A stretch of 39,332 bases of DNA from an uncultured Chloroflexota bacterium (lineage in GTDB: Bacteria; Chloroflexota; Anaerolineae; UBA4142; SHND01): NCBI GenBank assembly GCA_937870825.1, contig CALMZO010000416.1, positions 1 through 39,332 on the forward strand, read 5' to 3'. Below are positions 1-39,332 of this stretch, piece after piece; the first letter of the stretch is position 1, and every line of letters begins with the position of its first letter. The position numbers were made by a program, and so were the translations under genes. A model generated the notes under the pieces. It ran no database searches, was not told where the DNA came from, and was given only the letters and a program-made list of their open reading frames with translations.

Positions 1-143
1 GTCTCGTCTTTTTGTTTGCCGACGCGAATTTCGAGCAGTTCAAATTCGCTGCCGCTGTCCATGATAGTGTCCCACACGCGCGGCAAAATGTACGAGTCAA
101 TGATGTGACCTTCGAGAGTGATTTCTTCAGTGACTGTTTTCAT
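1..143 (-). CDS. LOR/SDH-type (TIGR00300-like) protein, N-terminal fragment
   Basis: Reading leftward from the ATG at 143, the first 47 residues start [20 protein letters not shown] and continue with a [15 protein letters not shown] and [12 protein letters not shown] segment. This matches the start of the family annotated as LOR/SDH bifunctional enzyme conserved domain protein (TIGR00300), where 'GHIIDS.ILP.V.D.I...G..FE.LE...GK.K.D' is typical. Members are linked to arginine/ornithine metabolism (dihydrolase and ornithine cyclodeaminase-type activities). Only the N-terminal edge is in the window and the gene runs off the left end, so the catalytic part cannot be inspected. The start is set by the family alignment I remember; no strong Shine-Dalgarno sequence is visible upstream. 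Confidence 0.72.
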
Positions 144-200
144 TGGTAGAGATTGGAGATTGGGTGATTGGGTGATTTTTGATTTGCGACTGGGTGGATG

Positions 201-270
201 ACGTTTCATGTTTGATGTTTGATGTTTGACGTTTGACGTTTGACGTTTCACGTTTCACGTTTTACGCGTG
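201..270. repeat. Ten degenerate 7-bp tandem units (ACGTTTG type)
   Basis: Ten consecutive heptamers read ACGTTTC, ATGTTTG (three times), ACGTTTG (twice), ACGTTTC (twice), ACGTTTT, ACGCGTG. They lie between the partial gene ending the left edge and the 3' end of the membrane-protein gene, whose last codons use the repeat. A related run of GATTGGGTG units precedes it at about 153-178. It looks like a slippage-prone minisatellite; no function is visible. Confidence 0.85.
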
Positions 271-970
271 ACGCTTGCCGTGTGTTGAGAAGGATTGCAA
301 GAGGCAGCAAGAGAAGAAGAATCCCAATTGCCACATACAGCATCGTCATGCCCCCAAGATTCGCAAGAAAATCAACGCTGACCTGGACAAGCGCAATCAA
401 CAAGAGCAAGACTCCTGCAAGAAGCGGCGCGGCGATTATCATTGCAAAAAATTGTCCGTTGCCGCGAAAACGGATTTTCCGAATGCGCCCCATCATCAGG
501 AAAAATGCCGCGCTGCTGATGCTCCACGCGAACGGAAGATAAAAGGGAATGCCGTTGAAAAACGCGAATGATTCCGATGGAAAAAGCCACCAGCCCGCGT
601 TCAGCGCGAGCGCGTCGAGCGGCAGGAACAGCCACGGCGTTATCGCAAAAATCCAAAACGCCATCGCGCGCAAATTTTCCGCGTCGGCAAAACGTTTCGC
701 AATCGCGTAGGCGACATAAAACAGCGCGGGATACAACATGACCGTCAGCGACGGCGCCGCGCCAAAGACGAGCATGTTGCGGTTGTACGCAATCTGTCCG
801 CGTTCGCCCACGACGACCAACAAACTGATGAGCAGGATTGCAAAAATATAACCGATGAGAAACCACTGCTGCGCGTACCGCGCCCCCTCTGTCCGCCACG
901 CGTAAATCAAGCACACGGCAAAGAGCAGCACCGCGCCGAGTTGGATAAAAAATGTTGTGTCCAATTGCAA
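248..970 (-). CDS. Multi-pass membrane protein, possibly carotenoid-biosynthesis (DUF422/CruF)-like
   Basis: This 240-residue protein consists almost entirely of hydrophobic segments; about seven transmembrane helices can be drawn (roughly 8-25, 36-54, 68-90, 101-122, 140-158, 175-197, 207-228). The central stretch with [11 protein letters not shown], then [13 protein letters not shown], resembles the 'D..A...G.W.....G.PL..F.GW' region of DUF422/CruF carotenoid hydratases, but I am not certain and it may be an unrelated membrane protein. The reading frame begins with TTG at 970, only two bases after a consensus TATAAT on the minus strand (978-973); a second TTG lies at 964. Translation may start on a leaderless or nearly leaderless message. 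The C-terminal tail is basic and runs into the heptamer repeat. Confidence 0.6.
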
Positions 971-1026
971 AAATTATAACATAAAGGATAATGCGGACTG
1001 GACTCGGCAACCTGCTTGCCGCTGAA

Positions 1027-1074
1027 CAATGAACAATTCCTATTTGTTCATTGACCCTTGTCCGTTGTTCATTG
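1027..1074. repeat. Inverted repeat CAATGAACAA / TTGTTCATTG plus a third arm
   Basis: CAATGAACAA at 1027-1036 pairs perfectly with TTGTTCATTG at 1044-1053 (7-nt loop), and the second arm occurs again at 1065-1074, directly against the next start codon. This could be an operator or a translation-masking hairpin for the AbiEii-like gene, in which either downstream arm can pair with the first. The function is inferred only. Confidence 0.6.
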
Positions 1075-1857
1075 ATGATTACCTTTGGCGAACTCCGCAA
1101 AAAGTCTGTCGCGTGGCAGATGGAAATCGGCGACGTAGAAAAAATTTACGCGCGCGACTGGCTCTTGTACGGCATCTTTGAAAATGACGCGCTGCGTCAT
1201 AATTTGGCGCTGCGCGGCGCGTCGGCGCTGGCGAGCGCGTATTTCGAAAATTACCCGCGCGTGGACGACGTGGATTTTGCGCGCATGGGCGAGATGGACG
1301 ATGCGGCGCGCGAACGCGAATTTAGCAACGCGGTCATTGCGGCGGCGCGCGCGTCGGGCTTGCAATTCCGCGTAAACAAATTCAAGCCGTATCGGGTGTG
1401 GGTGGAATTTACGGGACCGTTGGGGCGACGTTCTGCCGCGCAGCCGTTTATCATCGCCAATCTTGTTTCGCAGACACCGCGCGCGCAAATCTCCGAACGC
1501 GCGTTGGCGCATCCGTTCAGTGATGCATGCCATGTTCAAGTGCGCGCGCTTTCGCTTGACGAACTCGCGGCGGAACACATTGCGCGCTATCCCCAAAAAC
1601 CGCGCGCGCGCGATGTTTTTGATTTGTGGTTTATTCTCACACACGGCGCGAACGAACTGAACAGGAACGCCACCCGCGCGCTCGCGCAAAACATTGCCGA
1701 CGAAAAACATATCGCGCTGCGCGCAGAATTGGATTCAACGTACGCCCCGTTATTGGAACGCGCGTGGGAAAATGCGCTCAAGCAAATTCGCCCACATCCG
1801 CCGTTTTCGCAAGCGCGCAGTGAAATTGAACAGGGGCTTGCGGAAATTGTGCGATAG
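1075..1857 (+). CDS. AbiEii/AbiGii-like nucleotidyltransferase, orphan
   Basis: The 260-residue protein shows the hallmarks of the AbiEii nucleotidyltransferase family. An LRGASALASAYF segment (about residues 40-51) matches the family's 'KGGTAL....' helix, VDDVDF just after it carries the acidic pair of the polymerase-beta fold, and ARDVFDLWFIL near residue 180 matches the 'ARDLYDL' motif. Family members are toxins of type IV (AbiE) systems, which transfer nucleotides to tRNA, or stand-alone homologues. No AbiEi-type antitoxin gene lies next to it, so a toxin role is not supported by context. The start was taken as the ATG at 1075; an in-frame TTG at 1051 would add eight residues. It sits between a membrane gene and ffh, separated from ffh by its own promoter. 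Confidence 0.7.
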   Translation: MITFGELRKKSVAWQMEIGDVEKIYARDWLLYGIFENDALRHNLALRGASALASAYFENYPRVDDVDFARMGEMDDAAREREFSNAVIAAARASGLQFRVNKFKPYRVWVEFTGPLGRRSAAQPFIIANLVSQTPRAQISERALAHPFSDACHVQVRALSLDELAAEHIARYPQKPRARDVFDLWFILTHGANELNRNATRALAQNIADEKHIALRAELDSTYAPLLERAWENALKQIRPHPPFSQARSEIEQGLAEIVR

Positions 1858-1919
1858 TCTGCCTGGACGGGCTTGTCCGTGTTACCGTGATTTCAATCGC
1901 CCCATGCCACCAAAAATCT

Positions 1920-1947
1920 TTGTCATTACACCGATTCCATTTATAAT
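1920..1947 (+). promoter_or_regulatory. Promoter of ffh (TTGTCA-16-TATAAT)
   Basis: TTGTCA at 1920-1925 and a perfect TATAAT at 1942-1947 are spaced by 16 bp. Transcription is expected to begin near 1954, only about three bases before the ffh ATG at 1957, so the message would have almost no leader and no Shine-Dalgarno sequence. Confidence 0.72.
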
Positions 1948-1956
1948 AGCGCGCCT

Positions 1957-3303
1957 ATGTTCGAGAGTTTATCCGACAAATTAGAGGGCGTATTCAAGCG
2001 TCTTTCCGGCAAAGGAAAATTGACTGAAGCCGATGTGGATGTGGCATTGCGCGAAGTCCGCATGGCGCTGCTCGAAGCCGACGTAAATTTAAAAGTCGTG
2101 CGCCAATTTTTGGAACGCGTGCGCGCGCGCGCCATTGGCGCAGAGGTGATGGAATCGCTCACGCCCGCGCAAGGCGTCATCAAAATTGTCAACGAAGAAC
2201 TGATTGCCATGCTCGGCGAACCTGCGAAACTCGACATTTCGGGTCCCGCGCCGCATGTGCTGATGTTGGTTGGACTGCAGGGCGCGGGCAAAACGACGAC
2301 GGCGGCAAAACTCGCGCTGCATCTTCGCAAACAAGGACAGCGTCCGTTGCTCGTGGCTGCCGACACGCGCCGCCCCGCCGCGATTCAACAATTGCAAACG
2401 CTCGGTAAACAATTGGATATTGCCGTTTTTGCAGAAGACCCAAAAATTGCGCCGCCGCAAATTTGCGCGGACGCGGTGAAACACGCAACGCAAAATAATT
2501 ACACGATTGTTTTGTTGGACACTGCCGGGCGTCTGCACATTGACGACGACTTGATGAACGAATTGGAACAGGTGAAAAAGCGCACGTCACCGCAAGAAGC
2601 ATTGCTCATCGTGGATTCGATGACGGGGCAAGAAGCGGTGCGCGTCGCGGACGAATTTAACAAACGGGTTGGCATTACGGGATTGATTTTGACCAAAGTG
2701 GATGGCGATTCGCGCGGCGGCGCGGCATTGTCGGTGCGTTCCGTGACGGGCGTTCCAATTAAATTCCTCGCCGTCGGCGAAAAAGCCGATGCATTGGAAC
2801 CCTTTTACCCGGACCGGCTCGCCTCGCGCATACTCGGCATGGGCGACGTCCTCACGCTCATCGAACGCGCGCAGCAAAATCTCGACCAAGAACAAGCGCG
2901 GGTGGCTGCCGAAAAGATGCTCAAGGCGCAGTTCACGCTCCAAGATTTTTTGACGCAAATGCAGCAAATCAAAAAGTTGGGACCGTTGACGCAATTGATG
3001 GGCATGATTCCCGGCATGTCGCAGTACGCGAAACAAATTCCGGAAGAACAGACAGAAAAACAATTCCAGCGCATCGAAGCGATTATCAATTCGATGACGC
3101 CGGACGAACGCCGCGACCCCGACATATTGAACGCGCGCCGCCGCCAGCGCATCGCCAAAGGCAGCGGGACGCAGGTGCAAGATGTCAACGAATTGATGCG
3201 CGAATTCAAGCAGATGCAAAAAATGATGCAGCAGCTCGGACGCGCCGGCAAAGGCGGACGCGGCGGATTGCCACGCATCCCCGGGTTTCCGGGGCTTGGC
3301 TAA
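1957..3303 (+). CDS. ffh: Signal recognition particle protein Ffh (SRP54)
   Basis: Ffh is the GTPase of the signal recognition particle. It binds 4.5S RNA and signal sequences of nascent membrane proteins and docks with FtsY. The 448-residue length is normal. The N domain (1-90) is helical. The G domain shows the P-loop GLQGAGKTT at 106-114, DTRRPAA at 136-142, DTAGR at 188-192, and TKVDGDSRGG at 246-255. GMGD at 294-297 starts the linker to the M domain, whose Met-rich segment near 415-427 (MREFKQMQKMMQQ) contributes to RNA and signal-peptide binding. The C-terminal tail is Gly/Arg-rich. It heads the host translation cluster ffh-rpsP-khpA-rimM, an arrangement common in bacteria. The gene is intact. 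Confidence 0.98.
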   Translation: MFESLSDKLEGVFKRLSGKGKLTEADVDVALREVRMALLEADVNLKVVRQFLERVRARAIGAEVMESLTPAQGVIKIVNEELIAMLGEPAKLDISGPAPHVLMLVGLQGAGKTTTAAKLALHLRKQGQRPLLVAADTRRPAAIQQLQTLGKQLDIAVFAEDPKIAPPQICADAVKHATQNNYTIVLLDTAGRLHIDDDLMNELEQVKKRTSPQEALLIVDSMTGQEAVRVADEFNKRVGITGLILTKVDGDSRGGAALSVRSVTGVPIKFLAVGEKADALEPFYPDRLASRILGMGDVLTLIERAQQNLDQEQARVAAEKMLKAQFTLQDFLTQMQQIKKLGPLTQLMGMIPGMSQYAKQIPEEQTEKQFQRIEAIINSMTPDERRDPDILNARRRQRIAKGSGTQVQDVNELMREFKQMQKMMQQLGRAGKGGRGGLPRIPGFPGLG

Positions 3304-3323
3304 CCGTTAATTGTAATTTCAAT

Positions 3324-3385
3324 GTAACGATAAAAACCGTTACTCACATGTAAAATAACCCGTATGACGAGTTGCAAATCGTCAT
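3324..3385 (+). promoter_or_regulatory. Two small hairpins in the ffh-rpsP spacer
   Basis: GTAACG (3324-3329) pairs with CGTTAC (3338-3343), and ATGACGA (3364-3370) pairs with TCGTCAT (3379-3385). The second lies just ahead of the AAGGAG ribosome-binding site (3392-3397) of rpsP. Neither is followed by a T-run, so they look like leader structure rather than terminators. Autoregulation by S16 is only a possibility. Confidence 0.4.
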
Positions 3386-3410
3386 GCGCTCAAGGAGCAC
3401 AACGCAAGCC

Positions 3411-3716
3411 ATGGCTACCAAAATTAAATTGACGCGAATGGGCATGAAAAAACAACCGACCTATCGCGTCGTGATTCAAGAAGAACGCAGCAAGCGCGAC
3501 GGCAAGTTCATTGAAAATCTTGGGCAGTACGACCCGCGCCAAAATCCGCCGCTTGTCCAACTCAAAGCCGACCGCGTGAACTACTGGCTCAAGGTGGGCG
3601 CTATCCCAACCGATTCCGTCGGACGCCTCCTCAAGATGGCGGGCATCACCGACAAGTATTACAAGCAGCGCAAACAGACCAAGACTGCCGAAACGACTGA
3701 AGCAAAAGCAGAATAG
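3411..3716 (+). CDS. rpsP: 30S ribosomal protein S16
   Basis: The 101-residue protein begins MATKIKLTRMGMKKQPTYRV, the typical S16 N-terminus, followed by a D.R..G.FIE.LG.Y.P segment near residues 25-42 and a W....GA.PTDSV..LL motif near 59-76. S16 binds 16S rRNA early in 30S assembly. The start is the ATG at 3411, served by AAGGAG 13 bases upstream; an in-frame ATG at 3372 lies upstream of that site and is not needed. The C-terminal tail is charged and variable, as in many S16 proteins. It is followed by khpA and rimM, which act on RNA and 30S maturation. Confidence 0.97.
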   Translation: MATKIKLTRMGMKKQPTYRVVIQEERSKRDGKFIENLGQYDPRQNPPLVQLKADRVNYWLKVGAIPTDSVGRLLKMAGITDKYYKQRKQTKTAETTEAKAE

Positions 3717-3826
3717 GATGCGCGTAGCCGGGCGACCCGCAACAAGGTCCAACCCGTCTGCATGTCTCGATGCGTCCCAACCTATTTCAGCACTTGTGCT
3801 GCAAGAGTACGTGAGAGAGAACGATT

Positions 3827-4108
3827 GTGAACATACAAGAACTCGTCGAATACATCACCAAGTCTTTGGTGGATGACCCCAATCAAGTCCGTGTGAACGT
3901 CTCGGAAAACGCACACGCCGTCAATGTCGAATTGCAAGTCGCGCCCGAAGACATGGGACGCATCATCGGCAAAGGCGGACGCGTCGTCAATTCCTTACGC
4001 ACTCTCGTTCGCATTGCGGCGATTCGTCAAGGCAAACGCGCCACACTGGAAATTCTGGATGCCAACGGCAAAGTGAGCCATCCCCACGAGTCGTTTCATC
4101 ACGCGTAA
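3827..4108 (+). CDS. khpA: KH-domain RNA-binding protein KhpA
   Basis: The 93-residue protein has a single KH domain with the GRIIGKGGR loop at about residues 45-53 and the 'LV.YI...LVD.P..V.V' N-terminus of the KhpA (YlqC) family. KhpA, usually paired with KhpB/Jag, binds RNA and affects cell division and small-RNA biology in Gram-positive bacteria. Position between rpsP and rimM is the standard context. The start is GTG at 3827, with a purine-rich GAGAGAGA site a few bases upstream. Confidence 0.93.
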   Translation: MNIQELVEYITKSLVDDPNQVRVNVSENAHAVNVELQVAPEDMGRIIGKGGRVVNSLRTLVRIAAIRQGKRATLEILDANGKVSHPHESFHHA

Positions 4109-4113
4109 ATTGC

Positions 4114-4173
4114 GTAGGGGCGAATGCATTGTGCGTTCGACGTTTTGTGTCGAACGCGGTGCTTTGCCCCTAC
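4114..4173. repeat. Compound inverted repeat between khpA and rimM
   Basis: Outer arms GTAGGGGC (4114-4121) and GCCCCTAC (4166-4173) enclose inner arms GCGTTCGAC (4133-4141) and GTCGAACGC (4149-4157). The element fills the gap between the khpA stop and the rimM start. A nested structure with GTAGGGGC ends resembles small dispersed hairpin repeats (REP/MITE-like), but only one copy is in this window. It would form a strong hairpin in the mRNA just before the rimM start. Confidence 0.7.
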
Positions 4174-4180
4174 TTTTCCA

Positions 4181-4696
4181 ATGTCCCCCGACAACCCGCA
4201 ATTCCTCGTCGTAGGTGAAATCCTTAAACCCTTTGGTTATCGCGGCGAGGTCAAAGTTCGAGTCATCAGCGATTACCCCAAACATTTGCTTAAACACAAA
4301 ACAGTCTATCTCGGTACACCCCCGCGCGCGTTTCAAGTCGAACGCGCGCGTTTTCATGCCAACTATATCTTGATGAAATTTGTCGGGTGCGACAGCGACA
4401 CCTCTGTTGCGAAACTACGCGGCGAAATCGTGCACATCCCCATTGAAGAAGCCGCGAAACTCAAAAAGAATCAGTACTATCATCATCAAATCATCGGACT
4501 GAATGTTGTCACCACCAACGGTGAAACACTCGGCGCCGTTGCCGAAATTTTGGAAACCGGCGCGAATGATGTGTACCTTGTTCGCACACCGGATAGCAAA
4601 GAAATTCTCGTGCCCGCCATCAAAAGCGTGGTCAAAAAAATTGACCTTGATGCGAAAACGCTCACCATCGAATTGATGCCCGGGCTCATCGAATAA
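4181..4696 (+). CDS. rimM: Ribosome maturation factor RimM
   Basis: The 171-residue protein begins with the family signature 'FLVVGEILKPFGYRGEVKV' (about residues 8-26), continues with the RimM N-terminal beta-barrel, and ends with the PRC-barrel domain (about 95-170) that carries YYHHQIIGL, TGANDVYLV and EILVPAIKSVV. RimM helps assemble the 30S head and interacts with S19. The start is taken as the ATG at 4181. An upstream in-frame ATG at 4124 would translate the inverted repeat and add a tail unlike the family. Confidence 0.95.
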   Translation: MSPDNPQFLVVGEILKPFGYRGEVKVRVISDYPKHLLKHKTVYLGTPPRAFQVERARFHANYILMKFVGCDSDTSVAKLRGEIVHIPIEEAAKLKKNQYYHHQIIGLNVVTTNGETLGAVAEILETGANDVYLVRTPDSKEILVPAIKSVVKKIDLDAKTLTIELMPGLIE

Positions 4697-4700
4697 AAAT

Positions 4701-6398
4701 ATGCTTTCACTCTTTCGCCTGCGCCCCTGGCGCGCCTTACTTTTACTTTGTGCAGGGCTTGCCCTCGTTTTTTGTTTCAACCTTCCAAATTCGTACACCG
4801 CGAGCGCGAGCGCGCCGCAGCCCCGGCGCGCGCCCATTTTGGGAACAAACGCTGCCGACACCATCCCCGACCAATACATTGTCGTTTTCAAATCCACGGC
4901 GGGCGCGGCGGAACGACAGAAAACCACTGCGCGCGTCGCCAACGAATTCAGTGCGACCGTGCTGCATGAATATCGCGCCGCGCTCAACGGGTTTGCCGCG
5001 CGCTTGAATCCACAAGCGCTCGCCGACCTGCAAAAGAATCCGCTCGTCGAATTCATTGAACTCGACCAGCGCGTGTCCATTGACACCGGCAGCATTGTTC
5101 GCCGCGCGCCAACCGTTCTTGACACGAGCCAGCAAAAGCCGACGTGGGGCTTGGACCGGACTGACCAACGGAAACTGCCTCTCGATTCCTTGTACCGGTA
5201 CACGCCAACCGGCGCAGGCGTCAACGTGTATGTGATTGACACGGGCATTCGCATCACTCACAACGAGTTTGGCGGACGCGCGCACAGCGGCTATAGCGCG
5301 GTCAACGACGGCAACGGAACCAACGATTGCCAAGGACACGGCACGCACGTTGCAGGCACGATTGGGAGCAAGCGGTTTGGCGTTGCAAAAATGGTGGACC
5401 TCTTTGCGGTGCGCGTATTGAATTGCTTTGGCTCTGGCACTGTTTCTGCAGTGATTGCAGGGATTGATTGGGTCACCGCGAATCATGTCAAACCTGCGGT
5501 GGCGAATATGTCACTCGGCGGACCCAAATCCACGGCGATGGACAATGCGACGCGCGCATCCATTAACGCGGGCGTCGTTTATGTGATTGCGGCGGGCAAC
5601 AATGCAGCCAACGCGTGCAACACGTCTCCCGCCCGCGTCGCACAAGCTCTCACCGTCGGCGCGACGACAAAATCGGACACGCGTTCTTCTTTTTCCAACT
5701 ACGGCTCGTGCCTGGACATCTTTGCGCCCGGTTCTGACATTACCTCGCTTTGGAATGCGAGCAACACCGCACTCGCGACGATTAGCGGCACATCTATGGC
5801 AGCGCCGCATGTGGCAGGCGTCGCCGCGTTGTATCTTCAGGACAATCCGAATGATTTGCCCGGAACGGTGATGAATGCCATTCTGACTAATGCGACAAAG
5901 AACCGCGTCGGCAATCCGGGCGGCGGTTCACCGAACAAATTGCTGTATGCTCTGTTCGAGCCGGTCAATATCGTCCGCAACCCGGACTTTGAAGCTGGCG
6001 GCAATCAATGGAAAAACGGAAGCGGGATTATTGACACGCTAAAACCGCACCAAGATTTGTACAGCGCGTCGTTTTGCGATGCTGACAGTTGTACGGAATG
6101 GATTGAACAATCCTTTATCGTTCCGCAGGGCGCCAAGCTGCGCTTTTGGTGGTACCAAACGAGCGCCGAGGACAGCGTCACAGCGAACGATTTTTTGCGC
6201 GTACAACTCTTGCGCCAAGATGGCACTGTGCTCAAAACCCTCCGCGAATTCAATAACACGAGTGTGCGCGATATGTGGAGCGAAGACGCGCGCGGGCTTT
6301 CCGCGTACACGGGGCAACGCGTCAGGTTGCGCTTTACGGTGACAACAAACAGCACCCTGCCGGGCGCATTTTTTATAGATGATGTGTCAGTGCAATAA
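4701..6398 (+). CDS. Secreted subtilisin-like serine protease (S8, proteinase K-like)
   Basis: The 565-residue preproprotein has a signal peptide (basic RLRPWR, then a hydrophobic stretch at 11-26), an inhibitor I9 prodomain (about 57-125, with PDQYIVVFK), and an S8 catalytic domain. The triad is Asp180 (in VYVIDTGI), His213 (in GHGTHVAGT) and Ser365 (in SGTSMAAPH), with oxyanion Asn300 in AAGNN. The spacing and the CFGSG motif fit the proteinase K/thermitase side of the family. Residues 420-565 form a beta-rich C-terminal domain starting NIVRNPDFE and ending FFIDDVSVQ, like carbohydrate-binding or MAM-type modules. It starts four bases after the rimM stop without a clear ribosome-binding site and may be translationally coupled. 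Confidence 0.95.
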   Translation: MLSLFRLRPWRALLLLCAGLALVFCFNLPNSYTASASAPQPRRAPILGTNAADTIPDQYIVVFKSTAGAAERQKTTARVANEFSATVLHEYRAALNGFAARLNPQALADLQKNPLVEFIELDQRVSIDTGSIVRRAPTVLDTSQQKPTWGLDRTDQRKLPLDSLYRYTPTGAGVNVYVIDTGIRITHNEFGGRAHSGYSAVNDGNGTNDCQGHGTHVAGTIGSKRFGVAKMVDLFAVRVLNCFGSGTVSAVIAGIDWVTANHVKPAVANMSLGGPKSTAMDNATRASINAGVVYVIAAGNNAANACNTSPARVAQALTVGATTKSDTRSSFSNYGSCLDIFAPGSDITSLWNASNTALATISGTSMAAPHVAGVAALYLQDNPNDLPGTVMNAILTNATKNRVGNPGGGSPNKLLYALFEPVNIVRNPDFEAGGNQWKNGSGIIDTLKPHQDLYSASFCDADSCTEWIEQSFIVPQGAKLRFWWYQTSAEDSVTANDFLRVQLLRQDGTVLKTLREFNNTSVRDMWSEDARGLSAYTGQRVRLRFTVTTNSTLPGAFFIDDVSVQ

Positions 6399-6433
6399 AA
6401 AAAGAGGCGCAACATTGGTTGCGCCTCTTTTTT
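6397..6433. terminator. Bidirectional intrinsic terminator after the S8 protease gene
   Basis: GAGGCGCAAC (6404-6413), loop ATTG, GTTGCGCCTC (6418-6427), flanked by A7 on the left and T6 on the right, so it works in both directions. It ends the rimM-protease transcript. Its layout is the reference for the altered palindrome at the end of dprA. Confidence 0.9.
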
Positions 6434-6453
6434 GTTTATGGTATTCTCGCCGC

Positions 6454-7584
6454 GTGACAGACCTGCGCTACTTTATCGGATTCAATCGCGTCAGCGGCAT
6501 CGGTCCGGCGAAACTGCAACGCTTGCGCGATTACTTTGGCGACTTGGCGACAGCGTGGACAGCCGGAGCGTACGAACTCACCGAAGCGGGACTCGACAAA
6601 CGCGCGCTCGAAAATTTTTTGCACGCGCGCAAAGAATTGAATCTCGACGCGGAAGTCGAAAACGCCCAGCGCGCCTGCGATTTCATTTTGACGTGGGACG
6701 ACCCCAATTATCCGCGCCGCCTCAAAGAGATTCCGCAGCCCCCGCCCGTTTTGTACATCAAAGGCAATTTCAAAACCGAAGACGAATGGGCGCTCGCGAT
6801 TGTCGGCACGCGCAGCGCAAGCGCGTACGGCAAAGAAACGACGCGCACGCTCGCGGGCGAACTCGCGCGCAACAAGATGACGATTGTGAGCGGGCTGGCG
6901 CGCGGAATTGATGCCGCCGCGCATGTTGCCGCGCTCGACGCGGGCGGACGCACTATCGCGGTGTTGGGCAACGGGATTGACCAGGTGTATCCGCCCGAAC
7001 ATACCAAACTCGCGCGCATGATTACCGAAAACGGCGCGCTCATTTCCGATTATCCGCTCGGCGTGAAACCGGACGCGACCAATTTTCCCGCGCGCAATCG
7101 CATCATCAGCGGTCTGTCGCTCGGCGTTTTGTTTGTCGAAGGCGACCAGGTGAGTGGCGCGATGATTACGTGCGAATTCGCATTGGAGCAAGACCGCGAA
7201 GTCTTTGCCATTCCCGGCAACATTTTTCGCAAAGAGTCGCGCGGACCGAACAAATTGATTCGCGACAGCCGCGCGAAATTGGTGACGAGCGTCGAGGATA
7301 TTCTGGAAGAATTGAATCTGACGATGATTGCCGAACAGCAGCAAGCGCGCACCATCGTTCCGTCAAATGAAACGGAAGCGGTGTTGTTGAAATACATTTC
7401 CGCCGACCCGACTCACGTTGACGACATTCGTCAAGCGAGCGGCTTGCCCATCGCGCAAGTGACATCCACATTGGCATTGATGGAACTAAAAGGTTTATTA
7501 GTCAATAATGTGGGATACGTGGCGCTCGCTGCGCCCGCGTCCGAGAATAAAAAAGAGACGCGACCAATTGGTCGCGTCCTGTAG
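6454..7584 (+). CDS. dprA: DNA-processing protein DprA (Smf)
   Basis: DprA loads RecA on incoming single-stranded DNA during transformation. The 376-residue protein has an N-terminal HhH/SAM-like region (SGIGPAKLQRL near 14-24), the Rossmann domain with AIVGTRSASAYG (about 115-126), VSGLARGIDAAAH (about 146-158), GNGIDQVYPPEH (about 171-182) and FPARNRIISGLS (about 210-221), and a C-terminal winged helix (about 310-360). The start is the GTG at 6454; an upstream ATG would lie in the terminator. The last residues after VGYVALAAPA are encoded by an A-run and a 22-bp palindrome, so the natural C-terminus may have been altered by phage integration (see findings). Confidence 0.95.
   Translation: MTDLRYFIGFNRVSGIGPAKLQRLRDYFGDLATAWTAGAYELTEAGLDKRALENFLHARKELNLDAEVENAQRACDFILTWDDPNYPRRLKEIPQPPPVLYIKGNFKTEDEWALAIVGTRSASAYGKETTRTLAGELARNKMTIVSGLARGIDAAAHVAALDAGGRTIAVLGNGIDQVYPPEHTKLARMITENGALISDYPLGVKPDATNFPARNRIISGLSLGVLFVEGDQVSGAMITCEFALEQDREVFAIPGNIFRKESRGPNKLIRDSRAKLVTSVEDILEELNLTMIAEQQQARTIVPSNETEAVLLKYISADPTHVDDIRQASGLPIAQVTSTLALMELKGLLVNNVGYVALAAPASENKKETRPIGRVL
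7549..7578 (-). terminator. Intrinsic terminator of the leftward phage module, inside the dprA 3' end
   Basis: GACGCGACC-AATT-GGTCGCGTC (7557-7578) is a perfect palindrome. On the minus strand it is followed by TCTTTTTT (A6 at 7549-7554 on the plus strand), making a good terminator for genes ending at 7602. On the plus strand the expected T-run is absent (CCTGTAGTTTGG follows). Confidence 0.8.
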
Positions 7585-7601
7585 TTTGGAGTGGTTCGCT
7601 T

Positions 7602-8246
7602 TCAAGGTTTCTTGCGCAGTTCTTTCAGCTTGCGATTGAATTCCTTTATCCACTCACGTTCCTCGTCATCGAGAAATCCCCACGCACCGGCGCGCGTTGC
7701 CGAAATGCCCCCATACAACTGATAGAACCGTTCGACATCGCCCAAGTGAATGAGGTCTTGGTAGGCGGGCATGTCGCCGAAGAGTGTAAGCAGCGTTTCC
7801 TCGCTTTCCACGTGGGCGAACGCGCGCAGGTATTCCGCGGCGTGTTCGTGGCTTGGTGGGACGATACCGCTGATGACCGACAGCACACCGGCTTTTTCGG
7901 GATTCGTGAGCGTGAGCGCGCACGCTCGAATTTCGTCGAGTGACGCGTTCGGTTTTTCTTTGACGAGTTTCATGAGGCGCGCGGCGCGTTCAAGTTCGAT
8001 GAGACCGCGATGCTTTTTTAACCATTCGAGCGGCGGTGGAATCGCGCTCGTCGGCTGTTCGCAAAAGATTGTGGGATTGCTGAAGCAGCGCAGCATCGTT
8101 TCAATCATCACGCGCCCTCGATGGGATTCCTGCGCCGACATCTTTGGCGCATCCTGTTCCGCATGTTTGGTTGGAGTGATAAACGTTTCGAGACCAAATG
8201 CGGCGAAGAGGTTTGGTTGCTGCAACACCTTACTCCGCGCTTTCAT
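7602..8246 (-). CDS. Phage protein of unknown function (last gene of leftward module)
   Basis: The 214-residue protein is mostly helical and charged, without a motif I recognise. It has an ITPTKHAEQD region, a central EWLKKHRGLIELERAARLM helix, and a basic C-terminus rich in Lys/Arg/Glu (EWIKEFNRKLKELRKK). The ATG at 8246 lies inside the preceding gene (17-nt overlap), which points to translational coupling. No membrane segment or signal peptide is visible. Confidence 0.72.
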   Translation of the reverse strand: MKARSKVLQQPNLFAAFGLETFITPTKHAEQDAPKMSAQESHRGRVMIETMLRCFSNPTIFCEQPTSAIPPPLEWLKKHRGLIELERAARLMKLVKEKPNASLDEIRACALTLTNPEKAGVLSVISGIVPPSHEHAAEYLRAFAHVESEETLLTLFGDMPAYQDLIHLGDVERFYQLYGGISATRAGAWGFLDDEEREWIKEFNRKLKELRKKP

Positions 8247-8706
8247 TGCCCGCCTCCTCTCGCATACCGTCGTGCGCGGTGTGTTCGTGCCGGCAGCGCG
8301 CGCACGCGCCGTCTTGGTCGAGAACGAATTGCCCTTCCACGCTGCAGCATTCGCAGTCGTCCTCGTCTTCGGTCAGGCGTTCCAAGATTCCTTGTGCGGC
8401 ATATTCGATGGCTTGGTCGAGTCCCTTGCCCGCAATCCAAAAATCTTTCATCGCGTCGGCGATCTCGTCGAGTTCGGCTTTGGTGAGTGTGGACACGTCG
8501 TACCCCGCATTCGCAAACAAGTCTTTGTCCACGACGAGAGTGAGGTTTGTCCATTCTTGCAGCGCGTCGGGAGAATCCGTGAGTGCGTGCCACACCATAT
8601 CGAGCGACTGTTCGAGTTCACACGCGTGCGCCCACGTGATGTGGGGAATCGCGTAGACGATGGTCTTGAGTTCAGCGACGTGTTGCGCCAATACTTCGAG
8701 ATTCAT
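8230..8706 (-). CDS. Phage protein of unknown function with a Cys cluster
   Basis: The 158-residue acidic protein starts at the ATG at 8706, chosen because it is preceded by the conserved phage site GGAGACCC (8718-8711) with four bases between; upstream in-frame codons run through a hairpin. Near the C-terminus it has DDCECCSVEG, then CARCRHEHTAH, a CxCC...CxxCxH arrangement that could hold zinc. I do not recognise a family. Its 3' end overlaps the next gene by 17 nt. Confidence 0.72.
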   Translation of the reverse strand: MNLEVLAQHVAELKTIVYAIPHITWAHACELEQSLDMVWHALTDSPDALQEWTNLTLVVDKDLFANAGYDVSTLTKAELDEIADAMKDFWIAGKGLDQAIEYAAQGILERLTEDEDDCECCSVEGQFVLDQDGACARCRHEHTAHDGMREEAGNESAE

Positions 8707-8710
8707 TTCT

Positions 8711-8766
8711 GGGTCTCCTGTGGAAAGTAAAATGCCCTGCCACGCGCAATCACGTGGCAGGGCATT
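8711..8766 (-). promoter_or_regulatory. Start-associated sequence GGAGACCC with upstream hairpin (copy 5)
   Basis: Minus-strand GGAGACCC (8718-8711) is followed by AGAA and the ATG of the gene at 8706. Just upstream is a hairpin of 14 perfect pairs: AATGCCCTGCCACG (8731-8744) with CGTGGCAGGGCATT (8753-8766), loop of 8. On the minus strand the stem is followed by only a weak T-stretch, so it is more a leader hairpin than an efficient terminator. Confidence 0.75.
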
Positions 8767-8773
8767 GGATCTG

Positions 8774-9055
8774 TTATGGTTCGGTTTCCGGTTGGTCTTG
8801 CAGGTGCGGCGTTTCCTCGATGCCAAGCTCGTGAAAGAGAAGTTTGATGCCGAGCCAACCCGCGTAATCAGTTTGCAAGCGCACCAGAATCGCGGTCATG
8901 GCATCGGGCGAGAGGTGTGCCGTGATGTTAAAGATGAGGTCGTCGCCTGTGGTGATGCGCCGCAGCAACGCTTCGCCCTGTTCGTCGAGATATTGCTTTG
9001 GTCCTGTGATGGAGTGTTCCTGAGGGTTGTATTGAAATTCGCCGACGGTAATCAT
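8774..9055 (-). CDS. Small phage protein of unknown function
   Basis: The 93-residue acidic protein begins MITVGEFQYNPQEHSITGPK and has a hydrophobic/aromatic core (YAGWLGIKLLFHELGI) near its end. No family recognised. The start was set at 9055 rather than the in-frame ATG at 9091, because the latter lies inside a 16-bp perfect hairpin (9069-9104). No clear Shine-Dalgarno sequence precedes either. Located between the clamp gene and the Cys-cluster gene, in the same operon. Confidence 0.65.
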   Translation of the reverse strand: MITVGEFQYNPQEHSITGPKQYLDEQGEALLRRITTGDDLIFNITAHLSPDAMTAILVRLQTDYAGWLGIKLLFHELGIEETPHLQDQPETEP

Positions 9056-9068
9056 TTTGCTAAAGTGA

Positions 9069-9104
9069 AACTGCCCGCCACGTGCGTTCACGTGGCGGGC
9101 AGTT
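9069..9104. terminator. Perfect 16-bp hairpin after the sliding-clamp gene
   Basis: AACTGCCCGCCACGTG (9069-9084), loop CGTT, CACGTGGCGGGCAGTT (9089-9104). It lies 13 bases after the clamp stop codon. On the minus strand only TTTCACTTT follows, so it is a weak terminator, an RNA-processing/stabilising hairpin, or an attenuator. It shares the GCCACG/CGTGGC core with the hairpin at 8731-8766. Confidence 0.6.
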
Positions 9105-9117
9105 CGTTTAAGTTTCC

Positions 9118-10863
9118 TTATTTGGTTTTTGCTGGCGCCGCTTTGGATTTGGCAGGCGCTGCCTTTGTCTTGCCGTTTTTGTAAAGTTGGGATTGTGCGT
9201 CTTTTGGAGCATCGGCTTTCTGTTTGGCGTGAGCGGCTTCCACCTGTGCGATAACCGCTTTCGATGCTTTGTCATTCGCCGGATGTTGTGTATCCGAGCA
9301 ATCCTGTTCGGGTGTTGGGGCGTCCGGCTGCGGCTTGACGTTCGGCGCGGGTTTCTCTTCCTTGCCATCCCTGCCGATGTGCATGGGCATGACCACGTGC
9401 ACATAGTTGCGGGACTTGAAAAAGCCCGGACTTGCATTCGTGTTGACGTACAAGCGCGCCGGCGCGTCTCCGTCGTTGTAGGACACGGCTTTGATTGCAT
9501 CGCTGAGGTAGCGTGCGTTGAATGCAATCTCAAAGTCCGTTGCAGGTGCTGCGCTGTCGAATGGAACGGAAATGCGCTCTTCAAAATCGCCCGTATCTAC
9601 ATCCTGCGAGCGAATGATGACCTCTTTGTTTTCGACATCGCATGCCAGTCGAATGATTTGGCTGCTTGCAAACAGCGACGCGCTGCCAACGGCATCCAGC
9701 GTATCGGACACTGGAAGGGGAATGAGTTTGGCATCCGCCGTGTCTTTGACGATTTGCCGATAGTCGGGATAGTTCCCGTCGAGCAGCATCATTTGCAGCC
9801 AGCGGTCGGAAAACTCAACCCGAACCATCCCACGTTCCCATTCGCCCTTGCTGTTGTATTGGATATGGAACGTAAAGGGAATGGGCTTGGCTTCATCGGT
9901 GACGAGCTTGAGCGCTTCCGTAAAGACACGCGGCGGGATAATCAAACCGATTTCGGAATGACGCGGCTTTTCTCGGAAGGCGGTGAGAATATCGTGCTGC
10001 CACACGCTCATGCGATAGCCGTCCGCGCTGACCAGGTTTGCGGTTACGCTGTTGCCGCTCTCATTCGGCAGCGTAGCTTGCAGATACGACCCGTTGAGCG
10101 AGGGGCGCGCGTCATCCGTTGCCACACTCGGTATCACGCGCTTGGCAAGTTCATTGATTTCTGTCGGCGTGAGCAGGACCGTAAACGATTCGCTGTGTTT
10201 CCCATTGAACGGTGTGATTGTGGGGAATTCGTCCGCGCTCGTTGCCTTGATGTGTCCCGTGACCTTGCCGGCACGAAGCGTGGTCAGCCAGGTCTTGGCT
10301 TGCGTTTGGATGGTGACGGGTGTTTGCGGGTCAAGGCGAGAAACCGCGTCCGTGAGAATGGTTGGAATGCAAACCCGTCCCGGCGTGTACACGCGCGCCT
10401 CGATGGTCTTGGAGAGAGCAATCGTCAAATCGGTTGCGATGATGGTGACGGTCTCTTCGTTCGGGTTCGCTTCGACGAGGAGCGTGCTGAGAATCGGGAG
10501 CGTAGATCTTTTCGCGCTGGCGCGTTCCACGTGTTGGAGTGCAGTGGCGAGGACACCGGCGCGCACTTCAAAGTGCAACGCGGTCATGGGCTCGCTCGGC
10601 GGCTCCTTCACAGGTGCCGGTTGCTCAATCACTTTTGCTTGCGGCACTGCCACGGGCATGTCATGCTTGCCGTTCTTGCCATTCGGCTGCGGAGCAGCGG
10701 GTTTGGTCGCGCTTGTGCTAGGTTTGTGTGATGTGCTGTTCGCTTTCGTTTGCACGAGTTTGTCGTTCGCGGGTTTCGCGTTCGTGGCTTTTGCTTGCTT
10801 GGCATTGCGAACGGACATGGCTTTTGCGATACGTGCGTTTGCTTGCTTGAGTTGCGTATTCAT
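9118..10863 (-). CDS. dnaN: Phage DNA polymerase III beta subunit-like sliding clamp with long tails
   Basis: Residues from about 93 to 478 form a complete three-domain beta clamp: LHFEVRAGVLATALQHVERA opens domain 1, followed by STLPILSTLLVEA, ATDLTIAL, DGNYPDYRQIV (the usual '.G.YPDY...' segment of domain 2) and the closing YVHVVMPM that matches the bacterial C-terminus. The clamp tethers polymerase to DNA. Bacterial DnaN is about 370 residues; here about 92 basic, low-complexity residues precede it and about 100 Lys/Ala/Pro-rich residues follow (ending SKAAPAKSKAAPAKTK). The start at 10863 is the first ATG; a GTG at 10893 is also in frame. It lies in the phage leftward module, so it is a phage-encoded clamp, not the host gene. 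Confidence 0.9.
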   Translation of the reverse strand: MNTQLKQANARIAKAMSVRNAKQAKATNAKPANDKLVQTKANSTSHKPSTSATKPAAPQPNGKNGKHDMPVAVPQAKVIEQPAPVKEPPSEPMTALHFEVRAGVLATALQHVERASAKRSTLPILSTLLVEANPNEETVTIIATDLTIALSKTIEARVYTPGRVCIPTILTDAVSRLDPQTPVTIQTQAKTWLTTLRAGKVTGHIKATSADEFPTITPFNGKHSESFTVLLTPTEINELAKRVIPSVATDDARPSLNGSYLQATLPNESGNSVTANLVSADGYRMSVWQHDILTAFREKPRHSEIGLIIPPRVFTEALKLVTDEAKPIPFTFHIQYNSKGEWERGMVRVEFSDRWLQMMLLDGNYPDYRQIVKDTADAKLIPLPVSDTLDAVGSASLFASSQIIRLACDVENKEVIIRSQDVDTGDFEERISVPFDSAAPATDFEIAFNARYLSDAIKAVSYNDGDAPARLYVNTNASPGFFKSRNYVHVVMPMHIGRDGKEEKPAPNVKPQPDAPTPEQDCSDTQHPANDKASKAVIAQVEAAHAKQKADAPKDAQSQLYKNGKTKAAPAKSKAAPAKTK

Positions 10864-10867
10864 TTCT

Positions 10868-10950
10868 TTATGCCGACCGATCACACTCAACACTCGATGT
10901 GCGTAAAGTGTGCTCGCTCGTCAGGGTCTCCTTGTGCCGAACGTGTCGGC
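10868..10950 (-). promoter_or_regulatory. Start-associated sequence with hairpin (copy 4) and a possible leader ORF lacking ATG
   Basis: GGAGACCC (10931-10924, minus) has the inverted repeat GCCGA/TCGGC (10936-10950) directly upstream, like the other copies. Where the others have ATG two bases later, this one has ACG (10921-10919). From there the frame is open for 17 codons and stops with TAA at 10870-10868, four bases before the clamp ATG. It is either a leader ORF that uses or has lost a start codon, or a displaced ribosome-binding site. Confidence 0.5.
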
Positions 10951-10982
10951 GAATCAAATTGGTTTGGGTCTGATTTGGATTG

Positions 10983-11213
10983 CTAGTCCGACGTGAGCGT
11001 TTCACCTCGTTGTGTTGGGATGTCCCAGTCCACCGGCTCGAGCACCAGCACGAGTTTGCCGTTGCGCTGCTCGCGTGTGACCACGAGCTGGGTGTATGGG
11101 GGAAAGAGTCGTGCTACCCACTTGCCGCGCAGTCGAATCATTGCTCGCGTGGCAGGTTTCCATGGCGCGCAGTCGCCCATCGGTTGAACCGTGATTGTCG
11201 GTCGCCGTCGCAT
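10983..11213 (-). CDS. SymE-like small protein (AbrB-type fold)
   Basis: The 76-residue protein has IRLRGKWVARLFPPYTQLVV and then GKLVLVLEP (residues 26-59), resembling the SymE toxin domain ('..L.G.WL...GF..G..V.V.....LVL'), which derives from the AbrB/MazE fold. SymE is an SOS-induced RNA-cleaving toxin in E. coli; many phage homologues are of unknown role. The match is by pattern only, and no antisense antitoxin RNA can be proved here. Start ATG at 11213 with GGAGGG six to eleven bases upstream. It follows the KTSC gene by 12 bases. Confidence 0.65.
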   Translation of the reverse strand: MRRRPTITVQPMGDCAPWKPATRAMIRLRGKWVARLFPPYTQLVVTREQRNGKLVLVLEPVDWDIPTQRGETLTSD

Positions 11214-11225
11214 GTGTCCCTCCGC

Positions 11226-11432
11226 TTATGCAATGCGCTTGCACGCAAACCGGTTGCGGATATTGCGGTGGTAATACACGCCCTTGCTCTGCGCTTTGAG
11301 CCAGCGAGAAAAGGTGTGCGCGGACACGCCGGCGTACTGATACACGCTGCCGCGCTTGAATTCGACAGTTACCGTGCGATGGTCTGGGTCGTAACCAATC
11401 GCATGGATGAAAGAGGAAAGTACGGGAATCAT
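11226..11432 (-). CDS. KTSC domain-containing protein
   Basis: The 68-residue protein matches the KTSC family: SSFIHAIGYDPDHRTVTVEF, then GSVYQYAGV and a C-terminal 'SKGVYYHRNIR' segment corresponding to the family's 'S.G.YFN..IR'. The name-giving Lys-Thr-Ser-Cys residues are not all conserved in such proteins. KTSC proteins are small nucleic-acid-associated or phage proteins, often fused to or next to DNA-processing enzymes; the molecular role is not established. Translation starts at 11432, two bases after the conserved GGAGACCC site. Confidence 0.85.
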   Translation of the reverse strand: MIPVLSSFIHAIGYDPDHRTVTVEFKRGSVYQYAGVSAHTFSRWLKAQSKGVYYHRNIRNRFACKRIA

Positions 11433-11434
11433 TT

Positions 11435-11495
11435 GGGTCTCCTGTGAAAATTTCGTACAGAAATGGCAACTCCCGCTGGGTCAGGGCGGGAGTTG
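11435..11495 (-). promoter_or_regulatory. Start-associated sequence with upstream hairpin (copy 3)
   Basis: GGAGACCC (11442-11435) plus AA precedes the KTSC ATG. Upstream is CTGTACGAAA (11460-11451), a decamer that recurs at 14057-14048 in the divergent region, and then a 10-bp hairpin CAACTCCCGC/GCGGGAGTTG (11467-11476 with 11486-11495). The hairpin sits 18 bases after the stop of the upstream gene. Confidence 0.75.
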
Positions 11496-11513
11496 GTGTT
11501 TACATTGCTTGCG

Positions 11514-11726
11514 CTATTTGGTTGTCAGCGTGAGAGTGAGTTCCTGCGGCATCTTGTTGCCGAGCGCCCACTTTTGGACGTAGAGCGTTCCGATTTTCGG
11601 GGGCATCCCGTTTTCGGTGCGTTCGTCGAAACGAAAGCAATTTTTCGTTTCGGGCTTGTCTGCATGCGGAACAAACGTGAGAGAGGTTTGGTTCGCTGCA
11701 GGTGTGGAATTGGTTTGGGTCTTCAT
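11514..11726 (-). CDS. Small conserved protein of unknown function
   Basis: The 70-residue protein begins with a Thr/Asn/Gln-rich tail (MKTQTNSTPAANQ), followed by a compact region with ETKNCFRFDE, PPKIGTLYVQKWALGNK and a Thr-rich end (ELTLTLTTK). The 'TKN..R..E....PP.IGTLY.QK.ALG' pattern is familiar to me from small uncharacterised proteins in several bacteria and phages, without an assigned function. The start at 11726 is fixed by AAGGAGACCC two bases upstream; an ORF start at 11801 would cross two hairpins. Confidence 0.75.
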   Translation of the reverse strand: MKTQTNSTPAANQTSLTFVPHADKPETKNCFRFDERTENGMPPKIGTLYVQKWALGNKMPQELTLTLTTK

Positions 11727-11728
11727 TT

Positions 11729-11753
11729 GGGTCTCCTTGCGAACAATGTTCGC
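11729..11753 (-). promoter_or_regulatory. Start-associated sequence with adjacent palindrome (copy 2)
   Basis: GGAGACCC (11736-11729) plus AA precedes ATG 11726. The inverted repeat GCGAAC-AAT-GTTCGC (11739-11753) lies two bases upstream of AAGGAG. It resembles a LexA-type GAAC...GTTC half-site pair but with a 3-nt spacer. Confidence 0.75.
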
Positions 11754-11768
11754 ACTGAATAATTTTTT

Positions 11769-11802
11769 CACACTGGGTCGAGTGTGGATGGAGCGTTCCA
11801 TC
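11769..11802 (+). other. Twin hairpins, possible start of a second small RNA
   Basis: CACACT-GGGTCG-AGTGTG (11769-11786) is followed without a gap by GATGGA-GCGT-TCCATC (11787-11802). On the plus strand the first loop shows GGGTCG, the same core as loop 1 of the RNA at 11971. A weak promoter-like TTGCGA (11737-11742) and AATAAT (11758-11763) lies before it. A further stem CTCGCGC/GCGCGAG (11813-11845) follows. On the minus strand these would sit in the leader of the gene at 11726. The rest of 11803-11936 is non-coding, with a GAACAGGAGTTC palindrome at 11882-11893. Confidence 0.35.
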
Positions 11803-11936
11803 TGTAAAAATCCTCGCGCAAGCAGAACCTTTTGTAAAGCGCGAGTTTCACTTGAAAAAATAGTCGCAGAATCGTTTCGTGGAACAGGAGTTCAATCGAA
11901 CGATGCTTAAAAATTCTGTGCAACTGCCCGATTGCA

Positions 11937-11965
11937 TTGCGAATGCCCGTTTCCCATGTTAGAAT
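11937..11965 (+). promoter_or_regulatory. Promoter of the structured RNA (TTGCGA-17-TAGAAT)
   Basis: TTGCGA at 11937-11942 and TAGAAT at 11960-11965 are spaced by 17 bp. The expected start of transcription, about 11971-11972, coincides with the first base of hairpin 1 of the downstream RNA. Confidence 0.65.
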
Positions 11966-11970
11966 GTTTA

Positions 11971-12122
11971 CCGGAATCGGATGGGTCGCCGATTCTGGCG
12001 ATGGAACAGAAAGCGTTCCAACGCAGCCCGCCCGTGTCGGGGTCTCCGCGCGGGTGGGTTCGCACTTATCGTCGGCTATCCGACAACGGCGCCGCGCGAA
12101 GATATTTCGCGCGGCGTTTTTT
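11971..12122 (+). ncRNA. Candidate small RNA/structured leader of five hairpins with loops complementary to GGAGACCC
   Basis: Five consecutive stems can be drawn. H1 is 11971-11980 with 11989-11998, loop AUGGGUCG. H2 is UGGAAC 12002-12007 with 12015-12020, loop AGAAAGC. H3 is 12027-12036 with 12049-12058, loop UCGGGGUCUCCG. H4 is GUCGG/CCGAC, 12071-12084. H5 is the terminator stem, 12090-12116, then U6. The loop of H3 holds GGGUCUCC (12040-12047), an exact complement of the GGAGACCC ribosome-binding sites of four leftward genes. The H1 loop gives 6-7 further complementary bases (UGGGUC). It could act in trans as an antisense RNA on those mRNAs, or in cis as an attenuator for the gene at 12146. 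An alternative is translation from the ATG in loop H1, in frame with that gene. Confidence 0.6.
12090..12122 (+). terminator. Intrinsic terminator of the structured RNA
   Basis: CGCCGCGCGAA (12090-12100), loop GATAT, TTCGCGCGGCG (12106-12116), then TTTTTT to 12122. It lies 24 bases before the next ATG, the position of an attenuator. Confidence 0.88.
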
Positions 12123-12145
12123 ATTTCCCTCGCTTGGAGGCAGTC

Positions 12146-12349
12146 ATGGCGAAGACGCCATCGCAATCGGATTTCTCGTTGGGCATGACCTTGGACCAGC
12201 TGCGCGATCTGCTTTGGCGCGAATTTCAACAGATGAAGTTTCTCGTCGAACTGGCGCGCCAAATGCGTTATGGCGAGATTCGGATTCAAGTCAGTGATGG
12301 TGTGATGAAGGACATTCATGTTGACCTTCGCTTTCGCGAAAAAGGCTAA
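12146..12349 (+). CDS. DUF2292 (YezD)-like small protein
   Basis: The 67-residue protein has a helical N-terminal half (LDQLRDLLWREFQQMKFLVE) and then LARQMRYGEIRIQVSDGVMK and DIHVDLRFR, which matches the DUF2292 pattern 'L..IRYG.V.I...DG....I....'. The function of this family is unknown. Start ATG at 12146 with GGAGG six bases upstream (12136-12140). It is the only rightward gene inside the leftward module, enclosed by terminators at 12090-12122 and 12382-12412, so it forms its own transcription unit with the structured RNA as leader or neighbour. Confidence 0.72.
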   Translation: MAKTPSQSDFSLGMTLDQLRDLLWREFQQMKFLVELARQMRYGEIRIQVSDGVMKDIHVDLRFREKG

Positions 12350-12381
12350 GTCGGAAGCATACGTGTGCAATGCTCAATGAA

Positions 12382-12415
12382 GAGCGGCGACCCATCGGTC
12401 GCCGCTCCTTTTATT
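12382..12415 (+). terminator. Intrinsic terminator between convergent genes
   Basis: GAGCGGCGACC (12382-12392), loop CATC, GGTCGCCGCTC (12397-12407), then CTTTTATT. It ends the rightward DUF2292-like unit and overlaps the stop region of the convergent gene at 12411; in the leftward direction the T-run is poor. Confidence 0.85.
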
Positions 12416-13031
12416 CGAGTTCCATTTCTATCTGTCCGCCTGGCGCCGCTTGTTCGCGCCCGAAGCGTTTTTTACTGCGCGTGTAATCGGTTTGCGTAAA
12501 GTCGTCATGCATCCACCAAGAAGCAGCACGCTCCCGGTATGGGTCGTGGATGTCGGGTGTGGGATTTAGCACGCAACCTTCGTCGAGCCAATGCTCGACG
12601 CCGCGCCCCATTTTGCGACCGTGCTGGGTGTGTTTGTCCAGCGCGTAATCGGGAATCTCCAATCGCTTGCCGTGTAGCCGGTCTTGATTGACGGCGCATT
12701 GAAAGTGGTCGGCGATACGGCTCTTTGGACTGCGGCAGAGCAAGAGGATTGCATTCGCAAGAGCGAGCCTGGCAGAGCCATCTTTCTTGGCGGTGCGAAA
12801 CTCAAAATAAATCGCACGTTGGCTTGGAACAACATACAGCGCGGTCGGGTTTGCAATCCCTATGTCTTCGTTCGTGATTACGACGAGACGTTGCCACAAA
12901 TAGTCTTCAAACAGCGGAACGAGTTCGAGTGCCCAGTACAGCGCGTTCTCTTCTTCGCCACGGCGGATTTCCTTCTGCAACGCGCTGATGACCTCGAAGA
13001 GGTTGTATCCGTTCTGCGTCATCACGTTCAT
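12411..13031 (-). CDS. Stand-alone RarA/MgsA (WRNIP1) C-terminal-like domain protein
   Basis: The 206-residue protein resembles the C-terminal helical part of the replication-associated AAA+ ATPase RarA/MgsA without its ATPase domain. EVISALQKEIRRGEEENALY with WALELV corresponds to '.ISA..KS.RG.D.DAALYWLA', and RLVVITNEDIGIANPTAL to 'RL...ASEDIGLADP.AL'. A later DKHTQHGRKMGRGVEHW segment is a pattern I know from the same family. In RarA this part mediates tetramerisation and contact with the replication machinery. No Walker motifs are present. Start 13031 has GGAGAAGAG upstream; ATG 13046 is an alternative adding five residues. It follows the ParB-like gene. Confidence 0.7.
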   Translation of the reverse strand: MNVMTQNGYNLFEVISALQKEIRRGEEENALYWALELVPLFEDYLWQRLVVITNEDIGIANPTALYVVPSQRAIYFEFRTAKKDGSARLALANAILLLCRSPKSRIADHFQCAVNQDRLHGKRLEIPDYALDKHTQHGRKMGRGVEHWLDEGCVLNPTPDIHDPYRERAASWWMHDDFTQTDYTRSKKRFGREQAAPGGQIEMELE

Positions 13032-13062
13032 CGTACTCTTCTCCATTCTCTTTTTTTCCCTT

Positions 13063-13992
13063 TCACGGTTTCGCATTCTTGCGCTTGGGTGACGTACCCG
13101 GTGGAAACGCCATGCCGCCGCGCAAGAGTGAATCATAGATGGTGCCAACAACGGGGGCAATCTGCCGATGGTAAGGGTTGTCACTACCAAGCAGCTGCTT
13201 GATGTACGCCTCGAACGTTGCGCCGATACTGCCGACGCGCTCCATCTGGGGCAGCTGCGGGTCAATCGGAAATTTTCGTTTGAGCATTGCAGCACGCTCG
13301 GTGTTGTGCTTCTCGACGGCATCATTGACGTACTGCTCGGCGAACTGAATATCGAACAGGGTCTCCTGTGCTTGCTCCGCAAGCAATCTTCCGACGAGCG
13401 CCTTGAATTCACGAAGCAAAGGTTTTTCGGTCTGCACGAGATACTCCAATGCAATGCGCTGACGGTTGCTGTCCAGGGGTGACATCGTTTCGCCGAACAC
13501 GACAGCAATTTGTTTGGTCCGAATCATTTGCTGCACTTCGGGCAACAGGTCCAAGAGTGACAAGCGCGCGGCGACGTGTCTCGCATTCTTTTTCGAGCGC
13601 TCGGCGCATTCAGCAACCGACCAACCGAATTGCTCGATACGCTTGGCATAGGCATGCGCTTCATCGAGCGCATCGAGGTCCGCGCGCTGGACGTTTTCTG
13701 CAAGCATCAAGGATGCCGCTTGTTCGTCCGAAAGCGTCCGCACAAAGCCGGGTATGGTTGTCCATTCGAGCAACTGCACCGCGCGGAACCGGCGCTCACC
13801 TGCGACGATTTCATACTTTTTACCGCCGGACTGAGTGCAGAGGCGGACGGTAATGGGTTGCAAGAGTCCGTGTTCCTTGATGCTCGCGGCGAGTTCTTGC
13901 AGCTCGTCGGGGTTGAAAACTGTTCGGTCATTGTCGCCGGGTTGGATGTCGGCGATTTTGAGCGGAACAGCAACTTCTTTGGAATGATGCAT
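13063..13992 (-). CDS. ParB/RepB/Spo0J family partition-type protein
   Basis: The 309-residue protein begins with a ParB N-terminal domain: HGLLQPITVR at 41-50, the ParB signature GERRFRA at 65-71, and ENVQRADLD at 99-107 (box II). A helix-turn-helix follows at about 121-147 (FGWSVAECAERSKKNARHVA). The C-terminal half is helical. Chromosomal ParB proteins are CTP-dependent DNA clamps for segregation; in phages such proteins serve partition or act as nucleases or regulators. No ParA gene is next to it. It is the first gene of the leftward module, with the conserved GGAGACCC site two bases before the ATG at 13992. Confidence 0.9.
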   Translation of the reverse strand: MHHSKEVAVPLKIADIQPGDNDRTVFNPDELQELAASIKEHGLLQPITVRLCTQSGGKKYEIVAGERRFRAVQLLEWTTIPGFVRTLSDEQAASLMLAENVQRADLDALDEAHAYAKRIEQFGWSVAECAERSKKNARHVAARLSLLDLLPEVQQMIRTKQIAVVFGETMSPLDSNRQRIALEYLVQTEKPLLREFKALVGRLLAEQAQETLFDIQFAEQYVNDAVEKHNTERAAMLKRKFPIDPQLPQMERVGSIGATFEAYIKQLLGSDNPYHRQIAPVVGTIYDSLLRGGMAFPPGTSPKRKNAKP

Positions 13993-13994
13993 AT

Positions 13995-14037
13995 GGGTCT
14001 CCTTATGGTTTTGGGTCTTGCAGAACGTGCGTTCTGC
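13995..14037 (-). promoter_or_regulatory. Start-associated sequence (copy 1) and SOS-box-like palindrome in the divergent control region
   Basis: GGAGACCC (14002-13995) plus AT precedes the ParB-like ATG. Upstream lies GCAGAAC-GTGC-GTTCTGC (14020-14037), which contains GAACN4GTTC, the form of the LexA box of many Gram-positive bacteria, and between them a partial copy AAGACCCAAAA. The rest of the divergent spacer (14038-14115) must hold promoters for both modules; I see no consensus pair, only CTGTACGAAAA (minus), shared with the KTSC leader. Confidence 0.6.
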
Positions 14038-14115
14038 TGAAGGAATTTTCGTACAGTCAGCACAGTTTGTAAATGCAACAGATGTTCAATGAAAAATCTT
14101 CAATCAGAGGTGATA

Positions 14116-14991
14116 ATGAGCAATTCACTCAATCGTTTTCGTGACCGCATCGTCGAGGTGCGCAAGATGCCGGCGCGCGAACTTGTAGACAACGCGGGGA
14201 ATTGGCGGACGCACCCTGCCATGCAGCGCGAATCCCTGACCGGTGTCTTGCGTGAAGTGGGCAAAGCCGATGTCTTGCTGGCGTACTCTTCGGCAAGACA
14301 TGGAAATCAACTCACGCTCGTTGACGGACATCTCCGAAAGGACATTGACCCGGACGAAGTGTGGACGGTTGCCATCACAGATTTGAATGATGAGGAAGCG
14401 GACAAGATGCTGCTCGTGCTTGACCCGCTCGCCGCGATGGCAAGCGCGGACAAAGAAAAATTAGACGCGCTGCTGGAGCGCGTTCGCACTGACGATTTAG
14501 GCGTCCGTGAAATGCTTCGACGAATGGAGGTCGAAAACGACGCGCTCGAAGAGGATGCCGAAGCGAATGTCAAACCCGAAAACCATCTGCCCGCGATGGA
14601 GTTGATGCCGTTTGAGCACTATGACTATCTGGTGCTCTTTTTCAAAACGACATTTGATTTCGAGCGCGCGCTGGATTTCTTTGGCGTGCGCAAGACCGGC
14701 TGGTACGCGCACATGGGCGGCGATTACGAAAAGGGACGGATGAAAGTGGGCATCGGTCGTGCACTTGACGGCGGGCGCGCGATGGAGCGTATCGCCGCGA
14801 TGCAAGAAAAAGAGGAGCAGAGAAATGACACCAACCCTACGAATCGTGATTCCAAGTCGCAAGCGAGTGAAACTGTTGGCGGAACGAGCATTGACATTGT
14901 TTCCGAAAGCAACGGTCACGATCGCGGAAAGCGAGATGGACGATTATCGCCCCATCGTCGCAAGCGAAAATCTCGTGCCCCATCCCGATGA
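14116..14991 (+). CDS. ParB-fold (ParB/Srx) phage protein
   Basis: The 291-residue protein has a ParB N-terminal-like fold of the type found upstream of phage terminases: ELVDNAGNWRTHPAMQRESL, then GVLREVGKADVLLAY, LTLVDGHLRKDI and EEADKMLLVLDPLAAMA (about residues 18-120). Such proteins are thought to act in DNA modification or nicking. A second region (about 155-215, FEHYDYLVLFFKTTFDFERA) follows. The ATG at 14116 has GAGGTGA just upstream; an ATG at 14089 is less likely. The last 56 residues overlap the next gene in another frame and are low-complexity, so this C-terminus is probably an added tail. Confidence 0.82.
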   Translation: MSNSLNRFRDRIVEVRKMPARELVDNAGNWRTHPAMQRESLTGVLREVGKADVLLAYSSARHGNQLTLVDGHLRKDIDPDEVWTVAITDLNDEEADKMLLVLDPLAAMASADKEKLDALLERVRTDDLGVREMLRRMEVENDALEEDAEANVKPENHLPAMELMPFEHYDYLVLFFKTTFDFERALDFFGVRKTGWYAHMGGDYEKGRMKVGIGRALDGGRAMERIAAMQEKEEQRNDTNPTNRDSKSQASETVGGTSIDIVSESNGHDRGKRDGRLSPHRRKRKSRAPSR

Positions 14992-15586
14992 GGTGAGCGG
15001 GATTGCACCCATTCGGCAATGGGTTCTGGACCGTTTTGACGACGAGTGCATTGTGTTCGTGGATGACGATGTATATCAACTGATTTCACTCGTCGGCTAT
15101 TCGTACTCGAAAATTACATCGGCTGCGAACGCCATGCGCGTTGTCGAAAATACGGCGAACATTGCGCGCGAAATGGGAACGGCGGTGTTTGGATTCAATC
15201 AGGCATTCGATGTGCGGAAATTCGTGCCGCAAAAGCCCTTCCTGCTGCACTCGTGGGCTGGCGGCGTCATTGGCATTATTGGGCGTGAGTTTCGCTACGA
15301 GACTGCGCTGCGCTTGCGCGCGGACATTGATTTTTGTTTGCAGGTCTTACTCAAGCGGCGCGTGACCTTTATCGAGAACCGCATTGCGTTCGTGCATAAA
15401 CGCTTTGGGCTCACCGGGGGAAATGCGGTCAACCGTTCGGCGGAGCGCAACAAACAAGAGTTGGAATACTTGCAGCGCAAATGGGGTAAATATCTCGAAG
15501 TCACCCAATCGAAGGGAACGACTTTACTGAAACTGCACGTGCAGCGACAGCAAAAGACGATACAACTCGCGGGAGATGTTGAGTAA
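14825..15586 (+). CDS. GT-A glycosyltransferase-like phage protein
   Basis: The 253-residue protein opens with LRIVIPSRKR, the usual first strand of a GT-A fold, has the metal-binding style motif IVFVDDDV at 76-83, and a later GGVIGIIGREF and LRADIDFCLQVLLK region fitting acceptor/catalytic elements. Phages with ParB-fold proteins and GT-A enzymes are known or predicted to glycosylate modified bases in their DNA; here that role is inferred from neighbours only. Start ATG at 14825 with GAGGAG upstream; it lies 167 bases inside the previous gene. Sugar donor and substrate unknown. Confidence 0.75.
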   Translation: MTPTLRIVIPSRKRVKLLAERALTLFPKATVTIAESEMDDYRPIVASENLVPHPDEVSGIAPIRQWVLDRFDDECIVFVDDDVYQLISLVGYSYSKITSAANAMRVVENTANIAREMGTAVFGFNQAFDVRKFVPQKPFLLHSWAGGVIGIIGREFRYETALRLRADIDFCLQVLLKRRVTFIENRIAFVHKRFGLTGGNAVNRSAERNKQELEYLQRKWGKYLEVTQSKGTTLLKLHVQRQQKTIQLAGDVE

Positions 15587-15588
15587 CG

Positions 15589-16203
15589 ATGGATTCTGAG
15601 GTTCATGTTTGGGAACGACGCTCAAGCGAGCCGAACAAGTGGTACGACCGTTTTCAAATGTATCTCCTGCTCGGACCGTCACGGTCGCTTTACGCGACGT
15701 ACACGGCATGGCGTGCACGCAGTGGCGCGGAAAGCGCGCAAAAGCGCGCGGGTTTGCCGCAATCGTGGCGTCAGGCAGCCGAAAGATGGGAGTGGGCGAA
15801 GCGGGCAGAAAAATTCGACGAGAACGAACGTGCGCAGCAATTTACCGAATGGCAGCGCCGCCGTGATGAATTGCGCGAGCAGGAGTGGAAATTTTCCAAA
15901 GAGCTGCTGGACAAGGCACAACAAATGCTGGTCTTTCCGCTCGCGAAAACGACGCGCACGGCAGAGAGCGACGGACAAACCGTGATTACGGAAGTGTATC
16001 CAGCGCGCTGGAGTATCGGGGATGTCGCTCGTTATTTGGAGACAGCGAGCAAACTCGCACGCCTGGCGCTCGGCGAAGAAACGGAACGCGTGGGAATTAA
16101 CTCCGGACTGGCACTCACTGTGGATGATTTTATACAAGCGGCGAATGCTGTGAGGGAATGGGAACGCGATACTTACGGTGATTCTGCTATAATAGCAAAA
16201 TGA
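15589..16203 (+). CDS. Small terminase subunit-like protein (paralogue 1)
   Basis: The 204-residue protein is clearly related to the protein at 17837. Both have 'EP..W(Y/F)DRFQ..LLLG..RS.Y.TY' at the N-terminus and 'GLP.SWR.AA.RW.W..RAE.FD..ERA' shortly after, a helix-turn-helix region as in small terminase subunits that recognise the packaging site. The C-terminal half (coiled, then 'DVARYLETASKLARLALGEETE') differs from the paralogue. Start ATG 15589, three bases after the previous stop, with GGGAGA upstream. It overlaps the next gene by 4 nt. Confidence 0.72.
   Translation: MDSEVHVWERRSSEPNKWYDRFQMYLLLGPSRSLYATYTAWRARSGAESAQKRAGLPQSWRQAAERWEWAKRAEKFDENERAQQFTEWQRRRDELREQEWKFSKELLDKAQQMLVFPLAKTTRTAESDGQTVITEVYPARWSIGDVARYLETASKLARLALGEETERVGINSGLALTVDDFIQAANAVREWERDTYGDSAIIAK
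16185..16193 (+). promoter_or_regulatory. Extended -10 promoter element (TGCTATAAT)
   Basis: TGCTATAAT at 16185-16193 is a perfect extended -10. Position +1 would fall at about 16200, the A of the next ATG, so the gene could be read from a leaderless message. No good -35 box. Confidence 0.5.
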
Positions 16204-16475
16204 CCTATCAGCAGGGTACTCAGCCCAAAGTTGCGGCAGAGATCGATTTTGCGGCAATCGAGCAAGGCATCAAACGGACGATTGAACGACTGGACATTCG
16301 TTGGATCGTTGCGCCCGTGAATCGTGATGCGGTTGCGCGGATTCTTTCTTCACTCCCTCAAGCGCAGTGTGAGGAGTTAGAAGAAATTTTTTCCAAGCAT
16401 CCCGACATTATGGGAAAACGGGAACTCGCACTCTTTCGCGCACTTGGTCATGCCCGAAACTCGCTATTGACGTAA
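16200..16475 (+). CDS. Small phage protein of unknown function
   Basis: This 91-residue, mostly helical protein (DFAAIEQGIKRTIERLDIRW, later CEELEEIFSKHP) has no family I recognise. ATG at 16200 overlaps the stop of the small terminase paralogue (ATGA), and a TATAAT seven bases upstream may allow separate leaderless expression. It is the first of four cargo genes between the two terminase paralogues. Confidence 0.7.
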   Translation: MTYQQGTQPKVAAEIDFAAIEQGIKRTIERLDIRWIVAPVNRDAVARILSSLPQAQCEELEEIFSKHPDIMGKRELALFRALGHARNSLLT

Positions 16476-16496
16476 TTAGAAAACTCGTTCTATAAT
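16467..16496 (+). promoter_or_regulatory. Strong promoter (TTGACG-18-TATAAT)
   Basis: TTGACG (16467-16472) and TATAAT (16491-16496), spacing 18 bp. Expected +1 is near 16503, between the two possible starts (16500 and 16530) of the next gene. Confidence 0.72.
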
Positions 16497-16499
16497 GGG

Positions 16500-16745
16500 A
16501 TGCGTCAGACAAACACCGCCGAACGATACATGCCCGCGAATGAACCTCCTCCCGCGCGAATTATCATCATCGATGATTCGCGCAAAGTTGAAATCTCTGG
16601 TGCAGCTGCACAGATGATTCGCATGATTGTCGAACAGGCAAACTTCTTTAATGCGCCGTACAGTGCGGGGGTGGTGCATTTTCATTTTAACGGGCGAGAG
16701 CGCAGCGCCAATCTGAGATCCGAATTGACGCTCCAGACACAATAG
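16500..16745 (+). CDS. Small phage protein of unknown function
   Basis: The 81-residue protein contains PPPARIIIIDDSRKVEISGA, a hydrophobic strand followed by charged residues, and a beta-like end (GVVHFHFNGRERSANLRSEL). No family recognised. If transcription starts at 16503, the ATG at 16530 (71 residues) is the more likely start; the ATG at 16500 would need read-through transcription. No Shine-Dalgarno sequence precedes either. A T10 run follows the stop codon. Confidence 0.62.
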   Translation: MRQTNTAERYMPANEPPPARIIIIDDSRKVEISGAAAQMIRMIVEQANFFNAPYSAGVVHFHFNGRERSANLRSELTLQTQ

Positions 16746-16790
16746 ATTTTTTTTTGCGACAATTGATTCGTCGCCGTATGTTCAGAAATG

Positions 16791-16833
16791 ACGCGGCACT
16801 TGTTCTCGAAAGAGAGCGAGTGCCGCGTTTTTT
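16791..16833 (+). terminator. Intrinsic terminator within the cargo segment
   Basis: ACGCGGCACT (16791-16800) pairs with AGTGCCGCGT (16819-16828), the inner GTTCTC/GAGAGC region extends the structure, and T6 follows to 16833. It ends the unit started by the promoter at 16467. Confidence 0.85.
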
Positions 16834-16855
16834 AATTTCTCTCGGTACTTGTGCC

Positions 16856-17209
16856 ATGACACCAGAGTGGATTCTCGCTGTGACATCACTCGCTGCTGCT
16901 CTCTTTGCTGGTTTTAACGCATTGCGTATGAATCAACGCGCCGTGCGGCGCGATGAAGTAGCATTGCTCCGTGAAGAACTCAATGCGATGTCGGAACGCC
17001 TGCGGCAACAAGGACGTGAAATCGCCGCGCTGCGCGCCGAGAATGCAAATTTGCACGACGAGGTGAATCGCTTACGCGATAAGAATGCAGACCATCAGCG
17101 CGAGATTGTGCGTTTGCAGAGCGAGCGTGAGACGTTGAAAGACCGCGTGCGCGAGTTGGAACGCATTGTCGGCGGTCCGTTCGGTAGCGTGCAGGAGAAT
17201 ACGCGTTAA
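16856..17209 (+). CDS. Membrane-anchored coiled-coil protein (spanin/holin-like architecture unproven)
   Basis: The 117-residue protein has one N-terminal transmembrane segment (WILAVTSLAAALFAGFNAL, about residues 4-22) and then an uninterrupted heptad-type coiled coil to about residue 105 (LLREELNAMSERLRQQGREI and following). This architecture occurs in phage i-spanins and in host septum-type proteins, but no lysis genes are adjacent. ATG 16856 was chosen because the longer frame runs through the terminator. No strong ribosome-binding site. Confidence 0.7.
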   Translation: MTPEWILAVTSLAAALFAGFNALRMNQRAVRRDEVALLREELNAMSERLRQQGREIAALRAENANLHDEVNRLRDKNADHQREIVRLQSERETLKDRVRELERIVGGPFGSVQENTR

Positions 17210-17297
17210 TGGATTGGTGTTGGGTACTCGACGACCGCACGGGTCGTTGTCGAAAAGTTTATTTTGCGTCCAAACAAAAGACGCAGGGAGGTTTCGC

Positions 17298-17783
17298 ATG
17301 TTTCGTTCGCGTCGTTCAATCTTTGCACTCCGCATTGCACTCATTCTTTTTGCGTTTCTGTTCGCCGCGCTGATTGGACTTGTCATTCCAACCGCAGCGC
17401 TCGCGGCTCCGCCAGCACAAGAACCGCTTACCGATTCCGCCGCGCTCGCACAGACAGTCGGCGCATTCATTGATTTGCTGCTCGCGGCAATCATCGGCGG
17501 AGGACTCGCCTACGTTCTGCAAATGAATAAAACGTGGCGCGACTGGTCGAGCCCGCTCAAGCCCATCATCGTACTCGCGTTGACGGCTTTGCTCGGCGCG
17601 GGACTGTCGTCGCTCAAGGTGATTGCGACAGCAGAATTATTTGACCAAGCCCCGGAGTGGGGACGCGCCTTTGTTGGTTTCATCGTTGTCTTTTTCGGTT
17701 CGCAGTTGACCTATCAACGCGGTTTCGCTGCACCGCCCGCGTCCGCTAACAACGGTGCGTGGAAATGGAATCTGCCGCAGTGA
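17298..17783 (+). CDS. Membrane protein with signal-like N-terminus (holin-like candidate)
   Basis: The 161-residue protein has a basic start MFRSRR, a hydrophobic segment (ALRIALILFAFLFAALIGLV), an Ala-rich possible cleavage region (ALAAPPAQ), and two or three further hydrophobic segments (TVGAFIDLLLAAIIGGGLAY, PIIVLALTALLGAGL, AFVGFIVVFFGSQL). GGGAGG (17286-17291) is well placed for the ATG at 17298. Size and topology would fit a holin, but that is only inference. Upstream, 17210-17297 holds a stem around 17228-17252 (CGACGACC/GGTCGTTGTCG) and no gene. Confidence 0.72.
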   Translation: MFRSRRSIFALRIALILFAFLFAALIGLVIPTAALAAPPAQEPLTDSAALAQTVGAFIDLLLAAIIGGGLAYVLQMNKTWRDWSSPLKPIIVLALTALLGAGLSSLKVIATAELFDQAPEWGRAFVGFIVVFFGSQLTYQRGFAAPPASANNGAWKWNLPQ

Positions 17784-17791
17784 TGCGGCGC

Positions 17792-17830
17792 GCACGTGAA
17801 CGGCTGCCAGAGATGTAGCCGCTCACGTGC
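17792..17830. terminator. Long hairpin with CACGTG arms before the second small terminase gene
   Basis: GCACGTGA (17792-17799) with TCACGTGC (17823-17830), and CGGCT (17801-17805) with AGCCG (17817-17821). No T-run follows; the start codon of the next gene lies seven bases later. It recalls the CACGTG hairpins at 9069-9104 and 8731-8766, so it may be a phage leader element rather than a terminator. Confidence 0.5.
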
Positions 17831-17836
17831 TTGTCT

Positions 17837-18505
17837 ATGGACACTGATGCTACCCTAAACGCTTCATGGGCGCGTCAAGCAAAAGAGCCCGCGCTTTGGT
17901 TTGACCGCTTTCAGAGATTTCTTTTGCTTGGCGTGACACGCTCGGTGTATCGCACGTACATCGTCGAGCGGATGGATAAAGCGACACGAAAAAAACAAAA
18001 GGACGCGGTGAATGAAGAAATTTCCGCGCGCAGTGGGCTGCCGAAATCCTGGCGAGATGCCGCCAAGCGATGGAATTGGAAAGTACGCGCCGAAGCGTTC
18101 GACGATGCGGAACGCGCGAAACGCGACGAACTCTATCGCGCTCGCGTGAATGACATTTTAGCGAGTGGGTTCGCGCAACGCTTCGCGCGCGTCGCGGAAT
18201 TGAATCGGCTCGCCGAACTCTTGCAAGAGGAAATCTGGACCGACGACAAGCGCTGGCTGCCCGATGTGAAACAAATTGGCAGCGGCGAAGCTGCGGAGCG
18301 CGTGGACATTGTACGGTTCAACGCGTCGGTCATCGAACAATATCGTCAAACGCTTGAGGATATCGCCGTCGAGATGGGCGAGCGCGTGCGCGGCGTCAAA
18401 GTGAGCGGAAACCTGGGACTCGTGCAATTTGCGGCGGATGAATTGGCAAAGGCAAAAGATGCGGCTCAGCAGGCGGAGCAAGATTTGCTCGCGCAATTGA
18501 AATGA
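17837..18505 (+). CDS. Small terminase subunit-like protein (paralogue 2)
   Basis: The 222-residue protein carries EPALWFDRFQRFLLLGVTRS followed by the GLPKSWRDAAKRWNWK block shared with the protein at 15589. Its C-terminal part is a long helical region ending in a probable coiled coil (FAADELAKAKDAAQQAEQDL). It sits nine bases before the large terminase gene, the normal place for terS, so this copy is the better candidate for the packaging-site recognition subunit. Start ATG at 17837 (a TTG at 17831 is also in frame). Confidence 0.78.
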   Translation: MDTDATLNASWARQAKEPALWFDRFQRFLLLGVTRSVYRTYIVERMDKATRKKQKDAVNEEISARSGLPKSWRDAAKRWNWKVRAEAFDDAERAKRDELYRARVNDILASGFAQRFARVAELNRLAELLQEEIWTDDKRWLPDVKQIGSGEAAERVDIVRFNASVIEQYRQTLEDIAVEMGERVRGVKVSGNLGLVQFAADELAKAKDAAQQAEQDLLAQLK

Positions 18506-18514
18506 TGAACTCGT

Positions 18515-20044
18515 GTGACTGCCGACGAACAAAAAGCCGAATGGCTCAAGTGTTCTTTTTCTCCCGCGTACTGGATTCACACTTACGTTCAGATTTACGA
18601 CGCGACGGAAAAAGTTTGGATTCCATTCAAACTCTGGCGCGAACAATTTGAAACCTTAAAAACGATTCAGGACAATCGCCTGGTCATCATACTCAAAGCG
18701 CGTCAACTCGGCATGACGTGGCTTGTGCTTGCGTTCGCACTCTGGCTCATGCTGTTTCAGCCCATCGCCACAATTCTGTTATTCAGCAAACGCGACGACG
18801 AAGCGACTTATCTACTTGGCGTCGAGCGCATGAAGGGAATTTACAAACGCCTGCCCGATTGGATGCAAGCGCGGCGCGTCGAGGTGGACAACGAACACGA
18901 GTGGATGTTGTCGAATGGCAGCATTGCGCGTGCGTTTCCGACGAGCGCAGGCGATTCGTACACTGCAACGCTCGCCGTCGTAGATGAAGCGGACCTTGTG
19001 CCGGACCTCAACCGCTTGATGAATTCGGTCAAGCCGACGATTGATGGCGGCGGACGCATGATTCTCTTGTCACGCGTGGACAAGACGAAACCGCAGAGCG
19101 AATTCAAAAACATTTATCGCGCAGCAAAGCAAAAACTCAACGGCTGGGCATCGGTCTTTTTGCCATGGTGGATTCGTCCGCAGCGTGACGATGCGTGGTA
19201 CATAGCGCAAAAGCAAGACATTCTCTCGCGCACAACCGCGCTCGACGATTTGTACGAGCAGTATCCTGCGACCGACACGGAAGCATTAGCGCCGTCAACG
19301 CTCGACAAGCGGATTGCAGGCACATGGCTGGAGCAATGCAAAGATTTCGACACACAGCCGATTGTGGAAAAAGAGTTGCCCGAAGGCGCGCCGAGCATTC
19401 CGGGACTGGTGATTTATCGTCTGCCTGACGCATTGAGCGAGTACGTGATTGGCGCCGACCCTGCCGAAGGCAATCCAACGAGCGATGAATCTGCGGCAAC
19501 GGTGCTTGACCATGACACAGGCGAAGAGGTTGCGGTGTTGGCGGGACGCTTAGAGCCGTCCACGTTTGCCTCTCACATTGACGCCATCGGCATGTGGTAC
19601 AACCGCGCATCGGTGATGGTGGAGCGGAACAATCACGGACACGCCGTCCTGCTTTGGCTGCGCGAGAACTCGAAACTTACGCGCTTGAAAGGACATGACG
19701 GCAAGTTTGGCAGTGATGCGAACGCCAATGACAAGGTGCCGAAAGAGGGCTGGCTCTCGAACACACGCGGCAAATCGATCTTGTACGACGCGGCTGCCGA
19801 CGCGTTCCGCGAAGGTGACACCGTGATTCATTCTTTTACGACGTGGACGCAATTGAGTTTGATTGAAGGGTCTACCCTTCGCGCGCCCGAAGGCGAACGC
19901 GACGACCGCTCCGATTCGTATGCACTGGCGCTCGTCGCGCGTGATGACCGATTCAATCCGGCCGCACGGTTGGCAAGGGAAGCGCGCGTGTTGCGCGAAA
20001 AGATGGAATTGGCTCGCCAAGCGAGCCGCGAAAAACAGAAATGA
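18515..20044 (+). CDS. terL: Terminase large subunit
   Basis: This is the packaging motor and headful/cos nuclease. The 509-residue protein has the ATPase Walker A-like motif KARQLGMTW at 61-69 and Walker B VVDEAD at 155-160. The RNase H-type nuclease domain has its first Asp in VIGADPAEG (Asp315), a second acidic site in VMVERNNHG (about 369-377), and a third in DDRSDSYALAL near 475. Start is GTG at 18515, nine bases after terS. It overlaps the portal gene by 4 nt (ATGA). Confidence 0.96.
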   Translation: MTADEQKAEWLKCSFSPAYWIHTYVQIYDATEKVWIPFKLWREQFETLKTIQDNRLVIILKARQLGMTWLVLAFALWLMLFQPIATILLFSKRDDEATYLLGVERMKGIYKRLPDWMQARRVEVDNEHEWMLSNGSIARAFPTSAGDSYTATLAVVDEADLVPDLNRLMNSVKPTIDGGGRMILLSRVDKTKPQSEFKNIYRAAKQKLNGWASVFLPWWIRPQRDDAWYIAQKQDILSRTTALDDLYEQYPATDTEALAPSTLDKRIAGTWLEQCKDFDTQPIVEKELPEGAPSIPGLVIYRLPDALSEYVIGADPAEGNPTSDESAATVLDHDTGEEVAVLAGRLEPSTFASHIDAIGMWYNRASVMVERNNHGHAVLLWLRENSKLTRLKGHDGKFGSDANANDKVPKEGWLSNTRGKSILYDAAADAFREGDTVIHSFTTWTQLSLIEGSTLRAPEGERDDRSDSYALALVARDDRFNPAARLAREARVLREKMELARQASREKQK

Positions 20045-22011
20045 ATTTGTTCGGTCTTGAAATTCGCCGCAGCAATCGCATTGCGGAGTTAGAAAAGTCG
20101 CTCGCCGACGAAGCGCGCGCGCGTGTCGCGTTGCAAGCGCAGGTGCAGACGCTTGAGCAACAAGCGGTGCGCGTCAGCGATTTATCCGAAATGGCGCAAC
20201 GAGTGACGGGTCAGCAGCAGGCAAATTCGAGCGCGTTCCCTTTTGGTCCACTCTCGCCGTTACCACCGCATGGCACGGTACAAGAGCAATCGTTGGGTCC
20301 GCGCCGCTGGCAGTATCCCGTCGGCGCAAACGTGCAGTTCACGCCGCGCCAAAGCGAACAGGTTTCGTTCGAGGCATTACGCAATTTCGCGCGGCTCTAT
20401 GATGTGGCGCGCATTTGCATTCAGGTTCGCAAAGAGGAATTGCAGGGCTTGGCGTGGAAAATCACGACCAAAGACGATGGACGCGAGGACGAATTCAGAA
20501 CGCAGATTGCAGAGGTCACGAATTTTTTTCAAAAACCGGACCGCCGCAACACGTTCGACGATTGGCTGGGCTTGCTCGTCGAGGACATCTTTGTCATTGA
20601 TGCGCTCACACTTCACAAACAATTCACACGCGGTAAAGAGTTGCACGCGCTGCGCGTCGTGGACGGGGCGACGATTCATCCGGTCATTGATGAAGTCGGC
20701 GACATCTACGGCTATCAGCAAATTATTTATGGAGTCCCGCGCACCGCGTACATTGACGCGCAGTATGCGACAGCAATGCCGGATGTTGAAAAAACGAAAG
20801 CGATTTTTCCGCTTTCCCAACTCATCTATCGCCCGCGCGTTCAGATTCCCGATTCGCTCTATGGCTTTCCCCCGCTCGAATGGGTCATCATGTCGGTCAA
20901 TCAAGCGTTACGCAAACAAGTCTCTGACCTGACATGGTTCACAGAAGGCAACACGCCCGAAGGATTTATTTCGATGCCTGACGGCGTGATGGGACTCGAA
21001 CAGGCAAAAGCGTTCGAGGATGATTTCAATGCGCTGCTCGCGGGTAATGACAAGATGCGCCGCCGCCTGCGCTTCTTGCCGTGGAACGCAACGATAACGA
21101 TTCCGCGCGCGTTCACGACCGATACGGCATGGGATGAATTCTTGCTCAAGAAAACGTGCGCCGCCATTGGCGTCTCACCGCAAGAAATTGGATTTACGGC
21201 TGATGTGAACAAAGCCACGGGCGAGATGCAAGAGAACGTGCAATCTCGGCGCAGCACCGAGCCGCTGACGCAATTCTTTGAATCCATGCTGACCGAAGTG
21301 ATTGAACTGGACTTTGGTTACACCGAATTGAAATTTTCCTTCCATGTGCAGCGCGCGGAAGAGGACATTCTCAAAATCGCACAGGCGGATGAAATTTATA
21401 TTCGCTCGGCTGCCACTTCGATTGACGAAGTGCGAAGCAAGCGCAATCTCGGTAAGCCGTTCGGCATTGACCGCCCGTTTATCACGACGCCCTTGGGCGT
21501 GACGTACCTCGACGATGCGCTCGGCACGCACGGCAGTGACAACGTCGAGGTTGCCACGAAATCGGGCGAAGGACGCGTTTTCACAGCGGCAGAATTGCGA
21601 GAGGCGGCACGCGCGGAAAAGGAACGCACCGGCAAGTCCGCCGAGCAATTGATTGCGGAGAAATCCGCACTCCAGCAGTGGCGCGAGAACTCGTTGAACC
21701 GCATCAAGCAGGGCAAGCGCCCCAAATTGGAGTTTGAAAGCGACGCGTTGTCTGCGGACACGCGCGAGCGCATCGTGAGGAAATTGCAAGGCGCGCAAAC
21801 GGCGGACGAGGTACGCTCGGTATTTGACGCGATACTCGCGCAACAGGGTTTTTTTTTAACCAAGTCCCGCACGCGCGATATCCGTGAGCCGCAGCGTCGC
21901 GCGAAACTGCGCGCGGAGCAAGAGATTCAAGCCGCACTTGCAGAGTTTTGGGCAGCGCAAGGAAAACGAATTTGGGAGCATCTAAAAAATGTTCAATCTG
22001 AAGATACATAA
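20041..22011 (+). CDS. Phage portal protein
   Basis: The 656-residue protein has an N-terminal coiled coil (about 12-50) and then the portal core with YDVARICIQVRKEELQGLAW (about 121-140), a region typical of portal proteins of the HK97-like and SPP1-like classes, plus PLEWVIMSVNQALR and the ATGEMQENVQSRR helix region. The portal dodecamer is the DNA gate at one capsid vertex and docks the terminase. The C-terminal 150 residues are charged and helical. Start ATG overlaps the terminase stop. Confidence 0.9.
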   Translation: MNLFGLEIRRSNRIAELEKSLADEARARVALQAQVQTLEQQAVRVSDLSEMAQRVTGQQQANSSAFPFGPLSPLPPHGTVQEQSLGPRRWQYPVGANVQFTPRQSEQVSFEALRNFARLYDVARICIQVRKEELQGLAWKITTKDDGREDEFRTQIAEVTNFFQKPDRRNTFDDWLGLLVEDIFVIDALTLHKQFTRGKELHALRVVDGATIHPVIDEVGDIYGYQQIIYGVPRTAYIDAQYATAMPDVEKTKAIFPLSQLIYRPRVQIPDSLYGFPPLEWVIMSVNQALRKQVSDLTWFTEGNTPEGFISMPDGVMGLEQAKAFEDDFNALLAGNDKMRRRLRFLPWNATITIPRAFTTDTAWDEFLLKKTCAAIGVSPQEIGFTADVNKATGEMQENVQSRRSTEPLTQFFESMLTEVIELDFGYTELKFSFHVQRAEEDILKIAQADEIYIRSAATSIDEVRSKRNLGKPFGIDRPFITTPLGVTYLDDALGTHGSDNVEVATKSGEGRVFTAAELREAARAEKERTGKSAEQLIAEKSALQQWRENSLNRIKQGKRPKLEFESDALSADTRERIVRKLQGAQTADEVRSVFDAILAQQGFFLTKSRTRDIREPQRRAKLRAEQEIQAALAEFWAAQGKRIWEHLKNVQSEDT

Positions 22012-22201
22012 GCATTCCAACTTTGAAAGAAATTGTGAGATTTTTATTCTGCCTCAGATAGGGCAACATCTATCAGTGCCTCACGCAGAAATCATTCAAG
22101 CCAATGAGGACATTGTTTATCAGCGCGTAATGAATTGGATTGCACAGTGGCAAGGACTGGGACATTATCTTGTTTCCCTGTTGGACACTGGGGATGAATA
22201 A
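21989..22201 (+). CDS. Small protein of unknown function between portal and head protein
   Basis: The 70-residue frame starts 23 bases before the portal stop and overlaps the next gene by eight bases. The region is less GC-rich than its neighbours. It includes NCEIFILPQIGQHLSVPHAE and VMNWIAQWQGLGHYLVSLLD, with Trp and hydrophobic residues, and has no recognised family. It fills the only gap between portal and MuF genes, and such tight overlaps favour a real gene, but similarity is unproved. Confidence 0.55.
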   Translation: MFNLKIHKHSNFERNCEIFILPQIGQHLSVPHAEIIQANEDIVYQRVMNWIAQWQGLGHYLVSLLDTGDE

Positions 22202-22784
22202 CGAACTCCTTGTTGCGCTCGCGCAATACTTTGAGCAATTTGCAGAAGCTGACGACGATGCGCTGCTCGACATGCTGCTGCCGATTTTGGAACAAGCTGC
22301 AAAGGATGGAGCGAATGATGCGCCACTGCCGGATGGAATCAAGGTGGATTGGCAGCTCGTCAACGAAAACGCCGTCACGTGGGCAAAGGATTACGGTGCG
22401 CAGCTGGTCAGCAAAATCAACGACACGACGAGGCAAACGCTCGCCGAGTTGGTGAGCCAACATTTGAACACGCCCGGCGCAACACTCGGCGATTTGCAAG
22501 AAAAAATTCAAGCGACGATGAAGGCGAACGAGGTACGCGCCCGTCTCATCGCTCAAACGGAGATTACACGCGCGTTCGCGCAAGGCAATCTGAAAGCATG
22601 GCAGGAAAGTGGCGCGATTGAAAAGAAACGCTGGCGCACCAACAACGACTCGCTTGTCTGTGAAATTTGTGCGCCGCTCAATGGCAAGGTCGTCGAACTC
22701 AATGTGGAATTTGCAAAAGGACTTGCGTCGCCGCCCGCGCATCCGGGCTGCCGCTGTTGGGTAACGCCCGTTGTGGAAATTTGA
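22194..22784 (+). CDS. Phage head morphogenesis protein, MuF (SPP1 gp7)-like
   Basis: The 196-residue protein ends with the MuF domain: LIAQTEITRAFAQGNLKAW, then W....D..VCEICAPLNGKVV and PPAHPGCRCWVTPV, with conserved Cys pairs and HPGCRC. MuF proteins are minor head proteins that travel with DNA or aid head assembly. The N-terminal part is helical and acidic. Start ATG 22194, inside the end of the previous small gene. Confidence 0.9.
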   Translation: MNNELLVALAQYFEQFAEADDDALLDMLLPILEQAAKDGANDAPLPDGIKVDWQLVNENAVTWAKDYGAQLVSKINDTTRQTLAELVSQHLNTPGATLGDLQEKIQATMKANEVRARLIAQTEITRAFAQGNLKAWQESGAIEKKRWRTNNDSLVCEICAPLNGKVVELNVEFAKGLASPPAHPGCRCWVTPVVEI

Positions 22785-22785
22785 A

Positions 22786-23319
22786 ATGGCTGACGGTGGA
22801 ATTTTTCTGAATGGCTATAACCAAGTGCGCGCGAAATTTGCAAACGCGCCGAAAGAGATTGGGCGCGAACTGAGCGTCGGCATGACGCGGGCGCTCGCGC
22901 TGCTGCACGATGCGATTGCCGAGTATCCACCGGAAAGCGAAGCGAATCGCCCGCCCGGTCCGATGGTCACGCGCCGATGGAAATTAAAAGACGGGACAGT
23001 CAAAGAAAAACGTGTGCCTGCGAATCGTTGGTACGTGCGCGGCACCGGCTTTCGCTACACCAGCGGACGCGTGGACCCCGTGAGCGAACAGCTCGGACGT
23101 TCGTGGACATCCACACTCAACACCTCTTCCACAACGTGGGAAGGCGTGCTCGGCAACAAAACGAGTTACGGACCGGTCGTGCAGGACGAAACGCAGCAAG
23201 CGCGCATTCACAAAGCGCGCGGTTGGAAAACGGTACAGAGCGTTGTGGCGGAATATCGCACGCGCGTCATTCAGGTTTTGCAGAGCGCGGTAGACCGCGC
23301 GTTGAACATTGCTCGCTAG
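22786..23319 (+). CDS. HK97 gp10-like head-tail/neck protein (probable)
   Basis: The 177-residue protein has an N-terminal amphipathic helix region (NQVRAKFANAPKEIGRELSV), a PPESEANRPPGP loop, and the 'R..YVRG.GF.Y' and 'LGRSWT' blocks found in phage minor structural proteins of the gp10 class, ending with a helix (VIQVLQSAVDRALNIAR). The location between MuF and protease genes is unusual for gp10, which normally follows the connectors, so the family call is moderate. ATG at 22786 follows the MuF stop by one base. Confidence 0.65.
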   Translation: MADGGIFLNGYNQVRAKFANAPKEIGRELSVGMTRALALLHDAIAEYPPESEANRPPGPMVTRRWKLKDGTVKEKRVPANRWYVRGTGFRYTSGRVDPVSEQLGRSWTSTLNTSSTTWEGVLGNKTSYGPVVQDETQQARIHKARGWKTVQSVVAEYRTRVIQVLQSAVDRALNIAR

Positions 23320-23334
23320 GCGAGGAGGTCAAGC

Positions 23335-25173
23335 ATGTCGAAATTGAATTTGTTTGTCCCACTGACCAAAGTGGACGAAAGCAAACGCGAAGTGTGGGGC
23401 GTCGCCGCCGAAGAAGCACCTGACAAGACCGGCGAGATTATGGACTATGCCAAGTCCAAACCGCGCTTTCAGGAATGGTCCCAGCAAATCGCAAAAGCGA
23501 GCGGGGGCAAATCGCTCGGCAACGTGCGCGAGATGCACCAGCCGAATGCTGTCGGCAAACTGATTGACCTGCAATTCGATGACACGGCAAAAAAGATTTA
23601 TGTCGGCGCAAAAATTGTAGATGACACAGCGTGGAAAAAAGTTTCGGAAGGCGTCTACACCGGTTTCTCGATTGGCGGCGATTACGGCGAGATGTGGCGT
23701 GATGTAGAGCATCCCACATTGAAACGCTACGAGGCGATTCCTGCCGAAGTTTCGACGGTGGACAATCCCGCGATGTATGGCGCGACATTTGAAATGATTC
23801 GCGCAAACGGCGCAAGCGAGTTGCGAAAATTCGCCGCGCCTTTGAAAAAAGAAGATGACGCGCCGAGCGATGAAAAACCAGAGGACGACGCGCCTCCGAA
23901 AGAGGAACAGGCAAAAGAAAAAGGCGACGACGAACCAAAGGACGACGCGGCAGACAAAGACCGCGCGGAAAAGACGCCGCTCGCGCTCAACTTGGAAAAG
24001 CTCGCCAAGTGTTATCCCGACGCAGTTGCCATTGATGCCGGTGATTGGGATGTGTCTCGCGCGTTGAGTGTACTCGCGCAGGTCTCCGCACTTATGCAAA
24101 GCGAAGCGTGGACTGGCGAAACCGAACACGTCGCGCTCGTATCGTCAATCCTTGCTCAATTGCAAACGTTCCTCGACGCGGAAATTGCCGAAGCGCGCGC
24201 ATTTGCAGAACGAGAAGCGCAAGTCGTTGCAGATGACCGCCTTGCGAATGCAGAACAAACCCTCGCCGAAGTGACCGAACCTACCGTAACGACCGACGAG
24301 GAAACTGAAACGCTCGAAATGGCGGCGCGCGGTAACGAATTGCAAAAAGCCGCAGCGAATGGCGCGAATGCGCGCGTGATTCTCGAATCCAAAATCCATC
24401 AAGCGTACACCGTCACCTGCGACCAATTGTTGCAGCGCGGCTACATTGACCGCGCGACGCGTTTGAAAATTTCTAAATTGATGGGCGAGATGCTTACCGC
24501 GTTCGCCGACGCGCTCGGTGCGGAATTGGAAAAAGTAAATCTCTCGCCTGCTGATGTGGATTTCATCGCGGCAAAACTCGCGCAAGGCGAACTACTAAAA
24601 CTCGACCCAGCGAAACAAGACTTGGAAAAACGCGGTGCGCGGCATAACGCGGGCGATGCCGCAATGCTGCAAACGATTCACGACCACGCGTGCGCGCTTG
24701 GCGCAAATTGTGAGTCTGGAGCGGAAAAAGAAATGAATCCCGACGAACTCAAAAAATGGATGGACGCGGCAGCCACCGAACGCGCCGCGCAGACCGAAAC
24801 GACATTGCAAAAATTGATTGGCGATGCCATTGCGCCTCTCGCGCAAGCGGACGAATTGAACAAGGTGATGGAGACGACAGGGGAACTCGGCAAGCGAGCC
24901 GAGGAGTTGGAGAAACAACTCAAGGCGCTCGCGGAACGCGTTGCCGTCGTCGAGAAAACTCCCGAAGGTCAACTGCCCGTTTTGCGCGTGGTCAAGCGTG
25001 ATGGCGCGCCGGAGACGGTGGAAAAAGCAGATGCGCTGGCAGTCCTCGAAAAATATCGCGAGGATGCAAGTCTCGACGCCGTCACACGAAGCGCCGTGGG
25101 AAAAATCCTCGCGCTCGAAGAAATGAAAAAGACAATTCAACAAGGACCGCAAAAAATCGGCGCTGCGCCGTGA
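23335..25173 (+). CDS. Prohead protease (XkdF-like) fused to a long scaffold-like region
   Basis: The first ~160 residues resemble XkdF-type prohead serine proteases: TGEIMDY, NVREMHQPNAVGK with a probable catalytic His68, and VYTGFSIGGDY with probable Ser112, followed by EVSTVDNPA. From residue ~170 comes an acidic/basic low-complexity linker, then ~400 helical, Ala/Glu-rich residues with coiled-coil character (ETTGELGKRAEELEKQLKAL) suited to scaffolding. At 612 residues it is much longer than a single prohead protease (about 200). The scaffold would be cut out during maturation. AGGAGG just upstream of ATG 23335. Confidence 0.82.
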   Translation: MSKLNLFVPLTKVDESKREVWGVAAEEAPDKTGEIMDYAKSKPRFQEWSQQIAKASGGKSLGNVREMHQPNAVGKLIDLQFDDTAKKIYVGAKIVDDTAWKKVSEGVYTGFSIGGDYGEMWRDVEHPTLKRYEAIPAEVSTVDNPAMYGATFEMIRANGASELRKFAAPLKKEDDAPSDEKPEDDAPPKEEQAKEKGDDEPKDDAADKDRAEKTPLALNLEKLAKCYPDAVAIDAGDWDVSRALSVLAQVSALMQSEAWTGETEHVALVSSILAQLQTFLDAEIAEARAFAEREAQVVADDRLANAEQTLAEVTEPTVTTDEETETLEMAARGNELQKAAANGANARVILESKIHQAYTVTCDQLLQRGYIDRATRLKISKLMGEMLTAFADALGAELEKVNLSPADVDFIAAKLAQGELLKLDPAKQDLEKRGARHNAGDAAMLQTIHDHACALGANCESGAEKEMNPDELKKWMDAAATERAAQTETTLQKLIGDAIAPLAQADELNKVMETTGELGKRAEELEKQLKALAERVAVVEKTPEGQLPVLRVVKRDGAPETVEKADALAVLEKYREDASLDAVTRSAVGKILALEEMKKTIQQGPQKIGAAP

Positions 25174-25199
25174 TTGCGAGTACCCTATAGGAGTCCAAT

Positions 25200-26672
25200 A
25201 TGTTTCCTCAAGACCAATTGGCGGGACACAATCGTTATTCCTTTTCCCAAGAAACGATTGACCTCGCACGCAAAGCCGTCACGGGTGGACTTGGCAAAGC
25301 CACGACGACCGGTATTGATTTGAATACCGCGCTCGTAGGATATCCGCTCGAAGCGCCATCGAAAAAACTCTATCCCGTTCTCTCACCGATTCGCAACCTG
25401 TTGCCGCGTCTCCCTGTCACGGTGCTGTCCGTGGGCGGCATGGCAGGCACAGCATTGAATTGGAAACAGATTACCGCGATCAACGCGGGCAATCTCTGGC
25501 CCACAGTTGCTGCCGGCGCGCGCAACTCTGCCATCCAATACACCGAAGCCGACAAGTCCGCCTCGTTCAAAACCTTTGGTTTGGACGACAAGGTCGTAGA
25601 CGAAGCCATCTGGGCAGGGCGCGGCTTTGAAGATGCACGCGCGCTTTCAGCACTTGCGACGCTCCAAGCGACGATGGTTGCAGAAGAACGTTTGCTGCTC
25701 GGCGGCAATGTCACCGCGCTCGGCGCGCCAGCGGGACTTGCCGCTACCGCGTCTGCATCAGGTGGCTCGCTCGCCACTGGGACGTATCGTTGCATAGTCA
25801 GCGCTCTCACAATGCAGGGCTGGTATCAAGCGGCGAAAGGTCGCACAGGCGGTGTGGATGCCAACGGCGAAACAGATGGCAGCACGAACACATCGACCGC
25901 CGTCACTGGTCCGAACGGCAAACTCGACCTGACATGGACGGCGAAACGAGGCGCGTTTGCGTACAACGTCTTTATTGACAATGGCGCGGGGGGCGCGTAT
26001 GCGTATCACAGCACCGTGTTTGTCAATGCAGCGACAATTACGAGTATTGCGGGCGTTGTGGCGAACACGCCCAACACGGCGGACAAGACCGCGAACGCGC
26101 TCGACTTTGACGGACTCATTCCGCAAATCGAAGCCGCGAATGCGGGCTATTACAGCTCGCTCAACAATGCCACGTTAACTGCCGATGGCGCGCAGGGCAT
26201 CGTCGAGATTGACACAGCACTGCAATCGCTGTGGGACAATCAGCGCGTCGGACCGCAGCGCATCTGGGTGAACTCGCAAGAAATCAACAACATCGCGAAG
26301 AAACTCACCAACGCAGGTTCTTCGTCGCTGGTGCGCGTTGTCGTCGAGAACACGGTGGACGCGCAGGGCAATCTCGTCGCGGGGATTCGCGCGGTCAAAT
26401 ACATCAACAAATACACCGGCGAAGTGATTGACATCACCGTGCATCCCAACATGCCTCCGGGCAAACTCATGGGGCTCACACACCGACTCCCCGAATGGTA
26501 TCCAAACAATAACATCCCCGAAGCCATCATCGTCTGCACGCTCCAAGAGTACGCGGACTATGAATTTGCGCGGACGGATCGCTCGACGCCGCACGGTGTA
26601 TACGCGAGCGAAGTGCTGGTGTGTTACGCGCCCGCGTTCTCCATGGTCATCACGAATATCAAGAACGGCTAA
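25200..26672 (+). CDS. Major capsid protein with inserted beta domain
   Basis: The 490-residue protein follows the protease-scaffold gene and has an HK97-type layout: N-terminal arm (about 1-50), P- and A-domain elements (RNLLPRLPVTVLSVGGMAG; AIQYTEADKSASFKTFGL; IWAGRGFEDARALSALATL) and a C-terminal core (GPQRIWVNSQEINNIAKKL; VIDITVHPNMPPGKLM). Residues about 176-300 are a Gly/Ser/Thr-rich insertion (GTYRCIVSALTMQG, YNVFIDNG) with an Ig/fibronectin-like strand pattern, perhaps a surface domain. ATAGGAG precedes ATG 25200. The call rests on position, length and fold pattern. Confidence 0.85.
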   Translation: MFPQDQLAGHNRYSFSQETIDLARKAVTGGLGKATTTGIDLNTALVGYPLEAPSKKLYPVLSPIRNLLPRLPVTVLSVGGMAGTALNWKQITAINAGNLWPTVAAGARNSAIQYTEADKSASFKTFGLDDKVVDEAIWAGRGFEDARALSALATLQATMVAEERLLLGGNVTALGAPAGLAATASASGGSLATGTYRCIVSALTMQGWYQAAKGRTGGVDANGETDGSTNTSTAVTGPNGKLDLTWTAKRGAFAYNVFIDNGAGGAYAYHSTVFVNAATITSIAGVVANTPNTADKTANALDFDGLIPQIEAANAGYYSSLNNATLTADGAQGIVEIDTALQSLWDNQRVGPQRIWVNSQEINNIAKKLTNAGSSSLVRVVVENTVDAQGNLVAGIRAVKYINKYTGEVIDITVHPNMPPGKLMGLTHRLPEWYPNNNIPEAIIVCTLQEYADYEFARTDRSTPHGVYASEVLVCYAPAFSMVITNIKNG

Positions 26673-26718
26673 GTCGCGCAGGAACGATTAGATGTGTCGT
26701 CGGAGCGCATCTAGCCGT

Positions 26719-26761
26719 GCGGGGGAGTGGGTTTCCTCCTTTACCACTCTCCCGCTTTGTT
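26719..26761 (+). terminator. Terminator-like hairpin after the capsid gene
   Basis: GCGGGGGAGTGG (26719-26730) pairs with CCACTCTCCCGC (26744-26755, one G-T pair), loop of 13, then TTTGTT. A weaker stem TAGATG/CATCTA lies before it. It could reduce transcription of genes after the abundant capsid mRNA. Confidence 0.68.
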
Positions 26762-26789
26762 CAAAAGGAATTTGTTGAGGAGGTTTCCA

Positions 26790-27044
26790 ATGCGCTTTCA
26801 AGTAAAAGGCGATATTACCGCAATCAGTGTCGAGGAAGAATCGTTTGCCGTGCAAAATGGCGTTGTCCAAGTGCCCGACCGTTCGGCAGTCAAAGTCGCG
26901 CTCGAGCAGTTCATTCGCGACGGCGTCTTGACGCCGTTGCCTGATATTGTGCCGCCAGCCCCAACGGAACCGCCGTCACCGCCCGCGCCGCCAAGTGAGA
27001 ATGACGACTCGAAAAAGGACAAGAGCAAGTCCAAAGACAAGTAA
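26790..27044 (+). CDS. Small phage structural-region protein with Pro-rich and Lys-rich tail
   Basis: The 84-residue protein has a beta-like N-terminal part (MRFQVKGDITAISV, FAVQNGVVQVPD), a helix (AVKVALEQFIRDGVLTPL), then a Pro-rich linker and a Lys/Ser/Asp tail. No named family recognised; small proteins of this form occur next to capsid genes. GAGGAGG (26775-26781) serves the ATG at 26790. Confidence 0.75.
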   Translation: MRFQVKGDITAISVEEESFAVQNGVVQVPDRSAVKVALEQFIRDGVLTPLPDIVPPAPTEPPSPPAPPSENDDSKKDKSKSKDK

Positions 27045-27047
27045 GCG

Positions 27048-27674
27048 ATGCCAAACTTTACGCAGTACTGTACGCTCGAACAGGTCAAGACCTACGGCGC
27101 GATTGCGGACACGGATTCGAACGATGATACGTACATCAACAAAATCATCACCGCCGTCCAAAATGGCATTGACGCGTTTTGCAATTGGTCCTTTCACGAC
27201 GAGACGCGCACGAACGAAGAACGCAGCGGAGCGGATGTCAAGATCGACAACGATGGCTATATGCAAATACGCGTGGATAAATGCCCGGTCTATGCCGTGT
27301 CGAGTGTGGCGTATCGGTTTCATCCCGCGCAGAGCTGGGCGAGCGTAGAGTCGACGCTCGTCGAAACGTTTCCAACTCCGAGCAGCGTGCCGCACCCACG
27401 CGCCGACAGCAATTTGATTCTCTGCTATGTGAATATGCGCGCCCATCGCAACGACCGCGTGCGCGTGAAAGTTACGTACTCGGGCGGTTTTGCGACGACA
27501 GACCCGCCGGGCGCATTGAATCTGCTGGCGACGCGTCTCACTTGGTGGAGATACAAGCAGCGCGCGGCGGCGTTCGACAAAATCGCCATGCCCGAAATAG
27601 GTCAAGTCATCATTCCAAGCGCGCTGCCGCCGGACCTACGGCGCGACTTGGAGTTGTGGAAACGCGTCGCGTAA
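27048..27674 (+). CDS. Head-tail connector protein (HK97 gp6-like)
   Basis: The 208-residue protein shows the gp6-type pattern: CTLEQVKTYGAIADTDSNDD with YINKIITAVQNGIDAFCNWS (about residues 8-48), a central beta region with VDKCPVYAVSSVAYRF, and a C-terminal helix (NLLATRLTWWRYKQRAA). These proteins form the ring under the portal. Starts three bases after the previous stop. Confidence 0.8.
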   Translation: MPNFTQYCTLEQVKTYGAIADTDSNDDTYINKIITAVQNGIDAFCNWSFHDETRTNEERSGADVKIDNDGYMQIRVDKCPVYAVSSVAYRFHPAQSWASVESTLVETFPTPSSVPHPRADSNLILCYVNMRAHRNDRVRVKVTYSGGFATTDPPGALNLLATRLTWWRYKQRAAAFDKIAMPEIGQVIIPSALPPDLRRDLELWKRVA

Positions 27675-27707
27675 TTTACGTTGAGCGGAACAAAGTGGAG
27701 ACGAAAC

Positions 27708-27977
27708 GTGGCAACTCTCGGCAAAATCAAAATTGATACACGCGGCAAAATCAATCCCGCGCAGTGGAAAGTGTTTCTCGGCACGCATGACATCTCGCAC
27801 CTCATCGCGGGCATCAGCATCACCGCCGCAGCCGGAATGCCGCTGCCTGTTGTCAATTTAACGCTGCTGGGTCAGGTGGAATTGCCTGAAGAACTTGACG
27901 CCATTTTGCAAGCCACTCAGTTGCCCGAAGTGAACGAATCGGTAGGTGACCAATTGGTCGCGGAGCCAAGCTCATGA
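27708..27977 (+). CDS. Small phage tail/neck-region protein
   Basis: The 89-residue protein starts at GTG 27708 with GGAGA upstream (an ATG-free frame extends to 27681). It contains INPAQWKVFLGTHDISHLIA and GMPLPVVNLTLLGQVELPEE, a beta-rich pattern. No family recognised. It overlaps the next gene by 4 nt and lies among head-tail joining genes. Confidence 0.7.
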   Translation: MATLGKIKIDTRGKINPAQWKVFLGTHDISHLIAGISITAAAGMPLPVVNLTLLGQVELPEELDAILQATQLPEVNESVGDQLVAEPSS

Positions 27978-28402
27978 GTTTGCGCGCGCAGGTGAACTTG
28001 ATTCACACGATAGCTGTACCGTCCACGTGGAAAAAATATGATGTGGACAACGTACCCGCGCAGTTGTCGCAAGCCAAGTTGCCCGCGCTCATTCTTGTCG
28101 AAGCGCAAAACCAAAGCGGCGAATTTGTCGAAACGACAATGCAGCAAGGTTCGTTCGACGTGCAGTATTACGTTTCGCATCTGCTTGTGTGGAAACCGCT
28201 CATCAGCGGACGGGTGAACAAAATCATTGCACTCGGCGAGATGGTGGACTTTCTCGACACGTATCTCGCGTCGGCAAAAGCCATCATCGGGCAGTTCGAC
28301 ATTCCACCGCGTATCAGCGTCAAGCGCCTGCCAAGTATCGTCGAAGGCGAAGCGGAATACTATGCGCGCGAATTTGTGTGGCGGCTGGAGGATTATCTAT
28401 GA
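27974..28402 (+). CDS. Probable tail terminator/head closure protein
   Basis: The 142-residue protein sits after the connector and before the tail tube, the position of head-closure or tail-terminator proteins. It has LRAQVNLIHTIAVPSTWKKY, a central FDVQYYVSHLLVWKPLISGR and FVWRLEDYL at the end, a mixed alpha/beta pattern. The role is inferred mainly from gene order. It overlaps both neighbours by 4 nt (ATGA), implying coupled translation. Confidence 0.65.
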   Translation: MSLRAQVNLIHTIAVPSTWKKYDVDNVPAQLSQAKLPALILVEAQNQSGEFVETTMQQGSFDVQYYVSHLLVWKPLISGRVNKIIALGEMVDFLDTYLASAKAIIGQFDIPPRISVKRLPSIVEGEAEYYAREFVWRLEDYL

Positions 28403-28674
28403 GCGATTTGCAAGATACAACCGAAATTTCATCGCGCGTCTATCGCGCGCAAACGGGCATCGAAAACGAACACGGAGCGCGCGTCGAAGCAGGCGACATC
28501 ATACCACTGGGCTTTGTTCCGGCTTGGCAGTTGCAGTACTGGCTCTCGCAGGGCGATGTGACGATGACCGAAGCAATTGTCATTGATGCATCCGACGGGG
28601 TGAACGCCGCCGAAGCCAGCGCGGCAAGCGAAGTACTGCACCAGCGCCGCAAGCAAAAGCGAGGTGAGCCATGA
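28399..28674 (+). CDS. Small phage protein of unknown function
   Basis: This 91-residue protein contains GARVEAGDIIPLGFVPAWQL and QYWLSQGDVTMTEAI, then an Ala-rich helix and a basic tail (HQRRKQKRGEP). No family recognised. It overlaps both the preceding and following genes by 4 nt, so it belongs to the tail operon. Confidence 0.7.
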   Translation: MSDLQDTTEISSRVYRAQTGIENEHGARVEAGDIIPLGFVPAWQLQYWLSQGDVTMTEAIVIDASDGVNAAEASAASEVLHQRRKQKRGEP

Positions 28675-29399
28675 GCAAAGTTCACGGTTCGCGCGCGGTT
28701 TTGTATCTCGCGCAATACAACCTCAGCGGCTACTCGAATGACATTTCGCAGAGTATGGCGCTCGAACTGGTCGAGGTCACGGGGCAAGGTCAAGGCAACA
28801 ATCCCGTTCGGGAATACATTCCGGGACACTTGAACTGGAAACTCTCCGAAAAAGGATTTTGGGATTATGGCGCGGGCAACCCGGAGAATGTGCTGAATGA
28901 ATTGCTCGGCACGCTCGGTCAGGTGATGTATTCGCCGCTCGGCGGCAATGCCGGCGATGCCGCGTATGGTGGGTATTCCTCGCCGTTCAATGGCGGCGAT
29001 GTGATGAGTCCGTTCAACGGCGCAGTAGCCTTTACCTTAGAAGTTCAAGGGGCACAGCGATTTTCGCGCTGCAAGACACTTGGACGGAAAACGGCGACGG
29101 TTGTGGAAAACGGCGCGGCGCAGGACTTGGGCGCAGCTGGCACGAACGGTGTAGAAGCCTTTCTCGCCGTGACGGCGTTCAACGGCACGAATGCGACCTT
29201 GAAAGTGCAATCGTCTGCCGACGGGGCGACGGGATGGGCAGACCGTGTGACGTTCACCACCATCACCACACCGACGAGTGAGCGATTGCTGCAAGGGTCA
29301 ACCAGCGACCGCTATTTGCGCTATGCCCTCACCGGCACATTCACGAGCATCACGTTTTTTGTGATTGCGCGCAATGTCAATATCGAAAGTTGGAATTAG
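28671..29399 (+). CDS. Tail tube protein (paralogue A, longer)
   Basis: The 242-residue protein shares with its neighbour at 29446 the start 'M.K.HGS..V', the 'T.GQGQGN.PVREYIPG' segment (about residues 37-53) and the overall beta-rich composition. Position before the tail assembly chaperones fits a tail tube protein. It is about 90 residues longer than paralogue B, the extra part being a C-terminal beta domain (LKVQSSADGATGWADRVTF, YLRYALTGTFTSITFFVI), like decorating Ig-type domains on tail tubes. Confidence 0.78.
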   Translation: MSKVHGSRAVLYLAQYNLSGYSNDISQSMALELVEVTGQGQGNNPVREYIPGHLNWKLSEKGFWDYGAGNPENVLNELLGTLGQVMYSPLGGNAGDAAYGGYSSPFNGGDVMSPFNGAVAFTLEVQGAQRFSRCKTLGRKTATVVENGAAQDLGAAGTNGVEAFLAVTAFNGTNATLKVQSSADGATGWADRVTFTTITTPTSERLLQGSTSDRYLRYALTGTFTSITFFVIARNVNIESWN

Positions 29400-29445
29400 A
29401 TTCGCGCGTTGTCCATAGACAGCGCGGCACGCTATAGGAGGCAGT

Positions 29446-29895
29446 ATGGGAAAGTTTCACGGCTCGAAAGGTGTGTTCAAAATTGATGATGCGGGCGGCA
29501 CGCTGCGCGACATCAGCATATACATTGACGACATGCAGTTGTCGCGCAAATTCGACACGCCCGAAACCACGGGCGAAGGACAGGGCAACGCACCCGTGCG
29601 CGAGTATATCCCGGGTTTGCAAGACGCCGACATCGCCATCAAAGGTTCGTATGACAACGCGGCGACAACGGGTTCCGCGACGGTGTTAGCCGGCATTGCC
29701 AACGCGGGCGGACAGTTGACCGCGGGCGGCTCGCTTTCGTTCGAGGTGCATCCCTCCGGCACGGCGAGCGGCACCCCAAAACGCACGGGTGAATGTTTCA
29801 TGACCCAGTACGACGAATCGGCTCCAGTGAATGGGCGCGTCTCATTCTCTGCCGGGTTCAAAGTGTCAGGTGCGATTGCGAACGGAACAAATTAA
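29446..29895 (+). CDS. Tail tube protein (paralogue B, shorter)
   Basis: The 149-residue protein has MGKFHGSKGVFKIDDAGG, ISIYIDDMQLSRKFDTPETT, GEGQGNAPVREYIPG and a FKVSGAIANG end. It is related to the protein at 28671 and close to the usual size of siphovirus tube proteins. AGGAGG precedes ATG 29446. It lies directly before the frameshifted chaperone pair, so this copy is probably the principal tube subunit. Confidence 0.8.
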   Translation: MGKFHGSKGVFKIDDAGGTLRDISIYIDDMQLSRKFDTPETTGEGQGNAPVREYIPGLQDADIAIKGSYDNAATTGSATVLAGIANAGGQLTAGGSLSFEVHPSGTASGTPKRTGECFMTQYDESAPVNGRVSFSAGFKVSGAIANGTN

Positions 29896-29920
29896 GTTCG
29901 TAACAACCAAAGGAGCAATG

Positions 29921-30349
29921 ATGGCAGAAGAAAAAAAAGATTGGGCACCGCCGCGCTTGCGCGCGATTCTCACCAAAGCGCGCCTGCGCGAAGTTGTCTG
30001 GCGCGAAATAGATTTGTCCAAGTTTGACCCGGAATTAACCGAGCCGAACGGTGAGCCGCAAAAAATCCAAGTGTGGGCAAACGCGCCGAGCGGCTTGATG
30101 GACTATATCCGCACAGCGGATTGGTCAGAAGACGAGTTTTTTGCCGCGCTCGCGGAACTGACGCAATACACCGGCGAGCAATGGCGCGACCTGCTCGACG
30201 CGTGGGAAGGCGCGCTCAAGTCGTGGGTCACACGCCAATTGTTCGACGTGACACGCGAGTACCAAAGCGAACGCTTTAATTTTTTAGTGTCATCGCAAGT
30301 GGATTCGACAACAAACAACTCGCCGATGTCGGAGTCGAACCCCGCTTGA
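29921..30349 (+). CDS. Tail assembly chaperone (gpG-like, unshifted product)
   Basis: The 142-residue helical, acidic protein lies between the tube and tape-measure genes, the invariable place of the gpG-type chaperone. It contains LRAILTKARLREVVWREIDL and WSEDEFFAALAELTQYTGEQ, WRDLLDAWE. Start ATG at 29921 is five bases after AGGAG; the ATG at 29918 is too close to it. Its 3' part holds the frameshift signal at 30280-30286, after which 21 codons remain in frame 0. Confidence 0.8.
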   Translation: MAEEKKDWAPPRLRAILTKARLREVVWREIDLSKFDPELTEPNGEPQKIQVWANAPSGLMDYIRTADWSEDEFFAALAELTQYTGEQWRDLLDAWEGALKSWVTRQLFDVTREYQSERFNFLVSSQVDSTTNNSPMSESNPA

Positions 30350-30513
30350 TTGCGGAAGCCCGCCGCGAATTGAATCGGCTCGCGCTGACGCGCACCGTCA
30401 ACCTCACCTACGGCACACATTATTCGTTCGACGAAATTGAAGACGCGTTTGACGACTATCGCCGCGACGCGCTGCGGGCGCATCTGGATGAGATTCACAA
30501 GGACAAAGAGTAG
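29921..30513 (+). CDS. Tail assembly chaperone fusion made by -1 frameshifting (gpGT-like)
   Basis: Ribosomes slipping back by one base on T TTT TTA (30280-30286) continue as ...LSVIASGFDNKQLADVGVE... in the -1 frame to a TAG at 30511-30513, giving a 197-residue product (join 29921..30286, 30286..30513). The -1 frame has a TAA at 30277-30279 immediately before the heptamer and no ATG after it, so the downstream 75 codons (with ARRELNRLALTRTVNLTYG and YSFDEIEDAFDDYRRDAL) are most simply expressed by frameshifting. In lambda-type phages the G:GT ratio is essential for tail assembly. Confidence 0.78.
30280..30286 (+). promoter_or_regulatory. -1 ribosomal frameshift slippery site T TTT TTA
   Basis: The heptamer matches X XXY YYZ in the reading frame of the 29921 gene (AAT TTT TTA), and the -1 frame opens exactly here. 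No obvious pseudoknot was identified downstream. Confidence 0.78.
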
Positions 30514-30528
30514 GCACATCGTTCTGAC

Positions 30529-33174
30529 ATGGCAAACGAGTTAGAAATTCGCATCATCGCTAAAGATGGCGCAACCCAGATTATTCGCGGGGTGACCACT
30601 TCGCTTGATGGTCTGGGCGCTTCCGCGCAGCGCAACGGTATTCTGCTCGCGAACGCAACGGGCAAAGAAATCGCCTTCAAAGACTTGAGCAACAACGCCA
30701 AGTCGGTTGTTAAAGACCTCGACAATGTTGGTGCTGCCACGAAACGCACCAACGAACAAATCTCACTCTCCAAACAGCAATTCGGGCAACTCGCCGCGGC
30801 AGGCGTCGCCGCATTCAGTTTGCTCGACCGCGCCATCGGCAACACGGACAATCAGGTAGCGAAACTCGCGTCCGGCGCAATGCAAATCGCGTTGGGCTTT
30901 GCCGCAGGCGGACCGATTGGTGCGGCGATTGCCGGGCTTGGCGTCGGTGTGGGATTGCTGATCGAGCATTTGAACGCGGCGGAAGCGGCAGCCCAAAAAG
31001 CGCGCGCCGAAATGGTTGCCCCCTTCGAGGATGCGCGCAAAGCAATTGACGCGCTCAACCCTCCGGTGGATGAACTCGTTGCCTCGCTCGAAAAAACGCT
31101 CGGCGTCTCGCGACAAACCGCAGAGAACATGGCAGACGCCGCGCGGCAAAGCGAAACGTATCGCGAATCTCTGCGCGCGACGATGGACCTGCAACAAGCG
31201 GCAATCGAAAAACAGAATGAATTAAATCGAGTCATGTCCCAACCTCCGCGCGGCGGAGGACGCGCCGGCGGTCCAGACCCCGCGCAAGTCGCTGCCTATC
31301 GCGAGCGGGTGCAAGAACTGGCAGCCGCGCAAGAGGAACTTGCCATCAAGTCGGAACATGCCGCGACCGCTGCGATTATTCACGCAAACGCTGAACAGCA
31401 GCGCGCCGTGGCGATGCAGTACGCGTTGTTTGCCGCACAACAAACCGCAGCAGCGATGGGGGATACGCGCCGTGAAGCGATTGAAGCGGCACAAGGGATT
31501 AGCCAATACGAGCTTGCCCAAATTCAAGCCGACAACGTGATGCGCAAGTTCGCCGACGGGACCATCGGACTCGGCACGGCGCTGACGGCGTTGGGCAATA
31601 TCGTCGGTCTCACGGCACAGCAAGTTGACGCGTATCGTCAAAAGTTGATGGAAGCATCTGTCGCGAGCCGTGCGCTTTCCGACGCGTCGAATATGGCGGG
31701 GATGCGTTTCACGGACGAATCACGCGCGGCAGACGCGAACGCGGTCAAAGTCGCCCAGTGGAATACGCAAATGGAACGGCTGCACGAGAAACAAGTGCAG
31801 GCGCAAGCGGATGCTGCCAAAGCCGTTGCCGCAAATGAAAAACTGCGTGCATCCTATCAACAACTGGTCAATGCGCTGCGCAACATTGTTGCCAGCGTGA
31901 TGCAGCCCACCTCTGTCACCGACGAGGACATGCAAGCCGCGGCGATGGGCAAGTACGTGGACAAGTGGGACGAATGGCGGCGACGGCTCGAAGCCGCTAT
32001 GACGGGAACAAATGTTGCCGCGCAGTCGTGGGGCGCAAAATTTTCCGCGCAGCTCGCCGAAGTGCAGCAGCGGACAGGCATGTCGCTCGAACAGATTGAC
32101 AAAGCATTCAAAAATTTTTCCCTGTTCGCGGACAAACGCAACTTGAAACTTATTAACTGGGATGTCGTTGTCGGCGATACGCAAGATGCGATTAACGCCA
32201 TTATCGGCAAATACAACGTCGTCACTGCCGGCGTGGAAGCGTATCTCGCGAGCGATGCCGCCAAAGAACAATTGCCGCAATTGAAACTCGCCTTGGGCTT
32301 GGACGTGAGCGCGTCCGAACAAGATGTCAAGGATGCTCTCACGGGTGCACTCGGTGGCATTTCGGGGACAGGTGAAAAAGCAACGGTCAAGACCTCGCTC
32401 ACGCTCGACACAACGGGAGCAAAAGGACAAGCGAACGAAGCGCAAAAACTCATCGCTTCGATTCCCGCCTCGACCGCAGGCAGCACCGTTATCACGCGCG
32501 TCAATCTCGACGCGGCAACCGCGCTGGGTGCTGCCGGGAATTTGAAAGACGCCATTGGAAAAATTCCCGCCACCGAAAAAGGCACAACGGTTACGACGAT
32601 TGTGGATGTGGTCAAAGCGTCCACGTTCGACGAGAACCTGAAAGCGATTCTCGACGACATTGCCAAGATTCCCACCGAAATTGATGTCACTGTCAAAATT
32701 AACGGCGGTGGCACAAACGGCAGTGGAGCCAATTCGAGCGGCACAACGAACAACGCGTCCAGCGCCACAAGCGGCACGACCAACACCGCAACCAGTAGCA
32801 ACACCGAACGCGTGCGCATTACGCAAAGAGAATCCTATGGGGCGTCTGCCTTGCGTCCTGGTGGGTTTCGCCTTGCTGGATCGGACAAACCAGATTCCGC
32901 GTTTGCATCAGGTGCGCCGGGCAGCGCCCTTGTGTCAATGCCAGTCCGCAATACGCCGCGTCGCTCGCGCAACACACCGACGCCCAGTTCCACCATCGGA
33001 GCAAATAGCGGTGGTGGCGGCGACATCATTTTCGATTTTCGCGGCGCGCAATTTTATGGTTCCGGTCACGAAGTAACGGGACTTTTGGAGCGAACACTCA
33101 CCGGTACGTTCCAAAGGGTACTTGACCAGAGCGCGGTGAGCGCGGCAGACCTCGCGCAGTTATTGGGGCAATAG
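30529..33174 (+). CDS. Tape measure protein
   Basis: The largest tail-core protein (881 residues) lies directly after the chaperone pair. It starts MANELEIRIIAKDGATQIIR, as tape measures do ('..I.I.AKD.AS..I'), has a hydrophobic stretch at about 120-148 (ALGFAAGGPIGAAIAGLGVG), long helical Ala/Gln-rich coiled-coil segments (about 215-480), and a Ser/Thr/Asn-rich end. If tail length scales at about 0.15 nm per residue, the tail would be near 130 nm. No ribosome-binding site is obvious; translation is probably coupled to the upstream frame. Confidence 0.9.
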   Translation: MANELEIRIIAKDGATQIIRGVTTSLDGLGASAQRNGILLANATGKEIAFKDLSNNAKSVVKDLDNVGAATKRTNEQISLSKQQFGQLAAAGVAAFSLLDRAIGNTDNQVAKLASGAMQIALGFAAGGPIGAAIAGLGVGVGLLIEHLNAAEAAAQKARAEMVAPFEDARKAIDALNPPVDELVASLEKTLGVSRQTAENMADAARQSETYRESLRATMDLQQAAIEKQNELNRVMSQPPRGGGRAGGPDPAQVAAYRERVQELAAAQEELAIKSEHAATAAIIHANAEQQRAVAMQYALFAAQQTAAAMGDTRREAIEAAQGISQYELAQIQADNVMRKFADGTIGLGTALTALGNIVGLTAQQVDAYRQKLMEASVASRALSDASNMAGMRFTDESRAADANAVKVAQWNTQMERLHEKQVQAQADAAKAVAANEKLRASYQQLVNALRNIVASVMQPTSVTDEDMQAAAMGKYVDKWDEWRRRLEAAMTGTNVAAQSWGAKFSAQLAEVQQRTGMSLEQIDKAFKNFSLFADKRNLKLINWDVVVGDTQDAINAIIGKYNVVTAGVEAYLASDAAKEQLPQLKLALGLDVSASEQDVKDALTGALGGISGTGEKATVKTSLTLDTTGAKGQANEAQKLIASIPASTAGSTVITRVNLDAATALGAAGNLKDAIGKIPATEKGTTVTTIVDVVKASTFDENLKAILDDIAKIPTEIDVTVKINGGGTNGSGANSSGTTNNASSATSGTTNTATSSNTERVRITQRESYGASALRPGGFRLAGSDKPDSAFASGAPGSALVSMPVRNTPRRSRNTPTPSSTIGANSGGGGDIIFDFRGAQFYGSGHEVTGLLERTLTGTFQRVLDQSAVSAADLAQLLGQ

Positions 33175-33177
33175 CAC

Positions 33178-34659
33178 ATGGCGCTCAACGTTATCAAGCT
33201 CGTACAGGGCGCGACGGAAATTGATTTGAACGACGGTTCGAACAGCGCGCTCGTAGATTTTCAGCCGCAGCCCCCCGACCTACAGACCACGCTCGCTCGC
33301 GCACCATTCGGACATGGTGCGGAACTCGCGTTCGCGCGCCGTGACCTCGCGCAACACACCGTGCGCTGGCAGCAAAAAGCATCCTCACACGATAATCTCG
33401 TCACCAAGATTACCGACATCGAAAGGTTGCTCGAAGCCGCGATGGAGAATCAAGAATACCGCAATCGCAACTGGTCCTATACCCCCGTTTATTTTCAATA
33501 CAAGCCCGCCGATGCAACAGTGTTGGCGCAAACCGAAGTGTTGTACGGCGGTTGGCAGCCACCAACGGACGCGTTCGGCGTGCCGCTGCGTTCCAAGTAT
33601 TTTCGCGGCAGTCAACTTTCGCTCGCCTGTCGTCCGTTCCTCGACGCAACCGCATTGTCCACGCTCGTCGCTGCCACAACCATTAACAACGGTCTGGGCA
33701 ACGCAATTTCGTTTGCAGGAAGACTGGGCAGCGTTGCCGCGCCGTCTCGGATTACGCTCGACACATTTAGCGGCGGTTCTGACGACCGCGTTGTCGTGGG
33801 CTTGCGCCGGCTCGGCACACCCGCCAACTTTGTCGCGGGGCATGAACTCGAAAGTGCTACGCTTGGCGGTAACTTGTATTGGGCGGTGAATCTCATTACT
33901 TCGGTGGACGAAAGCGGCTTTAGTCCGGGCAGCGGAAATGTTGGCATCGAGATTTTACCAACGGGCGCGGAGGGTTACACCACATATACCAATTTTGTCG
34001 TCGCAACCATTACCCTCTCGTCGAACATTGCCGACCAACTTGGCGCATTCAAAGTGTTTGTGCGCTGCAAAGGTCTAAACAACCGCGTGATTGGATTGCT
34101 GGTGCGTCCGTTTGTGCAGTACGGCGCGCTTGCCAAACAATACGGACCCTACACGACGGTCTATCCGGTCTACCCCGCCGCGCTCAACGAAATCGAGATG
34201 CTCGACCTTACGCCCACATCGCCGATCCGTGTCGCATCTCTGCACTCGGCAGGCATCGCCCCCGCCAAAGTCGGATACGAGATTGTCGCGCAGGCGGGCT
34301 CAACCGCCAGCACTCCCAAACTGCGTTGCGATTACATGCAGCTCATTCCCGTCGGCGAAGGGAACGGCGGCACAGGCGCGTTGGACACGACGTTGCCGGT
34401 TGCTTTCACTGCGACGGGAATGGTGAGTGTGCGTCTCGATACGCGAGACTTGAATCCGCCCGTCGGATTGTTCGACGGCACGCCGACACTCGCCTACGGC
34501 TACAGCAAAAAAGCCGGGCGCGGCATTTTTCTGCCGCCCAATGGAAAATTATTTTTCATGCTGACCACGGGCGCGAACGCGGTGCATGACTATACGCGCA
34601 CCTTCAAGGCGAAATTGGAATATGCCGCGCGCTATCTCAGTCTGATGGGCACAACGTAA
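33178..34659 (+). CDS. Distal tail (Dit)-like protein
   Basis: The 493-residue beta-rich protein follows the tape measure, where Dit proteins lie in siphoviruses. The N-terminal third (VIKLVQGATEIDLNDGSNSA; VTKITDIERLLEAA) resembles Dit-type hub domains, and the middle and end (LRRLGTPANFVAGHELESAT; VRLDTRDLNPPVGLFDGTP) look like inserted carbohydrate-binding-like modules, which is common in large 'evolved' Dit proteins. The function as tail-tip platform is inferred from order and length. Confidence 0.68.
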   Translation: MALNVIKLVQGATEIDLNDGSNSALVDFQPQPPDLQTTLARAPFGHGAELAFARRDLAQHTVRWQQKASSHDNLVTKITDIERLLEAAMENQEYRNRNWSYTPVYFQYKPADATVLAQTEVLYGGWQPPTDAFGVPLRSKYFRGSQLSLACRPFLDATALSTLVAATTINNGLGNAISFAGRLGSVAAPSRITLDTFSGGSDDRVVVGLRRLGTPANFVAGHELESATLGGNLYWAVNLITSVDESGFSPGSGNVGIEILPTGAEGYTTYTNFVVATITLSSNIADQLGAFKVFVRCKGLNNRVIGLLVRPFVQYGALAKQYGPYTTVYPVYPAALNEIEMLDLTPTSPIRVASLHSAGIAPAKVGYEIVAQAGSTASTPKLRCDYMQLIPVGEGNGGTGALDTTLPVAFTATGMVSVRLDTRDLNPPVGLFDGTPTLAYGYSKKAGRGIFLPPNGKLFFMLTTGANAVHDYTRTFKAKLEYAARYLSLMGTT

Positions 34660-35781
34660 ATGGCAGGGCTGCGCGGTTTTGAAATCAACCTCTACGAGAG
34701 CGCACTGCGAAAAAGCGGTGGCGTGCTGCAACTCGTTGCTCCACTCACGCAGTTTGCTGCAGGCGTCAAGTGGGACGTACTCGCGCAAGGTTGGTACGGC
34801 ACGGCAACCTTCGCGGTCACCGCGCCGCCCGATGTGTTGATGTGGCTCTATGACCTCGCGCTCGAATATCATCTCGAAGTGGTATCGCCCGAGCTCACGC
34901 CGGGCTACGAGGGCTTTGTCTCGCGCTTGGTGCTGACGCTGGGCAGTATCAAAAAAAGCAAAACCCTCGACGACTTGTGGAATGAAGTGCGGTTCAATTT
35001 CGGCGACCATCAATCCCTCGTCGCGAGTGATCCCGATTCGCAAACGACGTGGGGCATTAAACGCATTGTGCAGTCGTCGGGACGCAGCGCCAGAAGTGCG
35101 GTGCAAGATATTGCCGACCGTTATCTTGACGAACACAAAGACCCACACGGGGACACGACATCATCCTTGGGCGGCGAAAGCGAAGGCGGTGCGCGGCTCG
35201 AAGTGACGTGTCAGGGGTATTGGCAAACGCTTGCCTGGGCAAATTACAAGGGCCGCAATGGCAGCATGGACACCGGACGCCAAATCCAACGTGTGCTGAA
35301 ACAATTTGAATTGGGCGCGCGCGTCAATCACGGTTTCCTCTCTACCGATTACGCGGCGGTGCGCCTTACGGGTAAGACGCGCGACCAAGAAATGCGAAAC
35401 ACGGCGACCGGGCAGCAACGCTTGTTGAAATTGATGAACATTGGAAACAGCAGCGGCTTGCGCTTGATGGGCGGCGTCGGACCGGGACGGAAATTTTTTA
35501 CGTTCGCGCGCCCGCAAACGATTGATTATTTCTATGACCCGTACGAAGTGGAATACCGCGACAGCGGCGGCGCGGTGCTGCCGAAATGGTGCATCGAGCC
35601 GGGGCGGTTCGTGTATTTGCAAACGCCGTTTCCCGCGCAGCAGCCCACCGGCGACCCTGTGCGCAGTCCGAACTATTGTCAGTTCATCAATCGCGTGCAG
35701 TACGATTTGGATGCGGACCGCATTGCGCTCGAAAACCCGGACGGTAAAAACATTTTGCGCGTCTTGGCGCGCGCGCTTTAA
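34660..35781 (+). CDS. Tail hub/baseplate protein (siphovirus ReqiPepy6 Gp37-like class)
   Basis: The 373-residue protein directly abuts its neighbours (no gap before, two bases after). It has an N-terminal beta domain (KWDVLAQGWYGTATFAVTAP), a region ADRYLDEHKD followed by ARLEVTCQGYWQTLAWANYK, and SGLRLMGGVGPGRKFFTFARP near 265-285, a pattern found in hub proteins that close the tail tube between Dit and fibres. Exact family not certain. Confidence 0.65.
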   Translation: MAGLRGFEINLYESALRKSGGVLQLVAPLTQFAAGVKWDVLAQGWYGTATFAVTAPPDVLMWLYDLALEYHLEVVSPELTPGYEGFVSRLVLTLGSIKKSKTLDDLWNEVRFNFGDHQSLVASDPDSQTTWGIKRIVQSSGRSARSAVQDIADRYLDEHKDPHGDTTSSLGGESEGGARLEVTCQGYWQTLAWANYKGRNGSMDTGRQIQRVLKQFELGARVNHGFLSTDYAAVRLTGKTRDQEMRNTATGQQRLLKLMNIGNSSGLRLMGGVGPGRKFFTFARPQTIDYFYDPYEVEYRDSGGAVLPKWCIEPGRFVYLQTPFPAQQPTGDPVRSPNYCQFINRVQYDLDADRIALENPDGKNILRVLARAL

Positions 35782-35783
35782 CC

Positions 35784-38504
35784 ATGCCGCAAATCAATTA
35801 CGAAGCCGACAAGCAACTCGCCGCGCTTGAACCGCCGAACCGATTAGAAATCGTTGACGGCGCGCCGGAACCGTTGTTCTCGCGCAAAGTGGGCGAAATT
35901 TGCGTGTACGTCAACAACGCGTCGCTCTATTTCGGCGCGGGCGATGATGACGACGTGGGCGACGCGGACGGCGCGGGCTGGAAAGACCCCGCCACCAATC
36001 TCACGCTCAAACTTATCATCGAGTACTTTGACAAAGGCACCGAGCAAATCCGCATCGGTTACACGACAGATGGCTCCAGCGAAACGCTGGCAACGATTGT
36101 CACCAAGACCAACACGAAAGAATGGAAAAAAGAGCGCATCGTTCTTTCGAACGTGCGCTTTGGCACATCGTATTATGGCATTGACGCCAACGAAATCGTT
36201 GGGGGCGGCGGAGACCACAATAACGCGGACTTTCGCATTTTTTGCACAGGCGATTTATGGGTCAAGAGTATTGCGATTACCAATCGCACGACCAAAGCAT
36301 CGCTCCGCTTTCCCGCGTATGAATATCTGAATCAAACGAATGTTGTGCCGCCCGAACAACTCCCCGGCACGGGCGATGAGTTCAACGACAATTTGCTCGC
36401 GGGCTGGACGGTCTCGCCAACCCAGTTCGCAGCCGATAGCGGTAACTTTCGCATTCGTTCCGACATTCCCGCGCTGGAGATGGGCGCGGCAACCGCGTTT
36501 GGTGTCGGCATCGGCATTTGGCAAGGCAACGAAGGCGGAACGTACAAGTGGCGTGCAGGAAATCCGAGCGGCAGCAAAGCGGAATGGGATGGCGCGTCGT
36601 TCAATGTTGTCGGTTCCATCACGTCCACGTCGGGGACAATCGGCGGATGGTCCATCGGAGCGAGTTCGCTCACCGGTGGGAACGCGAATCTGCATTCTTC
36701 GGGTTACCTGTTGCTGGGAACGTCGAATGACATTGTGCGGCTCGACGCAGCGGATGCAACGTATCGGATCTGGGTCGGAAATGCGGTTGCCGCGAGTGCG
36801 TCGTTCCGTGTGACCAAAGCGGGCGCGCTCACGTCCACGTCGGGAACGATTGGCGGCTGGACGATTGGCTCCAGCACACTCTCAAGCGGCAGCATCACGC
36901 TCAATTCTGCGACGCCGAAAATCACGCTGGGTTCGATTACCGATTACCTGAACAACACCGGCGTCTTTATGGGGCTATCGGGCGGCGCCTACAAATTCAG
37001 CGTAGGCACGACGACCAAGTATTTCGCGTTCGATGGTACGAATCCAGTTGCGAGTGGGAATTGGATTGACAGCGATGGGGTTGAAACCTCACTCCAAACG
37101 TGGAAAACGAATATCGTTTTTTCGAGTGCGAGCGCGACGCAGGTGAATTGGACAAGCGGCACGATTCAATTGAATGATGGGCGCACGTTCAGTATTGTAA
37201 GCGGCAACACGGGCGCGATGGCGGCGCTCACGTACATTTATCTTGACACGGCGGTCAGTAGCACGGTCCTGCAAAAGACTACAAACTATGCAACGGCAGT
37301 GGGTCCCGGCAGAGTTCTGATTGCGGCAGCGCAAAACAATGCGACGGGCGCGAGTGTCATTCCGTTCAGCGGGCAGCAGCCGATTATCGACGGGGGCGCG
37401 CAGATTGTTGCGTCGAGCATCACAACAGGCGCGCTTGCTGCGGGCGCGGTCACGGCGGCGAAAATCTCTGTCTCTCAACTGTCGGCGATTAGTGCGGACA
37501 TGGGTTCGATTACGGCGGGGACAATTACTGCAGCGACCATTCGCACCGCCGCAAGCGGCGCGCGCGTCGAAATGAATAACACCAAATTGTTTGGTACGGA
37601 CGGCACTACGACGCAATGGGAAACAGATACAAGCGGGCGAATTACGGCAGGGGCAGGGGTTGTGCAATTAGGTGCGGCGGGGATTAGTGTTACGCCAACG
37701 GGCGCGGAATCCGCCGCGCGCGCGTACTCATTTTCGAGCAGCGCAGGGGGAACCGACTACGGAGGCATGTATTCCGTAATTCATAGCGCAGGCATCAATT
37801 TTGTGTATGTACGCGTTCGTAACGAATCTGGGTTTTACAGTCACCTAGTCCAAACGGCGGATACGAATAGCGACCAACAATCAATGATTTTGTTCAGCGC
37901 AAAGCGGAACGGGCAGTCGGACGTGTCGCTGTCGTTGATCAATTCATCCCCTAGCGGGAACAGGATTAACCTTAATGGCGCACACATCAAGATTGGAACA
38001 GACAACACGTATGACATTGGTGCGAGCGGCGCGAATCGTCCGCGTGATTTGTGGCTCGGCAGAAATGCAGACATCACGGGAAATCTTGTCGTTGACGGCA
38101 ATGCCACGCTCGGCGATGCGACCGGCGATTTAACAACCATCAGTGGAACGTTGCGCGCGCAGCCAACCGCGGGGGCGGCGACGTTCGCGCTCGACACTTC
38201 GCAAGGCACAGTGCTGACGCTGGCGAACAATGCGATTGGCGACGCCACCGGCAACGCGAATAATTTCAGTGGCTTGCTCGTCGTCAACGAGACCGCAGTG
38301 GACGGCGCGCTCGCGCTGTTTCTTGTGGGAAACGGTGCAATCACAATCATCGCTCAGCAGGCAGGCACACTCTACAGTACGACGGCGGGAACGGCGAGCA
38401 AAATCAACGTCTATCTCTCTGCAAGTGTTATTAAAATCGAAAACAAGCGCGGCGGTTCGCGTTCCTTCAACATCATGGCGCTCCGCACTCGCGCAGGACA
38501 ATAG
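35784..38504 (+). CDS. Tail fibre/tip attachment protein
   Basis: The 906-residue protein has an N-terminal globular part (1-250), then repeat units with TSTSGTIGGW(S/T)IG, then a Ser/Thr/Gly/Ala-rich fibrous part. A block near residue 745-780 (IGTDNTYDIGASGANRPRDL, WLGRNADITGNLVVDGNATL) is the typical 'YDIG....RP..LW.G....I.GNL.V.G' segment of phage tail fibres. It should bind the host surface. No chaperone or peptidase domain was recognised at the C-terminus, which ends SIMALRT-like with a beta motif (RSFNIMALRTRAGQ). Confidence 0.85.
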   Translation: MPQINYEADKQLAALEPPNRLEIVDGAPEPLFSRKVGEICVYVNNASLYFGAGDDDDVGDADGAGWKDPATNLTLKLIIEYFDKGTEQIRIGYTTDGSSETLATIVTKTNTKEWKKERIVLSNVRFGTSYYGIDANEIVGGGGDHNNADFRIFCTGDLWVKSIAITNRTTKASLRFPAYEYLNQTNVVPPEQLPGTGDEFNDNLLAGWTVSPTQFAADSGNFRIRSDIPALEMGAATAFGVGIGIWQGNEGGTYKWRAGNPSGSKAEWDGASFNVVGSITSTSGTIGGWSIGASSLTGGNANLHSSGYLLLGTSNDIVRLDAADATYRIWVGNAVAASASFRVTKAGALTSTSGTIGGWTIGSSTLSSGSITLNSATPKITLGSITDYLNNTGVFMGLSGGAYKFSVGTTTKYFAFDGTNPVASGNWIDSDGVETSLQTWKTNIVFSSASATQVNWTSGTIQLNDGRTFSIVSGNTGAMAALTYIYLDTAVSSTVLQKTTNYATAVGPGRVLIAAAQNNATGASVIPFSGQQPIIDGGAQIVASSITTGALAAGAVTAAKISVSQLSAISADMGSITAGTITAATIRTAASGARVEMNNTKLFGTDGTTTQWETDTSGRITAGAGVVQLGAAGISVTPTGAESAARAYSFSSSAGGTDYGGMYSVIHSAGINFVYVRVRNESGFYSHLVQTADTNSDQQSMILFSAKRNGQSDVSLSLINSSPSGNRINLNGAHIKIGTDNTYDIGASGANRPRDLWLGRNADITGNLVVDGNATLGDATGDLTTISGTLRAQPTAGAATFALDTSQGTVLTLANNAIGDATGNANNFSGLLVVNETAVDGALALFLVGNGAITIIAQQAGTLYSTTAGTASKINVYLSASVIKIENKRGGSRSFNIMALRTRAGQ
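36621..36885 (+). repeat. Two repeat units within the fibre gene, 210 bp apart
   Basis: ACGTCCACGTCGGG at 36621 and again at 36831 begins two units coding (T/L)TSTSGTIGGW(S/T)IG(A/S)S(S/T)L. The DNA differs at wobble positions after the first 14 bases, so the similarity is kept at the protein level. Confidence 0.8.
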
Positions 38505-38521
38505 ATTAAATCGGAGGGAAC

Positions 38522-38830
38522 ATGCCCAAGCAAGTGAATCTCGATGTAAAACAACTGCGCTCCATTCACATTTATCGCGAGCCCGTTGCGGTGAACGAGC
38601 AAGGCGAGAAGGAGTGGCGTTTTCGCCTTGCCGGCGAATACGAACTCACCGATGACACGGACAGAGTGTTGTACTCGCGCCAAATTGAAATTATTCCTGA
38701 TAGTGCATTGCTCACACGCATCGAGCATCTCTACGCCAAACTGCTCGACGCTGCGCAAGACCAAGAAGGCGTCAAACCGAAAGTGGCGAAGGCGATGGCT
38801 GCCGCGCCGAAATCAAAGAGGAGAAAATAA
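38522..38830 (+). CDS. Small phage protein of unknown function after the fibre gene
   Basis: The 102-residue protein has a beta-type N-terminal half (LDVKQLRSIHIYREPVAVNE; WRFRLAGEYELTDDTDR) and a basic tail (KAMAAAPKSKRRK). GGAGG lies a few bases upstream of ATG 38522. No family recognised; position suggests a structural or fibre-associated role. Confidence 0.75.
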   Translation: MPKQVNLDVKQLRSIHIYREPVAVNEQGEKEWRFRLAGEYELTDDTDRVLYSRQIEIIPDSALLTRIEHLYAKLLDAAQDQEGVKPKVAKAMAAAPKSKRRK

Positions 38831-38832
38831 CC

Positions 38833-39332
38833 ATGTCCAACCGAAACAGCAAACCAATCTCACCCGCGCAAGTGGTTGCCGCAGCGGGACTCGCCGCGAT
38901 GAAACATGATGCGGAACACATCAACCCTGCTGCGCTCGAAACTTTTTTGCACGGCGCGCAAGAGGGCTGCTTTGCATTCGAGTTGCGGATGAAACACGCG
39001 CAATTCGCTGGCGACACCAAGCGCATCAATGAACTCAAGCCCGAACTGGAGAAATTTCAAAAACGCAAAGCGTATTATGAAAAAGAAATCGCCGCGCAGT
39101 TTCCGCAGCACAAACCCGCGCCGTCGCCGAATTTGAAAATGCTTGAGCGTCAAATCGTGCTGCAAGATTATCTCGGCGCGTTGGAGTTGAAACGCAACGC
39201 GCAGATTGCAAGCAAAGCGGCAAAGGCGTTAGGCGACAAGGATGAAGAAAAAGTCGCGTTCCTCGATATGCAGCGCGCGCTCAAGTACATCGAATTGCTC
39301 GAACCAAAATTCAAACGCTACGAACGCGAAAT
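38833..39332 (+). CDS. Phage protein of unknown function, 3' end beyond the window
   Basis: From ATG 38833, two bases after the previous stop, the frame stays open to the window end (166 codons). The visible part is strongly helical and Lys/Glu/Ala-rich (RINELKPELEKFQKRKAYYE; ALELKRNAQIASKAAKAL; MQRALKYIELLEPKFKRYE), compatible with a coiled coil. No family recognised. Confidence 0.7.
   Translation, partial: MSNRNSKPISPAQVVAAAGLAAMKHDAEHINPAALETFLHGAQEGCFAFELRMKHAQFAGDTKRINELKPELEKFQKRKAYYEKEIAAQFPQHKPAPSPNLKMLERQIVLQDYLGALELKRNAQIASKAAKALGDKDEEKVAFLDMQRALKYIELLEPKFKRYERE

Follow-up and report, generated by a model that had tools for sequence, protein, structure and literature searches.

A candidate phage small RNA complementary to a ribosome-binding motif shared by several genes of the same phage

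Can one small RNA encoded by a phage address a whole set of that phage's own genes through a ribosome-binding site (RBS) that they have in common? The question is raised by a short structured stretch of the window, by which we mean the entire 39,332-base contig C416, part of a 7.23-Mb bin of 446 contigs. Our analysis suggests that the locus probably specifies a trans-acting antisense RNA that would repress the phage genes sharing an extended RBS.

The candidate RNA unit and the shared ribosome-binding motif

Genes for terminase, portal, head and tail proteins lie in the window, and its leftward genes include those for a ParB-like protein, a KTSC-domain protein and a DNA polymerase clamp. The host is likely a Chloroflexota-type bacterium, judging from 11 terminase relatives in named genomes, of which nine are metagenome-assembled genomes called Anaerolineae, Caldilineaceae, Ardenticatenaceae or Chloroflexi/Chloroflexota. 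The terminase small subunit family phrog_6299 has matches in two separate window genes, at 15589-16203 and 17831-18505. Another contig of the same bin (C422, locus L015, 7971 bases) is a piece of a second related phage, with a terminase 66-68% identical.

The RNA unit lies on the plus strand. Its promoter (11937-11965), already proposed in the preliminary description, consists of a -35 TTGCGA, 17 nt and an extended -10, TGttAGAAT; as TTGCGA-17-TAGAAT it scores 9 of 12, with TG ahead of the -10. With a 5' end inferred about 6 nt past the -10 and a 3' end given by the terminator, the putative structured non-coding RNA covers 11971-12122. The fold of 11971-12125 bears out the five hairpins described earlier as ending in an intrinsic terminator, at -84.4 kcal/mol and a z of -6.3, with equally stable structures in 0 of 200 shuffles. 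Hairpin 1 (11972-11997) exposes the loop AUGGGUCG at 11981-11988, in which UGGGUC can pair with GACCCA of the RBS motif. Hairpin 2 (11998-12024) includes AGCGUUCCA at 12012-12020, and GUUCGCACU at 12058-12066 has an unpaired linker as its 3' part; each is the exact complement of part of the leader of the gene at 11726. Between them, hairpin 3 (12025-12060) carries GGGUCUCC at 12040-12047, the exact complement of GGAGACCC. The predicted fold continues with hairpin 4 (12071-12084) and closes with the terminator (12088-12122), a stem at 12088-12118 followed by a T run. The terminator sequence 12090-12122 resembles stretches of about 30 nt (84-93%, both strands) in genomes of the same genus and is perhaps a host-type terminator.

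No convincing gene lies inside the unit, as had been stated: the six frames of 11971-12122 have coding scores of -0.135 to -0.471, compared with a minimum of -0.175, a 5th percentile of +0.099 and a median of +0.327 among 137 left-out 50-codon gene chunks. Conservation of the frame 11981-12349 as protein had been named as an observation that would speak for coding. This frame looks like a gene only from the ATG at 12146, since 12146-12346 scores a gene-like +0.256 and the RNA part scores as non-coding; the downstream portion is a 67-aa gene (12146-12349, plus strand) directly 3' of the RNA terminator, with an ortholog at the same place in a related phage (34-36% identity). Its protein resembles LPD29 (E 0.048) and DUF2292 (E 0.08) weakly, in both cases below threshold, and the gene is followed on the same strand by a second terminator (12382-12407), to which a similar sequence is present in the related phage. 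An Rfam scan of the window returned nothing reaching the gathering score; six sub-threshold matches in 11700-12420 (best RcsR1, 23.3 bits against 60) were judged to be chance.

Seven copies of GGAGACCC lie in the window, every one on the minus strand. Four of the seven copies are RBSs standing 2-4 nt ahead of an ATG, confirming what had been reported for the genes at 13992, 11726, 11432 and 8706. They belong to the ParB-like gene (13063-14002, motif 13995-14002), a 70-aa gene (11514-11736, motif 11729-11736) and the KTSC-domain gene (11226-11442, motif 11435-11442), all three conserved predicted targets, and to a 158-aa gene (8230-8718, motif 8711-8718) whose ortholog in the related phage is without the motif. 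The remaining three copies lie within the ParB gene (13359), in the leader of the clamp gene (10924-10931, with no start codon within 10 nt) and at the RNA locus, as the complement of hairpin 3. The clamp-leader copy is about 60 nt ahead of the ATG at 10863, and in the related phage the motif stands directly at the clamp start; the copy is perhaps a displaced RBS. The arrangement GGAGACCC-N2-6-ATG is found 10 times in the entire bin, and because four of these sit on the window contig, which holds 0.54% of the bases, the motif is, by this sequence count, a property of the phage rather than of the genome's general style.

The window alone gives a mixed picture of how well the RNA and these sites would pair. 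The octamer GGGTCTCC at 12040-12047, whose complement is GGAGACCC, arises in 48 of 20,000 shuffles of the window RNA. The summed duplex energy of the RNA with the four RBSs, accessibility left out, is matched by 1 of 1000 shuffles; gene by gene the same test gives 0.003 (11726), 0.002 (13992), 0.034 (8706) and 0.134 (11432), and three of 29 control starts fall below 0.05 (14116, 0.008; 34660, 0.019; 15589, 0.042). Exact pairing extends over 6-8 nt: the match is 6 nt at loop 1 (7 nt to ParB), where one mismatch separates the loop from the complement of the full motif (UGGGUCGCC), and 8 nt at the hairpin 3 site. Loop 1, earlier put forward as a second site, opens for 0.5 kcal/mol, the cheapest among 144 8-mers of the RNA. 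For hairpin 3 the exact complement to GGAGACCC stands and the open 12-nt loop does not: a 3-bp inner stem in the minimum free energy (MFE) structure narrows it to GGUCU, and opening the GGGUCUCC site costs 5.3 kcal/mol, 34th among the 144.

Nested dimer energies show no preference for the motif genes, with -1.2 to -9.6 for these four vs -1.4 to -9.2 for 14 controls. This co-folding model cannot represent loop-loop pairing, so the result neither proves nor refutes the proposed regulation. When gaps are allowed, complementarity of the RNA to the motif-gene leaders stays within the usual range in three cases (8706, 0.094; 11726, 0.197; 13992, 0.235) and reaches 0.014 for 11432. Three more exact words of 7-9 nt are common to the RNA and the complement of the leader of gene 11726, and the nine shared 7-mers are reached by 0 of 1000 shuffles. 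This word sharing is weakened by the contig itself, because 707 minus-target and 795 plus-target contig windows reach nine once the terminator is included; with the terminator left out, about 0.2% of the contig's 125-nt windows show comparable sharing.

A syntenic relative as an independent test

These window statistics are post hoc, and a relative phage therefore serves as an independent test. Through the 70-aa and KTSC genes we reached a 52.7-kb IMG/VR record, IMGVR_UViG_3300024349_000273 (L134, also L137), with orthologs of the ParB-like (58% identity), MgsA_C-like (63%), 70-aa (67%), KTSC (75%) and clamp (38%) proteins, among others. Its gene order is nearly that of the window, with ParB and the MgsA_C-like gene swapped. 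In the window the latter, a gene for an MgsA C-terminal domain (AAA+ ATPase) at 12411-13046, adjoins ParB; in L134 it is conserved on ParB's opposite side.

The whole L134 record contains nine copies of GGAGACCC and none of a reversed control pattern. Eight of the nine lie 0-5 nt ahead of an ATG or GTG that opens a frame of 70 to 597 aa; one of these frames runs off its locus at 498. The ParB-like, 70-aa and KTSC genes carry the motif in both phages, and L134 adds the clamp gene and four more. The ninth copy lacks a start codon; read on the other strand, it is the GGGTCTCC of an RNA-like unit that occupies the orthologous position. There, a promoter at the equivalent position (TTGACC-17-(TG)TAAAAT) precedes an RNA that folds with a z of -6.8 and ends in a terminator (5716-5683) ahead of the 67-aa gene (ATG at 5638); the 3' arm of this terminator shares 15 identical nt with the window, where the arm reads ATATTTCGCGCGGCG. 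The preliminary description had held that relatives keeping GGAGACCC and losing the loops would count against it; the one syntenic relative keeps both, with eight GGAGACCC RBSs and one GGGTCTCC in the RNA.

Complementarity is longer in L134 than in the window. Among six sites tested, exact complements of the RNA extend over 13 nt at ParB, 12 at KTSC, 12 at the clamp gene and 10 at three others. Shuffling the L134 RNA yields TGGGTCTCCTGA in 0 of 20,000 cases and GGGTCTCC in 29 of 20,000. Nested dimer energies are -12.9 to -19.3 for the six motif genes tested vs -2.2 to -11.8 for four controls. We regard this phage as decisive support, at the level of sequence, for the observation made in the window, with the conservation of RNA and motif resting on these two sequences. 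An RNA-like unit, a motif shared among gene starts, complementarity between the two and their retention in one relative can be read directly from the two records.

Alignment of the two phages also indicates which part of the RNA is retained. When the -10 is included, TGGGTCTCC of L134 aligns on hairpin 1 of the window (TGGGTCGCC); in a MAFFT alignment made without the -10, the two hairpin-1 parts do not align. UGGGUC lies equally far past the -10 hexamer in both phages, and an ungapped comparison of the 30 nt following the -10 gives 17 identities, a level that base shuffling attains 14 times in 20,000. RNAalifold keeps six hairpin-1 pairs in both, two of them with both sides changed in a compensatory manner, and leaves UGGGUC unchanged. 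The earlier emphasis on hairpin 3 must be revised: it has no counterpart in the L134 alignment, and as judged from these two sequences the conserved element is hairpin 1, because UGGGUC keeps its offset from the -10 with two compensatory pairs. In L134, opening the whole of UGGGUCUCC costs 10.1 kcal/mol and opening UGGGU alone 0.1. Given this value and the low cost of loop 1 in the window, folding models make the UGGGU(C) loop a plausible first contact.

Proposed mechanism and competing explanations

The sequence has the features by which a trans-antisense small RNA is recognised: its own promoter, a non-coding body and an intrinsic terminator, together with complementarity to the starts of other genes that is conserved in two phages. 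We infer that the unit is transcribed, that the RNA would pair with its targets in the cell and that it would act on them in trans as a repressor. In this model the phage would make an RNA of about 150 nt from its own promoter, and its exposed parts, chiefly the UGGGUC of the 5' hairpin loop, would base-pair with GGAGACCCA, the extended RBS that appears common to a phage gene set; in the window, GGGUCUCC of hairpin 3 may provide an additional pairing segment. Because such pairing would cover the Shine-Dalgarno sequence, it would most likely lower translation of the whole set at once. RNA and targets would meet in trans: the L134 RNA and the divergent 70-aa gene have separate promoter-like sites that face in opposite directions, which would keep the two transcripts from overlapping. 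The idea that one RNA reaches many genes gains support from L134, with the regulatory role and its sign remaining our interpretation. It also seems reasonably likely that the small RNA and the phage-wide custom RBS GGAGACCCA have co-evolved as a phage 'RNA regulon' that would jointly set the translation of ParB, KTSC, clamp and other genes.

The position of the terminator invites another explanation. In both phages it lies directly ahead of the orthologous 67-aa gene in conserved synteny, as expected of an attenuator leader, and scans found no promoter-like site in between. The region could then be the 5' leader of the 67-aa gene, with most transcripts ending at the strong terminator and some signal allowing read-through into the gene, and the RBS complementarity would be incidental; in one prefix fold, the hairpin-4 sequence indeed pairs with the 5' arm of the terminator before the 3' arm is made. 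We consider this unlikely as the full account, as it leaves unexplained why the complement of the shared RBS was kept while much else diverged. A terminated leader can, moreover, double as a small RNA, so that both readings may hold.

It is also conceivable, albeit quite improbable, that the GGAGACCC copy at the RNA locus has no function as RNA, being either the decayed copy of an RBS module or a shared stretch of DNA bound by a phage protein. The leftward leaders share further short repeats besides the RBS, so RBS modules may have been copied, and GTCAGGAGACCCA in L134 resembles such modules and has no start codon after it. Yet the position with respect to promoter and terminator has been maintained, the stem of the UGGGUC loop is still paired through two double changes, and an exact complement of 8-13 nt is not expected to survive free decay.

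Phages use RBS motifs as translational operators, and T4 RegA is a translational repressor protein. Recognition of the shared RBS by a protein of phage or host origin, along the lines of T4 RegA or RegB and with the RNA unrelated or modulating that protein, is nevertheless very improbable here, because the RNA holds the complement rather than a copy of the site and so is no ordinary decoy. The antisense RNA that we favour would still resemble RegA, in that one regulator would serve many early phage genes at their RBSs, as judged here from sequence; it differs in being an RNA instead of a protein.

Relation to known regulators and search for further members

The closest precedent is the c4 RNA of phages P1 and P7, which blocks the RBS of ant with complementary stretches that likely lie in loops, according to a 2025 review (PMC12197685). 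The RNA described here is likewise a phage RNA whose loop sequences are complementary to an RBS. Unlike c4, which that account presents with the single target ant, it faces a motif shared by four genes in the window or eight in L134. Rfam includes a c4 family, of which we found no covariance match at the gathering score in the window and none in a permissive Rfam scan of 11700-12420. The preliminary description had considered the design to be without a known phage example: for the principle of RBS pairing this does not hold, because c4 already pairs with an RBS, and for the target motif shared by many genes the difference stands. Small RNAs of P22 (sar, against ant) and lambda (OOP, against cII) also repress phage genes through base-pairing (PMC12197685). 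They are described there with one target each, unlike the target set proposed here, which is defined by a repeated RBS.

Among bacterial small RNAs, LhrC of Listeria directs three UCCC sites at a single Shine-Dalgarno region, and RNAIII, RsaE, SprD and FsrA are named as UCCC users (PMC4132741). As with LhrC, RNAIII and RsaE in that account, loops and single-stranded stretches of one RNA match Shine-Dalgarno regions. In contrast to the UCCC-loop RNAs as presented there, the loops here carry UGGGUC and GGGUCUCC, matching GGAGACCCA, and the predicted targets are the phage's own genes; the UCCC loop motif is absent, the loops being AUGGGUCG and GGUCU within GGGUCUCC. Among the titles and abstracts listed by searches of the open-access literature, none dealt with a phage RNA aimed at an RBS common to many phage genes. 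Blockage of a single RBS by a phage RNA has precedents; here the target appears to be a motif that stands at many starts of the same phage. If the pairing is as we read it, one RNA could switch a whole gene set, which would make it comparable, at the post-transcriptional level, to a repressor acting on many operators. Similar systems could be sought by taking phages with an unusual repeated RBS and searching their structured intergenic RNAs for the complementary sequence.

Searches for further relatives of the RNA covered genomes of the class, viral contigs and GenBank phages. DNA similarity to the RNA region (11930-12360, E up to 1) gave some match in 351 of 396 class genomes, with two candidates per genome scored, and among the matches listed all were shorter than 50 nt except the window. 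A covariance model built from the two sequences (R1) matched three of 376 class genomes at E 0.01, namely the window and two loci, L160 and L161, that were judged to be chance because neither holds GGAGACCC; L161 has a weak protein match to the window frame 14759-15583 (26%, E 4e-7). On 77 selected sequences, R1 recovered no third member, the next best E being 0.27 or worse. The family of the 70-aa gene occurs in nine of 396 class genomes and two of 390 phylum genomes, its own genome within both counts, and ten other loci of this family (1.8-3.2 kb each) hold no second gene of the RNA neighbourhood; one of them, L157, has one GGAGACCC start, and L158 one GGAGACCC copy without an adjacent start. 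Two distant records, L135 and L136, have no other clear neighbour gene (two marginal short matches in L135) and no comparable RNA arrangement in the inspected stretches, with zero and one copies of GGAGACCC, respectively.

Viral contigs queried with the 67-aa, ParB, clamp and terminase proteins yielded no relative, and the capsid-type protein gave three at 32-35%. A terminase profile found at least 566 relatives, of which the best 80 were kept, and 11 genome contigs. Among the loci compared, ParB matches occurred in three (best L090, 46% over 207 aa) and matches to the gene at 14089 in three, with no match to the genes beside the RNA. In GenBank phages there was no DNA match to window positions 9000-16000; 1787 records matched the terminase, none at 60% or more, nine matched the capsid-type protein, and the L134 70-aa protein and the 7602 protein were unmatched. 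Positions 5400-6300 of L134 had no match in phages or plasmids.

Repeated RBSs of other kinds do exist in more distant phages. L115, L080 and L081, which have related terminases, repeat a different extended RBS; in L115 all six copies of GGAGAGAA precede starts, and AGGAGAGA occurs seven times. No clear complementary RNA was found in two or three such phages with other repeated RBSs, and the idea that phages with a repeated RBS carry a matching RNA finds no clear support in L115, L080 and L081. In L080, AGGAGGAT has five copies, four of which stand before starts, and GGAGAGAC likewise stands before starts in four of five cases; in L081 the proportion is three of four. In both phages one odd GGAGAGAC copy lies away from starts, at 16912 in L080 and at 9282 in L081.
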